Origin: Bacteroidetes bacterium GWE2_42_24
Lineage (GTDB): Bacteria; Bacteroidota; Bacteroidia; Bacteroidales; TTA-H9
Direction of reading: 5' to 3'
Length of the DNA: 64,000 nt
Assembly: GCA_001768515.1 (NCBI GenBank)
Contig: MEOA01000010.1
Span: forward strand, 1-64,000
Below, piece after piece: positions 1 through 64,000 of this stretch; within the stretch, counting starts at the first letter, position 1, and every line of letters starts with the position of its first letter. The notes beneath the pieces were generated by a model. It worked only from the letters and a program-made list of their open reading frames with translations, was not told the DNA's origin and ran no database searches. Position numbers and translations under genes: made by a program.

Positions 1-1
1 C

Positions 2-550
2 GACAACATCACGCGAATCAGGAACATTATAGATCATGTCAGGGCATTTTCAAGAAGCGATGGCAATTATGTTCTAACAGGTTTCAATATAAATTCGAGT
101 ATTGAAAATGCAATCTCGATGATTATGGAGCAGTTCAAGCATTTAGACATTAATCTAAAAACTCATCTCGACCCGCAAATTCCACAAATCATTGGAAACA
201 CAATCAAGTTTGAGCAGGTTATCGTAAATCTATTGACCAATGCAAAAGACGCTGTACTCGATAGAAGAAACAAACAAAATGACTACAACGATCTAAAAGT
301 GGAAATCAGAACCTATCAGGAAAATCAATCCATCATCGTTGAAATTATTGACAACGGAATTGGAATACATAATGACGACATCCGAAATATCATGCTTCCG
401 TTCTACACCACCAAGGAGGAAGGAAAAGGCACCGGGCTCGGATTATCTATTTGCTACCAGATTATTAAAGAAATGAACGGAACCATTGATATATCGTCCG
501 ACTCAATAAACGGAACAAAAATCAAACTCGTTTTAAATATTAAAAAATAA
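2..550 (+). CDS. Sensor histidine kinase, C-terminal part (5' end outside window)
   Basis: The reading frame is open from base 2, so the gene starts before the window. The first residues (DNITRIRNIIDHVRAFSR) look like the second helix of a dimerisation/phosphoacceptor domain; the phospho-accepting His lies upstream and is not visible. The rest is a HATPase_c domain with an N box (NLLTNAKDAV), G1 (DNGIGI) and G2 (GKGTGLGLSI). The gene ends six bases before a sigma-54-type response regulator, so the two form a cognate two-component pair. The signal sensed cannot be told, as the sensory region is missing. Because the pair sits directly upstream of the gas vesicle genes in the same direction, a role in controlling them is a reasonable inference. 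Confidence 0.9.
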   Translation, partial: DNITRIRNIIDHVRAFSRSDGNYVLTGFNINSSIENAISMIMEQFKHLDINLKTHLDPQIPQIIGNTIKFEQVIVNLLTNAKDAVLDRRNKQNDYNDLKVEIRTYQENQSIIVEIIDNGIGIHNDDIRNIMLPFYTTKEEGKGTGLGLSICYQIIKEMNGTIDISSDSINGTKIKLVLNIKK

Positions 551-556
551 TCCAAT

Positions 557-1948
557 ATGGACAAAAATGATAAGATTAAAATTTTAATATTGGATGACGA
601 GAAGCAATTTACTGAAGAACTGAGCGGTTTTTTTGAAGACTCTGAATTCGAGTCGTTCGAGGCCAACACCGTAGCTGAAGGTAAAAGACTTCTATGCCTG
701 CATGTAATTGATCTTCTTATTTTGGATGTTAGATTGCCTGGGGCTAATGGCCTTGATGTTCTAAAAGAAGTGAAAACTCAATACCCATGCATGGAGGTCA
801 TCATTATTTCGGCACATGGCGATATGGATACAGTTATTAAAGCCATGAGACTTGGGGCATTCGACTATCTGCGCAAGCCGTTCCGTTTTATTGACATCCA
901 GATCGCTATCGAGCGTACACAAAAATATCTTCAGATGCAGCGAAAGTTAAAGCACATGGAAGAGAAAAATTCGCTGATCTCTAAAACACTTGAAAAGAAA
1001 ATTAACAGGCAGTTTATAGGAATTAGCCCTCAAATACTTGAAGTTTTTGAACAGGCTATTATAGCTGCAAATTATCCGGATGCCAATGTGCTGATTACCG
1101 GGGAGAGTGGTACAGGGAAAGAGAATATTGCCCGAATTATTCACTATTCAAGTTCCCGAAAGGACCATATCTTCGCTGCCGTCAACAGCAGTGCCATAAC
1201 TGATACACTTTTAGAAAGTGAATTTTTTGGACACAAGAAAGGATCGTTTACCGGCGCATTCACAGATAAAATGGGGTACTTTGAGGTGTGTAACCGGGGC
1301 ACCTTATTTCTCGACGAGATCGCTGATATGCCTTTCAATTTACAGGCCAAAATATTGCGCGCGACTGAAGAAAAAGTAATAACCCGAGTTGGAGATACAA
1401 ATCTGATCCACACTGACTTCCGAATTATATCTACCACGAATCATGACATTGAAGAACGGGTGGAAAGGAAAAACTTCAGGCTCGACTTACTTCATCGCCT
1501 GAATACATTACATATCCATATACCTGCTTTACGCGAAAGGCCAGAAGACATTAAACCACTTGTTGAACACTATATTGAAGTCTTTTCCACAAAATTGAAC
1601 AAACCAGATATTCAAGTTGCAAAAGAAGTTTTTGCTGTTCTAAAGAAGTACGATTTTCCCGGAAACGTCAGGGAATTAAGAAACATGACTGAACGTGCAA
1701 TCATGCTTTGCAAAGACAATTCGCTAGGAATTGATGATTTTAGAGTTAAATCTCATAGAGCAGAAAAAGAAACACCAAAGGTTGAAGAAGTCGACTTGAG
1801 GCTTAATGAAATTAAAATGATCAGGAAAGCACTGCAAATGTGCAAATACAATCAACAGACCACTGCTGATGCCTTAGGAATACATCGTGATGCACTTAGC
1901 CGCAAAATGAAAAAATATAATATTAAAATAAACAAAACCGAAGAATAA
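557..1948 (+). CDS. NtrC-family sigma-54 response regulator
   Basis: Three domains are visible in 463 residues. The receiver (about 1-120) has the acidic pair D13/D14, phospho-acceptor D57 in LLILDVRLPG and K107. The AAA+ sigma-54 interaction domain (about 153-390) has Walker A GESGTGKE at 182-189, the sigma-54 contact loop as GSFTGA at 229-234 (the usual form is GAFTGA) and Walker B FLDEI at 251-255. A Fis-type helix-turn-helix closes the protein (about 418-460, with ADALGIHRDALSRKM). Such proteins use ATP to open sigma-54 promoter complexes after phosphorylation by a partner kinase, here the gene just upstream. A long hairpin follows the gene. The nearest downstream target with a possible sigma-54 promoter is gvpA. 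Confidence 0.93.
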   Translation: MDKNDKIKILILDDEKQFTEELSGFFEDSEFESFEANTVAEGKRLLCLHVIDLLILDVRLPGANGLDVLKEVKTQYPCMEVIIISAHGDMDTVIKAMRLGAFDYLRKPFRFIDIQIAIERTQKYLQMQRKLKHMEEKNSLISKTLEKKINRQFIGISPQILEVFEQAIIAANYPDANVLITGESGTGKENIARIIHYSSSRKDHIFAAVNSSAITDTLLESEFFGHKKGSFTGAFTDKMGYFEVCNRGTLFLDEIADMPFNLQAKILRATEEKVITRVGDTNLIHTDFRIISTTNHDIEERVERKNFRLDLLHRLNTLHIHIPALRERPEDIKPLVEHYIEVFSTKLNKPDIQVAKEVFAVLKKYDFPGNVRELRNMTERAIMLCKDNSLGIDDFRVKSHRAEKETPKVEEVDLRLNEIKMIRKALQMCKYNQQTTADALGIHRDALSRKMKKYNIKINKTEE

Positions 1949-1964
1949 GCTGGAGGTAAATCAA

Positions 1965-2018
1965 AACGCTTTGTTTAAAAAGCGATTCTGGAATGAATCG
2001 CTTTTTAAACAAGGCGTT
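1965..2018 (+). terminator. 24-bp hairpin after the response regulator gene
   Basis: Two 24-base arms (1965-1988 and 1995-2018) are inverted copies with a single mismatch and a six-base loop TGGAAT. The hairpin starts 17 bases after the response regulator stop codon and probably ends that transcript. It has no clear T-run after it, so another role is possible, for example transcript stabilisation or a protein-binding palindrome upstream of the gas vesicle genes. Confidence 0.6.
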
Positions 2019-2297
2019 ATCTGTGCACTTAAATGATAAACCTATGCCTCAACTATTTAGCATCATGTTCTTCCATCCAAATTGTCCATCTAATCGGCCA
2101 AAATTCAAGTTTTCTAATTGGAATTCTGTCATCCGCGTTATCACGTACCTAAGCGATAATTTTGACAACAAACCAAAATATACAACTAAAATTAACACAT
2201 GAAACGCCGTAGATAAAAAAAAGAAAAATTACTTTAACATTAGTATCCAAACAATTAGGCCGACAAAAAAAATTGTCTAAGCCATGTAACATATTTC

Positions 2298-2313
2298 CGG
2301 CACAGCCTTTGGT
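2298..2313 (+). promoter_or_regulatory. Possible sigma-54 promoter for the gas vesicle locus
   Basis: The sequence CGGCACAGCCTTTGGT fits the sigma-54 form TGGCAC-N5-TTGC at most positions. GG at 2299-2300 is ten bases from GG at 2311-2312, but the -12 element reads TTGG rather than TTGC, which is a mismatch at an important base. Transcription would start near 2324, giving a leader of about 140 bases. The neighbouring NtrC-type regulator supports the reading; without it the site would be weak. Confidence 0.4.
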
Positions 2314-2392
2314 TTAGGGACTCGAGTAAAGTTAAATGGACAGTACGATAATTCCAGTTCTTACTGGATTTTGAGACTCAAAGTTTAATGTA

Positions 2393-2465
2393 GATCAAAA
2401 AGAGATAAGCCGTCACTCTAATAAAGCACGGCAAATTTTTAACTAATTAATAGGAGATTAAAAAC
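2393..2465 (+). repeat. gvpA leader repeat, copy 1
   Basis: This leader is nearly repeated at 2689-2760 before the second gvpA. Both contain GTCACTCTAA followed by AAAGCACGG, then an A/T-rich run and a GGAG ribosome-binding site. Here GCCGT (2409-2413) and ACGGC (2428-2432) can pair to make a hairpin with a 14-base loop. Confidence 0.75.
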
Positions 2466-2672
2466 ATGGCAGTAGAAAAAACAATCGGATCATCAAGCTT
2501 AGTTGAAGTGATTGACCGTATTCTTGACAAAGGTGTAGTTGTTGATGCATGGGTAAGAGTATCATTGGTTGGTATCGAATTGCTTGCTATCGAAGCAAGA
2601 ATCGTTGTCGCTTCTGTTGAAACTTATCTGAAATATGCCGAAGCTATTGGCTTAACAGCTAAAGCAGCATAA
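2466..2672 (+). CDS. gvpA: Gas vesicle shell protein GvpA, copy 1
   Basis: This 68-residue protein is the main structural subunit that polymerises into the gas vesicle wall. It matches the GvpA family along its whole length, with the core [20 protein letters not shown] and the second helix region [16 protein letters not shown]. As I remember them, cyanobacterial GvpA sequences are very close. It differs from copy 2 (starting at 2761) only at residue 2 (Ala here, Ser there). The start is set by TAGGAG about ten bases upstream and by the usual family N-terminus. A duplicated shell gene with its own leader suggests a need for high dosage. Confidence 0.98.
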
Positions 2673-2688
2673 GTATTTCGCTTCAAAG

Positions 2689-2760
2689 AATCAAAAAAAA
2701 AGAGGTAACCGTCACTCTAACAAAGCACGGAAAATTTAATTAAAAATAGGAGAAAAAGTT
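2689..2760 (+). repeat. gvpA leader repeat, copy 2
   Basis: Second copy of the leader seen at 2393-2465. The hairpin arms are CCGT (2709-2712) and ACGG (2727-2730), and the 14-base loop differs from copy 1 at one base. The GGAG ribosome-binding site is kept. There is no room for a separate promoter of usual size between the hairpin and gvpA copy 1. Confidence 0.75.
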
Positions 2761-2967
2761 ATGTCAGTAGAAAAGACAATCGGATCGTCAAGCTTGGTTG
2801 AAGTTATCGACCGTATTCTTGACAAAGGTGTTGTAGTTGATGCATGGGTAAGAGTATCACTGGTAGGCATCGAATTACTTGCTATCGAAGCAAGAATCGT
2901 TGTTGCTTCCGTTGAAACTTACCTGAAATATGCTGAAGCCATTGGGTTAACTGCAAAAGCCGCCTAA
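2761..2967 (+). CDS. gvpA: Gas vesicle shell protein GvpA, copy 2
   Basis: A second 68-residue GvpA, identical to copy 1 except for Ser at residue 2. By hand count about 21 codons differ silently between the copies, so the duplication is not very recent or the copies are not being homogenised, and the protein is under strong constraint. TAGGAG lies upstream of the ATG. A short inverted repeat (GTTTT-gctgt-AAAAC, 2971-2985) right after the stop codon could reduce read-through so that more shell protein is made than accessory proteins; this is an inference from position only. Confidence 0.98.
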
Positions 2968-3087
2968 GGGGTTTTGCTGTAAAACAGTTATTCTTGCTAA
3001 ACATCCTTCAGGATTCAGTTCCCAAAAGCATGTGTTACCAGGAATTACTCTTTTATCGTCCAATAAAACTACTCAAACCTTAAAGCA

Positions 3088-3696
3088 ATGAATTACCAGC
3101 CTGAATTAAACATCGATGGTTTTCTTAACAACATCATCAGTTCCTACGAAAATAGAATTCAAAAAATTCAGACTGCATTCCAATCGTCAGAAAGCATATC
3201 AGAATCAAGCCATTTCCTGTTCGACAATGTCCATAGTACATTAAACGATCTCAGAAATGAAAGGGATCATTTAAATGCCAGGCTTTGCGAAACTCTTGCA
3301 AAAAATGGTTCACTCCGGAAAAAAGATTACAACACCATAATGTCAGGCATTCTTTGCGCGCTCAAAGAAAAAGAGAAAGAGGCCGAAACACAATTTTTAA
3401 GTTTTATTGAAACTCAGAAAGAAACAGCCCAGGCTCTTAAAACAAGCCTGTTAGGCATCAAAGATATTACTTCCCCGGATGTCACCGAAAATATTAATCT
3501 GGTAAAAATTCAACTTTCCAGAATTTCCGAATTACAGGAAATGAGAAAGGAAACGGTGATAAAAACCTTTAGTGATTTCCAGAATTTGCATAACCGAATG
3601 ATAGATAGCCTTAACGACTTACTTAATAAAGGCGATCAAATTCACATCAATGATATCAAAAAAATCAACGATCAGCTCATCAAAGATCTCAACTAA
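3088..3696 (+). CDS. Coiled-coil protein of the gas vesicle locus, unknown function
   Basis: This 202-residue protein has no recognised domain. It is highly charged, almost wholly helical by composition, and has no signal peptide or membrane segment. A stretch around residues 52-90 (LRNERDHLNARL, then RKKDYNTIMSGI) resembles the repeats of the GvpC-like protein encoded next (RLSTYKDLMSGI and RINDYNGVMKEI there), so the two may be distant relatives. Its position between gvpA and the GvpC-like gene points to a surface-binding or minor structural role. It has no obvious Shine-Dalgarno sequence, unlike its neighbours. Confidence 0.8.
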   Translation: MNYQPELNIDGFLNNIISSYENRIQKIQTAFQSSESISESSHFLFDNVHSTLNDLRNERDHLNARLCETLAKNGSLRKKDYNTIMSGILCALKEKEKEAETQFLSFIETQKETAQALKTSLLGIKDITSPDVTENINLVKIQLSRISELQEMRKETVIKTFSDFQNLHNRMIDSLNDLLNKGDQIHINDIKKINDQLIKDLN

Positions 3697-3738
3697 AGCG
3701 CAAACTAATTTATTCACAAAACAAGAGGAGAAACGAAA

Positions 3739-4890
3739 ATGGGACTATCATCAGAAATGAAGAATTTAAGTGAAGAAATGATTGCTTCATTTAAACAACG
3801 GATTAAAGAAAATGAAGAACTTGTTACCGATGTGCAGAAAACCCTCGATGGCTTTCGCAAAGACCACAAGGAAATGGCGGCTGTTTTAAGTGCCAACGCC
3901 AAAGCACTCAGGAAAGATCTGAACCAGAGCGAAAAAGAACGCCTGAGCACCTATAAAGACTTGATGTCAGGAATTAACAGCATTATCTCTACCATTCAAC
4001 AAGAGGTAGTTGCTATTCAAACTTCTGCATCCCACATGATCAAGGAGTTCACGACCGAAAGGTCGCAGATGGCCGAAGAATTGAATCAAACTTTTAAGCA
4101 GAACAGAGATGAAAGAACGGCGGACGGAAAAGTCCGTATGACAGAATTCAAGGCACTGATGAAATATATCAACAACGATATTACAAACATCAACGACGAA
4201 GTAGCTGCAATTTTTAAAAGCACCAATGAAATGCTCGAAAAGTTCGACAAAGAACATCAGGAAATGTCGGCTGAACTGAAAGCTGAATTAACCCAGAATC
4301 TGGCTGAACGGGTAGAATATACCCGGAATTTACTCCATGGGTTTCAGACAAGATTAGCAGAAATTGGCAAGGAAAATCAAAAGATGGCTCAAAAGCTACA
4401 AAAAGACCTGGCCAAAGGCGAAATGGGAAGAATTAACGACTACAATGGAGTAATGAAGGAAATTCATACCGCTATTAAAGGAATCCAGAAAGAAGTAAAG
4501 GAAGTTCAGAAAGCAACTTCTGTAGTGCTTGGAAATTACAAACAAGACCGCGGAGGTGCAACTGCCGAATGGAACAAAATGCAGGCTGCCATTGCCAAAA
4601 TCAGAAATACAGGAGTTGTAGAGCAACCAAAACCGGTGGAGAAGAAAGTCGTGACAGCTAATGAACCAGTTATTGAAACTCAGGTGGTAGTCAAGCCAAA
4701 AGCAGTAACTCCGATGACACTGGAGGAAAAGGTTCTGGATTATATCAACAACCACCCAAATGGGTTGCGGATTTCTGAAATGGAACAGCCTCTTGGGGAG
4801 ACGCGAATGAAACTTGGATTTATAGCCAAAGGTTTATTGGAAGAAGGGAAAGTCCAGAAACTGGACAACATCTATTTCCCGGCAAAATAG
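3739..4890 (+). CDS. GvpC-like 33-residue repeat protein with C-terminal winged-helix-like domain
   Basis: This is a 383-residue helical protein. Aromatic residues recur every 32-33 positions (F39, Y72, F104, F137, F169, F202, Y235, Y267), marking about seven repeats of two alternating kinds: one starts F-x-x-[DE]-x-x-[EQ]-M-[AS], the other [YF]-x-x-[LV]-M-x-x-I. Cyanobacterial GvpC, which binds and stiffens the outer vesicle surface, is built from 33-residue repeats, so the same role is likely here. Residues 292-325 are a Pro/Val/Lys-rich linker. Residues 326-383 (TLEEKVLDYINNHP, then RMKLGFIAKGLLEEGKV) look like a small winged helix, unusual for a vesicle surface protein. GAGGAG lies upstream of the ATG. 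The family name rests on repeat period and location, not on a sequence search. Confidence 0.75.
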   Translation: MGLSSEMKNLSEEMIASFKQRIKENEELVTDVQKTLDGFRKDHKEMAAVLSANAKALRKDLNQSEKERLSTYKDLMSGINSIISTIQQEVVAIQTSASHMIKEFTTERSQMAEELNQTFKQNRDERTADGKVRMTEFKALMKYINNDITNINDEVAAIFKSTNEMLEKFDKEHQEMSAELKAELTQNLAERVEYTRNLLHGFQTRLAEIGKENQKMAQKLQKDLAKGEMGRINDYNGVMKEIHTAIKGIQKEVKEVQKATSVVLGNYKQDRGGATAEWNKMQAAIAKIRNTGVVEQPKPVEKKVVTANEPVIETQVVVKPKAVTPMTLEEKVLDYINNHPNGLRISEMEQPLGETRMKLGFIAKGLLEEGKVQKLDNIYFPAK

Positions 4891-4978
4891 AATCAGGTTA
4901 TACTAAAATTATCGAAGTGGCCTATTCTTAAAAAGGGTAGTGCCATTTCGTACCAATAGCTTATCAATTTCCCAGATA

Positions 4979-5290
4979 ATGTCTAAAACAATAGAATGCG
5001 CATTCTGCAGTGGCACAGGTAAAGATCCTTATGCCTTACTCTCCGCTTCCTCGTGTTGTCTGGTGTGCGAAGGAACAGGACAGGTTGAAGTCGCTGAACC
5101 GGCAACAGTCTGTATTTTTTGTTCGGGCACAGGCAAAAACCCACTGGGAGCCAGAGTTACATGTATAGTCTGCGGTGGAAAAGGAATGAATTATCGCAAA
5201 GGCAATACAAAATGTGAACAGTGTAAGGGCTCGGGAAAATCGAGAGATGGCTTGCCTTGTCCCCATTGCGGTGGGGTGGGTTTAATATAA
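4979..5290 (+). CDS. DnaJ-type zinc finger protein (six CxxCxGxG motifs)
   Basis: About 103 residues, almost wholly made of six CxxCxGxG or similar motifs: CAFCSGTG, CLVCEGTG, CIFCSGTG, CIVCGGKG, CEQCKGSG and CPHCGGVG. This is the zinc-binding, substrate-contacting module of type I DnaJ, without a J domain or C-terminal domains. DnaJ itself has four such motifs. It may hold unfolded vesicle proteins or work with the J-domain GvpF/L protein (starting at 12155) and the DnaK (starting at 17133). A GTG at 4940 would add 13 residues, but the ATG at 4979 gives a natural N-terminus and is preferred. Confidence 0.8.
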   Translation: MSKTIECAFCSGTGKDPYALLSASSCCLVCEGTGQVEVAEPATVCIFCSGTGKNPLGARVTCIVCGGKGMNYRKGNTKCEQCKGSGKSRDGLPCPHCGGVGLI

Positions 5291-5306
5291 AATTACTTAA
5301 TCATCC

Positions 5307-5486
5307 ATGAATACAGGAAATATAGTTTTGAAAAGTCTGCAAAAAAGACAAGAAGCAATGCTTAAGCATGTTGCCCGCAGAGATGCTTTCCTGATTCGAA
5401 AGGACCAATTGATAAAGGATATTGAAGAGGCTCGGGAAATCTGGGCAAATACATTAAACCAATTGCCCAAACAAGAATTTAATTAA
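5307..5486 (+). CDS. Small 59-residue protein of unknown function
   Basis: An ATG-started frame of 59 codons fills the gap between the zinc finger gene and gvpN. The product is highly charged and likely helical (SLQKRQEAMLKHVARR, then DQLIKDIEEAREIWANTL), with no cysteine or membrane segment. It resembles the helical character of other small genes here, but I recognise no family. The tight fit between neighbours (16 bases before, 21 after) supports it being real, while the short length leaves doubt. Confidence 0.6.
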   Translation: MNTGNIVLKSLQKRQEAMLKHVARRDAFLIRKDQLIKDIEEAREIWANTLNQLPKQEFN

Positions 5487-5507
5487 CGCTCCATTTAAGG
5501 AATAAAC

Positions 5508-6425
5508 ATGAGTACCAATAACGAAACCAATACGATACTTGAACCTCGCAAAATGGCAAATTTTGTTGAAACAGAGTACATCAAAAACATCACCAACCGT
5601 GGTCTGACATATATAAAAGCAGGGTTTCCTGTTCATTTCAGAGGTCCGTCTGGAACTGGCAAAACAACAGTAGCGATGCATCTGGCAAGCAAAATAGGAC
5701 GCCCGGTTGTCATTATTCATGGCGATTCGGAGTATAAAACATCTGATCTGGTAGGAAGCGAATCGGGTTATAGGTTCAGAAAATTGGACGATAGGTTCAT
5801 CCATAGTGTCCACAAACAAGAGGAGGATATGGAAAAAAAATGGGTGAACAATCGACTGACAATTGCTGTAAAAAACGGATTTACATTAATTTATGATGAG
5901 TTTACCCGCTCGCGTGCTGAAGCTAACAATATCCTTTTGCCAATCCTTCAGGAACGAATGATGAGTACTTCAGCCGGAAAAGAGGCTGATTATTACATGA
6001 AAGTTCATCCTGACTTCTGCGCTATTTTTACTTCAAATCCTGAAGAATACGCGGGTGTTAACCGCACCCAGGATGCCTTACGTGACAGAATGGTAACGAT
6101 GGATCTCGATCATTTCGATTACGAAACCGAATTGAAAATTGCGATGGCAAAATCCAATCTCTCGTTGGAAGATACAGAGAAGATTGTGAAGGTTGTAAGA
6201 GGATTGCGCGAATCGGGAAAAACTGAGTTTGATCCAACTGTAAGAGGTTCAATCATGATCGCAAAAACTTTGGCAACATTGCACTCCTCTCCTTCAAAAG
6301 ACAACGAGATGTTTCGGTTAATCTGCCAGGATATTCTAACATCTGAAACCAGTCGCGTAGGTTCGAAAACCAATCAGGAAAAAGTCAGGTTAATTGTGAA
6401 CGACCTGATTGACCTTAATTGTTAA
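5508..6425 (+). CDS. gvpN: Gas vesicle protein GvpN, MoxR-type AAA ATPase
   Basis: A 305-residue AAA+ ATPase with Walker A GPSGTGKT at 46-53, Walker B LIYDEFTRS and the family stretch SNPEEYAGVNRTQDALRDRM. GvpN is found in nearly all gas vesicle clusters and is needed for full enlargement of the vesicles. It is thought to remodel or thread partners by ATP hydrolysis, like its MoxR relatives. AAGGA lies upstream of the ATG. Length is usual for the family. The protein looks intact. Confidence 0.97.
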   Translation: MSTNNETNTILEPRKMANFVETEYIKNITNRGLTYIKAGFPVHFRGPSGTGKTTVAMHLASKIGRPVVIIHGDSEYKTSDLVGSESGYRFRKLDDRFIHSVHKQEEDMEKKWVNNRLTIAVKNGFTLIYDEFTRSRAEANNILLPILQERMMSTSAGKEADYYMKVHPDFCAIFTSNPEEYAGVNRTQDALRDRMVTMDLDHFDYETELKIAMAKSNLSLEDTEKIVKVVRGLRESGKTEFDPTVRGSIMIAKTLATLHSSPSKDNEMFRLICQDILTSETSRVGSKTNQEKVRLIVNDLIDLNC

Positions 6426-6467
6426 CAGTTTTTTATTACACATTAATTATTTATACAAAAACTCACT

Positions 6468-6767
6468 ATGCCTATTTCAATCGCCATAAAAGGACTTCAG
6501 AGCATCAAATTGATGCAGAATGTCAAGAAATCGGGAATACCAAACAAAGAGGACTCTGAGTTCATAAAACTGTATATGTACGAAAAGGAAAGAAACCGGC
6601 TTAAAGGTGAAGAAATCAGGATTTTACTACGACTGGAATTCATTCAAAACAGGTTGCAGGAGATCCAGAGTTTTTATGATAAAAAAGCAGAACAAATGCA
6701 AATTAAAGAAGGAGAAAATTCAAATCAGGAGAAAACTGATTGGAAAACCATGTCGATTGACTACTAA
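6468..6767 (+). CDS. Small helical gas vesicle locus protein, possibly GvpV-like
   Basis: A 99-residue protein with a charged helical middle (EKERNRLKGEEIRILLRL, then IQNRLQEIQSFYDKK) and a loose C-terminal tail. Small helical proteins named GvpV or GvpT occur next to gvpN and gvpF/L in cyanobacteria and other bacteria and have a similar pattern, so this may be one, but the match is by general character only. It lies between gvpN and the first gvpF/L in the same direction. Confidence 0.7.
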   Translation: MPISIAIKGLQSIKLMQNVKKSGIPNKEDSEFIKLYMYEKERNRLKGEEIRILLRLEFIQNRLQEIQSFYDKKAEQMQIKEGENSNQEKTDWKTMSIDY

Positions 6768-6799
6768 AAGCAATAAATTCTGAAAAAAAATAAAATTGT

Positions 6800-7603
6800 A
6801 TGGAAACCGGGTTATATCTTTATTGCATCAGACAAAAGTGCAATGAACCGATAGAAGTTAATAAGACGATGTCTGGTGATGAGAAAATCCAAATCTTTCC
6901 TTTCATGGATTTGGAAGCCGTGATCAGTGATGTATCGATCGAGGAATTCAGTTCAGAGGAAATTCAGAAAAAAGCAGAAGAAGACCTGGAATGGATAAAA
7001 GGGAAAGCACAAATACATGAACAAGTAATTGAGCAGGCCATGAGAACGGGCGGTTCGGCCATTATTCCAGTAATTCCTATGCAATTTGGTGTGATTTTTA
7101 AAACAAGGGAAAAACTACAGGAAACCTTATTTACTAATCTTGAAAAATTCAGAAAAAGTCTAAGATTCTTAACCGGAAAACAAGAATGGGGTGTAAAAGC
7201 ATACCTTAATCAAAAAGTTTTTGAAGTATTTCTTGAGAAAGGAAACGAGGAATTAATGGCTAAAAAGAGAGAAGCAGAAGCTTTACCTAAGGGATTGTCC
7301 TTTTTTGCAAAGAAAAAAGCAGCCTCAACAATCGACGAAGTAAAAGAAAAAGAATTAGATAAAATCATCAACGAAATATATAAAAGTTTAGCCGAATCGG
7401 TTGTCAGTCTTCATAAAGCGAAAATTTTAGAAAAGGACTTCACATTAATGACTGAAGAAATGATTTTGAATGGATTCTATTTAATTGAAGAATCAAGATT
7501 AAATGAATTTAGAGGAAAAGCAGAAGAATTTCGGGAAAAGTTTAATCCACGCGGAATAAAAATTGAAATGAGCGGCCCCTGGCCTTCCTATCATTTCATT
7601 TAA
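6800..7603 (+). CDS. Gas vesicle protein GvpF/GvpL family, paralog 1
   Basis: A 267-residue member of the GvpL/GvpF family, minor proteins that bind GvpA and are thought to guide nucleation of the vesicle wall. Family marks are the N-terminal strand LYLYCIRQK, the middle VIPMQFGVIFKT, the EWGVKAYL segment and the C-terminal MSGPWPSYHFI. A Lys-rich insertion around LPKGLSFFAKKKA corresponds to the region that distinguishes F-type members. It is most like the paralog at 15532 and less like the three at 12155, 13197 and 13958. Confidence 0.93.
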   Translation: METGLYLYCIRQKCNEPIEVNKTMSGDEKIQIFPFMDLEAVISDVSIEEFSSEEIQKKAEEDLEWIKGKAQIHEQVIEQAMRTGGSAIIPVIPMQFGVIFKTREKLQETLFTNLEKFRKSLRFLTGKQEWGVKAYLNQKVFEVFLEKGNEELMAKKREAEALPKGLSFFAKKKAASTIDEVKEKELDKIINEIYKSLAESVVSLHKAKILEKDFTLMTEEMILNGFYLIEESRLNEFRGKAEEFREKFNPRGIKIEMSGPWPSYHFI

Positions 7604-7614
7604 TCTTTATAACA

Positions 7615-8148
7615 ATGACTGATTCCGAAAATAAAAATGCAACATTAGTTGATGCCTTAGATGTAGTCATTGATAAAGGTGCAGTACTTCACGGTGATAT
7701 CGTGGTACGAATTGCAGATTTGGATATGATAGCTATTTCACTAAGAGTAATCATTGTTTCCTTGTCGAAGTTATCATCTCAGCAAGGGAAAAGAGTTGAT
7801 GAAGTGCATGTTAACGAGTTGGGCGATGAGGTTTATTTACAGAAATTAGAAGCTCAAATTGAAAAGGCTCAAACACATATTAATCAAATGATTAATGCTG
7901 ACACACCAGAAGAAATAGAGGGTGGACTAGCACAATTAGTTTTAACTTTGATTAAGCTCATCGTTGATTTAGTGGAAAGAGAAGCCATGAGAAGAGTGGA
8001 AAGGGAGGAATTAACACAAATGGAGACCCAGAAACTTGGATTAAATCTGGAGGCCATTGAAACTAAAATTGAAGAACTCCGACTAGTCTTTGGACTTGAG
8101 GAAGATGATTTAAACATTGATTTAGGATCGCTCGGGAAACTGAGGTAG
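7615..8148 (+). CDS. Fusion of a GvpA-like (GvpJ/S) domain and GvpK
   Basis: One 177-residue frame holds two gas vesicle domains. Residues about 9-55 are a GvpA-family module of the GvpJ/GvpS kind (VDALDVVIDKGAVLHGDIVV, then IADLDMIAISLRVIIVSL). Residues about 95-177 match GvpK (EIEGGLAQLVLTLIKLIVDL, REAMRRVEREELT, and the tail FGLEEDDLNIDLGSLGKL). In most clusters as I know them, gvpJ or gvpS and gvpK are separate genes. No stop codon or frameshift lies between the parts, and the linker (about 56-94) is charged and helical. GvpK is essential for assembly in tested systems, and a fusion would keep it next to a shell-like subunit. Confidence 0.88.
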   Translation: MTDSENKNATLVDALDVVIDKGAVLHGDIVVRIADLDMIAISLRVIIVSLSKLSSQQGKRVDEVHVNELGDEVYLQKLEAQIEKAQTHINQMINADTPEEIEGGLAQLVLTLIKLIVDLVEREAMRRVEREELTQMETQKLGLNLEAIETKIEELRLVFGLEEDDLNIDLGSLGKLR

Positions 8149-8176
8149 TTTTTTGGATAATAATATAAATAATATC

Positions 8177-8482
8177 ATGGCAGAAGCAAAACTTAGCACC
8201 TCAACTGGCAATTCATCACTTCGGGATGTTTTGGAGCTGGTTCTGGACAAAGGCATTGTAATCGTTGGAGACATCCAAATCAAAATAGCAGATGTTGATT
8301 TATTGACGATCAAAATAAGGCTTTTGGTATGCGGTGTTGATAAAGCTTTAGAAATGGGAATTAACTGGTGGCAGGACGATCCCTACCTTTCGTCTAAAGC
8401 AAGAGAGAATGAGATTCAGCAACAGGAAGCTTTATTGGCACGACTTGAAAAACTTGAAGCACGTAATAATAAACTATCATAA
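8177..8482 (+). CDS. gvpJ: GvpJ-like minor gas vesicle protein
   Basis: A 101-residue GvpA-family protein: RDVLELVLDKGIVIVGDIQI, then IADVDLLTIKIRLLV and the phrase MGINWWQDDPYLSS, which is typical of GvpJ-type minor shell proteins. A charged tail (EIQQQEALLARLEKLEAR) follows. GvpJ is thought to take part in capping or nucleating the vesicle tips. A TTG codon at 8153 would extend the protein by eight residues; the ATG at 8177 is preferred. The letter J rather than M or S is less sure than the family. Confidence 0.85.
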   Translation: MAEAKLSTSTGNSSLRDVLELVLDKGIVIVGDIQIKIADVDLLTIKIRLLVCGVDKALEMGINWWQDDPYLSSKARENEIQQQEALLARLEKLEARNNKLS

Positions 8483-8504
8483 ATTTTTAAAACTATCAGA
8501 AAAA

Positions 8505-9023
8505 ATGGAAAACGATAAGAATAAGAACAAAAAGGATGAAGCCGGGTTTGAACTATTCGGACTTGGCGGGCTGTTCAAAGGCATCGAAAAATTAGTCGAT
8601 CTTGCAGGCAAACTCGAAGAAAATGGAGCCATGAGCAAAGAAGGCGAGCTTAATCTCGATCATATCAAAAAGGGAATGAAGGGTGTTTATGGTTTCACAA
8701 TCAATACTGCAGGTGGTGGATCACCAAAAGTGGAGACTTTCGGGAATATCAAAAAAACACCAGAAGGACCTAAAGTAGATGAAGAACGCGAACCCATTAC
8801 CGACCTCTTCGACGAAAAAGACGAAATCGTTATTATTGCCGAAATGCCTGGTATTGAAGAAACCGACATCAAAATTGATCTAAAGGAAGATATCCTTGAT
8901 ATCTCAGCCGTCAGTACAAGCCGTACCTATCGCAAAGAAATATTACTTCCGATGAAAGTTTTGCGATCCAATTTAAGTCAAAAATTCACCAACGGCATCC
9001 TCGAAATCAAGATTAAAAAATAA
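8505..9023 (+). CDS. gvpH: GvpH, Hsp20-type small heat shock protein
   Basis: A 172-residue protein. The N-terminal part (ELFGLGGLFKGIEKLVDLAG) is the glycine-rich segment usual in GvpH, and residues about 95-172 form an alpha-crystallin domain (IVIIAEMPGIEETDIKIDL, then the C-terminal NGILEIKIKK). GvpH is thought to keep vesicle proteins soluble during assembly. An upstream in-frame start at 8409 would overlap the previous gene in another frame and adds no family sequence, so the ATG at 8505 is chosen. Confidence 0.92.
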   Translation: MENDKNKNKKDEAGFELFGLGGLFKGIEKLVDLAGKLEENGAMSKEGELNLDHIKKGMKGVYGFTINTAGGGSPKVETFGNIKKTPEGPKVDEEREPITDLFDEKDEIVIIAEMPGIEETDIKIDLKEDILDISAVSTSRTYRKEILLPMKVLRSNLSQKFTNGILEIKIKK

Positions 9024-9028
9024 ATACC

Positions 9029-9988
9029 ATGACACTAACTGGATTAGAAAACAGCGACCTTAAGCTAATCATCTTCGGTGGAAAAGGTGGCGTTGGAAAA
9101 ACCAGTTGTGCAGTTGCTACAGCACTTGCGCTGTCAGAAAATTTCAAAACGCTGCTCATTTCAACTGATCCGGCACATTCGGTGTCGGATTGTCTGGGTC
9201 AGCAAATTGGGTATAAAATAGTGAAGGTGGATGGTGCGTCAAACCTTTCGGCCATTGAAGTAGTTGCAGACGAGGCACTATCCGTATTTAAAGAAACACA
9301 CCAAAGTGAGCTTAAAAAGCTACTGACAACATCAACCAACCTCGATAACGATGACATTAACGAAATGCTTAATTTGTCAATACCCGGAATTGACGAAATC
9401 ATGAGTTTCAAAACGATCATCGATTTCATCGGGGAGGGCTTATACGATAAATACGTTGTTGATACCGCACCAACCGGTCATGCGTTGCGCTTGATTTCGT
9501 CTCCAAAGATGCTCGATGCATGGATAAAAGTAGCTGCTAAAATGAGGTGGAAATATCGTTATCTGATCACCAGCTTTGCCGGAAGCTATAAACAGGATGA
9601 AGTTGACGCATTTTTATTGAGCCTGAAAAAAACGGTGAAGAGAATTGAAGGTTTGTTACAGGATAAAGCCAAATGCAACTTCATTCCTGTATGCATTCCC
9701 GAAACAATGGCGATTTCAGAAACCATTCGATTTCTTGCTGATTTGAGAGCTTTTAATATCGAGGCCCGACAAATCGTCATTAATCACGTGAATGTTTCAG
9801 AAGATTGTAGTTTTTGCAAACGAAGAAAGGCTGGACAATTAAAATATATTGAACAGATTAATGAAATTTTCAGCGAACTGAATAAGATCGAAATACCCGA
9901 TTTTGCTGAAGAAATACAAGGATTGGAGTCCTTAAAAAAATTAAGAAAATTTCTGTTCGGTAATCAACTAAACACCCAAACCCCATGA
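9029..9988 (+). CDS. ArsA/Get3-family ATPase of the gas vesicle locus
   Basis: A 319-residue P-loop ATPase with the deviant Walker A GGKGGVGKT at 17-25, switch motif STDPAHSVSD and VVDTAPTGHALRL. A Cys pair (C260 and C263 in CSFC) matches the zinc-binding CxxC of Get3-type dimers. In eukaryotes Get3 shields hydrophobic tail-anchored proteins, and bacterial ArsA pumps arsenite with ArsB. There is no ars gene here, and the gene sits between gvpH and a CDC48-type ATPase, so a targeting or holding role for hydrophobic vesicle proteins is more likely than arsenite export. It overlaps the next gene by four bases (ATGA), which implies coupled translation. Confidence 0.88.
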   Translation: MTLTGLENSDLKLIIFGGKGGVGKTSCAVATALALSENFKTLLISTDPAHSVSDCLGQQIGYKIVKVDGASNLSAIEVVADEALSVFKETHQSELKKLLTTSTNLDNDDINEMLNLSIPGIDEIMSFKTIIDFIGEGLYDKYVVDTAPTGHALRLISSPKMLDAWIKVAAKMRWKYRYLITSFAGSYKQDEVDAFLLSLKKTVKRIEGLLQDKAKCNFIPVCIPETMAISETIRFLADLRAFNIEARQIVINHVNVSEDCSFCKRRKAGQLKYIEQINEIFSELNKIEIPDFAEEIQGLESLKKLRKFLFGNQLNTQTP

Positions 9989-12141
9989 CCACAACTAAAA
10001 ACGATATAACACTGCGAGTAAAGGAAGCTTTGGTTAAAGACGTTGGGCGGGCAATCGCACGAATCGATCCAAAAGAAATGAAACTGAAGGGACTGGAAAG
10101 TGGAGACGTAATTGTGATTGAAGGCAAACGTTCCACACCTGTCAAAATTCTGCCTTGTTATCCTGAAGACCGTGACAAGAGCATTATCCAGATCGATGGA
10201 ATTACACGGGAGAATTGTCAGGCAGGGATCGACGAAAAAGTAAAAATAGCAACCACCAGCTGCCGCCAGGCAACAAAAATAAAACTCAAACCCGACACAA
10301 AATCCGGTTCACTGTTCAAAGCCGATGACGCTAAATACATTGGTTCGCTAATCAATGGCTTACCGGTCGTAAAAGGCGATAAAGTAAGGGCCAACCTTTT
10401 TGGATCGCGTTCGGTTGATTATACCATAACCGGAACCAATCCTGAAGGAGTTGTACTCATACATCCAAACACTACGTTCCAGCTTGAACTGGCCAGGCAG
10501 GACGGTGAAACTAAGCGCAAAATTTCGTACGAAGACATTGGTGGATTAGGGACTCAGGTTCAGCGCATCCGTGAAATGATCGAATTGCCACTGAAGTATC
10601 CGGAAATTTTCGAACGGCTAGGTATTCAGGCTCCTAAAGGCGTATTTATGTATGGCCCTCCCGGAACCGGGAAAACCCTTATCGTCAGGGCTGTTGCACA
10701 CGAAACTGATGCTTATTTTATCAACATCTCCGGTCCTGAAATAATGGGCAAATTTTATGGCGAAAGTGAAGGTCGCATTCGTAAAATTTTCGAAGAAGCG
10801 CAACAACATGCACCTGCTATTATATTCATTGACGAAATTGATGCCATTGCGCCAAAGCGTGAAGACATGGGAGGCGAAAAACAGGTTGAAAAGCGCGTTG
10901 TTGCTCAGTTGTTATCACTGATGGACGGCTTGGAATCACGTGGGAAGGTGATTGTGATTGGCGCAACAAACATCCCTAACGCGATTGATCCGGCACTAAG
11001 AAGGCCCGGACGTTTCGACCGTGAAATATCAATTTCAATTCCGGATAAAAAAGGAAGATTAGAAATATTACATATCCATACCAGAGGTATTCCGCTTTCG
11101 ATGGACGTTGATATGGAAAAACTTGCAGAGATTACACATGGTTTTGTTGGAGCCGATTTGGAAGCCCTGGCACGCGAAGCCGCAATGACTGCGCTGCGGA
11201 AAATACTCCCGCAAATCGATTTCGAAATGGCAGAAATTCCTTACGAACTTCTAATGTCGCTTGAAGTTACGATGGATAACTTCATGGATGCAATGAAAGA
11301 AGTGGAACCTTCGGCCATCAGAGAAGTCTTTGTTGAGGTGCCCGATGTAAAATGGGACGACGTGGGGGGGCTCGATGATATTAAACAAGCTTTAAAAGAA
11401 ACGGTTGAATGGCCTTTGAAATATGCCGATCTGTTTAAACGAGCCGACACAAAACCACCCAAGGGAATTATCCTTCACGGAAAGCCCGGAACCGGCAAAA
11501 CCTATCTGGCCAAAGCGCTGGCCAGCGAAAGCGGAGTAAATTTTATTTCAGTAAAAGGCCCACAGATTCTTAGCAAGTACATCGGTGAATCCGAGAAAGG
11601 AGTCCGCGAGCTCTTCCGGATGGCCAAACAGGCATCGCCCTGCATCCTGTTCCTCGACGAAATTGACAGCTTGACTCCCCGGCGTAGCGAAGATGGCTCA
11701 GGCTCAGGAGTACTCGATCGGGTAATCGGCCAGTTCCTTACCGAAATGGATGGCATTGAAGACCTTAAAGGTGTAATTGTGCTGGCTGCTACCAACCGGA
11801 TTGATTTAATTGATCCCGCCCTTTTACGCAGCGGCCGATTCGACCTGTTGTTTGAAGTTCCATTGCCTGATGTGAAAACCCGCGAGAAGATATTCAGTAT
11901 CCATACCCGCAGAAAAATATTGAGTAAAAAAATAAACCTGAACAAACTGGCAATAAAAACAGAAGGACTAACCGGATCGGACATCGAATTTATTTGCCGA
12001 AAAGCCGCCATGTTAGCCATCAGGCAACTCATTGATAAAAACCGTGATCTTGCTACTGAAAATGCAGGAGAACTCAGCATTACTGAAAAACACTTTGAGG
12101 AGGCCATCCAATTGGTACTAACCCAAAATGCATCCAAATAA
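9985..12141 (+). CDS. CDC48/VCP-type tandem AAA ATPase
   Basis: A 718-residue protein with the layout of CDC48/p97. An N-terminal double-psi-barrel-like domain (about 1-180) is followed by two AAA modules. D1 has GPPGTGKT near residue 225, a pore loop with KFYGES and FIDEIDAIAP. D2 has GKPGTGKT near residue 497, KYIGES and FLDEIDSLTP, with ATNRIDLIDPALLRSGRFD. CDC48 proteins unfold or extract proteins from complexes by hexameric ATP-driven threading. They are standard in archaea and less common in bacteria. Here the gene is coupled to the Get3-like gene inside the gvp locus, so a role in vesicle protein quality control or remodelling is inferred. Confidence 0.92.
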   Translation: MTTTKNDITLRVKEALVKDVGRAIARIDPKEMKLKGLESGDVIVIEGKRSTPVKILPCYPEDRDKSIIQIDGITRENCQAGIDEKVKIATTSCRQATKIKLKPDTKSGSLFKADDAKYIGSLINGLPVVKGDKVRANLFGSRSVDYTITGTNPEGVVLIHPNTTFQLELARQDGETKRKISYEDIGGLGTQVQRIREMIELPLKYPEIFERLGIQAPKGVFMYGPPGTGKTLIVRAVAHETDAYFINISGPEIMGKFYGESEGRIRKIFEEAQQHAPAIIFIDEIDAIAPKREDMGGEKQVEKRVVAQLLSLMDGLESRGKVIVIGATNIPNAIDPALRRPGRFDREISISIPDKKGRLEILHIHTRGIPLSMDVDMEKLAEITHGFVGADLEALAREAAMTALRKILPQIDFEMAEIPYELLMSLEVTMDNFMDAMKEVEPSAIREVFVEVPDVKWDDVGGLDDIKQALKETVEWPLKYADLFKRADTKPPKGIILHGKPGTGKTYLAKALASESGVNFISVKGPQILSKYIGESEKGVRELFRMAKQASPCILFLDEIDSLTPRRSEDGSGSGVLDRVIGQFLTEMDGIEDLKGVIVLAATNRIDLIDPALLRSGRFDLLFEVPLPDVKTREKIFSIHTRRKILSKKINLNKLAIKTEGLTGSDIEFICRKAAMLAIRQLIDKNRDLATENAGELSITEKHFEEAIQLVLTQNASK

Positions 12142-12154
12142 TAAAGTAAATCAC

Positions 12155-13195
12155 ATGGAAACGAAAGGAATTTACATTTACGGAATTATACCCAATTTAT
12201 ACAACGAAGAGATGTATCGGTCACTTGCGAATGCCGGCATTTACACCATTGCCTATCAAAATATTTCGGCCATTGTTTCCGAACGGGAGGAAGTATATTT
12301 TGATTTTACAGACCGTGAAGAACTGGGGCAATTATTGGTTGAACATCAGGAAACAATTGAAGATCTGACCGAAAAAGGATTCAATATGCTAATCCCTATG
12401 CGCCTCGGAACAATTGCAGGCACTAAGGAAGAGGTTATAAAAATATTGGCAAACGGACACGCCTTGATTGTTGATACGCTCAAAAAAATTGAAAACCTGA
12501 CAGAGATAGACCTTGCCGTAACCTGGGCCGATTTTCCGGCTACAATCCAAGAGATAGCCGGTCATCCCGACATCGTGACAATGAAAGCAGACATTCTGAA
12601 AAATGGAGACACTATTTCACAGATTGATCAGATTAAAATTGGAATGCTGCTTGAAGAAAAAATTAAAGAAAAAAACAAGACGATCGAATTAGACATTCTC
12701 AACGCGTTATCCGGTTTCTGTACAGATATAAAAACGCATGAGGTGATGAATGATCAAATGATTGCTAATTCTGCCTATCTCCTCAACCGGAATAGAAAAG
12801 AAAAATTTGAACAGGTACTCGACCGTCTCGACGAAGAATACAAAGGAATGCTGAACTTCAAAATGGTTGGCCCTCTACCGTGCTATAGCTTTTACACCAT
12901 CGAGGTTAAAGAACTGAATCCTGAGCATATTTCAGAGGCAAAAAAAGACCTTGGCATAAGCGAAACAACTTCGGAAGCAGAGATTAAAAGAGCCTATCAG
13001 GAAAAAGTAAAAGAGTTTCATCCGGATATAAATCAAGACAATGACACTTTAAATCATTTTAACCGGATCAAAAAAGCTTACCAAACCTTGCTGGATTATT
13101 TAGAAGCGACCAATATAACCTCGAAAGAAAACACCATTTCAGAGACGAATGAAAGAACAATTGAAAACTTGATTCTGGTAAGAATAAAAGAATAA
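12155..13195 (+). CDS. GvpF/GvpL family protein fused to a C-terminal J domain, paralog 2
   Basis: In 346 residues, positions about 1-250 are GvpF/L-like (GIYIYGIIPN, MLIPMRLGTIAG, and MVGPLPCYSFYTIE), and about 257-318 are a DnaJ J domain with the diagnostic HPD at 289-291 (YQEKVKEFHPDINQ) followed by FNRIKKAYQTLLDYL. J domains recruit Hsp70 and trigger its ATPase, so this protein could bring the locus DnaK (starting at 17133) to vesicle subunits bound by the GvpF/L part. An ATG at 12128 lies inside the end of the preceding gene; the ATG at 12155 places the start right before the family N-terminal strand. One to two bases separate it from the next gvpF/L gene. Confidence 0.9.
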   Translation: METKGIYIYGIIPNLYNEEMYRSLANAGIYTIAYQNISAIVSEREEVYFDFTDREELGQLLVEHQETIEDLTEKGFNMLIPMRLGTIAGTKEEVIKILANGHALIVDTLKKIENLTEIDLAVTWADFPATIQEIAGHPDIVTMKADILKNGDTISQIDQIKIGMLLEEKIKEKNKTIELDILNALSGFCTDIKTHEVMNDQMIANSAYLLNRNRKEKFEQVLDRLDEEYKGMLNFKMVGPLPCYSFYTIEVKELNPEHISEAKKDLGISETTSEAEIKRAYQEKVKEFHPDINQDNDTLNHFNRIKKAYQTLLDYLEATNITSKENTISETNERTIENLILVRIKE

Positions 13196-13196
13196 T

Positions 13197-13970
13197 ATGC
13201 AGCGCGACGGAAAATATATTTATTGCATAATTGCTTCAGATTACGATACTAATTTGGGGCCAATAGGTGTGGGTGGACGCGGCGATCTGGTTTCGACCAT
13301 TGGTTTTGACGGACTCTGCATGGTAGTCAGCGACCATCCGATCAGTAGGTTCGTAGTCAATCCTGAAAACATGCTCGCGCACCAAAAGGTGATCGAAGCA
13401 GCGATGAAGGAATTCAAAAGCGTACTCCCAATCCGGTTCGGAACCATCGCGGCTACACCCGATGAAATCAGAAACTTGCTGTATCGCAGATACAGCGAGT
13501 TTAAGGAATTGCTCAGGCAATTCGAGAATAAGGTAGAACTGAATGTCCGCGGAACCTGGAAGAACATGGTGAATATCTACAAAGAAATCGATCATGAAAA
13601 TGCTGAATTGGGCAATATAAACTCAGAATTGGAAATGATTGAAGATAAGGACATCAGAAATCAAAAAATTATTGATGCTGGCAATTTAGTAAAGGCAGCA
13701 CTGATCAAGAAAAAACAGGCTGAAACAGAATTAATTATTGATGCTTTCAAACGATCTGTATTTGAATATAAGCTGAATAAAACAAGCAGTGAAGCCATGT
13801 TTATGAATACCGCCTTTCTTGTGAACAGTGGTCGGGAAGTAGAATTCGACAACATCATGGCTGACCTTGGCAACAAATTCGAGGGGCGGAGCGACTTCGT
13901 TTACACAGCACAATTACCAATTTTTAATTACATCGACCTGAAAATTTTTCCTGAAAAATGGGAATTGTAA
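13197..13970 (+). CDS. Gas vesicle protein GvpF/GvpL family, paralog 3
   Basis: A 257-residue GvpF/L protein: KYIYCIIASDYD at the N-terminus, LPIRFGTIAATPDEI in the middle, MFMNTAFLVNSGREVEFD and a C-terminal YTAQLPIFNYIDLKI. It shares the early phrase GPIGVGGRGD with the next paralog (GPIGMGKRAD), so these two arose from one duplication. The frame ends inside the first codons of the next gene if that gene starts at 13958. Confidence 0.92.
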   Translation: MQRDGKYIYCIIASDYDTNLGPIGVGGRGDLVSTIGFDGLCMVVSDHPISRFVVNPENMLAHQKVIEAAMKEFKSVLPIRFGTIAATPDEIRNLLYRRYSEFKELLRQFENKVELNVRGTWKNMVNIYKEIDHENAELGNINSELEMIEDKDIRNQKIIDAGNLVKAALIKKKQAETELIIDAFKRSVFEYKLNKTSSEAMFMNTAFLVNSGREVEFDNIMADLGNKFEGRSDFVYTAQLPIFNYIDLKIFPEKWEL

Positions 13971-14776
13971 ACAAACTTCTGAAAGACACCCCTATGAGCA
14001 ACGATCTGGAAATACCCAAAGAAGGGAAATACATTTACGGAATTATCAGAAACTCAGCCCCAATTGACTATGGCCCGATTGGAATGGGAAAACGTGCCGA
14101 CCGTGTTTACGGGGTAACCTACAATGGCATCACTGCCATTGTAAGCGCTTCGCCAATCATCGTTTATGAGGCTCGTAGAATTAACATGATCACCCACGAA
14201 AAGGTATTGGAAGAGATGATGAAACAGTTTACCGTTCTTCCAGTCCGTTTTTCAACTATCTCTGAGCACGATGATGATACCGGAATCATGAGGATCATTG
14301 AAAAAGATTACAGAAAATTCGACGAGATGCTTGCTAAGATGGAAGGGAAGAAAGAACTTGGACTAAAAGTCTTAGCAAAGGAAACCGAGATTTATGATAG
14401 TATCATTGAAAAATACGACGACATTAAGGTTTTGCGCGGAAAACTGATGAACATGCCTGCAGACAAAACCCACTACCAGCGTGTAAAAATTGGAGAAATG
14501 GTTGCCGAGGCATTGAGGAAAGAGACCGAGTACTTCAAAGACACCATCATCGCGGCTCTAAATCCGCTATCGGAAGATGTAAAAATTAACGACAACTACA
14601 GCGAAATGATGATCCTCAACGCTGCCTTCCTGATCAAAAACGAATCGGAACCTGCATTTGACAAGGTGGTAAACGACCTTTCAGAACAGTATGGCCGATT
14701 TATGATCTTCAAGTATACAGGGACCTTACCCTTATACAATTTTGTAAACCTGATAATCAACACGAAAGGAGTATAA
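13958..14776 (+). CDS. Gas vesicle protein GvpF/GvpL family, paralog 4
   Basis: Up to 272 residues, GvpF/L-like: KYIYGIIRNSAPIDYGPIG, TVLPVRFSTISEHDDD, MILNAAFLIKNESEPAFD and YTGTLPLYNFVNLII. The first ATG (13958) overlaps the previous gene by 13 bases; a second ATG at 13994 would give a start just ahead of the conserved N-terminus (MSNDLEIPKEGKYIYG) and is equally likely. It lies one base from gvpG, so translation of the two is probably coupled. Confidence 0.9.
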   Translation: MGIVNKLLKDTPMSNDLEIPKEGKYIYGIIRNSAPIDYGPIGMGKRADRVYGVTYNGITAIVSASPIIVYEARRINMITHEKVLEEMMKQFTVLPVRFSTISEHDDDTGIMRIIEKDYRKFDEMLAKMEGKKELGLKVLAKETEIYDSIIEKYDDIKVLRGKLMNMPADKTHYQRVKIGEMVAEALRKETEYFKDTIIAALNPLSEDVKINDNYSEMMILNAAFLIKNESEPAFDKVVNDLSEQYGRFMIFKYTGTLPLYNFVNLIINTKGV

Positions 14777-14777
14777 T

Positions 14778-15008
14778 ATGCTTCTATTCGACGACATATT
14801 GTTCGCACCCTTAAAAGGCATCATTTTTCTTGCAGAGAAAATCAACGAAGTGATCGAGAAAGAAACCTCTGATGAAGGAGCTGTAAAAGAAAGATTAATG
14901 GCCTTACAACTTAAGTTTGAGATGGATGAAATTGACGAGGTTGAATACGACAAAAGGGAAGACGAATTGCTGAAACAGCTCGAAAACATAAGAACAGAAA
15001 ATAAGTAA
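14778..15008 (+). CDS. gvpG: Gas vesicle protein GvpG
   Basis: A 76-residue protein with the GvpG pattern: a hydrophobic N-terminal part (DDILFAPLKGIIFLAEKI) and a charged helical part with the family phrase LKFEMDEIDEVEYDKREDEL. GvpG is a small essential assembly protein usually found beside gvpF and gvpL, as here. AAGGAG lies about seven bases upstream of the ATG. Confidence 0.93.
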   Translation: MLLFDDILFAPLKGIIFLAEKINEVIEKETSDEGAVKERLMALQLKFEMDEIDEVEYDKREDELLKQLENIRTENK

Positions 15009-15021
15009 AAAAGGAGAAAAA

Positions 15022-15225
15022 ATGGACACATTTAAATGCCCTAAATGCGGGAAAACCACCAGTAGCATAGAGAAATTTTGCATTAACTGTGGCGAACCCC
15101 TCGATATTTATTGCCCCGAATGTGGCGATAAATGGCGCTTCATGTTCGAATACAAGTTTTGCCCTAGTTGTGGACATAATATGAAAAAAGAAAATACACA
15201 GGGCAAACGTACTTCTAATAAATAA
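15022..15225 (+). CDS. Small double zinc-ribbon protein
   Basis: A 67-residue protein with four cysteine knuckles: CPKCG, CINCG, CPECG and CPSCG, followed by a Lys/Asn-rich tail. This spacing would bind two zinc ions. Such ribbons commonly mediate protein-protein contact or nucleic acid binding; nothing in the sequence decides which. It is embedded between gvpG and gvpO with a strong AAGGAG site, so it belongs to the locus. I know no standard gvp letter for it. Confidence 0.8.
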   Translation: MDTFKCPKCGKTTSSIEKFCINCGEPLDIYCPECGDKWRFMFEYKFCPSCGHNMKKENTQGKRTSNK

Positions 15226-15237
15226 GGAGGGTAAGCA

Positions 15238-15510
15238 ATGAGTAACATAATTGACGTAAAAAATACAGTGGTCAGTTTTCTTAAAGAAAACATTAACTGC
15301 TATGATGTAACGGTCATTAAGATTGAAAAAAGCAAAGAAAGCTGGAACACCGTTGCCGAGGTTTATGAAGATGATTCATTTCTGAAATCGATGAACCTCC
15401 CACCCAAACAAGTGAGACTCTTTTATGCTGTCAGGATGGATGAAAAACTTGAAATTACAGCCTTCGAGCGACTAACCTCTTTTGCAGGAATGGATAGTGA
15501 TGAACAGTAA
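15238..15510 (+). CDS. gvpO: Gas vesicle protein GvpO family
   Basis: A 90-residue protein resembling GvpO: ESWNTVAEVYEDDSFLKSM, then QVRLFYAVRMDEKLEITAFE and a short acidic tail. GvpO is essential for vesicle formation in haloarchaea and present in many bacterial clusters; its exact action is not settled. AAGGAGGG lies about six bases before the ATG, one of the strongest Shine-Dalgarno sequences in the window. Family is assigned from the W..V.EV and Y.V..D patterns and context. Confidence 0.82.
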   Translation: MSNIIDVKNTVVSFLKENINCYDVTVIKIEKSKESWNTVAEVYEDDSFLKSMNLPPKQVRLFYAVRMDEKLEITAFERLTSFAGMDSDEQ

Positions 15511-15531
15511 TTCCAATTGAGCCCGGCAACA

Positions 15532-16326
15532 ATGACAAACGATTTAATATATGTTTATTGCCTTACGAACAGTCCTCCTGAACTCCATGAAAACATGGAG
15601 TTCAAAGGCTTGAAATCTCATTCGTTTGGTGATTTTCATGTTGTCATTAAATATGTTGCTGAAAGTGAATTTTCAGAGGAAAACCTCAAACAAAATTTAT
15701 CAGATCCCGAATGGAAAGAATCTAATGCCAGCAATCATGTTGAAGTGATTAAAATGCTAATGAATGAGAATACAGTCATCCCATTCAGATTTGGCACTAT
15801 TTTTAATGAAGTTGAGAGTTTAAAAAAATTCATAACAGATTATTCTGATTCCTTATTAGAAAATTTTCATCACATCGGAGGCAGGGAAGAGTGGGGTGTT
15901 AAAGTTTTCTACGACCGAAAGTTACTTAGCAATCAGATCGACGAGTTAAGCGAGGAAACGGCAGCATTGGAAAAACAAATCATGGCAAGTTCGCCAGGAA
16001 AAGCATTTCTTCTGAAAAGGAAGAAAAGTGAATTAGTCGAAAATGAAATGGACCGTATTTGTAAAAACTACGGACAAAACTATTTCGATGAGTTTAAAAA
16101 GCTGAGTATATCAACCTATCTTAATAACCTGCTTCCTAAAGAATTTACAGGAAGAGAAGATACCATGATTCTCAATGCTGCTTTCCTGGTCAACAAATCT
16201 AACGCGAATGATTTCATTAATACAGTTGATGCATTGAGAAAAAAGGACGGAAATTCAGGATTTTTTATTGAAACAAAAGGACCTGAACCACCATTTAGCT
16301 TCGTCAACCTCAAAGAAAATCAGTAA
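15532..16326 (+). CDS. Gas vesicle protein GvpF/GvpL family, paralog 5
   Basis: A 264-residue GvpF/L protein: LIYVYCLTNSPPEL, NTVIPFRFGTIFNEVESL, EEWGVKVFYDRKLL and the C-terminal ETKGPEPPFSFVNL. The segment SSPGKAFLLKRKKSEL is typical of GvpF-type members. It is closest to paralog 1 (starting at 6800), forming an F-like pair apart from the three in the 12155-14776 block. A TTG at 15517 could extend it by five residues; the ATG at 15532 is preferred. Confidence 0.92.
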   Translation: MTNDLIYVYCLTNSPPELHENMEFKGLKSHSFGDFHVVIKYVAESEFSEENLKQNLSDPEWKESNASNHVEVIKMLMNENTVIPFRFGTIFNEVESLKKFITDYSDSLLENFHHIGGREEWGVKVFYDRKLLSNQIDELSEETAALEKQIMASSPGKAFLLKRKKSELVENEMDRICKNYGQNYFDEFKKLSISTYLNNLLPKEFTGREDTMILNAAFLVNKSNANDFINTVDALRKKDGNSGFFIETKGPEPPFSFVNLKENQ

Positions 16327-16418
16327 AGAATAATCACAGTAATATCTACCATTCAAAAGACGTTAATATACACGAGTTACTATACCGGGTGCTAAATAAA
16401 TGCCAAATATCTTTAACT

Positions 16419-17108
16419 ATGAGGACCCTGACCTATATTCCAATCATTCATTCGGTTGCCGACATGGGTACTCTGGGCGAAGAACTTAAGCACAAAAGCG
16501 TTTCCGGACTTGGCGAAGATTTATGGCAAAATCATACAGATACCGTAAATGGCTACTGGGAAGCGATTGATTCCTATTTCGGGAACATTGACCAAAATTT
16601 AAAAGGAACAAAAATTTACCAGGACGGAATGTTCGTTGATGGGGAAATAGCAATGAAATTGATTGCCGACGGCGTTAAATCAGGAAGTAAAAATTCAGAA
16701 ATCGTATCGAAACTGATCAATCGGGGAGCCATACTGGTTAAGACTGAAGATTTTAAAATGGTTAAAGCCGAATACGACGAACTTCAATTAATCTTAAAAT
16801 CCAAATCCAGAATAAAAAAGCTTATTCATCTGGTCAAGTACAAAATATTGAAACCCATTTTATTAAGAAAACGTGACCGGTTCATTACAGCTACGATAGA
16901 TAAAACACTGGAACAGAATGAAACAGGAATTCTTTTTATCGGAGCATATCACAATGTGATGAAAAAGCTGCCCAAAGATATCACCGTAATTGAGCTGAAG
17001 GAAGTTGTAAAAATCCGAAAATATCAAAAAACGATTCAATCTCATTCAAAAAACAAAATCGCTCAACGTGAACTACTTTCTCAATACATGGTTAAAAAAA
17101 TAGCTTAA
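16419..17108 (+). CDS. Conserved-looking protein of unknown function in the gas vesicle locus
   Basis: About 229 residues, soluble, with no membrane segment. It begins RTLTYIPIIHSVADMGTLGE and has KGTKIYQDGMFVDGE and SKLINRGAILVKTEDF in the first half, a Lys-rich middle and LFIGAYHNVMKKLPKDI near the end. The last motif is loosely like the GAGH-type motif of TraB/PrgY proteins, but this is not enough for a name. A GTG at 16389 would add ten residues; the ATG at 16419 gives the better N-terminus. It lies 24 bases upstream of dnaK in the same direction and closes the locus with it. Confidence 0.75.
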   Translation: MRTLTYIPIIHSVADMGTLGEELKHKSVSGLGEDLWQNHTDTVNGYWEAIDSYFGNIDQNLKGTKIYQDGMFVDGEIAMKLIADGVKSGSKNSEIVSKLINRGAILVKTEDFKMVKAEYDELQLILKSKSRIKKLIHLVKYKILKPILLRKRDRFITATIDKTLEQNETGILFIGAYHNVMKKLPKDITVIELKEVVKIRKYQKTIQSHSKNKIAQRELLSQYMVKKIA

Positions 17109-17132
17109 ACAGAATACAGGGAGAACGTGATA

Positions 17133-18932
17133 ATGGGTAAAATTTTAGGAATCGATTTAGGAACTACGAATTCCTGTATGGCCATTATGGAAGGGAATGA
17201 ACCGGTTGTCATACTGAACAGTGAAGGGCAGAGGACAACACCTTCTGTAGTGGGATTCACTTCAACTGGTGAACGAAAAATCGGCGCTTCGGCAAAACGG
17301 CAGGCCATTACAAATCCAGAAAATACAATTTATTCCATTAAAAGGTTCATGGGAGAAACCTACAATCTGGTTGAGAAAGAAATTAGCCGGGTTCCATATC
17401 AGGTTTTAAATGGCGATAACAATACACCTCGTGTAAACATTACAGGAGAGCTGTATTCGCCTCAACAAATTTCGGCCATGATCCTTCAGCAAATGAAGAA
17501 AACAGCCGAAGATTATCTGGGACAGGAAATTACAGAAGCGGTGATTACTGTTCCGGCCTATTTTAGCGATTCACAACGCCAGGCTACCAAAGAGGCCGGA
17601 GAGATTGCCGGGCTAACCGTAAGGCGCATTATCAACGAACCAACTGCTGCCGCTCTGGCTCATGGTCTGGACAAAAGACATGACAATATTAAAGTTGCTG
17701 TTTTCGATCTGGGCGGCGGAACTTTCGACATTTCGATGCTCGAACTCGGAAATGGTATTTTCGAAGTGAGGTCTACCAACGGGAACACCCATCTTGGTGG
17801 CGACGATTTTGATCAGGCCATTATAGAGTGGTTAGCCGATGAGTTTAAAAAAGATGAAGGTATTGATCTTTACCGCGATTCAATGGTTCTTCAGCGCTTG
17901 AAAGAGGCGGCCGAAAAAGCAAAGATCGAGTTGTCGGATGTATTGGAAACCGAAATCAACCTTCCATACCTCATATCAATCAATGGTGTTCCCAGACATC
18001 TGGCACGAAAACTTACCCGTCACAAATTCGAGCAACTTATCGATAGCTTGCTACGATCAACTGCCGCGCCCTGCCAACAGGCGCTTAAAAATGCACGACT
18101 GAAAGCCGCCGATTTGGACGAAATCATTCTGGTTGGCGGATCAACCCGTATCCCCGCTGTTCAAAAAATGGTTCGTGATTATTTCGGTAAAGAACCTTCC
18201 AGTGGAGTCAATCCTGACGAAGTTGTCGCCATTGGTGCTGCTATTCAAGGCGGTGTCCTTTCCGGAGAAGTAAAAGATGTATTACTCCTCGATGTGACAC
18301 CTCTTTCATTGGGTATCGAAACACGCGGTGGTGTGATGACACGACTGATCGAAGCCAATACAACCATTCCGACAAGGCAATCAGAAGTCTTTTCCACTGC
18401 AGCCGACAACCAATCTTCAGTCGAAATTCATGTTTTACAGGGAGAGCGGACAATGGCAAACCAAAATAAAAGCATCGGCAAGTTCCATTTCGATGAAATT
18501 CCGTCCTTACGCAGAGGAATACCAAAAATTGAGGTAACCTTCGACATTGATGCCAACGGAATTTTGAATGTGACTGCTGTTGATCAATTAACTGAAAAAA
18601 CACAGCACATTCGTATTGAAGCCTCCTCTGGTCTTTCTAGAGAAGAAATTGCCCGAATGAAGGAAGAAGCCAGGCAATTTGCCCTGGAAGATCAGGAGAT
18701 GAAGGATAAAGCAATAAAAAGCAATAAGGCCGATATGCAAATTTTCCAAACTGAAATTCAACTAAAGGAATTTGGCAATACTATAACAATTCAGAAAAGA
18801 AATGCGATTGAAGTTGCCCTGGCAGAATTAAAACTAGCGCATAAGAATCCGGATTTTATAGACCTTGACGAAGCAATGGAGAACCTGAGTTCCGCATGTC
18901 AGTCGGCTGGTGAATACATAAGAATGGGGTGA
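17133..18932 (+). CDS. dnaK: DnaK-type Hsp70 chaperone of the gas vesicle locus
   Basis: A 599-residue Hsp70. The ATPase domain shows [34 protein letters not shown] and [16 protein letters not shown]; the linker and substrate domain show [19 protein letters not shown] and [11 protein letters not shown]. It is somewhat shorter than E. coli DnaK (638) because the lid is reduced and the acidic C-terminal tail is missing. No grpE or full-length dnaJ lies nearby, so it is probably an extra copy serving the locus, paired with the J domain on the GvpF/L fusion starting at 12155. GGGAG upstream fits a start at 17133 rather than the GTG at 17127. Confidence 0.93.
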
Positions 18933-19990
18933 AAGATGGATAAACGAACAATTCAAAACCCGTAATTCTTTACCATAAGTCTCAGGAGTTGTAAAAAACA
19001 TTTGCAGAAAATTGCATTGCAGCTTTCTTTGTCACTTCCCATCATTCAGATCTCCGTATCTCGTTTATTAGTTTAGCTGGGCGCGTTATAGCGTTTCAGG
19101 TAAAGGAAGCGGCTTGCTGTTGCCGGGATGTGGACTATATTTCCCTAAACTTACTCATCCTGATCGACTTTTAGCTTTATTTTATTACCAAAGGAATAAA
19201 CTTCAGGATTTATTACCCCGGTCAGAAAGACGAGATTTCATTCCTATGGCCATCCGGAAATAAGCAAACAACACTAACAGATTATCTCCGGTTCGCTATC
19301 GGAAAACAACTATCCTCTGCTCTCAGAATTGCCTCATAATATGCCCCAAAAATGGGCTTTGATGGAATTACGCCAAGTTGTTGATTAACAGTGATCAAAT
19401 CCAGACTCCATTCGTTGCGGCTTCGATGTCGCTTCGAAGGCGCTTCGAAGGCGCTTCGTAAATTTTCGAACGAAAAACGAAGCAATATCGAATGGGGTAA
19501 AACTTTGGTAAAGCTCATTCCCCTCCCTCTTCTATTCTTCCTTCAGCCATCGCCTCACCACTCCACTTTTGACTCTTGCTCCATTCATTTTACCATGGAG
19601 TCAGGCGACAGTTGACCATTAAAACTGGATTGAAGAATAAGATAAACAGTCGGGGAGTTGAGCCGCTGAAATGTTGAGCCATCGATTCATCAAGGGCCAG
19701 GGATTTGAGGGATAATGTCAAATGTTGACAACTAAAAGAAGCTGAATGCTATGTGCCGAACAATAACATCCCCAGGAGGTATTCCCATATCGGGTAAAAC
19801 ATAACCCTTCTGTAATGTTTATCAGTAAGATGGAAGAGAAGGTCATCAAAGACCTTAAAGCATGTGGTGCTTCATTTTGGTAGGCATGGGACTACCTTTA
19901 CCAAACCCGAATCACAGTAAAAAATGCCCGAAGATAAGCGGGATTCGCTGACAGCCGGGAACCAGGATCTACCGGCAAACAATCATCCGA
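18933..19990. other. 1.06 kb gene-poor gap at the end of the gas vesicle locus
   Basis: No convincing gene. A 64-codon open frame without a start codon (19072-19263, with GLLLPGCGLYFPKLTHPDRL) has a coding look and could be a remnant, but I cannot name it. Two opposed frames around 19282-19615 overlap the GCTTCGAAG repeats and look accidental. No terminator was found close after dnaK. No transposase or tRNA is seen. Confidence 0.6.
19408..19495. repeat. GCTTCGAAG repeats inside an imperfect inverted repeat
   Basis: GCTTCGAAGG occurs back to back (19431, 19442) with a further partial GCTTCG copy at 19452, flanked by imperfect inverted ends CCATTCG (19408) and CGAATGG (19489). The whole could fold into a branched hairpin. 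It may be an intergenic palindromic element or a small repeat decayed from a mobile sequence. Confidence 0.5.
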
Positions 19991-21874
19991 TTATTCAGCT
20001 ACAGCCCCGCCTTCATACAACATTTCGATGAAAGGAAGAGAAGGACTGCCGATGAAATCACCCAGGTTCAGTTCTTTCCATCGGGCATCGACTTGGCTGA
20101 TAGTATCGCGGTCCATTGTGACAATGTTAGGCCAGGGGCGGTCGAAATCGTCCCACTGTGCATATTTACGGGTAGCATCGAGGGCGATAATGGATTTACA
20201 GGCCGGGTAAAAAATAAGATCGCGAACAGGATCAATGTTGTTAGCTATTCGCCAGACGAGATAAGGAATATTACCGAGGTCGGCTACGTCCTCAGCAAAG
20301 ATGACCCAGCCACTTCCCTTTAATTTACCCTGATCAATCCATCGTTGAAAACAGGCTGAAACATCACCCTTCGACTCCCTTCGAAAAGCAACAAACAATA
20401 CAGGAAGTCCTGCTGCCGTCTGAATGGCTGTCACCTGCGACTCCCCTGCCATTAATCCCGGCCATGGCTCAAACCATAAAGGTTCAATTTCTTTTTCAGC
20501 TTCCTCACCAGCCCATTTCCTGGTAGCGTCGATCCCCATCTTCGAGCCATAGGCAAATCTTCGGGACGCGTGATCAAGCACATCCATCGGCCCCCGGCTT
20601 AGGTGCACATCACCGGGGAAGGAACAGCGCAGCGCGACGGACGTGGCAACAGCCTCATAATCGTGAACAGGGACATCATGATCGACCACCACCAATACTT
20701 TGTTGAACATCATCTGTCCGGCACCCCACAAGGCACTCATCACACGGGGGGCGTGTCCGGCGAAGGCTTTCCTGACAGACACCACCACGATGTTATGGAA
20801 CACCCCCTCGACCGGCATAGCCATGTCAACCAGTTCAGGAAGCATTGTTAATCGCAGGGGAGCCAGAAAGATACGTTCGGTGATCATGCCGATCCAGCCA
20901 TCCTCCATGGGTGGAATACCGACAATGGTAGCCGGATAGACCGCATCACGCCTGTGGGTAATACAGGTAACATGAAAGCCGGGATAATCATCGGCCAGAC
21001 TATAATAACCGGTATGGTCACCAAATGGGCCTTCCCTGATGAGATCTTCAGAAGGATCGACATACCCTTCAATTACGAAATCGGTATCGGCGGGAACTTC
21101 GAGATCACAAGTCAGGCATTTGACCAAATCTACTTTACGCCTTCTGAGGAAACCAGCCAGCATATACTCATCAACATTGTCGGGCAAGGGTGCCGTTGCA
21201 GCATAAGTATATACCGGATCGCCACCAAGAGCAACCACCACAGGCATACGCCTGCCTTCAGCCTTGTACTCATTATAATGACGGGCACCGGTTTTGTGCA
21301 GGTGCCAGTGCATACCAGTAAAATCGGGAGTAAAAACCTGCATCCGGTACATCCCAAGGTTTCGCATCCCGGTATGTGGATCACGTGTATGAACCAAAGG
21401 GAAGGTGATGAAAGGACCGCCATCATGAGGCCAGCATTGCAGGATGGGCAGTTTCGTCAGATCAGGTTTATCCATGACCACCTGCTGACATTCACCCTTT
21501 CCATTGCGCACACGGGGCATCCAGGCGGCCATCTCACCAAGCGTGGGCAGCAACCGCAACTTATCAAGAAGGCTGGCGGTTGGTGTGGTGAGATGCGTCA
21601 ACAACGACTGGATTCTTTCGGCAGCCTCATCGGGATGAGTCATGCCAAGCGCCATGCAAATACGTCGGTCCGAAGCAAAAGCATTGAGCAACACAGGAAA
21701 TTGAGTCCCTGTGTTCTCAAACAACAAGGCTTTTCCGCCGGTTTTAACAAACCGGTCGGCTATCTCCGTCATCTCAAGGCGGGGACTAACCGGTGCTTTC
21801 ACATGGATAAGATCACCGGCGTCATCCAGTGCACGGATAAATTCCTGAAGGTTTCGAAAAGGCATATTTTGCAT
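19991..21874 (-). CDS. ubiD: UbiD-family prenylated-FMN decarboxylase, likely menaquinone pathway
   Basis: A 627-residue protein of the UbiD family, which removes carboxyl groups from aromatic or unsaturated acids using prenylated FMN made by a UbiX partner. Family marks include MPFRNLQEFIRALDDAGDLI at the start, LGMYRMQVF, MHWHLHKTGARHYNEY, and the glutamate-rich LEVPADTDFVIEGYVDP and REGPFGDHTGYYSL. In Bacteroidota, members of this length are commonly annotated as menaquinone biosynthesis decarboxylases; the precise substrate cannot be shown here. A second ATG at 21865 is also possible. A TATCTTTG element ends 17 bases upstream. Confidence 0.88.
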   Translation of the reverse strand: MQNMPFRNLQEFIRALDDAGDLIHVKAPVSPRLEMTEIADRFVKTGGKALLFENTGTQFPVLLNAFASDRRICMALGMTHPDEAAERIQSLLTHLTTPTASLLDKLRLLPTLGEMAAWMPRVRNGKGECQQVVMDKPDLTKLPILQCWPHDGGPFITFPLVHTRDPHTGMRNLGMYRMQVFTPDFTGMHWHLHKTGARHYNEYKAEGRRMPVVVALGGDPVYTYAATAPLPDNVDEYMLAGFLRRRKVDLVKCLTCDLEVPADTDFVIEGYVDPSEDLIREGPFGDHTGYYSLADDYPGFHVTCITHRRDAVYPATIVGIPPMEDGWIGMITERIFLAPLRLTMLPELVDMAMPVEGVFHNIVVVSVRKAFAGHAPRVMSALWGAGQMMFNKVLVVVDHDVPVHDYEAVATSVALRCSFPGDVHLSRGPMDVLDHASRRFAYGSKMGIDATRKWAGEEAEKEIEPLWFEPWPGLMAGESQVTAIQTAAGLPVLFVAFRRESKGDVSACFQRWIDQGKLKGSGWVIFAEDVADLGNIPYLVWRIANNIDPVRDLIFYPACKSIIALDATRKYAQWDDFDRPWPNIVTMDRDTISQVDARWKELNLGDFIGSPSLPFIEMLYEGGAVAE

Positions 21875-21891
21875 TTAATGATGAACAAGAA

Positions 21892-21899
21892 CAAAGATA
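21892..21899 (-). promoter_or_regulatory. Bacteroidetes -7 promoter element for the UbiD-family gene
   Basis: Reads TATCTTTG on the minus strand, matching TAnnTTTG. No TTG is found at the usual distance, so only half of the promoter is supported. The leader would be about ten bases. Confidence 0.4.
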
Positions 21900-21958
21900 G
21901 GATTGTTTGATAGAGCAGAAAACAGAATATTATCTTCCTTTTAAAAATTACCAGTTAT

Positions 21959-22471
21959 ATGAAAAAAACATCCGGAATGACAACTTTCATGGGCAATCCC
22001 ATGACCCTTTTAGGTGAAACCATTAAAGTAGGTGACAAGGCTCCCGATTTTACAGCTGTTGGTGGTGGGTTGAAACCCGTAAAGCTGAGCGATTATGCCG
22101 GCAAGGTGGTTTTGATCAGTGCTGTTCCTTCTGTTGATACAGGAGTTTGCGCAGCGCAGACGCGCAAATTCAATGTTGAGGCTGCCAACCTTGGCGAGGT
22201 AATCATTCTTACCATATCGTGCGATCTTCCATTCGCGCTTGGTCGGTTTTGTGCCGCCGAAGGAATCGACAAGGTAGTGACCCTCTCTGATCACAAAGAC
22301 ACAGATTTCGGCTTGAAATATGGCTTCCTGATCGAAGAGCTCCGTCTTCTGAACCGTGGTATCGTGGTTATCGATAAAGCCGGCATTGTGAAGTATGTAG
22401 AGTATGTGAAAGAGAACACTGAGCACCCCGATTACGACTCCGCGCTGGCAGCAGCCCGCAAGTTGGTTTAA
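21959..22471 (+). CDS. tpx: Thiol peroxidase Tpx
   Basis: A 170-residue atypical two-Cys peroxiredoxin that reduces hydroperoxides in the cytoplasm with thioredoxin. The peroxidatic Cys is C64 in PSVDTGVCAAQTRKFN and the resolving Cys is C98 in LPFALGRFCAAEG, 34 residues apart as in E. coli Tpx. An ATG at 21977 is an alternative start that would give a more usual N-terminus (MTTFMGNPMTLLGE). It is transcribed away from the UbiD-family gene and followed by a terminator. Confidence 0.95.
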   Translation: MKKTSGMTTFMGNPMTLLGETIKVGDKAPDFTAVGGGLKPVKLSDYAGKVVLISAVPSVDTGVCAAQTRKFNVEAANLGEVIILTISCDLPFALGRFCAAEGIDKVVTLSDHKDTDFGLKYGFLIEELRLLNRGIVVIDKAGIVKYVEYVKENTEHPDYDSALAAARKLV

Positions 22472-22519
22472 GATAGAAAAATTTGATGCCACGCGCATCA
22501 GGTGATGTGTGAAGAGACG

Positions 22520-22546
22520 CCGCTGCCGGAAGGTAGCGGTTTTTTT
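22520..22546 (+). terminator. Intrinsic terminator after tpx
   Basis: CCGCTGCC and GGTAGCGG (one wobble pair) form a stem with loop GGAA, followed by seven T. It lies 48 bases after the tpx stop codon. Confidence 0.9.
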
Positions 22547-22827
22547 CATTTACAGCAAAAATTGGGGGAATTTGTATCCTCTTGATTCGGCTATCAGAAC
22601 AACCTCAAAGCTAACAGTTTTAAACAACTGTGAACTACAGCAACAATTGTTGGTGAGTCAGCCTTTTAAAAATGAATAAATTTGCCTCAGTTAAGATTAA
22701 GGCATTATAAGGATAAGAAGCCAAACAAACCTGATTCGGCCTACAACCATTTTGTTACAATCAATATGGGGAAAGGCAGACATTTGAATCACCTGAATTT
22801 TGTAGCCATCAGATAATTCATCCAATT
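22547..22827. other. Intergenic stretch between tpx terminator and acetyltransferase gene
   Basis: No gene seen. A TAAATTTG at 22677-22684 fits the Bacteroidetes -7 form but has no TTG at a good distance; it could still drive the acetyltransferase gene with a leader of about 140 bases. Confidence 0.4.
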
Positions 22828-23316
22828 ATGAAAATTGTTTTTGAGCCAATGGGGCCCGTGCACCGTAAAGAGGTCATGGATATTTACAATTACTACGTTG
22901 CAAACAGTTTCGCGGCGTATCCTGATACAACACTTCCATACGAGTTTTATGATAAACTTCTGATGATGACGAAAGCCTATCCCGCCTTTGTTTTAAAAAG
23001 TACAGAGCATGTAGTCGGGTTCTGCTTTCTGCATCCCCATAACCCCTACCCTTCTTTTAACGAATGTGCAGAAGTAACCTATTTCATAGCCAATGAATAC
23101 ACTGGTCAGGGCTTTGGGAAAAAAGCACTTCAAAAACTTGAAGCTGAAGCAAAAGAAAAAGGGATCAGGATTCTGTTGGCGAGTATTGCTTCTGAGAACC
23201 AACAAAGCTTAACGTTTCATCAACGTAATGGATTTACAGATTGCGGAAGATTCAAAGAGGTGATAAAAAAGAATGGAAAACGGTTTGATATTGTCTGGAT
23301 GCAAAAATGGATATAA
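22828..23316 (+). CDS. GNAT-family N-acetyltransferase
   Basis: A 162-residue GNAT enzyme. The acetyl-CoA binding region is visible as VTYFIANEYTGQGFGKKALQ, a variant of the usual Q/RxxGxG/A loop, and ENQQSLTFHQRNGFTDCGRF is the conserved end. The layout resembles the phosphinothricin acetyltransferase group, which acts on amino-acid-like amines, but the true acceptor is unknown. It stands alone between tpx and the convergent ccm operon. Confidence 0.88.
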   Translation: MKIVFEPMGPVHRKEVMDIYNYYVANSFAAYPDTTLPYEFYDKLLMMTKAYPAFVLKSTEHVVGFCFLHPHNPYPSFNECAEVTYFIANEYTGQGFGKKALQKLEAEAKEKGIRILLASIASENQQSLTFHQRNGFTDCGRFKEVIKKNGKRFDIVWMQKWI

Positions 23317-23426
23317 TGACTAAAAGACATCAGCCTGATTGCAAATGTATCAGGATGAACGTCGAAAGTGTGTATTACTAAACCTTAGAGCAGAGCGATC
23401 GAATGAATAACCAGAAAGGAATGAAA

Positions 23427-23840
23427 CTATTCTTTCCCTTCAAAAGTTTTCTCCCCAAAACCTTTTGGCTTTTCCTGGTCGTCGTATTTCGAAGGGCACT
23501 TCAACAATAAACTACTGGCTCTAAATTCATCACCATCGGTTTTACCGACAAGAACCACCTGCTCCGACTTCTCGAAGTCCTGCGGTTTGGCCCCACGATA
23601 AGTAACACGGCGTTCATCACCTTTGGCATCGGTCATGTAGAAAGAGAAATGATCACCCTGAGTAGGATCATACTCGATTGGTTTGTCCAGATTGAGTTTG
23701 CCAATAATATGAAATTCACGCTGGGGACTTTGGGAAGCCTCGGCGAAATTACTGTAGGTACTTGCATCGGCAAAGGTGCTGATCACCACGCCAATGGCTA
23801 CAACAATGACTAATATCAGGATAATATGATTACGTTTCAT
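23427..23840 (-). CDS. ccmE: CcmE-like heme chaperone with Cys in place of the heme-binding His
   Basis: A 137-residue protein with an N-terminal membrane anchor (about 6-24) and an OB-fold-like periplasmic domain (HIIGKLNLDKPIEY, RRVTYRGAKPQDFEKSEQVV). In E. coli CcmE the heme-binding His sits in an HxxxY motif; here the aligned motif is C115-PSK-Y119. A CxxxY form of CcmE is known from archaea and Desulfovibrio. The start is the ATG before KRNHIILI; an ATG 66 bases upstream would overlap ccmD. It is the last gene of the ccmBCDE run. Confidence 0.88.
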   Translation of the reverse strand: MKRNHIILILVIVVAIGVVISTFADASTYSNFAEASQSPQREFHIIGKLNLDKPIEYDPTQGDHFSFYMTDAKGDERRVTYRGAKPQDFEKSEQVVLVGKTDGDEFRASSLLLKCPSKYDDQEKPKGFGEKTFEGKE

Positions 23841-23902
23841 AAAAATCAGGTTTAGTGGTTTAAAATAAATCAGAAGACCTTCAGTATCCGGTATTCGAAA
23901 AA

Positions 23903-24067
23903 TCAACTTTTCGTTTGAACCCTAGCCTTACGCTCAGCTTCGAGTTTTTCCACTTCTTTCGAAAGACGGTGCGTTTGACGGTCAAGCAAGAGCAGATAAA
24001 CGAAAACACCGGTGAAAATGATGGCCATCACCAGTATAACAACGAACATTTTATCAGAGGATTCCAT
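23903..24067 (-). CDS. ccmD: CcmD-like small membrane protein
   Basis: A 54-residue frame between ccmC and ccmE: a short N-terminus, one membrane helix (VVILVMAIIFTGVFVYLLLL) and a charged cytoplasmic helix (RLSKEVEKLEAERKARV). This is the usual form of CcmD, which helps release holo-CcmE from the CcmABC complex. Such a small gene is easily missed. Position and topology support the call more than sequence identity. Confidence 0.8.
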   Translation of the reverse strand: MESSDKMFVVILVMAIIFTGVFVYLLLLDRQTHRLSKEVEKLEAERKARVQTKS

Positions 24068-24096
24068 TTCTTTAAGATTTCAAATTTTACAACAAT

Positions 24097-24768
24097 TCAG
24101 TCGTTTAACTCATCTATTCTGGATTTGAGTTGCACCAGCCTGACCCTAATTCTCCAAATTATTATGCCAGTAATCACCCAACCCGCTATTGCGGGATAGA
24201 ATACAAGCCTCATTGTAGAATCCAGGCCATTTACACCCAATCCCGGATTACCACCCTTGCCCGGATGAATAGAGCCTTCCGACAGGCGGGGTAATATGCC
24301 GATAAAGACGATCAATAAAACAAAAGCAAAGATGGCATATACCGCTGATATTCTTGCCCTTTTTTGTTCCTCATCAATCGAACTACGGAGGACCAAGTAG
24401 GCCAGATAAATCAGTATGGTGACAGCAGCGCCGTTAAGTTGAGGATCCTTTACCCAAAAATCGCCCCAGGTAAATCTGGCCCAAACCATCCCCGTCAAGA
24501 TCCCCAGGAAGCCAAACAATAATCCTGTACGGGCAGCTTCAGCCGCAAGAGTATCATAGCGAAGGTTAAAAGTTCTCAGGAACCGCAGGCTATTGACAAA
24601 ACTAACAGCCATGACAACGATCATAGCAAACCACATGCAAACATGGTAAAACAGGTTACGGATGCTTTCGTGTATTACGGGGAGATCAGGCACTCTGATC
24701 AGTAACCCGGCAAAGATAGAATATAGAATCAGTATCCCGCCAAGCCATTTCCACAAGTTTTCTTTCAT
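24097..24768 (-). CDS. ccmC: CcmC heme exporter/lyase subunit
   Basis: A 223-residue membrane protein with six likely helices. The tryptophan-rich WWD segment is seen as WARFTWGDFWVKDPQL (97-111), and His residues at H42 (NLFYHVCMW) and H168 (EGSIHPG) are in the places that bind heme in this family. CcmC loads heme onto CcmE on the periplasmic side. It lies 48 bases after ccmB and 29 before ccmD. Confidence 0.92.
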   Translation of the reverse strand: MKENLWKWLGGILILYSIFAGLLIRVPDLPVIHESIRNLFYHVCMWFAMIVVMAVSFVNSLRFLRTFNLRYDTLAAEAARTGLLFGFLGILTGMVWARFTWGDFWVKDPQLNGAAVTILIYLAYLVLRSSIDEEQKRARISAVYAIFAFVLLIVFIGILPRLSEGSIHPGKGGNPGLGVNGLDSTMRLVFYPAIAGWVITGIIIWRIRVRLVQLKSRIDELND

Positions 24769-24816
24769 CTACACAGAATTTTGAAACAATAACAACAGTA
24801 TTTCAGGGTCGGCTGT

Positions 24817-25476
24817 TCAATCGCGCCACAGATAAGGAAACAAAATCCATCCCAGGATGACCACCAGAAGATTGAGCAGGAGAAGTACCAACAGATTTCC
24901 AATATGATCAGAGAATGGAGTCGGTGCGAGTGATGCAGCAGAGACTTTAATCAAGGTGAGAAGTAAGGGAAGCACCAGCGGAAAACTTAACACAGCCATC
25001 AACGCAAAATTATTACCCGACCGTCCGGCAATAGCAGCCACCATAGTAAGAATTCCGGCGAAGCCGGAACTTCCAAGCAGCAATGCTGCGATAAACAGAG
25101 AGTGATTAACCACCCACGACCCCATGAATAGCACAAAAACGCCATAGCAGAGCAGGGCAATCACCAGCATGAGCATCAGGTTATAAATGATCTTTGCAAG
25201 TATTACAGCCTGCGGGCTTACCAAAAAGTAATAGAACAATTGACGGGCATTGCTTTCCTGAACAAAGCTTTTAGTAGCGGCATTCACAGATGCAAACAGC
25301 ATGATAATCCAGAAAAGGGCATTCCAGGGTCCGGTGTCCATTTTACCGGAAAAAGCCAGATAAGTAACAAACACCGTTGAGAAAACATATAGAAGGATTC
25401 CATTAAGAGCCCACCGTTGCCTGAATTCAAGCCTCAAATCCTTTTTAACCAACGACATCACCTCATCCCAGCGCAT
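24817..25476 (-). CDS. ccmB: CcmB heme ABC transporter permease
   Basis: A 219-residue permease with six likely membrane helices. It starts MRWDEVMSLVKKDLRLEFRQ, typical of CcmB, and has the phrase SFVQESNARQLFYYFLVSPQ. CcmB works with the ATPase CcmA, which is not encoded in this window. It is the first gene of the ccmBCDE operon; a -7 promoter element lies just upstream. Confidence 0.92.
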   Translation of the reverse strand: MRWDEVMSLVKKDLRLEFRQRWALNGILLYVFSTVFVTYLAFSGKMDTGPWNALFWIIMLFASVNAATKSFVQESNARQLFYYFLVSPQAVILAKIIYNLMLMLVIALLCYGVFVLFMGSWVVNHSLFIAALLLGSSGFAGILTMVAAIAGRSGNNFALMAVLSFPLVLPLLLTLIKVSAASLAPTPFSDHIGNLLVLLLLNLLVVILGWILFPYLWRD

Positions 25477-25493
25477 AGCAATAATTTTGATTG

Positions 25494-25501
25494 CAAAGCT
25501 A
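25494..25501 (-). promoter_or_regulatory. Bacteroidetes -7 promoter element for ccmB
   Basis: Reads TAGCTTTG on the minus strand, matching TAnnTTTG, 17 bases before the ccmB start. The -33 TTG was not found at a good distance, so support is partial. Confidence 0.4.
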
Positions 25502-25552
25502 ATACTTTCCCGTCATATCTACCGATTTACATAAGAAAGGAATAAAAATCTA

Positions 25553-25588
25553 AAAAGGGCGACCCGATTCCGGAACAGTCGCCCTTTT
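25553..25588 (-). terminator. Terminator of the ECF sigma operon
   Basis: AAAAGGGCGAC and GTCGCCCTTTT form an 11-bp perfect stem. It lies just after the stop codon of the 694-residue secreted protein and separates it from ccmB. Confidence 0.9.
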
Positions 25589-25602
25589 ACGAATAGCTGG
25601 GA

Positions 25603-27687
25603 TTAAAGCTTAATAAAGCGGGAGATACGACACTGCGAGGTCCCCTCGAAGGCGATCACATAAAATCCGGAATACAGTTCTTCAATATAAATTACACCAC
25701 CATCAGGAATAAGCCCGGTCTTACATACCTGGCCAACCTGATTCCGGATAGTGTATTTAAAATATTCTTGTGGCAGGCCGATCCTGATATAAGAACTGGC
25801 AGGATTCGGCCAGACCTTTATTTCATTTGATCTCATTTGTTCGTTGACCTGCAAAGTGATATTAGAGCCAAAGAAATCGGGATTCAGTAGAAATTGCTTT
25901 CGGATAGTATCTATACGCGATTGCAAGACTCCCAGGGAGGATTGGCCGCTGCTTCCCCTTCCTGTAACGAGAACGATATCCAGTAGTTGAACACTTCCAG
26001 CCCTGAAATCAACAGGCCCCATTGAAGCCAGCCCCCGCCGGTCGCCCGGATTATTCCCTGCGATCTCCTCGGTCCAATTAACAGGGCCGAAAGGGGGAGC
26101 ACAAAAAGTACCAAAAAAGGCAGTATCTGAATCATCAGGGTACATATATCTGCATGCAGGTCCGTAGGCTCCCGTTCCATAATGACCGTGGCCACCATAT
26201 TCAACCATAGAACCATCAAGCCAGATCCCTTGCATATAGTTAAAGTATTCGGCAGCACTATCAGGATCAGACATAGCACCGGAATTTCCATTATTAAAAT
26301 AAATAAAACGACTCATCCCTATTCTCTCGTTGTCAGGCTTTCCGTCGTCAAAACCACTGCCATTAAATGAATTTTCGCAGGAATCCGGATCCGGCTTATT
26401 ATCGATTCCATCCGCCGGAAGCAATGGACCCGATAAAATCGTAACACTTTGAGCAGGCGGATTATCACCATAACCGGGATCATCGTCATTCCCATCAATC
26501 GGATTGCCATTATATCCGATCATACTTCCCCTGGTCACATCACACCTTACATAATCATCGTCAGGATAACCAATGTCAAAATCAGCAAAGATGCCCAAAT
26601 AGAACTTGTGGTAATCAATGTTGCTCCGATTAAATATCCTATAGTTAAAGAATATAGCATTGGAAAGAGCGCTGTCTTCCGGATGATGGAAAACATAAGC
26701 CATACAATGAAGTTCAATACCAAGCGGATTACCCGGGCTCGATTCTCTTTCCTTCAGACGATGATCGTTCAACATAAACCACACGGCCTCATCACCCCTG
26801 ATTAGGGGATAATCTCCTTGCAAAGGCTCATAGCATCCATTTCCGTCAACATCGACGAATGGAGCAAGGTAACGGCTTTGGCCAATTGCCGTATCACCAT
26901 GAGCCGGCCAGGAGGCAATTGGTTCTGGTAGCACATAGCCGGCAACCGAATATTGCTGGCGGTGTCTTACAATATCAGCTACTGAAATATGCCAAATCCT
27001 ATGGTAAGCCATTACCGTTGAGGTATCGATCGTCACGCTGTCACTCTCTACCGATAGTGGGCCAGCCCAAAAATCACTTCCATTCCGTCGGTAACGTTCT
27101 CCGGAGAAATGAAGAACACCTGATAAATCGAGGCCTCCCGCCCAGAGCGACATCGTATACAAGGTCGCCAATTTACCTAGTGCAGGATAATTATATGAAC
27201 ACACATCCCCGGGTGCAATCTCCTCTCCCGGCATGACATGCTGGTTGTTGAACATAGAGAACTGACCATTAGTTACCGACAAACAGGCTTTTATTTGCTT
27301 GTTCTGCAATGAATCAACACCAACATTAGCCATCTGAACGATGAGATATCCTGTTCCAATTCGTCCAGTGCCTCCATTGCTCGGGTATTGACGGACAATG
27401 TACCGAAATCTTACAAGCCCTGAAAAGCTCATATATCTGAATGCCGACATATCCACCAGCACTGAACTATCTGTTTTAATGCTGAAGGGGCTATTAAAAA
27501 GCTTAAGAGGCAGACCATCGGGGTCATAATCATTCTTGAGTAAATTCACCCACCTTTTCTCGCCAAAACTCATAAAAACTGTATCATTCACAACAACAGG
27601 CGGATCATGTTGAGCAACAACGCTTCCGCCGGTGAAAGCCACGAGCATCACGATGAAGAAGACCAACCGAAAATTATTGCCAGACAT
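25603..27687 (-). CDS. Secreted protein with type A T9SS sorting domain
   Basis: A 694-residue protein with a signal peptide (about 1-25). Residues about 29-110 resemble a cadherin/VCBS-like Ig fold (VVNDTVFMSFGEKRWVNLL, DYDPDGLPL). A long middle part is rich in Asp, Gly and Asn with calcium-site-like runs (DVDGNGCYEP, DGIDNKPDPDS). The C-terminus (WPNPASSYIRIGLP to ISRFIKL) is a Por/type IX secretion sorting domain, which sends the protein across the outer membrane. Its target is unknown. It is the last gene of a four-gene unit headed by an ECF sigma factor, 30 bases after the previous gene. Confidence 0.85.
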   Translation of the reverse strand: MSGNNFRLVFFIVMLVAFTGGSVVAQHDPPVVVNDTVFMSFGEKRWVNLLKNDYDPDGLPLKLFNSPFSIKTDSSVLVDMSAFRYMSFSGLVRFRYIVRQYPSNGGTGRIGTGYLIVQMANVGVDSLQNKQIKACLSVTNGQFSMFNNQHVMPGEEIAPGDVCSYNYPALGKLATLYTMSLWAGGLDLSGVLHFSGERYRRNGSDFWAGPLSVESDSVTIDTSTVMAYHRIWHISVADIVRHRQQYSVAGYVLPEPIASWPAHGDTAIGQSRYLAPFVDVDGNGCYEPLQGDYPLIRGDEAVWFMLNDHRLKERESSPGNPLGIELHCMAYVFHHPEDSALSNAIFFNYRIFNRSNIDYHKFYLGIFADFDIGYPDDDYVRCDVTRGSMIGYNGNPIDGNDDDPGYGDNPPAQSVTILSGPLLPADGIDNKPDPDSCENSFNGSGFDDGKPDNERIGMSRFIYFNNGNSGAMSDPDSAAEYFNYMQGIWLDGSMVEYGGHGHYGTGAYGPACRYMYPDDSDTAFFGTFCAPPFGPVNWTEEIAGNNPGDRRGLASMGPVDFRAGSVQLLDIVLVTGRGSSGQSSLGVLQSRIDTIRKQFLLNPDFFGSNITLQVNEQMRSNEIKVWPNPASSYIRIGLPQEYFKYTIRNQVGQVCKTGLIPDGGVIYIEELYSGFYVIAFEGTSQCRISRFIKL

Positions 27688-27717
27688 GGAATAAAATTTA
27701 ATGACAGATGAACAATA

Positions 27718-29520
27718 TTATCTGATCACAAGCACTGAGCCGTAAACAAGCGGATCTGGCGGACGATTAAGAACCCAGATATAGATACCCTCGGCACATG
27801 GCTTGCCCCCAACATTACCGTCCCAGCCTACAGAACCAGGGACTATTTCTGCTACCCTTGCCCCAAAACGGTCAAATACCTGAATAGTATAACTTGTCTC
27901 TGAAGGCACTACAGGCCGCCAAACATCATTGGCTCCATTCCCATTGGGGGTAAATACATTTGGTATAAAGACAGGAACTGAACGGGTTGAGATCAACAAA
28001 CTATCGGTATTGCTACAGACACCACTCCAGGCAGTCACGGAATATAATCCGGGCTGGTTTACCAATCGACCAGACTCTCGTAGTCCATCACCCCAGAGAC
28101 AGGAATCAACATCGTTAAGCTGCAGAAAAATTGACTGCCCATCAAACAGAACAGTGTCTGCCCCCAGATTTACCTCAGGCGTTAGTGCTACCGTTGCAAG
28201 GCCAAATGCTGTATCAGATGTTCCACAATGCCACAAAACAGCGGCTATCTGGTAAGTTCCTTCGGCATAGTACGAAAAGACCAGAGAATCGACAGTGGTG
28301 GTGAATGTCCACCATGGGTTTTCGACCCAGTCGGGATGCCATGTAATAGAATCAACAGATGAGGCTATTGGAAGACTGAGCACGAGGGGGTTCAGTTCGC
28401 AGACATGCTTATTTTCAAGTGAAGGACGGTAAAATAAACTCTGATTAAAGGATGGAAGCCCCATTCTGCACCTGCTCTGGCCGATAAACAAATGATTGGG
28501 TACAAAGTCACAACGAGCCCCCAGTTCTCCCGGGTGGAGGATACAGCCCAACCAGGAACCATTGACCTGTGCTACATAGATTCTTCCATCGGGCGCTTCC
28601 TGAAAAGCGTAATTATTGCCGAGACTTACCCTGTAGCCAGTTGACGCCAGATCGCTCCATGGCTTATGCGTTAAATCGTATTGCATAACACGGTATTGTT
28701 CACCGCCAAATCCGGCATACAACCTTCGGCTGTCATGCGAAAAGGCCAACCCATAGCAATAATGTAACCCATCGGTTGAAATCAGCAAAGGATCGCTCAC
28801 CTCACCCGTTTCATTATTAAACTGCAACAGGGCAAGAACAACATTTCCTGCCCGCATACCCATTGCAAGATAACTCCCCGATGGGGAAGCTTTAAGGTAA
28901 CCACTGCCGTTCATATCATACGGCAATGATAAATCGCTCACCACTGGCTGAGCCACAATACCTTCAGGTTTCAGCAGAAAAGCATAAAAACGATTGTTCG
29001 ATTGACGATGGGCAATAATCCACACATCGCGCCCATTACAATGATTAACAGCCGTCATCCGTTCCGAAGGGCCTTGCATCAGGTCGGTATGAGGCGAGAC
29101 TACAGCACCCAGTCCATTGCCGGCCTGCATATCGATCAGGACATAACTAAGCTTGCGATGCGTATAAGGAGAATTTGTGAACAAATACCAGAAACGCGGG
29201 TTAAAACCAGGCTCAGGAAGACATAACACAGATTGGGTCACATCAGGTTCTCCGAAAAGCGAATCTCCGCCAGACATGATCAGATGTTGTCTGTTCCAGA
29301 CCGATTTACCATTTGAGTAAAACAGCAGGTTTCCAAGACTATCACTTGCAGTAGCGCAACCTTCAGGGGCGTACATGGCACTCTTTGAAGTTACAACAAC
29401 TCCACCTACTCTGAATTCCAATGAAATGCTATCGCCAAAGAACCAATGATTAGCTTGCCTCTGACCGAAAGCGGCCAGAAAAGAGATAAAAAAGACACTA
29501 ATGGCGATAAGTTTTCTCAT
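27718..29520 (-). CDS. Secreted protein with gliding-motility-type (CHU_C) C-terminal domain
   Basis: A 600-residue protein with a signal peptide (about 1-20). The body has beta-propeller-like repeats of the sort found in Bacteroidota surface proteins (NLLFYSNGKSVWN, LAFSHDSRRLYAGFG, APDGRIYVAQ). The C-terminus (IPNVFTPNGNGANDVWRP, IQVFDRFGARVAE) is the type B / CHU_C domain linked to T9SS export and surface attachment. Its start overlaps the stop codon of the preceding gene by one base, so translation is coupled. Confidence 0.87.
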   Translation of the reverse strand: MRKLIAISVFFISFLAAFGQRQANHWFFGDSISLEFRVGGVVVTSKSAMYAPEGCATASDSLGNLLFYSNGKSVWNRQHLIMSGGDSLFGEPDVTQSVLCLPEPGFNPRFWYLFTNSPYTHRKLSYVLIDMQAGNGLGAVVSPHTDLMQGPSERMTAVNHCNGRDVWIIAHRQSNNRFYAFLLKPEGIVAQPVVSDLSLPYDMNGSGYLKASPSGSYLAMGMRAGNVVLALLQFNNETGEVSDPLLISTDGLHYCYGLAFSHDSRRLYAGFGGEQYRVMQYDLTHKPWSDLASTGYRVSLGNNYAFQEAPDGRIYVAQVNGSWLGCILHPGELGARCDFVPNHLFIGQSRCRMGLPSFNQSLFYRPSLENKHVCELNPLVLSLPIASSVDSITWHPDWVENPWWTFTTTVDSLVFSYYAEGTYQIAAVLWHCGTSDTAFGLATVALTPEVNLGADTVLFDGQSIFLQLNDVDSCLWGDGLRESGRLVNQPGLYSVTAWSGVCSNTDSLLISTRSVPVFIPNVFTPNGNGANDVWRPVVPSETSYTIQVFDRFGARVAEIVPGSVGWDGNVGGKPCAEGIYIWVLNRPPDPLVYGSVLVIR

Positions 29521-30809
29521 TATGGATTAAAGTCAATTCGTATTCCAACGTCAATCCCAGCCGAATTGTTACGGTAATTCAACCCGCTTTGTTGTCCCAG
29601 GTGATTCAACAAACCAAGTCCTGCCACAGGCCGGAAAAACATCCAGTACCGCGATGCAATTCTGGCAGAAGCCTCAAGCCTGAGTTGAAGGCTCAAATCC
29701 ATTTGATGCGAGAGCTCTTCTGAAGCAGTCACCAACCGGTTTAACGCAGCATTAGGAGCCTCCCCATGCCATGAAATCGGAAACGAGAAGGCAAGTCCTG
29801 CCCCGCAAGAAAGAGCGATACCATCTCTTTTCACCTCATAGCCTGCCATCAAAGGAATAGTCAGGTAATCAACGGCTAATGTACCCCGATACATCTGTCT
29901 GTTGTATACTGCCATAAAGGTACTATCGATTGAAGCAGGAAATGGTTCCCCGTAATAAGGTGGATCGTAAATATATACCCACGTAGTATCATAATTATAG
30001 TGACTCAGCAAAGGATTTAGATCAGGCGTTTCAACATCAAACTGAACCTTCTGCCCCACTCTGTTCCATGCAAGGCCGGCTGAAAAATACCAGCCATTCT
30101 TTTTGACCCTTATATCTGCACCAATTGAGGGCGACATGAACCAGGTTCCATCATCTCGTAAGGTCTGATGACCGGGCAGCCCCCCAGAAATAGCGAAGAA
30201 TTGAGAAAATCTGATTCCACCAGAGACTTCAGCCGACCATAACCAAATAGAATCAAGGGTGCCGGTATCCGTATTTTCACTAACAATGCCGATACTATGT
30301 ATAGGCGAAATAGTGAAAGCGTGTGGCTGGGTCAACCGGGGCGGAATAAGATTCATGGAACCAATATAAAGCATTTCCCGAACCGGCAAGGATTCTTCAG
30401 CCCGGGCTGACTGGACATGGCCACCATAGCCTTTTGGAAAATGAGATTGGGAATTTTCAGTCCGATCAGGTTGGGCAACACCGGCAATATTAATACCCGG
30501 TTCTGCATCAATACTAATAGGGGCTGTTGGTTCCGATTGTGTCTTTACACCCGCAACCGCACTGGCTTTTAAAATAGTTTCGGTATGCAAAGATGCGGAA
30601 TCGCCAACCACCTTACCTTCTTCATCAGAAAAAGCGATCAGGAATGTTAAGACGACTGCGGCAGAAAAGACACCGGCACCAAGTACATACCTAAGTTTGC
30701 GCCAGAGGAGTTGCCTCCTTAAACGCCGCCAGGCCGTATTCGCCGGCGTCAGTTTATAGCTGCCGGCTGCCTCGCGAAAAATAATATCCATATCATCAAT
30801 CTGTATCAT
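29520..30809 (-). CDS. Membrane-anchored protein with barrel-like C-terminal region, partner of the ECF sigma factor
   Basis: A 429-residue protein. Residues 1-36 are a short charged segment; 37-60 are a membrane helix (VLGAGVFSAAVVLTFLIAF); 61-150 are low-complexity linker. From about 150 on, alternating patterns (FSAGLAWNRVGQKVQF, IPLMAGYEVKRDGIALSCG) and a final GIDVGIRIDF look like an outer-membrane-type beta barrel. Having both an inner-membrane-like helix and a barrel-like region is typical of a Bacteroidota group encoded next to ECF sigma factors, where the N-terminus may bind the sigma factor. It overlaps the sigma gene by 14 bases. Confidence 0.75.
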   Translation of the reverse strand: MIQIDDMDIIFREAAGSYKLTPANTAWRRLRRQLLWRKLRYVLGAGVFSAAVVLTFLIAFSDEEGKVVGDSASLHTETILKASAVAGVKTQSEPTAPISIDAEPGINIAGVAQPDRTENSQSHFPKGYGGHVQSARAEESLPVREMLYIGSMNLIPPRLTQPHAFTISPIHSIGIVSENTDTGTLDSIWLWSAEVSGGIRFSQFFAISGGLPGHQTLRDDGTWFMSPSIGADIRVKKNGWYFSAGLAWNRVGQKVQFDVETPDLNPLLSHYNYDTTWVYIYDPPYYGEPFPASIDSTFMAVYNRQMYRGTLAVDYLTIPLMAGYEVKRDGIALSCGAGLAFSFPISWHGEAPNAALNRLVTASEELSHQMDLSLQLRLEASARIASRYWMFFRPVAGLGLLNHLGQQSGLNYRNNSAGIDVGIRIDFNP

Positions 30810-31359
30810 CGTGGTGATTTTTTTTCAATACTATAGACCCGTTCAACCGCCTTCTCAGCGACGACCGGGCCTTCATGAGCTGGGTTTTCGAGGTATTCTC
30901 ACTGATACCCAGCATATCGCCTACTTCTTTATGGCTATAACCTTCAATTGCATAAAGATTAAAAACCACACGCTGCCCTTCAGGCAACGACTGAACAAGC
31001 GCCATAAGGTCGGCCACTTCAAGCCGCTGATCCGAGGGGTTACTTGTAAAGATGTGCATTTCGGGGTCATCAAGAGAGAGGTGCCCCGAGAAGCGTCGCT
31101 CCTGTCGATAGACATCAACAGATACATGAACCATGATGCGCTTCATCCAGCCTTCGAACGATCCATCGCCCCGATAATCGGTAATGCGCTCAAATACCTT
31201 CATAAAGCCCTTAATCATTGAGTCCTCAGCCTCTTCATCGCTACGTGAATATCGCCGACAAACACCAAGCATGGCACGGCTATACTTATCATACAGCTTG
31301 CGTTGCGCTTTGAGTTTGCCTCGTTTGCAACCCAGAATAAGGTCATCGGGCTCAGCCAT
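30796..31359 (-). CDS. ECF-type RNA polymerase sigma factor
   Basis: A 187-residue sigma factor. Region 2 is seen at FMKVFERITDYRGDGSFEGW, and region 4 at GYSHKEVGDMLGISENTSKT with the following basic helix. It lacks regions 1 and 3, as ECF factors do. An upstream in-frame start at 31476 would add 39 residues with no family match, so the ATG before AEPDDLILGC is chosen. It probably controls the secreted proteins encoded after it, and the overlapping downstream gene may be its regulator. Confidence 0.92.
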   Translation of the reverse strand: MAEPDDLILGCKRGKLKAQRKLYDKYSRAMLGVCRRYSRSDEEAEDSMIKGFMKVFERITDYRGDGSFEGWMKRIMVHVSVDVYRQERRFSGHLSLDDPEMHIFTSNPSDQRLEVADLMALVQSLPEGQRVVFNLYAIEGYSHKEVGDMLGISENTSKTQLMKARSSLRRRLNGSIVLKKNHHDDTD

Positions 31360-31918
31360 TCGTAGAGGAGCTTTCCTTTTATGACGTATTACAGATAGAT
31401 ATAGTTGCTGTGAAGTGTTCACAGCAGCAAAGTTTTTTGTTGTAAAGTTACAAAAACCGCAATAAATTCCTGCCAATTATACGATGATACTCGGATTTAA
31501 TCAAATCTGAGAGATATGGGCAATCATGCATCACCGTTTCAACTATTAATCGTTAAATTATAAAAAAGACAGACCTGATTTCATCTTCTTTTACACCTAC
31601 AATAGCATGTTTTAAAGGGAATTACCAATAGTAAATGATAATTAATCCTCAGGACTAATATGATCGATAATTCATTATATGGTATCTAGACTTGTTGAAA
31701 ATGACATCCAATAACCTACTGATCAATCCTTCAAATCTGGCTATACAAAAACATATGAAATACCACATTTTCGCATCCAGACTATTATATTGTGCATGTT
31801 CACAGGCGTAAAATCCACCGCCTTCAACAGGGGTAAAGCAAAAACAGAAAATTGGAAAAAGCAAAAAATAATTCTACTAAAAACAGAGATCTTCAATACT
31901 ATCCAATTTAACCGAAAC
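31360..31918. other. Intergenic stretch between ECF sigma gene and the T9SS protein array
   Basis: Short overlapping frames on the minus strand (31655-31956) have no start signals or coding look and are rejected. A promoter for the sigma gene must lie near its right end but no TAnnTTTG match was found there, which would fit control by another or by the same ECF factor. Confidence 0.5.
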
Positions 31919-31947
31919 AAAAAGCCCCACGACATTTCTGCCGTGGG
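31919..31947 (-). terminator. Terminator after the fourth T9SS paralog
   Basis: On the minus strand CCCACG and CGTGGG pair around a ten-base loop, followed by a short T-run. It lies 35 bases after the stop codon. Confidence 0.75.
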
Positions 31948-31981
31948 ACAATTCATTTGGTAAATTGTAAAGAATGGAAGA

Positions 31982-33925
31982 TTACCTTACAACAACTTTG
32001 TCAATGGATTTCTGTCCAGCAACAGTTGCACTGTAGAAATAGACACCAGCCTGTATATTGGCTACATCTACTTTAAACTTGTTAATTCCTGACACACCGA
32101 CGGTATTGAGTGTATAAACAGTCTGGCCAAGAAGATTTGTTACTTCAATGGTTACATTCGAAGCCTTATTGAGATTTACTTCAATGGTAAGTGTCTCAAC
32201 AACAGGATTAGGATAAGCTTTAAGCGAAGCTACTGCAGGAGCATTTTCAACACCAACACCATATATAAAATCAGCCGATTCAATGATGGCACCCTTCAGA
32301 TAGCTATGAAAAACGGCTGACCCTGGGTCGTTAGTAGTACGGATATCTGATTTTGAAACAGGAATTTCGAATGAACCATCATCATGCGAGATTGTCGTTC
32401 CCGAAACGAACATGAAATAGTTTTCACCGTAAGTAGCTCCCTGATTGGTAAAGTCAATGATACCAGTGAAGAGCCCCTCGTCAACCTTATGTCCCCAGGC
32501 GCGAACGTCAGGATAAAGGTTGATGTCTTCCGTAAAGAATTCCGAATCAGTATCTGTCCATACGGCAAATACAGTTTTGCCATCGGCAGAACGGCTGGCC
32601 TGAAGGCGGTGATCCCAACCCTCTGCATCAGTACCGGCACCATAACCCGACTCAGCATCGGCTACAACATCAGTTTCAAGAGTATCAATGAAGCGGACAT
32701 ACCATTCATCGCCCTGATTTTCATTGTACACTTCAAACAGAGTGCCATTATCATAAGTAAAAGTATAACCTAATGAATCAGGGTGATCGGTATAGGTACC
32801 TTTAATGATTGCCATGATGTGCAGGTTTCCGTTAAAATCGACCACTACATCACTTTCGTTAAACGATGGTTTATATATCTCGTTAGCGGTGCCAGCTGTT
32901 TGAGACAGAGGCCAAACACGCTCATACAAGCCACTGGGTAACAACCCCTGGCCAATGAGGACAGGATTATTCACCAGATCAAGCATTTCCATTTTTGCCC
33001 ATGAAGTACCGGCATCGGTAGTTTTATAAACAATTGGCTGGTAACCTGTGGCATCATTAACAGATGCACGGTTATCCGATCCTGTAAATACAGCATAGCC
33101 AACCATCCCATCGGGAGAAAAAGCTATGGTCGGACGAGTCATAAATACATAGGTTTGATCACCGGGAGCCAAGAGGAAAGGAATAGCCAATTTCGTGGAG
33201 TCCCATTGAAAACCACCTTCAGCAGTATTAAAGGTACCTCGATAGATATAGGGAATCACGTTAGCACCACCAACTTCGTAGTCTGTTGATATACCATGAG
33301 CATAACCGTTACTTTGTGCATTAAGTGAATATACAAGATCATTCCCGATAATGCTTTCAAGAAGTTGGTTATACAAATCGCTGCCTGCCCAATTGTTAGT
33401 AGCAAAGTTAGTGCCTACCCAATTAGTGCCATCAGTAATAGGTGCAGCCATTACTCTGTATGCGCTTGATGGATCAGTATTCCCGGCAGGGTTATATATT
33501 TCACCTGAAGGATAACGATTATTCCCTCCATTGGGGCTTGCGCTAATAGCACCTGTAAAGGTAGCTCCTCCATCTACCGATGTGGCGGTACAGATGTCAT
33601 TCCCAGTACCAACAACACCTGTATTTCCACGGAAGGTGAACATCAGGGCATTGATGTCTTCGTTATAGGTCATGCAGGTCTGCTGTGGATACAGAATCCC
33701 ATAAACATTGACAGAGGAAAACATGCTAATTGGCTCAACCTCGTTTGAAGCTTTAGGGGTCACAGGCTTCTGGTAGGGTTGAGGAGCCGACATCGGTGCA
33801 GCATCCTGCGAGAGTCCCTTCAGAGTTTGTTTCTGAAAGTTATTCTCGGCACGATACATCCGATTTTGGGCCATAACCATAGTAGTCAAACCGATAACTG
33901 TTAAAAAAAGAAAAAGTTTTTTCAT
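31982..33925 (-). CDS. Secreted T9SS protein, tandem paralog D
   Basis: A 647-residue protein with a signal peptide (1-19, ending VMAQ). It shares with its three neighbours the phrases QQTCMTYNEDINALMFTFRG, NNRYPSGEIYNPAGNTD, GYQPIVYKTTDAGTSW, LQASRSADGKTVFAVWTD and INLYPDVRAWG. The SxDxGxTW-like segments recall BNR/sialidase-type propeller repeats, so a beta-propeller body is likely; no catalytic motif is seen. The C-terminus (AYPNPVVETLTIEVNL, NLLGQTVYTL, ending KVVVR) is a type A T9SS sorting domain. It is closest to paralog C, immediately upstream. Confidence 0.87.
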   Translation of the reverse strand: MKKLFLFLTVIGLTTMVMAQNRMYRAENNFQKQTLKGLSQDAAPMSAPQPYQKPVTPKASNEVEPISMFSSVNVYGILYPQQTCMTYNEDINALMFTFRGNTGVVGTGNDICTATSVDGGATFTGAISASPNGGNNRYPSGEIYNPAGNTDPSSAYRVMAAPITDGTNWVGTNFATNNWAGSDLYNQLLESIIGNDLVYSLNAQSNGYAHGISTDYEVGGANVIPYIYRGTFNTAEGGFQWDSTKLAIPFLLAPGDQTYVFMTRPTIAFSPDGMVGYAVFTGSDNRASVNDATGYQPIVYKTTDAGTSWAKMEMLDLVNNPVLIGQGLLPSGLYERVWPLSQTAGTANEIYKPSFNESDVVVDFNGNLHIMAIIKGTYTDHPDSLGYTFTYDNGTLFEVYNENQGDEWYVRFIDTLETDVVADAESGYGAGTDAEGWDHRLQASRSADGKTVFAVWTDTDSEFFTEDINLYPDVRAWGHKVDEGLFTGIIDFTNQGATYGENYFMFVSGTTISHDDGSFEIPVSKSDIRTTNDPGSAVFHSYLKGAIIESADFIYGVGVENAPAVASLKAYPNPVVETLTIEVNLNKASNVTIEVTNLLGQTVYTLNTVGVSGINKFKVDVANIQAGVYFYSATVAGQKSIDKVVVR

Positions 33926-33965
33926 GTTCTTAGATTAATTAATAAAAATAATATTTGATGGATAA

Positions 33966-33994
33966 AAGCCCCACTCATTACTGATGTGGGGCTT
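33966..33994 (-). terminator. Terminator after T9SS paralog C
   Basis: AAGCCCCAC and GTGGGGCTT form a perfect 9-bp stem with an 11-base loop, about 27 bases after the stop codon of the upstream paralog, with TTTTAT following on the minus strand. Confidence 0.8.
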
Positions 33995-34021
33995 GGCATT
34001 TGGGTACTTATAATATAAAGA

Positions 34022-35965
34022 CTATTTTACTACAACCTTATGCGTGGTCTTCTGACCATTCGCTGAGATATTGTAGAAATAAATGCCTGACTTCATGTTG
34101 TTAACATCCAGTGTATAAATGTTTTTCCCGGCAACGCCATTGGCATTGAGAGCATAAACACGCTGACCAAGGAGGTTGGTCATTTCAATATTCAGGTTTG
34201 AAGCTTTGTTCAAGTTCACTTCAATGCTAAGGGCTTCTGAAACAGGATTAGGATAAGCTGTCACTGAATTAACAAAATCCATCTGTTCAATTCCAACGCC
34301 ATAAATGAATTCATTGCGTTCGAAAGTAATACCCTTCAGGTAGTCATGGTAAACAGGTTGGCCTGGGTCGTTGGTGGTACGGATATCTGACTTGGAAATA
34401 GGGATTTCCCAAAGGTCATCTGAATGCTTTATAGCGGTGGGTGATACAAACATAAAGTAATTCTCGCCATAGGTTGCACCCTGATTGGTGAAATCTTTTA
34501 CATCTGTGAATAAACCCCCATCAACGAGGTGACCCCAGCCCCGAACATCGGGATAAAGATTGACTTCCTCGCTGAAAAATTCAGAATCGGTATCAGTCCA
34601 GATAGCAAAAACAGCTTTTCCATCGGCAGAACGGCTAGCCTGCAAACGCATATCCCAACCCACAGCATCAGAACCAGCACCGTAGCCTGAATCTTCAGCA
34701 GCAACGTCACGGGTTTCAAGAGTATCAATGTAACGAACAATCCATTCATCGGACTGATTTTCATTATAAATTTCAAACAAGGTTCCTTTTTCATATGTAT
34801 AGGTGTAACCTAATGAATCGGGGTAATCAGAATATGTTCCCTGACAGAGAGCCATAATGTGAAGATTGCCGTTATGGTCAACAACAATATCTGTTTCCGC
34901 AAACCATGGTTTGAATATCTCTTCTGCAGTATTCTGTGTACGACGAAGGGGCCAAATACGTTCCCAAAGTCCACCAGGTAAAGGACCACTACCCACTAAA
35001 ACGGGATTATTCTTAAGATCCAGAATGGACATTAAAGACCAAGTTGCGCCCATGTCAGTTGTTTTATAGATAATAGGCTGATAACCTGTCAGATCATCCG
35101 TAGCTGCACGGGCATCACCACCAATGAACATTGCGTAACCAACACTGCCGTCAGGAGAGAAAGCCATGTTGGCGCTAGTCCTGGCATCGTATGCTCCTGA
35201 AGAAAAATGGAAAGGTACATCCATATCAGCATCGGTATAAGTAAACCCACCAGCAGTACCATCAAAGACACCCTTAAAAATATAACCTTTTGCCCAAGAA
35301 AAGGTAGTTGTGTATTCTACACCAGCCACATGACAGATTCCATTGGCATCAACATCAAAACCACCACGAATCAGCATATCTCCACTACTACTGGCAGTAC
35401 GAAATTCATTGTACAGGGCAGTGTTATCCCAGTTATTGGTCGCAAAATTGTTGCCTAACCAACCGGATCCGCCAGTGATAGGAGCCAGCATTACCTTATA
35501 GGCATTAGCAGGATCCGTATTACCAGCCGGGTTATAAATAGCACCTGAAGGGTAACGGTTGTTCCCTCCATTAGGACCAGCTGAAACTCCTTTAGCAAAG
35601 GTTGCACCACCATCAACTGAAACGGTAGTGGCAATGTCATTACCAGTTCCGATATCATTTGTGTTGCCGCGTGCAGTAAACATAATAGCATCAATGTCAT
35701 CATTGTACGTAATACAGGTTTGCTCCTGTACCAACAAAGTGTAAACGTTCAATGAAGAAAAAAGATCAATTGGCTCAACGTCATTGGTTGCCTTAGGTAA
35801 GACATGATTTTGATACTGCGTCGGATTAACCATCGGAGTAGCATCCTGAACTGTTGAAGCCTGCATTTTTTTGCGAGCACTATTTTCAAATTGAAATGCT
35901 GCACTTTGGGCCATTACTAATGTGCCAAGGCCCATTGCCAAACTTAAGAGTAAGAGTTTTCTCAT
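34022..35965 (-). CDS. Secreted T9SS protein, tandem paralog C
   Basis: A 647-residue protein when started at the ATG before RKLLLLSLAMGLG, which opens a good signal peptide ending VMAQ; an upstream frame start at 36004 would spoil it. Shared paralog phrases: QEQTCITYNDDIDAIMFTAR, GYQPIIYKTTDMGATW and LQASRSADGKAVFAIWTD. C-terminal type A sorting domain (AYPNPVSEALSIEVNL, ending KVVVK). A full-consensus Bacteroidetes promoter lies about 50 bases upstream, so this gene has its own transcript start. Confidence 0.87.
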   Translation of the reverse strand: MRKLLLLSLAMGLGTLVMAQSAAFQFENSARKKMQASTVQDATPMVNPTQYQNHVLPKATNDVEPIDLFSSLNVYTLLVQEQTCITYNDDIDAIMFTARGNTNDIGTGNDIATTVSVDGGATFAKGVSAGPNGGNNRYPSGAIYNPAGNTDPANAYKVMLAPITGGSGWLGNNFATNNWDNTALYNEFRTASSSGDMLIRGGFDVDANGICHVAGVEYTTTFSWAKGYIFKGVFDGTAGGFTYTDADMDVPFHFSSGAYDARTSANMAFSPDGSVGYAMFIGGDARAATDDLTGYQPIIYKTTDMGATWSLMSILDLKNNPVLVGSGPLPGGLWERIWPLRRTQNTAEEIFKPWFAETDIVVDHNGNLHIMALCQGTYSDYPDSLGYTYTYEKGTLFEIYNENQSDEWIVRYIDTLETRDVAAEDSGYGAGSDAVGWDMRLQASRSADGKAVFAIWTDTDSEFFSEEVNLYPDVRGWGHLVDGGLFTDVKDFTNQGATYGENYFMFVSPTAIKHSDDLWEIPISKSDIRTTNDPGQPVYHDYLKGITFERNEFIYGVGIEQMDFVNSVTAYPNPVSEALSIEVNLNKASNLNIEMTNLLGQRVYALNANGVAGKNIYTLDVNNMKSGIYFYNISANGQKTTHKVVVK

Positions 35966-36018
35966 CTTTGTGGTTTTTAGGGTTTTACATGAATTAAATA
36001 ACAAGTTGTCTGAAAAGT

Positions 36019-36048
36019 CAAATATAGACTATTTTTTTCGTATAGCAA
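36019..36048 (-). promoter_or_regulatory. Bacteroidetes promoter for T9SS paralog C
   Basis: On the minus strand TTG (36048-36046), 19 bases, then TATATTTG (36026-36019). This is a full match to TTG-N19-TAnnTTTG. The expected leader is about 45 bases. Confidence 0.75.
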
Positions 36049-36173
36049 GTATCCTTTAAAAAAAACTGAGATAACTCCTGTAATATATAGTATATTTTTA
36101 AGAAATATGTAAATATTACAATCGGTTATCACAAAAAAACACGATTCACATCATGATCTCTGGTTTTTCCTAT

Positions 36174-36204
36174 AAAAAAACTGGGTCGCCGATAGGCGAC
36201 CCAG
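36174..36204 (-). terminator. Terminator after T9SS paralog B
   Basis: CTGGGTCGCC and GGCGACCCAG form a perfect 10-bp stem with loop GATA, and seven T follow on the minus strand. It lies 31 bases after the stop codon. Confidence 0.92.
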
Positions 36205-36235
36205 CATATTATCGGTTGAAAGACAGATTTATCCC

Positions 36236-38143
36236 TTATCGGACAACCAATTTGCGTGTAACGCGCCCTTCTCCAGCGATGACATTATAAAAATAGACAC
36301 CCGCTTTGAGGTCGCTCAGATTTGTAGTGAACTGATGCGAACCGGCTGAAACATTTTTATGAACGATATTTCTCACTGTCTGCCCAACCAAATTTGTGAG
36401 AGTAATTTCGACATTAGAAGCGGTAGCAACATCAATCGTAAAGGTAGTAGTTCCATTGGTCGGATTTGGGTAAACATTCACATTATTTACAATACCTTCA
36501 ACAGATTCAATTCCCACTGGAAAATCACTTAGTTCAAACTTAAGGTCCTTCACATAGTAAAATGTAACAGGCAGACCAGGATCATTAGTTGTCCTGATAT
36601 CGGTAATTGAATAAGGAATCTTCCACGATGTTCCATCATTGATAACGACTTCAGCAGCATAATTATAAAAAGCTTCGCCATAGATATTTGAATTGCGTGT
36701 GAAATTCTTTACTTCAGCAGCTCCATAATCCAAGTGACGGGCATAAGCCAGAATATCTGGGTAGAGGTTAATCTCTGTTCCAAAAAACTCAATATCAGTG
36801 TCAGTCCAGGTAGCAAAGACCACTTTTCCATCGGCTGAACGGCTAGCTTGTAAGCGATGTCCCCAACTCAGTGCATCCTCACCTGATCCATATCCACTTT
36901 CCTCTTTAGGTACATCACGGGCTTCGAGGGTATCAATGTAATTAACAGACCAGTTATCACCCTGGCCTTCATTATAGAGTTCGAAGATGGCACCTTTTTC
37001 ATAGGTGTAGGTATAGCCAATTGAATCAATATGATCTGAATAAGCACCCTTAGCAAGTGTGAAAATGTGAAGATTGCCATTGGCATCAACAACACCATCG
37101 GTTTCTGCGAACATCGGTTTTACAGTTCCCCCTGTAGACCATTCTCTCTTTAAAGGGTACAGGTAGGGCTCCATAACCGAATTGTTCTTCAAATCGATAT
37201 AGGCCATCAGGTTCCAAGTTTCACCACCATCGGTAGATTTATAAACAACCGGCTGGTAGGAGCAGCGATCACTACCTGCACGCGCGTCTGATCCAATAAA
37301 ATAAACATATCCTACAGATCCGTCGGCAGCCCAGGCAGTATTTATTTGTGTATAGCTCATGTAATAAGCGCCATCAGTTCCTTTAACAATATCCGGGTAT
37401 AGGGTCTGTGAGGTCCAGTTAAATTTGTTGTTAGCATTGTCAAATGTCCCTTTATAAACATAACCCAGGAAACTTGTTGGTCCAGAGGTGCCAACATACT
37501 GCAGTCCAACCATATGAACACTGCCAGTATTATCAATAGTCATACCGTTACGCGTAAGAAGATCTCCTGCTCCGGTTGTGCCTATTGTACTTTCGATGGC
37601 ATTTGCTCCACCAAAAGTAGTACTGGCGAAGAAGTTACCTTCCCAGGCGCCAATGGTATAGGGGCCGGCCATTACACTGAAAGCATCATTTACATTGGTA
37701 TTACCGGCAGGATTATAAATCACTCCACTCGGATAGCGATGAAGCTTGCCACCTTGTGCCGTAATAGCTACGGTTGAATTGAAAGAATTACCACCGTCGG
37801 TGGAGGTGGAGTTGATCAGGTCGTTACCCGTTCCAATCACATTAGTTTCGCCACGGTGGGTCATCATGATCAGATCAAGGTCGGGATTGTAAGCCATACA
37901 GGCCTGTTCTTCAACCAACACGGTGTAAATGTTCAAAGAGCTTGAGATCTTAACTTTATCTACCTCTGAAGCAGCTTTGGGAAGATTTGGACGCACGTAC
38001 TGAAGCGGGTTTCCCGTAACAGTAGGATCCTGTAGTGCACGCGGACTGTTCTGCATGCGTTTGGTCGCGTTGGTAAGGTAAGTCTGGCTAAATCCAGAAA
38101 CACCAATCCCAATAACGAGACCCACGAGTAGGACTCTTTTCAT
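36236..38143 (-). CDS. Secreted T9SS protein, tandem paralog B
   Basis: A 635-residue protein started at the ATG before KRVLLVGLVIGIG, giving a clean signal peptide ending GFSQ; the frame could extend 14 residues further. It carries the shared phrases VEEQACMAYNPDLDLIMMTH, HRYPSGVIYNPAGNTN, YQPVVYKSTDGGETWNLM and LQASRSADGKVVFATWTD. C-terminal type A sorting domain (VYPNPTNGTTTFTIDV, ending KLVVR). It is followed by a strong terminator and preceded by a possible promoter. Confidence 0.87.
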   Translation of the reverse strand: MKRVLLVGLVIGIGVSGFSQTYLTNATKRMQNSPRALQDPTVTGNPLQYVRPNLPKAASEVDKVKISSSLNIYTVLVEEQACMAYNPDLDLIMMTHRGETNVIGTGNDLINSTSTDGGNSFNSTVAITAQGGKLHRYPSGVIYNPAGNTNVNDAFSVMAGPYTIGAWEGNFFASTTFGGANAIESTIGTTGAGDLLTRNGMTIDNTGSVHMVGLQYVGTSGPTSFLGYVYKGTFDNANNKFNWTSQTLYPDIVKGTDGAYYMSYTQINTAWAADGSVGYVYFIGSDARAGSDRCSYQPVVYKSTDGGETWNLMAYIDLKNNSVMEPYLYPLKREWSTGGTVKPMFAETDGVVDANGNLHIFTLAKGAYSDHIDSIGYTYTYEKGAIFELYNEGQGDNWSVNYIDTLEARDVPKEESGYGSGEDALSWGHRLQASRSADGKVVFATWTDTDIEFFGTEINLYPDILAYARHLDYGAAEVKNFTRNSNIYGEAFYNYAAEVVINDGTSWKIPYSITDIRTTNDPGLPVTFYYVKDLKFELSDFPVGIESVEGIVNNVNVYPNPTNGTTTFTIDVATASNVEITLTNLVGQTVRNIVHKNVSAGSHQFTTNLSDLKAGVYFYNVIAGEGRVTRKLVVR

Positions 38144-38226
38144 TTTACTTAAAATTAAATTAGACAATAGGTTAGATTTCCTCATTGCGCCGGTTAAAGC
38201 GCCGACTTCATCCCTGAAGTCTCTTG

Positions 38227-38259
38227 CAAAAATAAAGAATATTCACTATAAAAGAACAA
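38227..38259 (-). promoter_or_regulatory. Possible promoter for T9SS paralog B
   Basis: On the minus strand TATTTTTG (38234-38227) with TTG (38259-38257) at a 22-base spacing, slightly longer than the usual 19. The leader would be about 77 bases. Confidence 0.45.
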
Positions 38260-38289
38260 CCCGGGGAAGATAATAAACCTTCACCCGGG
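38260..38289 (-). terminator. Possible terminator after T9SS paralog A
   Basis: CCCGGG occurs at 38260-38265 and 38284-38289 with further pairing (GAAG/CTTC) inside, about 110 bases after the stop codon. There is no T-run directly after it on the minus strand. Confidence 0.35.
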
Positions 38290-38397
38290 CAACCAAATCA
38301 TGCAACTGCTAAAAACAACAACCTAAAATACTCAATATGTGAGATATAAATATTTATACAGCCCCTGAAAGGCATTCCTTAAAGTAAAAATTTATAT

Positions 38398-40296
38398 TCA
38401 TTTTACGATAAACTTCCTGACTGTATATGTTGAATTGACACTCACGCGGAGAAAATATATACCTGACTTAAGTGAATTTACATCAATTGACATCGTGTTT
38501 TCCCCAGCCTTGAATGCTACGGATACACCTGGCAGGACTTTTGAACCTGTGAGATCAAATACACATAAATCAACTTCGGCCTGATCAGCAACAGAAACGA
38601 TAACATTAACCTTTTCAGCTGCAGGATTTGGATACAGATTCACAGTAGATTCTCTGACGGCCTCATTAACTCCATCAATAATAAAGTCACCATCACTAAA
38701 GCCAATCCCCCTGACAAAACGATGAAAGACGGGAAGGTCAGGATCATTGGTCGTGTGAATATCTGTTGTTGTAACTGGAAGCATCCAGCCCCCTTCAGCC
38801 CGTTTAACTATTGGTGAGAGGTAATGGAAATAATTATCGCCCCAAACATCGCTACCATTTGTAAAATCAACTACATAGGTTGACCGGTTATTCTCTAAAT
38901 CGCGCCCCCAGCCAAAAAGATCAGGATACAAATTGATGTCAACCCCGAAGAAACTCGAATCAGTATCGGTCCATGTAACAAAAACGAAATCGCCTTCAGG
39001 CGAAGTGGCAGCCTGTACACGGTGACCCCACCCAACAGCATCTTCACCAGACCCATAACCTGATTCGGTAGATAATACCTGATCGGTCTGCATTGTATCC
39101 ACAAACTGTATTAGCCACTCATTTCCCTGGCCCTGATTGAACAACTCAAACAGTGTCCCATTGTCATTGTTATAAACATAGCCCAATGAATCAGCATGAT
39201 CACTTGAACCACCTTTGCAAAGCATGAACACATGTGCGTTTCCATCGTTATCAACTACCATATCAGTCTCTGAAACAAATGGTTTCACAATATTTGGATC
39301 ACGAGCCAAACCAGGAAGCCAGGGAATCAGGGCAGGATGATTTTTCAGATTAATGTAATCCATGATCTCCCAAGTAACACCTCTGTCAATACTTTTATAA
39401 ATGATGGGTTGAAATGAACATAAATCATCACCGCTGCGGGCATCTGCCCCGACAAAAGACATATAACCGATCTGACCGTTAGGAGAAAACGCAACATTAA
39501 TTTCTGATACAAGTATATCCCAGGTTTGATCTCCTGCATGATTTACATCAGGGTTTAGTATCTGCTCGGTCCATTCAAACTGACCAGAACCGGTATTGTA
39601 AACACCCCTCAGTATATGTCCTTCGCAATATGTAGCATAATTCTGACCGTTGAGCGCATAAGCCGCTCCACATATATGAGCCACCCCTCCTGGATCAACT
39701 GTCAATCCATGCCGAACTATCAAATCATATCCAGAAGTGTTTTCAACCATTTTCTCATCAACTTGTAGGCCTTCAAATGTAGAACTTGCCAAATAGGTTT
39801 TAGACCAACTGTTACTTTCTGTCCTTGGCCCCGCCAACAATCTGTAAGCATCACCAATAGTTGTATTTCCTTGAGGATTGAATATGATCCCACTGGGATA
39901 CCTCCGTAAAATATTAGTATTTGCAAGGGATATTTCAGATTCAAACGTCGCACCATCATCGATTGAAGTTGATGAAACTAATTCATTGCCTGTAGCAATT
40001 ACACCAGGATTTCCACGATTAGTAAACATCAACATATCCAAATCAGGGTTATAAATCAGACAATGCTGCTGGGCCATAAGTACAGAAAAAATGTTAACAG
40101 ACGATGAAATATCTGTGATTGAGATATTATCCTTAACTTTTTCAAGTTTTAGGCCATTATAAGGAATAGCCACGGCATCAGTTCGCTCAATGATGCGTTC
40201 ATGAACACGGGCTTTCTCCGAATGGACAACATTCTGCGCATTTGTAGTCAACACAAGACACGCCAGCCCCACAAAAAAAAGTAGATGCTTCTTCAT
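38398..40296 (-). CDS. Secreted T9SS protein, tandem paralog A
   Basis: A 632-residue protein with a signal peptide (about 1-20, ending TNAQ). It is the most diverged of the four: AQQHCLIYNPDLDMLMFTNR, RRYPSGIIFNPQGNTT, QPIIYKSIDRGVTWEIMDY and VQAATSPEGDFVFVTWTD. C-terminal type A sorting domain (LYPNPAAEKVNVIVSV, ending RKFIVK). It heads the array in transcription order. No recognised enzymatic domain. Confidence 0.87.
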   Translation of the reverse strand: MKKHLLFFVGLACLVLTTNAQNVVHSEKARVHERIIERTDAVAIPYNGLKLEKVKDNISITDISSSVNIFSVLMAQQHCLIYNPDLDMLMFTNRGNPGVIATGNELVSSTSIDDGATFESEISLANTNILRRYPSGIIFNPQGNTTIGDAYRLLAGPRTESNSWSKTYLASSTFEGLQVDEKMVENTSGYDLIVRHGLTVDPGGVAHICGAAYALNGQNYATYCEGHILRGVYNTGSGQFEWTEQILNPDVNHAGDQTWDILVSEINVAFSPNGQIGYMSFVGADARSGDDLCSFQPIIYKSIDRGVTWEIMDYINLKNHPALIPWLPGLARDPNIVKPFVSETDMVVDNDGNAHVFMLCKGGSSDHADSLGYVYNNDNGTLFELFNQGQGNEWLIQFVDTMQTDQVLSTESGYGSGEDAVGWGHRVQAATSPEGDFVFVTWTDTDSSFFGVDINLYPDLFGWGRDLENNRSTYVVDFTNGSDVWGDNYFHYLSPIVKRAEGGWMLPVTTTDIHTTNDPDLPVFHRFVRGIGFSDGDFIIDGVNEAVRESTVNLYPNPAAEKVNVIVSVADQAEVDLCVFDLTGSKVLPGVSVAFKAGENTMSIDVNSLKSGIYFLRVSVNSTYTVRKFIVK

Positions 40297-40723
40297 AACA
40301 ATAGATTATTTAGGATAATTAATAATTGCCGGAAAACCCGGCACAAAACACTCATTTAAAAAGAAATAACGCAATTATCATGATCATGCGATAGTGTAGT
40401 ATAATAGCATGACGTATTTGCAATCACTGCAAAACATCCGTTGATTCTCATATGAAAAGGTTACTTGTGAATTAATGGACTAACGCCATAGAATCAGTAA
40501 TACGATAACTTTTCAGACAACTATGTTATCCGACTCATTATTACACCCTGTACAGAATGACAGTTTTGCCTTACACTCTGTTGATCTGACTAAAAAGAGA
40601 TGGGCAAATTCCAATTCAGCTTTCCATCAAATCAGCATTCTCAATGACACATTTTGTTATTCCTATCTATCCAGACGTAGTTCATAGTCTGATGGTTGCC
40701 TTAGGCAAAAAAATAACAAAAAA
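40297..40723. other. Intergenic stretch before the T9SS protein array
   Basis: No gene. A small hairpin GCCGG-aaaac-CCGGC lies near 40328-40343. No TAnnTTTG match for paralog A was found on the minus strand. Nothing else stands out. Confidence 0.4.
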
Positions 40724-41878
40724 TCAAATCGTAGCTGACCTGTTGAGCATGTTATCAGAATTAAATGAAAATCTATAGGTGACGTGCTTTTTGGCAAACA
40801 CTGAACCGGTAGCCGCTTGTAAAGCCTGCATTTTAGGGTTAAAGTCTCCTACCCAACTAAGCTCTAACTCATGTATCCATGTTTTCTTAAGTATCGTCCG
40901 GTAAAGATGATATATAATCCCTGCCTCAATACCGTACCGCTGGTAACGTGGTAAGATCCCCATAATAATCATTCGGGCTCTGCTGTACCTGCGAAGCCTT
41001 AGTCCGATAAGCAGGCTAAGTTTGTGAATCAAATTAAGCTTTCCCTTAAATGGCTTTATTAATTGGTTGATATCAGGAAAGATAATCTCGAAACCGATTG
41101 GCTCATCATGATGATAGGCAAACCAAATAAGCTCAGGATCAATGATTGCTCTTGCTTTTGTAAATGTCTTTCGGAGGGTATCGATTTCAATAGGAGTAAA
41201 ATTATCATGAAACTTCCATGCTCCGTCATACACGGTTTTGAAGTCAGCAAGAAACCTCTCCGACTGCCTGAAGTCAAAATGTCGATAGTTAAACTCCTTT
41301 TTTCTGAGGACCCAGTCGGCTATCTTACCAAACCGCGCAGGTATTGGTTTAGTTAGATCCAGATGATTGGTTCTTTGCTGAAAATATTCTTTAAATCCGT
41401 ATGACTCAAAGAGATGTTGGTAATAGGGCATATGGTATGGCATACCATATCCGGGATGAGTAAACCCCTCGACCAGCAGTCCCCAGAAATTGTCGTTCTC
41501 ACCAAAATTCACCGGCCCGTCCATGGCCTTCATTCCCTGATCTTCAAGCCATTTACGGCAAGAATCAAAAAGCATAAAGGCAGCCTCCTGATTATTGATA
41601 CATTCAAAAAAACCCAAGCCACCAGTTGGCACTTCGTATCCAAAAGCTTTATTCCTATTAATAAAGGCAGCAACACGCCCAATTGCTTTTCCACTGTTGT
41701 ATAACACCCACCGTATGGTCTCACCATGCGAATAAAAGACATTAACAGAAGGATTAAAAATATCATTGATCTCAGCATCAAAAGGGCAAACCCAATGAGG
41801 GTCATCACGATAGATAAAACGTGCTACATCAAGAAAATCAACCTCTACTTGTTTATTTGAAACTTCAATCAATTCCAT
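40724..41878 (-). CDS. GNAT-like acyltransferase domain protein
   Basis: About 384 residues. The body (VLYNSGKAIGRVAAFIN, GFFECINNQEAAFMLFDSC, KAMDGPVNFGENDNFWGLLV) and the C-terminal part (RARMIIMGILPRYQRYGIEA, ELSWVGDFNPKMQALQAATG) match a family of two-lobed GNAT-like proteins of about 380 residues common in Bacteroidota and often left as hypothetical. The acceptor is unknown. The frame is open to 41938, but a near-consensus promoter lies inside that extension, so the ATG at 41878 is chosen. Confidence 0.8.
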   Translation of the reverse strand: MELIEVSNKQVEVDFLDVARFIYRDDPHWVCPFDAEINDIFNPSVNVFYSHGETIRWVLYNSGKAIGRVAAFINRNKAFGYEVPTGGLGFFECINNQEAAFMLFDSCRKWLEDQGMKAMDGPVNFGENDNFWGLLVEGFTHPGYGMPYHMPYYQHLFESYGFKEYFQQRTNHLDLTKPIPARFGKIADWVLRKKEFNYRHFDFRQSERFLADFKTVYDGAWKFHDNFTPIEIDTLRKTFTKARAIIDPELIWFAYHHDEPIGFEIIFPDINQLIKPFKGKLNLIHKLSLLIGLRLRRYSRARMIIMGILPRYQRYGIEAGIIYHLYRTILKKTWIHELELSWVGDFNPKMQALQAATGSVFAKKHVTYRFSFNSDNMLNRSATI

Positions 41879-41896
41879 GTCATCTGTTTTGTTGTG

Positions 41897-41927
41897 CAAA
41901 TGTAGTAGATTCAAGCGGTGCTGGCAA
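41897..41927 (-). promoter_or_regulatory. Bacteroidetes promoter for the GNAT-like gene
   Basis: On the minus strand TTG (41927-41925), 20 bases, then TACATTTG (41904-41897). The leader would be about 12 bases to the ATG at 41878. Confidence 0.65.
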
Positions 41928-41953
41928 ATACAACTCATATCATGGAACTAGTT

Positions 41954-41994
41954 AAAAAAACACAGCACCATAGATATAACAATCTGTGGTGCTG
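41954..41994 (-). terminator. Terminator after eno
   Basis: CAGCACCA and TGGTGCTG pair, with three further pairs inside (AGA/TCT), and a run of seven T follows on the minus strand. It lies 28 bases after the eno stop codon. Confidence 0.9.
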
Positions 41995-42022
41995 CAAAAC
42001 TCGGTAAAAGACGCAAGCAGGT

Positions 42023-43383
<1,361 letters not shown>

Positions 43384-43406
43384 AAAGAACCTACAAAGTA
43401 TTAAAT

Positions 43407-43877
43407 TTATTCATCCTTTTTGGTCTCAGTAGGAGAAGCAACATCAGTTGCCTTCTTCTTGCTACGTCGTGTCCTGGTCGAACGAGTAGCTTTGGTGTCC
43501 TGTGATCCAATCATCAGTTCATTGAAATCTACCAGCTCCATCATACACATTTCAGCAGCATCACCCAGACGGTTGCCAGTCCTGAGTATCCTGGTGTAAC
43601 CTCCTGGACGATTGGCTACTTTAACACTAATGGTGCGGAACAGTTCCGTTACAGCTTCTTTATTGCAAAGATAACTGTAAACCATACGGCGGTTATGCAT
43701 GGAGTCTTCTTTGCCACGGGTGATCAAAGGCTCCACATACTTGCGAAGTTCTTTGGCTTTTGCAACGGTGGTAGTGATTCTTTTAGCCAGAATCAGGGAT
43801 GAAGCCATGTTGGAGAGCATTGCCTTTCGGTGCGTGCTGGTTCTGCCTAAATGGTTGACTTTCTTACCGTGTCTCAT
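43407..43877 (-). CDS. rplQ: Ribosomal protein L17
   Basis: A 156-residue L17 ([40 protein letters not shown]). Residues 120-156 are a Lys/Thr/Glu-rich tail longer than the usual E. coli form (127 residues), as seen in other Bacteroidota. Last gene of the ribosomal cluster, five bases after rpoA. Confidence 0.96.
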
Positions 43878-43882
43878 TTTTA

Positions 43883-44875
43883 TTAATCCTTATCTAGTTT
43901 ATATTTTTCAATTTTCATCCCAAATTCTAATCCCTTGGTATCAACCAACTCCTCGAGTTCGGTGAGTGATTTTTTACCAAAATTGCGGAATTTGAGTAAA
44001 TCGCTTTTGTTGTAAGAAACCAGATCGCCAAGAGTTTCAACATCAGCAGCTTTAAGGCAGTTAAGCGCCCTTACACTGAGGTCGAGATCGACTAACTTAG
44101 TTTTCAACAACTGGCGAATATGCAATGAACCTTCGTCAAGGTCGTCATTCAACACTTTCACTTCCAAATCCATGGTTATCTTCTCATCGCTGAAAAGAAG
44201 AAAGTGATGAATCAGAATTTTTGCCGATTCTTTTAGTGCATCTTTAGGAGAGATTGATCCATCGGTCACAATTTCAAGAATGAGCTTTTCGTAGTCAGTT
44301 TTCTGCTCAACACGAAAATTCTCCACAGTGTAGCGAACATTCTTTACAGGTGTATGAATCGAGTCCATAGCGATAGTGCCAATCGGAGCATTTAAGGCCT
44401 TGTTCTCCTCGGCAGGAATGTAACCACGTCCTTTATCGATGGTAAGTTCAAGCGATAGCTTGATAGAGCGTTCCATATTGCAGATAACAACGCCCGGATT
44501 CAGAACCTGAAATACTGACAGGAATTTGTTAATATTTCCGGCGGTAAACTGATCCTGATCGCCGATCACCACGTGAACTTTCTCACTGGTTTCTGTATCC
44601 ACGAGTCGCTTAAAGCGGATTTGTTTAAGGTTAAGGATGATGTCAGTAACATCTTCCACCACACCTTTGATCGAGGAAAACTCATGATCGACACCGTCGA
44701 TGCGCACCGAAGTGATTGCAAAACCTTCAAGCGAACTCAACAGAATTCGACGAAGCGCATTGCCAATGGTGATGCCAAATCCAGGTTCCAAAGGACGAAA
44801 TTCAAAGATTCCTTTATTATCGTCGGAGTGAACCATGATCACTTTATCCGGTTTTTGAAAAGTCAGAAGAGCCAT
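43883..44875 (-). CDS. rpoA: RNA polymerase alpha subunit
   Basis: A 330-residue alpha subunit. The N-terminal dimerisation domain has [20 protein letters not shown], and the C-terminal domain that contacts promoter UP elements has [19 protein letters not shown]. Part of the alpha operon rpsM-rpsK-rpsD-rpoA-rplQ in standard order. Confidence 0.98.
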
Positions 44876-44914
44876 ATATTGGTTGTTATCTAATTAAACA
44901 GATCAAACAATAGA

Positions 44915-45520
44915 TTACTTGGAGTACAACTCAACGATGAGCTGTTCCTTAATATTCTCGGGAATTTCTTCACGAGGAGGATAGTTCATAAATTTACCTG
45001 TCATCATGGAAATGTCCCATTCAAGCCAGCTATACTGTTGTCCTCGTCCTGAAAGTGAATCAGTAACAGTTTCCAGAGATTTTGATTTCTCGCGAACTGC
45101 GATGATATCGCCCGGACGAAGGTGATATGAAGGAATGTTGACTACAGAACCATTAACGGTAATGTGACGATGACCAACCAGCTGACGGGCTGCACTGCGC
45201 GAAGGAGCAATGCCGAGGCGGTAAACTACGTTATCGAGACGGGCTTCAATAAACTGAAGAAGAACTTCACCAGTAATACCATGTGATCTGGCAGCCTTTT
45301 CAAACAAATTCCTGAACTGACGTTCTAGAATTCCATAGGTATACTTAGCCTTTTGCTTCTCAGCCAGCTGAATACCATACTCACTCTGTTTGTTTCTGCG
45401 TTTTGAATTACCGTGCATTCCCGGAGGGAAATTCTTCTTCTCGAAATATTTATCAGGTCCAAATATAGGATCTTTGAAACGTCGTGCAATTTTTGTCTTA
45501 GGACCAATGTATCTTGCCAT
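44915..45520 (-). CDS. rpsD: Ribosomal protein S4
   Basis: A 201-residue S4 with the S4 RNA-binding motif [20 protein letters not shown] and [10 protein letters not shown]. Its N-terminus ([20 protein letters not shown]) has no cysteines, so it is the zinc-free form. It helps start 30S assembly and, in E. coli, represses its own operon. Confidence 0.98.
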
Positions 45521-45576
45521 AACGGATTTGTTGAATTGGGTTTATTGCTATTCCCTAGATTAATAACTTCAAATAA

Positions 45577-45975
45577 TTATACTCTGCGGCGTTTAGGAGG
45601 ACGGCAACCATTGTGAGGCAAAGGAGTAATATCCTTAATCTCGGTTACTTCTATACCGGCACCATGCAGGGTACGGATGGCAGACTCACGGCCTGAGCCG
45701 GGGCCTTTCACAAATACTTTCACTTTGCGCAGTCCAAGATCGTAAGCAACTTTTGCACAATCAGTAGTTGCCATTTGAGCAGCGTATGGGGTATTTTTCT
45801 TTGATCCCCTGAAGCCCATTTTTCCAGCCGAAGCCCAGGAAATAACCTGTCCGGCATTGTTGGTAAGGGTAACGATAATGTTATTGAAAGAGGCACTGAC
45901 ATAAGCCCGTCCGGTAGCTTCTACCTTTACGACCCTTTTCTTGGTGCTCTTTGCAGATTTCTGACTTTTAGCCAT
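45577..45975 (-). CDS. rpsK: Ribosomal protein S11
   Basis: A 132-residue S11: [36 protein letters not shown] and the basic C-terminus [14 protein letters not shown]. The N-terminal Lys/Ser-rich tail is normal for the family. Confidence 0.98.
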
Positions 45976-46013
45976 CTCTGATTATCCTTTGTAATTAAAA
46001 TATTGCTTATTAA

Positions 46014-46394
46014 TTAGCCTTTCGCTGCCTTTTTCTTGTTGGCAACGGTTTTCTTCTTACCCTTCCGGGTACGGGCATTGTTCTTTGTACTCTGGCCACG
46101 CAACGGCAACCCGATACGATGACGAACACCTCTGTAGCAACCGATATCCATCAGCCGCTTAATGTTCATCTGGGTTTCCGAACGCAGTGCGCCTTCAACT
46201 TTGAACTTTTCGTTGATAATGTTACGGATGGCGGTCTGCTCATCGTCGTTCCAGTCCTGAACTTTTTTGTTCTTATCAATCCCGGCTTCCGCCAAAATCT
46301 GAACTGAAAGGCTGCGACCAATTCCGTAAATATAGGTTAAACCTATTTCTCCACGCTTATTTTTTGGTAAGTCAATACCTGAAATCCTGGCCAT
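46014..46394 (-). CDS. rpsM: Ribosomal protein S13
   Basis: A 126-residue S13: [40 protein letters not shown] and the basic tail [16 protein letters not shown]. Sits at the 30S head and contacts the 50S subunit. Confidence 0.98.
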
Positions 46395-46426
46395 ATATTA
46401 TTCTTCTGATTATTTATTTGCCTTAA

Positions 46427-46543
46427 TTATCCCTGTCTCTGCTTGTACTTGGGATTTTTTTTGTTGATGACATAAACCCGCCCCTTGCGACGTACAACCT
46501 TGCATTCAGGGGTTCTTTTTTTTACAGATGCTCTGACTTTCAT
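46427..46543 (-). CDS. rpmJ: Ribosomal protein L36, zinc-free form
   Basis: A 38-residue gene between infA and rps[21 protein letters not shown] then a typical end NPKYKQRQG. Of the four zinc ligands of the E. coli protein (C11, C14, C27, H33) only C14 is kept; the others are T11, N27 and Y33. It is therefore a C-minus form that does not need zinc. Confidence 0.96.
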
Positions 46544-46568
46544 TTTCTATGGTCTTTATTCCTGTGAA

Positions 46569-46787
46569 TTATTTGTATCTGAATGATATCCTGCCCTTCG
46601 ACAAATCGTATGGGGTCATTTCAACCTTTACCCTGTCACCAGGCAGAATTTTAATATAATGCATTCGCATTTTACCGGAAATGTGGGCTATGATCTGGTG
46701 GCCGTTTTCGAGTTCGACCCTGAACATTGCATTGCCCAAAGATTCAACTACTGTTCCGTCTTGTTCAATTGATGGCTGTTTTGCCAT
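46569..46787 (-). CDS. infA: Translation initiation factor IF-1
   Basis: A 72-residue S1-fold protein: [40 protein letters not shown] and [18 protein letters not shown]. It binds the 30S A site during initiation. Usual length and place (map-infA-rpmJ). Confidence 0.98.
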
Positions 46788-46791
46788 AATT

Positions 46792-47577
46792 TTAATTCCT
46801 CGATTTTAATACTTCGTCTATAAATTCAAATGTAGAAAGAACCTCGGCCTTTCCTTGCCGAACTACAACATCATGCTCAAAATGAGCCGATGCTTTCCGG
46901 TCGGTAGTTCTTATTGTCCATCCGTCACGTTCCTGTACAACCGCTTTTCCTCCAAGATTGATCATTGGCTCTATGGCCAAAACCAAACCAGATTGTAAAC
47001 GATGCCCTACACCGCGTCGTCCGTAGTTCGGAACATCAGGCGATTCGTGAAGGTTTCGGCCAAGACCATGACCTACCAAATCGCGTACTACTGAGTAACC
47101 ACGCATTTCAACATACTGTTGAATGGCATAACCAATATCGCCAATTCGGTTCCCGGCAACAGCTTGTTCGATCCCCATGGTCAACGATTCTCTTGTGGCA
47201 TTTACAAGAGCCTGAACTGAGGCGTCGACTTCTCCGATTACGAATGTAAATGCTGAATCGCCATGAAAACCATTCATCAATACACCACAATCTACCGAGA
47301 CGATGTCTCCTTCCTTTACTTCTCGTTTACTGGGAAATCCATGTACAACCACCTCATTAATTGAGATACACAATGTACTGGGAAATCCATTATAACCCTT
47401 GAAGCCAGGTTTTCCACCGTTGTCGCGGATAAACTCCTCGGCACGCCGGTCAAGAGCTTCAGTAGTGATTCCCGGATCGATTATCCGAGCCACTTCCGCT
47501 AGTGTTTTTCCAACAAGCAAAGAACTTTGACGAATAAGTTCTATCTCTTCTTCAGATTTGAGATGAATCATAGCCAC
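46792..47577 (-). CDS. map: Methionine aminopeptidase, type I
   Basis: A 261-residue enzyme that removes the initiator Met. Metal-binding motifs are visible: [20 protein letters not shown] with two Asp ligands, [16 protein letters not shown] with a His ligand, [11 protein letters not shown] and the final HFEHDVVV. In Bacteroidota map follows secY directly without adk, as here. Confidence 0.97.
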
Positions 47578-47588
47578 TTATCCGCAGG

Positions 47589-48947
47589 TTACATTCCGAT
47601 AGCCGATGCACGACCCTTAATACGGCCCGACTTCATCAACCCATCATAATGACGCATCAACAGGTGACTCTCAACTTGCTGAAGCGTATCGAGGACAACG
47701 CCCACGAGAATCAGCAGTGAAGTGCCGCCATAAAACTGAGCAAACTGAGTATTCACACCTATCATCCTCACAAGAGCAGGCATTATGGCTACGAAAGCCA
47801 GAAAAATGGAGCCAGGAAGGGTAATGCGTGACATTACATTATCAATAAAATCTGCGGTTCTCTTCCCAGGTTTAATTCCAGGAATAAAACCGCCATTCTT
47901 CTTCATATCTTCTGCCATTTGATTGTGGTTCACTGTAATAGCAGTATAGAAGTATGTAAAGATAATGATAAGTAATGCGAACACAAAGTTATAACTAAAA
48001 CTGTTAATATTGGTGAAAGCGGAAAAGAAACCTGAAAGCGTTTCACTCTGGGCGAATCCGGCAATGGTTAGCGGCAAAAACATTATTGCCTGAGCAAAAA
48101 TGATTGGCATAACACCAGCAGCATTTACCTTCAAAGGAATATACTGCCTAACACCACCGTACTGCTTATTCCCAACAATGCGACGTGCATACTGCACCGG
48201 AATCCGGCGTGTACCCTGAACTAACAGAATTGTAATAAGTATAACAACAATAAGAACAGCTATTTCAAGCACAAAGAATACAAGACCACCTCCCTTCTGC
48301 TCCATTCTGGAGATAAATTCACCGAAAAGGGCAAAGGGCAGACGGGCAATGATACCAATCATAATAATTAGTGAAATACCGTTTCCAATGCCTTTATCAG
48401 TAATCTTTTCACCAAGCCACATTACGAACATGGTACCTGATACAAGAATAATAATGGATGATATCCAGAAGAAGGTCGTTGTACCCGTTCCATTAGGATC
48501 GAATGGGTAAACAGCCTCTGCAGGAAGTTGAGAGATTACATTAGCCAGATAGGCAGGAGCCTGCATTGCTGTAACTGCAATGGTAAGGTATCGGGTCATC
48601 TGGTTAATTTTTGTTCGCCCGCTCTCACCTTCCTTCTGTAGTTTCTGGAAGTAAGGCACAATCATACCCATCAATTGAATCACAATGGATGCCGAAATGT
48701 AAGGCATGATACCGAGTGCAAAGATGGAAGCATTAGAGAATGCTCCACCAGAGAACATATTCAACAGCCCGAGCAATCCATCGCTGGATTGCTTCTGAAG
48801 GGCTGCAAGCTGATTAGGATCAATTCCGGGGAGCACCACATAAGCACCAAGTCTGTAGATGACCAGAATGCCCAGAGTATAGAGAATCCGCTTGCGCAAT
48901 TCCTCAATCTTAGCGATGTTCCGAAGGGTTTGAATAAGCTTTTGCAT
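47589..48947 (-). CDS. secY: Preprotein translocase subunit SecY
   Basis: A 452-residue channel subunit of the Sec translocon with ten likely membrane helices. Family marks: LGIMPYISASIVIQLMGMI, GEKITDKGIGNGISLIIMIG and the C-terminal loop KSGRIKGRASAIGM. Lies between rplO and map in the spc operon. Confidence 0.98.
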   Translation of the reverse strand: MQKLIQTLRNIAKIEELRKRILYTLGILVIYRLGAYVVLPGIDPNQLAALQKQSSDGLLGLLNMFSGGAFSNASIFALGIMPYISASIVIQLMGMIVPYFQKLQKEGESGRTKINQMTRYLTIAVTAMQAPAYLANVISQLPAEAVYPFDPNGTGTTTFFWISSIIILVSGTMFVMWLGEKITDKGIGNGISLIIMIGIIARLPFALFGEFISRMEQKGGGLVFFVLEIAVLIVVILITILLVQGTRRIPVQYARRIVGNKQYGGVRQYIPLKVNAAGVMPIIFAQAIMFLPLTIAGFAQSETLSGFFSAFTNINSFSYNFVFALLIIIFTYFYTAITVNHNQMAEDMKKNGGFIPGIKPGKRTADFIDNVMSRITLPGSIFLAFVAIMPALVRMIGVNTQFAQFYGGTSLLILVGVVLDTLQQVESHLLMRHYDGLMKSGRIKGRASAIGM

Positions 48948-48954
48948 AGCGGTA

Positions 48955-49401
48955 TTAGATTTGGGTTGCTACACCACCTGCTGCTTCAATGGCCTTGAGG
49001 GCAGCTGCAGAAAATGCATGTGCTTTAACTTCGATTTTTGCTTCGAGGGCGCCCCGTCCTAGGATCTTTATGCGATCAGTCTTGCTGACAAGACCGTTGG
49101 CCTGTAAAGTCTCCGGGTCAAACTGACTGATTCCTTTGGCCTCAAAGAGACCCTGGAGAACATCGAGGTTAATTCCAGAGAATTCAACCCTGTTACGGTT
49201 TTTAAATCCACCCTTGGGAAGGCGGCGATAGAGTGGCATCTGACCACCTTCAAAACCTACCTTAGAACTATACCCTGAGCGCGATTTGGCCCCTTTATGT
49301 CCGCGGGTAGAAGTACCGCCACGGCCAGAACCCTGGCCACGACCAATACGTTTTCTGGCTTTTGTAGATCCTTCTGCCGGTTTAAGATTCGATAAATCCA
49401 T
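48955..49401 (-). CDS. rplO: Ribosomal protein L15
   Basis: A 148-residue L15 with the Gly/Arg/Lys-rich N-terminal half (RKRIGRGQGSGRGGTSTRGH, GFEGGQMPLYRRLPKGGFKN). Eight bases separate it from secY. Confidence 0.98.
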   Translation of the reverse strand: MDLSNLKPAEGSTKARKRIGRGQGSGRGGTSTRGHKGAKSRSGYSSKVGFEGGQMPLYRRLPKGGFKNRNRVEFSGINLDVLQGLFEAKGISQFDPETLQANGLVSKTDRIKILGRGALEAKIEVKAHAFSAAALKAIEAAGGVATQI

Positions 49402-49424
49402 ATCTTTTGAACTTTCTTAAATGG

Positions 49425-49613
49425 TTACAATACTTCGATTTCTTCAACTGAAAGCAGGTGACCGATTTTATTAACCATACCCCTGATCTGAGGAGTATCG
49501 TTTAGTTCTACCACCTGGTGCATTTTGCGGAGGCCTAAAGCATCGAGAGTCAATTTCTGACGCTGCGGCCGGCCGATTCTGCTTCTGACTTGCGTAATCC
49601 TGAGTTTTTTCAT
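49425..49613 (-). CDS. rpmD: Ribosomal protein L30
   Basis: A 62-residue L30: [18 protein letters not shown] and [21 protein letters not shown] longer frame would start inside rpsE; the ATG at 49613 gives the family N-terminus. Confidence 0.96.
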
Positions 49614-49632
49614 CTTTTCGCGGTTTTTTATA

Positions 49633-50151
49633 TTATCCGTTGAAAACTTTATCAAGGCTTATGCCGCGTAGCTGTGCGACGGTATTCGGATCACGTAGTT
49701 GCATGAGAGCATCAATGGTGGCTTTCACCACACTGTGTGGGTTGGATGAACCTTTCGACTTGGCCAGCACATCTCTTACTCCAACACTCTCAAGCACTGC
49801 ACGCATAGCGCCACCAGCAATTACTCCGGTACCAGGGGCAGCAGGTTTTAAGAAAACCTTCGCGCCACTATACTTACCAGTCTGCTCATGAGGAAGCGTT
49901 CCTTTAAGCACTGGTACTTTTACCAGATTCTTCTTAGCATCGTCAACCCCCTTGGCAATGGCGGCGGTCACTTCCTTGGCTTTACCAAGGCCGTATCCAA
50001 CTACGCCGTTTTCGTTACCCACCACAACAATTGCGGCAAAGGTGAAGGTGCGGCCCCCTTTGGTTACTTTCGTAACACGGTTGATGGCCACCAACCTGTC
50101 TTTAAACTCGATTTCGCTCGATTTTACTCTTTTAATATTAACGTTCGACAT
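49633..50151 (-). CDS. rpsE: Ribosomal protein S5
   Basis: A 172-residue S5: [40 protein letters not shown] and [20 protein letters not shown]. Contributes to decoding accuracy. Confidence 0.98.
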
Positions 50152-50160
50152 AGCTGATGA

Positions 50161-50523
50161 TTAAAATTTTAGACCACCTTCTCTGGCTGCATCAGCCAAA
50201 GCTTTAACTCTACCATGATAAAGAAAACCGCCGCGATCGAATACCACGCGCTCAACGCCAGCTTCAACAGCGAGTGTAGCCAACATCTTACCAACTAAAC
50301 GAGCCTGGTCGGTTTTTGTAACTTTCTGACCGGCAATCTCTTTATTCATCGAGGAGGCAGAAGCGATAGTATGGCCTTCTGTGTCGTTGATTACCTGTGC
50401 ATAAATATCGTGGTTGCTACGAAACACTGAAAGACGAGGTTGTTCAGGTGTTCCGAAAACCTTCTTTCTGATACTCTTTCTGATCTTGAGTCTCCTGTGT
50501 TCTTTTCTGCTTTTAAATGACAT
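50161..50523 (-). CDS. rplR: Ribosomal protein L18
   Basis: A 120-residue L18 that carries 5S r[23 protein letters not shown] and [20 protein letters not shown], ending AAREGGLKF. Confidence 0.98.
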
Positions 50524-50547
50524 ACTTGTTCAGTTTTAAGAATGTTA

Positions 50548-51108
50548 TTATTTGGATGAAGCAGTTTTACCGGCTTTCCTTCTGACAACTTCATTAACAA
50601 ACCTGACACCTTTACCTTTGTAAGGTTCGGGGCGGCGGAAGGCACGAATGCGCGAGGCAACCATACCAAGAAGTTGTTTATCGCATGACTCCAGCGTAAT
50701 GATGGGGTTCTTACCTCTTTCTGTTACAGTTGTAACTTTGATCTCAGGTGCGAGCTCAATAAAAAGGTTGTGTGAAAAACCTAATGAGAGTTCAAGTAAC
50801 TGACCGGTTGCCTGGGCTTTGTACCCAACACCGACTAGCTCCTGTACTAGTTTGAATCCCTCGCTGACACCTTTTACCATATTGGCGACCAGCGAACGGT
50901 AAAGTCCGTGCTTTGCTGACAGATCCATGTTTCCGGGCTCAGGATTCTCCATCAAAAGGTGTGTACCCTCCAGCTTCACAGCAAGACGGGGATCGACCTG
51001 CTGAGTAAGTGTCCCCACTTTACCTTTAACGGTCACCAGATTGTCAGAGGAGACTGTCACCTGTGTTCCGGCGGGGATATTAATTGGTTGTTTACCTATT
51101 CTTGACAT
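50548..51108 (-). CDS. rplF: Ribosomal protein L6
   Basis: A 186-residue L6: MSRIGKQPINIPAGTQVTVS, LVGVGYKAQATGQLLELSLG and RRPEPYKGKGVRFVNEVVRR. Sits near the factor-binding site of the 50S subunit. Confidence 0.98.
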   Translation of the reverse strand: MSRIGKQPINIPAGTQVTVSSDNLVTVKGKVGTLTQQVDPRLAVKLEGTHLLMENPEPGNMDLSAKHGLYRSLVANMVKGVSEGFKLVQELVGVGYKAQATGQLLELSLGFSHNLFIELAPEIKVTTVTERGKNPIITLESCDKQLLGMVASRIRAFRRPEPYKGKGVRFVNEVVRRKAGKTASSK

Positions 51109-51127
51109 AAATACTCAATGTTAACAA

Positions 51128-51526
51128 TTAACTGATGTAACATACAATTTCACCACCAACATTGAGATTACGAGCCTCCTTGTCGGTCATCAGACCATGA
51201 GAGGTAGAGATGATGGCGATACCCAGGCCATTGAGGACTCTGGGAAGGTTATCGGCCTGAGTATATTTACGCAGACCGGGTTTGCTGATTCGTACCAGTG
51301 AGCGAATGGCGCTCATTTTGGTTACGGGATGATATTTCAGCGCTATCTTGATGGTACCGGGAGCGGGCTCATCTTCGAATTTGTAATTGAGGATGTACCC
51401 CTTTTCGAACAGAATTTTCGTCATTGCCTTTTTCATGTTTGAAGCCGGGATTTCAACCACCCGGTGATTAGCATGAACGGCGTTCCTCACTCTGGTCAAA
51501 TAATCTGCAATCGGATCAGTTACCAT
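51128..51526 (-). CDS. rpsH: Ribosomal protein S8
   Basis: A 132-residue S8: [40 protein letters not shown] and the end [20 protein letters not shown]. In E. coli it represses the spc operon by binding mRNA; whether it does here is not shown. Confidence 0.98.
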
Positions 51527-51547
51527 ATTCTTTTATCTATCAAATGT

Positions 51548-51817
51548 TTACCAACTTGCTTTTCTAATACCGGGAATCAGACCGTGCGAGGCCATTTCCC
51601 TGAAATTTATACGGGAGATCCCAAACTGGCGCATATAGCCTTTTGGGCGGCCCGTGATGCTACACCTGTTATGAATCCTAACGGGTGATGCATTGTGAGG
51701 AAGCTTTTGCAATCCAATTACATCGTTAGCTGCTTTGAGCTCAGCCCTTTTGGCAGCATATTTTTCGACGAGTCTCAGACGTTTTACCTCGCGGGCTTTC
51801 ATTGATTCTTTTGCCAT
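51548..51817 (-). CDS. rpsN: Ribosomal protein S14, zinc-free form
   Basis: An 89-residue S14: [40 protein letters not shown] and [13 protein letters not shown]. It lacks the paired CxxC motifs of the short zinc form and is of the longer C-minus type. Confidence 0.97.
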
Positions 51818-51826
51818 ACGCTATAA

Positions 51827-52381
51827 TTATTTTTGATTTTTAAAAGGAAATCCGAATTCTTTCATCAGTGCCAAAGCTTCTTGGTCAGTAGGGGCACTGG
51901 TCACGAAGGTGATGTCCATTCCATTAATCTTGGCCACCTTGTCGATGTTGATTTCGGGGAAGATAATCTGCTCGGTTACACCGAATGTATAGTTCCCACG
52001 GCCATCGAAACCTTTCTCATTAATTCCCCTGAAATCGCGTATGCGCGGTATTGCAACGGAGATCAAACGATCCAGAAATTCATACATCTTGTCATTTCGC
52101 AGGGTCACCCGGACGCCGATAGGCATACTGCGTCTAAGCTTGAAGTTAGAAATATCCTTCTTCGAACGGGTTGCTACGGCTTTCTGACCAGCGATGTTGG
52201 TCATTTCTTCAAGGCCGGCATCGATAAGTTTCTTATCGGCAATAGCATCACCCAAGCCCTGGTTTAAAACGATTTTTGCCAATTTTGGAACCTGCATGAC
52301 AGTCTTGTATCCAAACTGTTTTGTCAACGCAGCCACTATTTCATTGGCATATTTTTCTTTTAGCCTCGGAGTGTAATTCAT
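51827..52381 (-). CDS. rplE: Ribosomal protein L5
   Basis: A 184-residue L5, which binds 5S rRNA and the P-site t[43 protein letters not shown] and [20 protein letters not shown]. Its start shares a base with the rplX stop codon. Confidence 0.98.
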
Positions 52382-52701
52382 TATTTTATAACCTCCCCTG
52401 TGTTTTTAGAGTAACGGACTGATTTTTCGGTCTTTGGGTCTAACTTACGTCCAATACGAGTTGCCTTGCCGGTTGAATCGATGACCTTTAGGTTAGACAG
52501 GTGAATAGGGGATTCCTGCTTTACGATTCCTCCCTGAGGGTTCTTTGCATTGGGCTTGGTATGTTTTGATACCAGGTTAACGCCTTCTACAATTGCACGG
52601 TATTTTTCCGTGTCAATGCGCAGTACTTTACCCTGCTGCCCTTTATGGTCGCCGGCAATTACCATCACCGTATCGCCTTTTTTGATATGTAGTTTAAACA
52701 T
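52381..52701 (-). CDS. rplX: Ribosomal protein L24
   Basis: A 106-residue L24 with the KOW motif near the N-terminus ([20 protein letters not shown]) and [20 protein letters not shown]. Confidence 0.98.
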
Positions 52702-52720
52702 ATTGAGTTGGCATTAAAGT

Positions 52721-53089
52721 TTAGAGCACTTCAGGTGCAAGTGAGACAATTTTCATAAACTGTTTTTCCCTTAATTCACGGGCCACAGGTCCGAAAATAC
52801 GGGTACCGGTCATTTCACCGGCAGCATTGAGCAACACACAAGCATTGTCGTCGAACCTGATATAAGAACCATCGGCACGACGGATCTCTTTTGAAGTACG
52901 AACGATGACGGCTTTGGCAACTGCTCCTTTTTTAATATTACCAGAGGGAATGGCATGCTTTACCGCAACGACGATTTTATCGCCGACGGAGGCATATTTC
53001 TTACGGGTACCACCAAGCACCCTGATACATAGCACTTCCTTGGCTCCACTGTTATCTGCAACAGACAATCTGCTTTCCTGTTGAATCAT
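52721..53089 (-). CDS. rplN: Ribosomal protein L14
   Basis: A 122-residue L14: [40 protein letters not shown] and [20 protein letters not shown]. Confidence 0.98.
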
Positions 53090-53091
53090 AA

Positions 53092-53349
53092 TTACTTAGC
53101 TCTTTCAATGATTTCTACTAATCTCCAGCATTTATCTTTACTCAGCGGACGGGTTTCGGCAATGCGAACCGTATCGCCGGTGTGCGATTCGTTCTTCTCG
53201 TCATGAGCCATGAACTTTGAGGATTTTTTCAAAAACTTCCCGTATTTGGGGTGTTTTACCCTGCGCTCAACCACCACGACGATAGATTTTTCCATCTTAT
53301 CGCTGACCACAACGCCGACTTTCTCTTTTCGTAAATTCCGGGTTTCCAT
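53092..53349 (-). CDS. rpsQ: Ribosomal protein S17
   Basis: An 85-residue S17: [40 protein letters not shown] and [20 protein letters not shown]. The frame is open 24 bases further, but the ATG before ETRNLRK fits the family and does not overlap rpmC. Confidence 0.97.
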
Positions 53350-53356
53350 ATTTATA

Positions 53357-53560
53357 TTACTTGGATTGTGCATCTTTTTCGCGTTTGCTCATCTCGGTTA
53401 AAATTCGGGCGACAGTCCTCTTGTATTCCCTCATTTGGTGAGGGTTTTCAATCGGTGACACAGCGTGGTTCAACTTTAGCCTAAGCAGTTGAGTCTTTTC
53501 TTCTTCGAGCCTTTCGCGAAGATCATTCGTCGAAAGTTCCTTGATCACTTCCTGTTTCAT
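53357..53560 (-). CDS. rpmC: Ribosomal protein L29
   Basis: A 67-residue helical L29: [20 protein letters not shown] and [20 protein letters not shown]. Next to rplP in standard order. Confidence 0.97.
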
Positions 53561-53577
53561 CTGATTATTTGGATGTA

Positions 53578-54000
53578 TTATTCTTCTGAATAGTCATGAC
53601 GTACAATAAACGATGTAGCTACTGGCAATTTCTGAGCAGCTAAGCGCATGGCCTCTTTGGCAATCGCTAACGGCACGCCGTCGGCTTCAAAGAGAATACG
53701 TCCCGGGGTTACCGGAGCCACAAAATATTCAGGAGCTCCTTTACCTTTACCCATACGAACTTCCGCAGGTTTTTTAGTAATGGGCTTATCAGGGAATATT
53801 CTGATCCAGATCTGACCTTCACGTTTCATGAAACGGGTCACTGCCTGACGAGCTGCTTCGATCTGGCGGCCGGTGAGAAAGGATGTTTCAAGCGTCTTCA
53901 AGGCAAACGATCCGAACGCAATCTCATGACCGCGCTGAGCGATGCCTTTCATGCGCCCCTTCTGCATCTTTCTATATTTAGTCTTCTTCGGCTGTAACAT
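53578..54000 (-). CDS. rplP: Ribosomal protein L16
   Basis: A 140-residue L16: [40 protein letters not shown] and [20 protein letters not shown]. Helps position tRNA at the peptidyl transferase centre. Confidence 0.98.
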
Positions 54001-54032
54001 TATCGTAAAATATTAAATTTCAAGAATAAGGG

Positions 54033-54755
54033 TTATTTTCTGTTACGTCCGCCACGGCTCTTCGCCGGACGATTGTTACCCTGCATTTTGCCTTTGGGAG
54101 CTACGGCTGCACTTGGAGTAAGGTCAGGACGACCATAAATCTCACCTTTGCAAATCCATACCTTGATTCCAATACGGCCATAAGTCGTATGTGCTTCGTC
54201 ATGTGCATAATCAATGTCGGCGCGCAACGTGTGTAACGGTGTACGACCATCCTTGAATTGTTCACGACGTGCAATTTCGGCACCACCGATACGACCGGAA
54301 ATCAACACCTTGATACCTTCAGCTCCCATGCGCATAGTGCCAGCCATAGCAGTCTTCAATGCACGACGATAGGATACACGGCCTTCAATCTGACGGGCGA
54401 TTGTACTGGCTACCAAAACGGCATCAACTTCAGGACGCTTGATTTCAGAAATATTTATCTGAATATCTTTGTTGGTAACTTTCTTTAATTCTTCCTTCAG
54501 TTTATCGACTTCCTGTCCACCTTTTCCGATAATAATTCCCGGACGTGCAGTGTGGATGGTAACGGTGACGAGTTTCAGTGTCCGCTCGATGACAATTTTC
54601 GAGATCCCAGCCTTTGACAGACGGGCATTCAAATACTTACGGATCTGGTGATCTTCAGCTAGCTTGGCGCTAAAAGTTTTACCGCCGTACCAATTGGAAT
54701 CCCAACCCCGGATGATGCCAAGCCTGAGGCTTATCGGATTAGTCTTTTGTCCCAT
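54033..54755 (-). CDS. rpsC: Ribosomal protein S3
   Basis: A 240-residue S3 with a KH domain ([20 protein letters not shown]), [20 protein letters not shown] and a basic C-terminal tail ([17 protein letters not shown]). Part of the mRNA entry channel. Confidence 0.98.
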
Positions 54756-54773
54756 TCAAGTACAATTATAATG

Positions 54774-55190
54774 TTAGTTATTTACTTCAATTACTTCCTT
54801 GCGGTTACCCAAAACCAAGGTAATGTGGTTAGAGCGTTTACGTACACGGTAGGCACGACCCTGAGGGGCTGTGTGAATCCGCTTAAGCATCCGGCCACCA
54901 TCGACCATCACCTCTTTTACGTACAGTTCGGCATCCTCAATGCGGGTACCTTCATTTTTAACCTGCCAATTGGCCATAGCCGAAAGCAGCAGTTTACGCA
55001 TAACGATAGCGGCGTCCTTAGTACTAAATTTTAGTATTCCAAGTCCACGCTCCACGTCAACCCCTCTGATCATATCGGCTACCAAACGCATTTTACGCGG
55101 TGAGGTAGGACAATTATTCAAGCGGGCATTATAGAGGCTCTTTTTGGCCTCTTTCGTGGCTTCTGCTCTGATGTGTTTCCTAGATCCCAT
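54774..55190 (-). CDS. rplV: Ribosomal protein L22
   Basis: A 138-residue L22: [40 protein letters not shown] and [20 protein letters not shown], whose loop lines the peptide exit tunnel. Confidence 0.98.
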
Positions 55191-55202
55191 TATTCAGTGG
55201 CT

Positions 55203-55481
55203 TTATTTTTTTCCTTTATCCTTATTACCAGCATGTCCACGGAAAGTACGGGTGGGAGCAAACTCGCCGAGCTTGTGTCCGACCATATTTTCGGTGACAT
55301 AAACCGGGATGAACTTGTTCCCGTTGTGAACGGCTATGGTTTGTCCGACAAAATCGGGTGATATCATAGAAGCCCTAGACCAGGTCTTGATCACGATTTT
55401 TTTATTCGATTCCACGACATCAAGCACTTTCTTTTCGAGCTTGAAGTGGATATAAGGGCCTTTCTTGAGAGAGCGACTCAT
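55203..55481 (-). CDS. rpsS: Ribosomal protein S19
   Basis: A 92-residue S19: [40 protein letters not shown] and [20 protein letters not shown]. Confidence 0.98.
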
Positions 55482-55500
55482 AGCTGATAATGTTTATTAC

Positions 55501-56325
55501 TTATTTATTTCTTCTTTCAATGATATAATTGTTGCTCGAGTTCTTCCGGGCGCGGGTTTTCTGACCCTTTGCCGGTTTGCCCTTGCGCGAACGGGGATGA
55601 CCTCCCGAAGAACGTCCTTCTCCACCACCCATGGGGTGATCAACAGGGTTCATCGCTACACCACGGGTGCGCGGACGACGTCCGAACCACCTGCTGCGAC
55701 CTGCTTTACCCGAAACTTCAAGGCTATGGTCGGTATTGGATACCATTCCCACTGTGGCTTTGCAGCTCTGGAGAATCATGCGCGTTTCGCCTGAAGGCAG
55801 CTTAATTATTGCAAATTTGCCATCACGTGAAAGAAGCTGTGCGTATGAGCCGGCACTGCGTGCCATCTTGCCTCCCTGACCAGGACGCAGCTCAATGTTA
55901 TGAATCACTGTACCGAATGGGATATCACTCAAAAAAAGTGTATTTCCAATCTCAGGAGCGGCATCCTTTCCGGATAAAAGTTGTTGTCCAACTTTGAGTC
56001 CATTGGGCGCTACAATATAGCGCTTTTCACCATCGTTGTAAACTATCAGAGCTATACGAGCCGAACGATTCGGATCATACTCGATAGTCTTAACAACACC
56101 AGGAATACCTTCTTTATCGCGCTTGAAGTCGATGACGCGATACATTTGTTTGTGACCTCCGCCAATATAGCGCATGGTCATCTTTCCTGTGTTATCGCGT
56201 CCGCCACTCTTGCGGACAGGTTCCAACAGACTCTTCTCCGGGGTGGAGGCCGTAATATCGTCGTAAGCGCTAATTACCTTAAAGCGCTGGCTCGATGTCG
56301 TCGGTTTATATTTCTTTAAAGCCAT
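55501..56325 (-). CDS. rplB: Ribosomal protein L2
   Basis: A 274-residue L2, a core protein near the peptidyl transferase centre: [40 protein letters not shown] and the conserved [20 protein letters not shown]. Confidence 0.98.
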
Positions 56326-56330
56326 TTACT

Positions 56331-56621
56331 TTAAATATTGCTGTAAAAATCAATAGTATCACCTTTCGCTAAAGTTACGATTGCCTTCTTGTAGGAAGCT
56401 GACCTTCCGGCAATGAACCCTGTCTTTGTATAGCGCGACTTATGTTTTCCGAAGTAATTAATCGTATTCACAGCCACGGGATCTACGCCATAAAGTGCTT
56501 TCACGGCATGTTTGATCTGAATCTTATTGGCGCGTTTGTCAACAATAAATCCAAATCGGTTGAGCTTTTCGCCAGCCGCTGTCATTTTCTCGGTAATAAC
56601 CGGTTTAATAATGATGTCCAT
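56331..56621 (-). CDS. rplW: Ribosomal protein L23
   Basis: A 96-residue L23: MDIIIKPVITEKMTAAGEKL, IKHAVKALYGVDPVAVNTIN. Lies at the tunnel exit, where trigger factor and SRP dock. Confidence 0.97.
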   Translation of the reverse strand: MDIIIKPVITEKMTAAGEKLNRFGFIVDKRANKIQIKHAVKALYGVDPVAVNTINYFGKHKSRYTKTGFIAGRSASYKKAIVTLAKGDTIDFYSNI

Positions 56622-56654
56622 TTTTCCTTTATTCTATTAAGGGTTAATGAATCC

Positions 56655-57287
56655 TTATTCGGCAGATAGTATCTGGTTAACTACCGGAAGGGCACTTTCT
56701 ACAAACAAAATATTCTGTGCGTTCAGAATCTCGTATGTGTTTAAAGATAAAACACTTGACACTTTTGCCTGCCCCAGATTTCGAGCCGACAAATATACGT
56801 TATTATTTGATTCTGAAACAACTAAAAGAGTCTTTTTATCGAATACATTCAATTTTGTAAGCATTTCGATATAGCCCTTAGTGCGCGGTTTATCGAAGCT
56901 AAAATCTTCGATAACAGTTATTTTCTCTTGCACAGCCTTGTAACTTAGGGCCGATTTACGAGCCAACTGTTTGACCTTCTTGTTCAGTTTGAAACCATAG
57001 GTACGCGGACGTGGTCCAAATACGCGGCCTCCACCAACAAATACCGGTGAATTGATATCACCCGAACGGGCTCCGCCTGTCCCTTTCTGACGTTTCAGCT
57101 TACGGGTACTTCCCGAAACCTGACTGCGCTCACGGGCAGCATGCGTTCCCTGACGCTGATTAGCCAGATATAATTTGGTATCGAGATAGATAGCATGATC
57201 GTTGGGTTCGATGCCAAAGATTGACTCATCCAGGTCAACCTTACGCCCGGTCGTTTCGCCGTTGATCTTATAAACTGTTAGCTCCAT
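56655..57287 (-). CDS. rplD: Ribosomal protein L4
   Basis: A 210-residue L4: [40 protein letters not shown] and [20 protein letters not shown]. In E. coli it regulates the S10 operon. It overlaps rplC by ten bases. Confidence 0.98.
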
Positions 57288-57907
57288 CTTTCAATTTTTA
57301 AATATGATCCATTAGAACCCGGAACTGATCCTTTAACTACCAGGATATTCTTTTCAGGGATAATTTTAACAATCTGAAGGTTAATCATCTTAACCTTATT
57401 GCCTCCAAGTCGTCCGGCCATTCTCATGCCCGGGAATACGCGTGAAGGGTAGGATGATGCTCCCAATGATCCGGGGGCACGAAGCCGATTGTGCTGGCCA
57501 TGCGTTGTTCCGCCTACTCCGGCAAAACCGTGACGCCTAACAACACCCTGGAATCCTTTCCCTTTCGATATACCAGATACATCTATATATTCTCCTTCAA
57601 TGAAAATCTCCACATTGATCGATTCACCAAAATCTTTCCTGTGTTCGACTTCAAAACGTGTAAATTCTGCCATCATCCTTTTCGGGGTGGTATTGGCTTT
57701 ATTGAAGTGACCCATCAGCGGTTTATTAACGCTTTTCTCCTTTACTTCGTCAAAAGATAACTGAATGGCGTCGTATCCGTCTTTCTCTTTTGTGCGGACC
57801 TGCGTTACCACACAAGGACCAGCTTGTATCACTGTGCATGGCACCATTTTGCCAGAGGCATCATAGACGCTGGTCATTCCGATTTTTTTCCCTAATAATC
57901 CTGACAT
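57278..57907 (-). CDS. rplC: Ribosomal protein L3
   Basis: A 209-residue L3: [40 protein letters not shown] and [20 protein letters not shown]. Confidence 0.98.
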
Positions 57908-57948
57908 GTTTTATCTATTTTGTCATTATTATACTATACCTCCGCACA

Positions 57949-58254
57949 TCATACCTTGATCTCAACTTCAACACCGCTTGGAAGCTCAAGCTTCATCAGG
58001 GCATCGATAGTTTTAGAGGTGGTGCTGTAGATATCAAGCAAACGCTTGTATGTACATAGCTGAAATTGCTCCCTCGATTTTTTATTTACGAAGGTTGACC
58101 GGTTTACCGTAAAAATCTTCTTGTTGGTAGGCAACGGAATAGGGCCGCTGACTACTGCACCCGTAGTTTTCACAGTCTTCACGATCTTCTCGGCCGATTT
58201 ATCAACCAGGTTGTAATCGTACGACTTTAACTTGATTCTGATCCTCTGACTCAC
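57949..58254 (-). CDS. rpsJ: Ribosomal protein S10
   Basis: A 101-residue S10: [40 protein letters not shown] and [20 protein letters not shown]. Follows fusA directly; tuf is not between them, as is usual in Bacteroidota. Confidence 0.98.
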
Positions 58255-58287
58255 GTTCGTATGGTTTAAAGACTTAATTTTATTTAC

Positions 58288-60393
58288 TTAAGAAACATAA
58301 TATCCCCTGAGCTTATACAATACCTGACGCTGAATTTCATCAGGGAGTATTTCGTAGTGAGAAAACTGCATTGAACTTGTTGCCCGCCCAGATGTCAACG
58401 AACGTAGCGTGGTCACATAACCAAACAACTCCGACATAGGTACAATTGCATCAATTACCTGTATGCGCTGATTGCGGGCTTCAATCCTCTGAAGTTGTCC
58501 GCGCCTTCTGTTGATATCTCCGGTCACTTCACCGATCGATTCTTCAGGCGTTTCAACTTCTAGCTTCATGATTGGTTCCATCAGGCTAGCTCCAGCTTTG
58601 GCGGCTGCCTCACGAAATCCATATGTAGCGGCGATTTCAAAAGCAAGTGCATCCGAATCGACCGGGTGTGTTGATCCATCAAGTAGGCGAACCTTCATGC
58701 TATTGATGCGGAAACCGGCCAAAACGCCGTTAACCATAGCACTCTGAAATCCCTTCTCAATAGATGGAATGTATTCTTTAGGAATCGTTCCTCCTTTTAT
58801 ATCGTTGACAAACTGAAGACCTGTAATTCCGTCATCAGCCGGTCCAACTTCAAATAATATATCTGCAAACCGACCTTTGCCACCAGTCTGCTTTTTATAA
58901 ACCTCACGATGAGTAACTGTTTGGGTCAGCGCTTCCTTGTATGCAACCTGCGGATTTCCCACGTTACACTCAACATTGAATTCACGCTTGATCCGATCAA
59001 TAATGATCTCAAGATGCAACTCACCCATACCACTAATAATGGTTTGGCCGGTCTCGGCATCGATCCTCATATTAAACGTTGGGTCTTCCTCGGTAAGTTT
59101 AGCCAGTGAAAGGGCAAGTTTTTCAAGGTCATCCTGTGTCCGTGGTTCAACAGCTATGCTTATCACCGGTTCGGGGAAAGTCATCGATTCAAGTAATACC
59201 TGAAATTTCTCATCACACAGCGTATCACCTGTACGAATTAATTTAAAACCAGCAGCAGCACAAATATCTCCAGCCTCAATCTTCTCAAGCGGAATCTGCT
59301 TGTTGGCATGCATCTGCATCAAACGACTAATCCTTTCACGCTTCCCGGTTGATGCATTGAAAACAACATTACCAGCCGTAAACGAACCACTATAAACACG
59401 AAAAAATGCCAGTCGCCCGACAAACGGATCAGTAGCGATCTTAAAGGCCAAGGCAGCAAATGGTGCGTCAGGATCAGCCGGACGATTCTCTTCAGCCCCT
59501 GTCAAAGGATTGAAACAAGTAACCGAAGGAAGATCCAACGGACTAGGAAGGTATTTTGCAACGGCATCAAGCAACATCTGAACACCTTTGTTCCGTAGTG
59601 ACGAACCACACAACACTGGAGTAATCCGCATCTCGAGTGTTGCTCTCCTCACAGCGGCAATGATCTCCCCTTCGCTGATCGAATCCGGATTGGTCAGGTA
59701 CTTCTCGAGCAAATCTTCACTCTCCTCTGCTGCACCTTCAATCAGTTTCTTGCGGTATTCAGCAACCGTCTCAACCATATCATCCGGAACAGGCACCTCA
59801 ATGAACTGCATTCCCAAAGAAACCTCATCCCATTGATAGGCTCGACCCGAAATCAAATCAACAATCCCGGTAAAAAACTCTTCCTGTCCAAGTGGTAACT
59901 GAACAGGCACAGGTTTAGCTCCGAGTTTATCGGTAATCTGATTCAACACGCTGAAAAAATCAGCACCAGTACGATCCATCTTATTGATGAAGCTTATTCT
60001 CGGGACACCGTATTTATCAGCCTGACGCCAAACGGTTTCCGACTGCGGTTGAACACCTCCCACAGCACAGAATATTGCAACGGCCCCATCGAGAACCCGT
60101 AGAGATCTTTCAACCTCAACGGTAAAATCAACGTGGCCCGGTGTATCTATAATATTAATCTTGTATTTCCGATTATCATATTCCCAGAAAACTGTCGTAG
60201 CAGCTGATGTGATGGTAATACCACGCTCCTGCTCCTGCACCATCCAATCCATGGTAGCCGTGCCCTCATGCACTTCACCAAGTTTATAGTTGATGCCCGA
60301 ATAATACAGAATACGCTCCGTAGTTGTGGTTTTACCCGCATCTATGTGAGCCATTATGCCGATATTTCTGGTATGTTTCAGTTTATCCGACAC
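58288..60393 (-). CDS. fusA: Elongation factor G
   Basis: A 701-residue translational GTPase that drives translocation. G1 is [14 protein letters not shown]3 DTPGHVDF and G4 [10 protein letters not shown]; domain IV and V phrases include [20 protein letters not shown] and [18 protein letters not shown]. The start codon is GTG, matching the family N-terminus. No obvious Shine-Dalgarno sequence. Confidence 0.98.
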
Positions 60394-60441
60394 TGTGTTC
60401 TGTATTGCTTGTTCTGTGAATTATTAATTAATCAGAAAAAA

Positions 60442-60909
60442 TTAAAACCTGAAATGAGCAAAAGCCTTGTTGGCTTCAGCCATACGGTGAGTATCTTCTT
60501 TACGCTTGAAGGCTGAACCCTCTTCTTTGTAAGCGGCCAGAACTTCAGCAGCCAATTTCTGGCTCATACTCTTTTCATGACGCTTGCGGGCAAAGTTGAT
60601 CAGCGCCTTCATCCCGATCGACATTTTGCGGGCCGGACGGATTTCGGAAGGAATCTGGAAGGTTGCACCACCGATACGACGACTGCGAACTTCAACAGCC
60701 GGGGTTACATTGGCCAACGCTTTTTTCCATACCTCGAGTCCATCTTCACCGGTCTTTTCACCAATGACATCAACGGCGTCGTAGAAAATGTTGAAAGCAG
60801 CATTCTTGTTGCCAGAATACATCAGGTTATTGATGAACTTTGTAACCAGTGTATCATTAAACTTCGGATCAGGAAGAATGATGCGTTTTTTTGGTTTAGC
60901 TTTCCTCAT
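60442..60909 (-). CDS. rpsG: Ribosomal protein S7
   Basis: A 155-residue S7: [40 protein letters not shown] and [20 protein letters not shown]. Starts assembly of the 30S head. Between rpsL and fusA. Confidence 0.98.
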
Positions 60910-60943
60910 GGTTATAAGCTTGAAAGTGTCTGTTTAGCTATGA

Positions 60944-61366
60944 TTATTTCTTCTTGGAAGTAGGTTTACCACCTTTGGCTGCCGCTGCGGCACCCTTTTT
61001 CGGGCGTTTTGTACCATACTTCGACCTGCGCTGATTGCGGCCATCAACACCTGATGTGTCGAGCGCTCCGCGAACAATGTGATAACGTACACCAGGAAGA
61101 TCCTTAACCCTGCCGCCACGAATCAACACAATGCTGTGCTCCTGCAAATTGTGTCCTTCGCCCGGGATATAGGCATTCACTTCCTTCTGATTAGTCAGAC
61201 GAACCCTGGCCACTTTACGCATGGCTGAATTGGGCTTTTTGGGTGTGGTAGTGTAAACCCTGACGCAAACACCGCGACGCTGTGGACATGAGTCCAATGC
61301 GGGTGATTTGCTTTTGTCAGTCAGGGCCTGACGGCCTTTGCGAACTAACTGCTGAATTGTTGGCAT
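60944..61366 (-). CDS. rpsL: Ribosomal protein S12
   Basis: A 140-residue S12: [40 protein letters not shown] with the lysine whose change often gives streptomycin resistance, and [20 protein letters not shown]. The Ala/Lys/Gly-rich tail is longer than in E. coli. First gene of the cluster; a consensus promoter lies about 55 bases upstream. Confidence 0.98.
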
Positions 61367-61420
61367 ATCAACACTTTTAAAAAATTTTCAAATAATTAAT
61401 ACCTTCCCGAAAAGGGACTG

Positions 61421-61450
61421 CAAAGGTAGAAATTAATTTATAATTACCAA
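61421..61450 (-). promoter_or_regulatory. Proximal promoter of the rpsL ribosomal cluster
   Basis: On the minus strand TTG (61450-61448), 19 bases, then TACCTTTG (61428-61421). This is a full match to the Bacteroidetes form. The expected leader to rpsL is about 50 bases. Confidence 0.8.
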
Positions 61451-61705
61451 TGTGTTACGATTATTTTTCTGGCTATAAAGCAGGTCTCCTTTAACTTATC
61501 CAGGAACCTTGGCCCGCACCGGAGGACCCGGCTTGGAATGTGACAATAATAGCAGGCAGCCATTGGGCGTAAAGCCCGGCGGACACCCCATTCCACTGGT
61601 TTTGACCTCAGTAGAAAGTTGAAACCTATTACTGTCCATTTTTTCAGGTTTCCTTTTCACAGCGTTAACTGTGATTTATTGTAAGTTAGGGCGATTACCC
61701 TAAAG
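61451..61705 (-). ncRNA. Candidate structured leader or small RNA upstream of rpsL
   Basis: The stretch between the two rpsL-side promoters has no open frame of note but many possible stems on the minus strand: TTAGGG/CCCTAA, CACAG/CTGTG, GAAACCT/AGGTTTC, GGAATG/CATTCC enclosing GGGC/GCCC, and CCGG/CCGG. It is richer in G+C than the flanking bases. It could be an independent small RNA or a long leader of the ribosomal transcript. I do not recognise a named family. Confidence 0.4.
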
Positions 61706-61711
61706 CGGCTG

Positions 61712-61741
61712 CAAAGATAGACACTTTTCATTAACCTGCAA
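61712..61741 (-). promoter_or_regulatory. Distal promoter upstream of rpsL
   Basis: On the minus strand TTG (61741-61739), 19 bases, then TATCTTTG (61719-61712), a full match to the Bacteroidetes form. Transcription would run through the structured stretch toward rpsL. Confidence 0.75.
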
Positions 61742-61793
61742 CTACTTCGCAAAATAAATTTTTCTTAATCACACTTTTTCTTTCCTTTGCACC

Positions 61794-63005
61794 ATGGAAA
61801 GTTCCCGATTATTTACGAAAAAAGGCCTCCGGCCAAAGATCCTTTTCCTCCCCAGATGGTATCCCTACCTCGAAGATCCAACGTTTGGACTCTTCATCGA
61901 AAGGCATGCCAGATGCATCTGCCACCTCGCCGACGTAAAGGTACTTTTCGTTCATCCTGTAGCCGGATTAACCCCCGGACTCCATTTCCGCCGCGAAAAC
62001 CGCAACGGAATTGATACGCTCTGTATACATTATAATAGTACTCCTACTCGAAACCGATTCATAAACCTCCTCAGAGGCCTTGTAAACTACCTGAGGGCAC
62101 AGTATCTGGGTTATAAACTGCTTTACCCCGGCACCGAAAAACCCGACATCTGTCATGTTCATGTTCTGACAAGACCTGCATTCCTCGCGCTATGGCTGCA
62201 CCTTTTCCGAGGCATTCCTTACATTATTACTGAACACTGGTCGCGCTACCATCAGCAATTGAACCGATATAACGGTTTCTTTCGCAAAAGAGCCACTTCC
62301 CTGATTGCCCGTCATGCCTCTGCTATCACTGCTGTGAGCGCCCACCTCCGTACCGCCATGCAACAATGCAGAATCATAAACCCCAACTTTCAGCTAATCC
62401 CGAATGTTGTCGATACCGACATCTTTTCTTCGAACCATCCGCCTCAGCCCCATGCTGACAGAACCCTGATGGTTCACATCAGTACTTTCGAGGATGCTTC
62501 AAAAAACATCTCCGGATTAATTAGGACTACAGCCCGAATGGCCGCTGTCAGAAATGATTTTTCCCTTCGCCTCGTAGGCGATGGCATTGACTTTGTAAAG
62601 ATGAAGGAACTGGCTGCCAGCCTGGATCTATTCTACCCTACCATTGAATTTACAGGTCTGGCCAACGATGAACAGGTAGTTCAACACCTCAATCAAGCAT
62701 CCTTCCTCATTCTATTCAGCAACTATGAGAACCAACCCGTGGTCATCATCGAGAGCTTTGCCTGCGGACGTCCTGTTCTGGTAACACGTGTAGGCGGAAT
62801 TCCTGAGCTGGTAAATGATCAGATGGGAATCCTGATCGACCCCGGAAACGAAGAACAACTGGCCGCGGCCATCATCAGCATGATCGATAATTACAGCAAC
62901 TACAACCCTCAGACACTTCGCAGCTATGCAACCTGCAACTTCAGTCCAGCCATCGTGGCAACCCAACTGATGCAACTTTACCACGAGGTTTTACATCTGA
63001 AATAG
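61794..63005 (+). CDS. Glycosyltransferase family 4 protein
   Basis: A 403-residue GT-B enzyme that moves a sugar from a nucleotide donor. The N-terminal lobe begins KILFLPRWYPYLEDPTFGLF and includes ITEHWSRYHQQLNRY. The C-terminal lobe has LIPNVVDTDIFSSN, the donor-binding ENQPVVIIESFACGRPVLVT (the E..G pattern of family 4) and VGGIPELVNDQMGILIDPG. Its sugar and acceptor are unknown; no cell-surface polysaccharide cluster is visible around it. TTCCTTTG lies five bases before the ATG and may be a promoter element of a near-leaderless message. Confidence 0.93.
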   Translation: MESSRLFTKKGLRPKILFLPRWYPYLEDPTFGLFIERHARCICHLADVKVLFVHPVAGLTPGLHFRRENRNGIDTLCIHYNSTPTRNRFINLLRGLVNYLRAQYLGYKLLYPGTEKPDICHVHVLTRPAFLALWLHLFRGIPYIITEHWSRYHQQLNRYNGFFRKRATSLIARHASAITAVSAHLRTAMQQCRIINPNFQLIPNVVDTDIFSSNHPPQPHADRTLMVHISTFEDASKNISGLIRTTARMAAVRNDFSLRLVGDGIDFVKMKELAASLDLFYPTIEFTGLANDEQVVQHLNQASFLILFSNYENQPVVIIESFACGRPVLVTRVGGIPELVNDQMGILIDPGNEEQLAAAIISMIDNYSNYNPQTLRSYATCNFSPAIVATQLMQLYHEVLHLK

Positions 63006-63686
63006 TCTCAAAATCAAACTGATAATAGCCTTCGCATGCTGTGAAAAACCAACGACTCTGATCTGTAACATGCAGTTTTTCAAATCCTCTTTAAAAACTT
63101 AGTCATACCCTGACCGACTTCAGGCCTCAGTCTAATAAATACTTTTGAATAAAACCTACTCCACAAGCAACTATTCTTCAAAACTTTAACAGTTATAGTC
63201 ATTCATTAAAAATGCCTTGTACACTACGATCATTCCTTCTTAATCTTGATATATATTAAATCACTACCGTCCCATACCATCCTTAAACCTCTTTCGCTGC
63301 TCCTTCGGGTCTCCTTTTTGTCACCCGGTAATCGCATCATAGTGCCTCAAAGTGGCAGTAAAGAGGCTTTGTAATAATAACGAATCAGGTATAACCAAAA
63401 AATTATCCGGGTATATTGCGGTAAAAGATCAAATCCATTAATTTCATCAACTACAGGGCTGTGCAAACCAATATTGCTTTCAGCAATATTGGCGACCGCA
63501 TTGTCTGTGCATTGTCCACCATTAAGATATCCATTCGTCTTACTGAAAGGCTATCGCTTTAAGTCCTTACAGAAAGCTTAAAGTTCATCAAAGTGCGAAC
63601 CTTCGTCCTGCAATTCTGTTATTAAGAATGCCTTTTTTCTGCCGTAGCGTGGGTTGTATCACCCCCAGAGTTAGTCCGGCAGACCT
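63006..63686. other. Intergenic stretch between glycosyltransferase and ccmF-like gene
   Basis: About 680 bases with no convincing gene on either strand. A perfect 10-bp inverted repeat CCAATATTGC/GCAATATTGG lies at 63468-63492 with a five-base loop; it lacks a T-run. Nothing else stands out. Confidence 0.5.
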
Positions 63687-63718
63687 TTGAGATCTTTTTA
63701 CATTTTCCATTATATTTG
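63687..63718 (+). promoter_or_regulatory. Bacteroidetes promoter for the ccmF-like gene
   Basis: TTG (63687-63689), 21 bases, then TATATTTG (63711-63718). The ATG follows after 19 bases, so the leader is short. Confidence 0.7.
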
Positions 63719-63737
63719 CACATTTGAATACCTAAAT

Positions 63738-64000
63738 ATGGAAGTAATCAATTATACCGGCGAGCACCTACTCCCGGGAACTTTGGGACAGCTGTTCGTC
63801 CTGATCGCATTTATTGCCTCAATCCTCTCTGCCTGGTTTTATTACAGTGCAAGCAGGCAACCAGGGCCCGGAACCGGTAATTCGATGCGGCGTTGGGGAA
63901 GGTTGTTGTTTATCGTTCAGGTTGCCGCCCTTGTGGCAGCCATAGCGATGTTATATTACCTTATATTCAACCATTACTTTGAGTACAATTATGTATATAA
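63738..64000 (+). CDS. ccmF: CcmF/CcsA-family cytochrome c assembly protein, N-terminal part
   Basis: The frame runs off the right edge after 87 codons. It has two membrane segments (LFVLIAFIASILSAWFYY and LLFIVQVAALVAAIAMLYYL) and ends NHYFEYNYVY, matching the N-terminal part of CcmF, where the phrase before the first large loop is of the type FVVNDFTVTYVA. CcmF attaches heme from CcmE to apocytochromes. The ccmBCDE genes of this window lie about 38 kb to the left on the other strand, so the system is split. Confidence 0.8.
   Translation, partial: MEVINYTGEHLLPGTLGQLFVLIAFIASILSAWFYYSASRQPGPGTGNSMRRWGRLLFIVQVAALVAAIAMLYYLIFNHYFEYNYVY

Follow-up and report, generated by a model that had tools for sequence, protein, structure and literature searches.

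A GvpF/L paralogue with a C-terminal J domain, a probable Hsp70 co-chaperone of gas vesicle clusters

A gene in the gas vesicle cluster of the window (the whole stretch of 64,000 nucleotides that was analysed) encodes a GvpL/GvpF body, a J domain and a C-terminal tail in a single open reading frame. Judged by its sequence, the product appears to be a GvpF/L paralogue and a class C J protein at once. The fused protein is probably a co-chaperone dedicated to gas vesicle biogenesis, which would serve the DnaK-assisted assembly of GvpA-family subunits. The architecture, its conservation, its common origin, the cluster context and the occurrence of DnaK paralogues in some clusters were established directly, and we infer that the best explanation would be a J domain that brings Hsp70 to GvpA.

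The open reading frame is free of stops and translates into 346 residues. An alternative start is possible at 12128, but the alignments of the orthologues begin at residue 1 as counted from 12155. Pfam assigned residues 5-247 (bases 12167-12895) to GvpL_GvpF (PF06386; 169.5 bits, cut-off 23.6) and residues 266-314 (bases 12950-13096) to DnaJ (PF00226; 47.7 bits, cut-off 27.8), and the HPD motif was found at residues 289-291 (codons 13019-13027). The sequence-only reading had proposed an HPD-bearing J domain in frame behind a GvpF/L body, with the junction at about base 12925; translation, Pfam and the position of the HPD bear this out, and the boundary was found near that base. Membership in the GvpL/GvpF family is indicated by the profile score, by the GvpF fold of the predicted model and by the location in a gas vesicle cluster, with GvpN, GvpK, GvpG and GvpA-family genes all within 10 kb of the fused gene. 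The protein falls far under the cut-offs of the strict NCBIfam equivalog models, reaching 75.8 of 350 bits for GvpF of cyanobacteria and 49 of 200 for GvpL. In the J domain, the HPD lies between helices II and III and helix II is basic. Pfam found GvpL_GvpF and one DnaJ domain and nothing else, which places the protein in class C, and the NCBIfam DnaJ models matched solely inside residues 252-328. Domain databases probably display the architecture under the two Pfam names.

The AlphaFold model of the fused protein (input of 54 sequences, mean pLDDT 88.5) contains both the GvpF body and the J domain. The body was superimposed on GvpF of Anabaena (6l5d; Z 22.1, 236 residues, rmsd 3.0) and on GvpF of Microcystis (4qsg; Z 21.3, 235 residues). 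These proteins share the whole body fold and come from the same kind of gene cluster, whereas the fused protein adds about 100 C-terminal residues that make up the J domain and the tail. Residues 260-324 matched a stretch of Rbj (Z 8.2, rmsd 1.4), a G protein with an additional DnaJ domain according to the title of a paper. Foldseek matched the DnaK-bound J domain of 5nro over 54 columns (rmsd 1.0, E 0.036), its E-values for J-domain chains being weak (0.0076 and above). Helices were predicted on either side of the HPD, at residues 274-288 and 296-323. Many members carry a tail behind the J domain, with last residues such as ILVKIKE. The tail of the modelled protein holds a predicted strand at 339-344 (block confidence 89 for residues 341-346), and the model is poor just before it (residues 321-340, block means 54 and 58). 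A hint that the tail packs on the GvpF/L body comes from a single weak match, 1ufl (Z 8.0), which extends over residues 115-346.

The queries for a scan of named genomes were GvpF/L bodies cut from fused proteins, so that the J domain could not attract matches, and the best 80 of 127 confirmed relatives were retained. J-like sequence followed the body in 80 of 80 retained loci; given the fused-body queries, this means that this paralogue was never seen without J sequence and says nothing of GvpF/L proteins in general. Record titles place the loci under 17 phylum-level labels, some of them doubtful; Bacteroidota (43) and Chlorobiota (11) account for most loci. L123 (Nitrospinae label) has nearly the same C-terminal part as L124 and L125 (Omnitrophota labels), and L145 (Thermodesulfovibrionales label) and L146 (Actinomycetota label) are much alike over the C-terminal part. 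A search of viral contigs for the subfamily gave 56 stretches that fit a pattern, none of which was confirmed.

Table 1. Genes of the gas vesicle cluster in the window
Feature	Position	Strand	Remark
Two GvpA genes, tandem	2466-2672, 2761-2967	+	named from sequence and position; proteins differ at residue 2 alone
Six-CxxCxGxG-repeat protein, free-standing, 116 residues	4940-5290	+	resembles DnaJ zinc-binding domain, 32.2 bits, just under the Pfam cut-off of 32.7
GvpN AAA ATPase	5508-6425	+	
GvpF/L paralogue FL1	6800-7603	+	
Gas_vesicle (GvpA family) domain fused to GvpK	7615-8148	+	
GvpA-family protein	8153-8482	+	best NCBIfam match GvpJ, below its cut-off
Hsp20-like protein	8409-9023	+	
ArsA/Get3-like ATPase, single-domain	9029-9988	+	best solved relatives ArsA1 and Get3-type proteins
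CDC48/p97-like AAA ATPase with CDC48_N	9985-12141	+	immediately upstream of fused gene
Fused gene	12155-13195	+	GvpL/GvpF body, J domain and C-terminal tail, one open reading frame
GvpF/L paralogue FL3	13197-13970	+	immediately downstream of fused gene
GvpF/L paralogue FL4	13958-14776	+	
GvpG	14778-15008	+	
Small double zinc ribbon protein	15022-15225	+	
GvpO-like	15238-15510	+	20.7 bits, below the Pfam cut-off of 25
GvpF/L paralogue FL5	15517-16326	+	
Cluster DnaK paralogue, 601 aa	17127-18932	+	shortened C-terminus; TIGR02350

The fused gene is surrounded by Hsp20, ArsA, GvpN, GvpG, GvpO-like and GvpA-family genes (Table 1), and the window carries five GvpF/L paralogues. FL3 is the downstream neighbour of the fusion in 71 of 78 loci; since locus lengths vary, gene counts per locus are lower bounds, and L138 and L142 were excluded from the neighbour counts. 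The tandem GvpA pair is the likely client of the fused protein. A second fused architecture of the cluster joins a GvpA-family domain to GvpK. The CxxCxGxG-repeat protein adjoins gvpN and has relatives in 36 of 78 loci. Two proteins of 202 and 383 residues are encoded between gvpA and gvpN (3088-4890); the first has relatives in 49 of 78 loci and the second in 50. Between FL5 and the cluster DnaK lies a 239-residue protein (16389-17108) with relatives in 12 of 78 loci and no match in Pfam or NCBIfam. Upstream of gvpA, the stretch 557-1948 reads as a response regulator with a sigma-54-type ATPase domain and is a possible regulator of the cluster.

The function of the fused protein was considered in the light of the Halobacterium system. 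In published work, GvpF was the sole partner of GvpA in split-GFP tests (PMC7688916), and GvpA aggregates could be dissolved only by 80% formic acid (PMC7688916). A review proposes that GvpF may act as a chaperone of GvpA (PMC9501494). GvpL interacts not with GvpA but with its relatives GvpJ and GvpM (PMC7688916, PMC9501494). The earlier statement that GvpF/L proteins bind GvpA is thus in print for Halobacterium GvpF and does not extend to its GvpL; it could be GvpL, not GvpF, that is the functional counterpart of the fused paralogue, and with five GvpF/L paralogues in the window the client of this one may be other than GvpA. Because Halobacterium GvpF binds GvpA and some fusion clusters hold DnaK paralogues, the reading in which the J domain recruits Hsp70 to GvpA gains support. 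By analogy with Halobacterium GvpF, the GvpF/L body would bind a GvpA-family shell subunit, or an accessory complex that receives this subunit. The J domain, given its HPD and fold, would dock on DnaK and trigger ATP hydrolysis, and DnaK would clamp the hydrophobic subunit, maintain its solubility and release it to the growing shell, so the direction would be assembly. Most genomes would use the housekeeping DnaK as the partner, and the window's organism and a few others would use the short-tailed DnaK paralogue of the same cluster. Recruitment of Hsp70 by the J domain appears to be the most economical reading, and it suggests that Hsp70 helps to handle a sticky shell protein. A GvpF/L paralogue with an Hsp70 docking site under purifying selection would point to Hsp70 as the energy source that keeps GvpA soluble until it enters the shell. 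Such a role could be tested by the change of one motif, and it might be of help in engineering gas vesicles as ultrasound reporters.

The main rival explanation is turnover, which we regard as unlikely. Misassembled GvpA, or the shell itself, would then be marked by the GvpF/L body, and DnaK, called in by the J domain, would work with the p97-like ATPase to dissolve aggregates or dismantle vesicles. Auxilin, which dismantles clathrin coats with Hsc70, provides the model, and protein extraction and unfolding are activities of p97 as well as of Hsp70. The CDC48-like gene is the nearest upstream cluster gene of the fusion in 70 of the 74 loci with enough upstream sequence, which favours turnover. 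However, the fusion and the CDC48-like gene are not strictly linked, because each occurs without the other: four fusion loci (L036 from Octadecabacter, L120 from Prolixibacteraceae JC049, L144 and L145) have no CDC48-like gene in the stretch read, and the cluster of G021 has the CDC48-like gene but no fusion. The fused gene is, moreover, located among assembly genes. The sequence does not separate assembly from turnover by itself.

An Hsp70/J-protein to Get3 relay serves tail-anchored proteins. The window's cluster likewise unites a J protein, an Hsp70 and a Get3-like ATPase for a small hydrophobic protein; this is an analogy only, and the subunit would be delivered to a protein shell that is growing, instead of to a membrane. 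Taken to its full extent, the analogy would turn the cluster into an entire chaperone relay devoted to a single insoluble shell protein, comprising the GvpF/L-J protein, its own DnaK, a DnaJ-type zinc-finger protein, Hsp20, and the Get3-like and p97-like ATPases. In this relay the GvpF/L-J protein would let Hsp70 catch GvpA, the Get3-like ATPase would take the subunit over before its insertion into the shell, and the p97-like enzyme would remove failures. We put this forward as speculation and think it distinctly unlikely as a whole; if true, it would parallel the eukaryotic pathway for tail-anchored proteins, the membrane being replaced by a gas-filled protein shell. Gas vesicle clusters bearing ArsA were reported in 2010 from Polaribacter, Pelodictyon and a Geobacter (PMC2963123). 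They resemble the window's cluster in holding gvpN, several gvpL/F, hsp20 and arsA together, but the available excerpts of that paper make no mention of a J domain, Hsp70 or CDC48.

The proposed co-chaperone role draws attention to the DnaK copies. The cluster DnaK passes the NCBIfam prok_dnaK model (TIGR02350, 903.6 bits, cut-off 822.55) and shares 71% identity with the housekeeping DnaK of the genome (601 vs 637 residues, the housekeeping length as cut by script). It is without the acidic tail that ends the housekeeping copy, a long C-terminal tail being a usual feature of DnaK and not a definition. The housekeeping DnaK is encoded on a second contig, and a third contig carries DnaJ together with GrpE. 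In the tree, four short-tailed DnaKs (window, L081, L103 and L180) grouped at 100/100, apart from the housekeeping DnaKs. Three of them (window, L081 and L103) lie in fusion-holding clusters. The fourth, L180, comes from another contig of L081's genome, which has its fusion elsewhere, and stands near GvpF/L-like and GvpK-like frames; no fusion was found on this 15 kb contig. A Nitrospirota fusion cluster (L145) also carries a divergent DnaK, a 591-residue frame that is read in the direction of the fused gene and separated from it by gas vesicle genes. It fell outside the Bacteroidota short-tailed group on a long branch whose placement is unsure, and it looks like a separate recruitment. On this sequence evidence, a cluster DnaK was apparently recruited twice, once in the Bacteroidota clade that includes the window and once in Nitrospirota.

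The idea that the fusion is generally accompanied by a cluster DnaK was rejected. An Hsp70 was found near the fusion in 3 of 78 loci, that of L145 being a partial match at the locus edge, and at least 6.8 kb of downstream sequence was present in 46 of 80 loci. The genomes probed for DnaK numbered 19, three of them (G001, G021 and G472) without the fusion. Among the 16 fusion-bearing genomes, a second DnaK match was found in three (G000, G697 and G146). For most carriers the argument thus comes from the J domain alone, because 13 of the 16 genomes showed one DnaK above the limit. The second DnaK of G697 (G697:C208:756-2540) is a short open frame of 610 aa. In Psychromonas ingrahamii 37 (PMC2405808), the DnaK-like genes 1232 and 1233 lie not far from the gas vesicle genes 1248-1262, possibly by chance.

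The HPD was retained in 79 of 80 loci, 78 of which have it in frame as read and one (L142) behind a single in-frame stop. In L142 the interrupted gene spans 3825-4988 and further gas vesicle genes lie around it. L101 is the locus of the 80 in which the motif is replaced, and a second loss was read in G119; both clusters are decayed, with mere scraps of the window's cluster genes around. Basic residues of helix II were frequent in the 78 HPD-bearing frames, with K/R at -11 in 75 and at -10 in 66. The HPD is invariant in alignment A5 (54 of the 80 loci, the window and the Octadecabacter row; 26 cut, broken, HPD-less or judged redundant loci omitted) and in alignment A6 (53 loci and the window; L106 and the Octadecabacter row dropped), which is a property of the chosen rows. 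The J-region dN/dS was about 0.06-0.23, computable in 12 of 13 hand-picked locus pairs, and that of the body was 0.04-0.28 in 13 of 13 pairs. The J domain is under purifying selection and, the two ranges being alike, is conserved about as strictly as the body.

These data bear on the proposal that the J domain is a mere structural or interaction module that does no Hsp70 work. The Pfam match is limited to profile positions 6-55 of 63, and a DnaK gene is nearby in few loci, both of which would suit such a module. However, the conservation of the HPD and of the basic helix II residues over loci with 17 phylum-level labels, together with the DnaK paralogues in fusion clusters of two separate groups, makes a module of this kind very improbable.

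The origin of the fused paralogue was assessed with a GvpF/L tree of 100 rows, built from 22 hand-picked loci and the window; the J part was cut off and weak or short GvpF/L frames were dropped. All 21 of 21 fused bodies, including the long-branched Octadecabacter row, formed one side of one branch (100/99). No unfused row fell inside the fused group and no fused row outside it in this 100-row tree. Because the fused bodies group together even with the J part removed, the tree is consistent with a single old paralogue rather than repeated fusions.

The fusion was also followed across assemblies. Among 60 genomes including the window's own, one other carried the full fusion in the same order; it belongs to a different family and the identity is 44%. 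In a plasmid collection, the fusion was found in Octadecabacter arcticus, on a plasmid recorded as a complete sequence, where it is annotated just as a GvpL/GvpF protein. Since many separate assemblies, this complete plasmid included, read through the junction in the same frame, an assembly join or a chance readthrough of two genes, against which the sequence-only reading had advised a check, is practically excluded.

The phylum sample comprised 395 genomes searched at E 1e-12 with a profile built from three fused proteins, more distant GvpF/L proteins falling outside the count. It yielded 33 GvpF/L-positive genomes, 20 of which reach the J domain (read from match ranges) and 13 of which do not. 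Sixteen of the 20 fused genomes belong to one genus, one is degenerate and one is split over contigs. In the unfused 13, the matches of G184, G196 and G331 run over stops; the sequence past the stop in G196 and G331 is other sequence without an HPD, that of G196 resembling GvpG. In the order sample (393 genomes), the whole fusion was present in 12 of 14 GvpF/L-positive genomes; the two without it, G021 and G472, are incomplete assemblies, and the G021 cluster is otherwise long. The HPD was read in part of the fused genomes of these two samples. G001, from the same genus as the window's genome, gave no match to the fused protein, so the distribution is patchy even within a genus. A class search around the Pseudomonadota-labelled MAG G454 covered nine genomes and gave two matches, G454 and one without the J part.

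On these counts, the fusion is common where such clusters occur. The earlier view that it is no standard architecture therefore stands in part: the two solved GvpF chains (250 and 253 residues) are without a J domain, and plasmid matches from Nostoc and Rhodococcus stop at query residues 246-249, but the fusion prevails in the order and phylum samples. The J domain is not needed everywhere, because it is missing from the solved GvpF chains and was not found in the 13 unfused genomes of the phylum sample or in G021 and G472.

A J domain joined to an unrelated domain is also found in HscB, which pairs with the client IscU and the Hsp70 HscA. Some fusion clusters likewise add a specialised Hsp70, as HscB has HscA. 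The fused protein differs in that its partner domain is GvpF/L, its J domain is C-terminal to that domain and its Hsp70 would be DnaK. HscB is a class C J protein, and a review from 2021 stresses the diversity of class C, with reference to a catalogue of partner domains (PMC8215388). Literature searches gave no description of a GvpF/L-J fusion among the matches listed, and the J-protein catalogue of Barriot et al. 2020 may list the architecture. DnaJ goes unmentioned in the available excerpts of three gas vesicle papers (PMC4982088, PMC11445434, PMC4606965). Other unusual GvpF/L architectures were seen at L160 (8156-10297) and L162 (6122-9850), where acidic, alanine-rich open frames of 714 and 1243 residues, respectively, contain a GvpF/L stretch.
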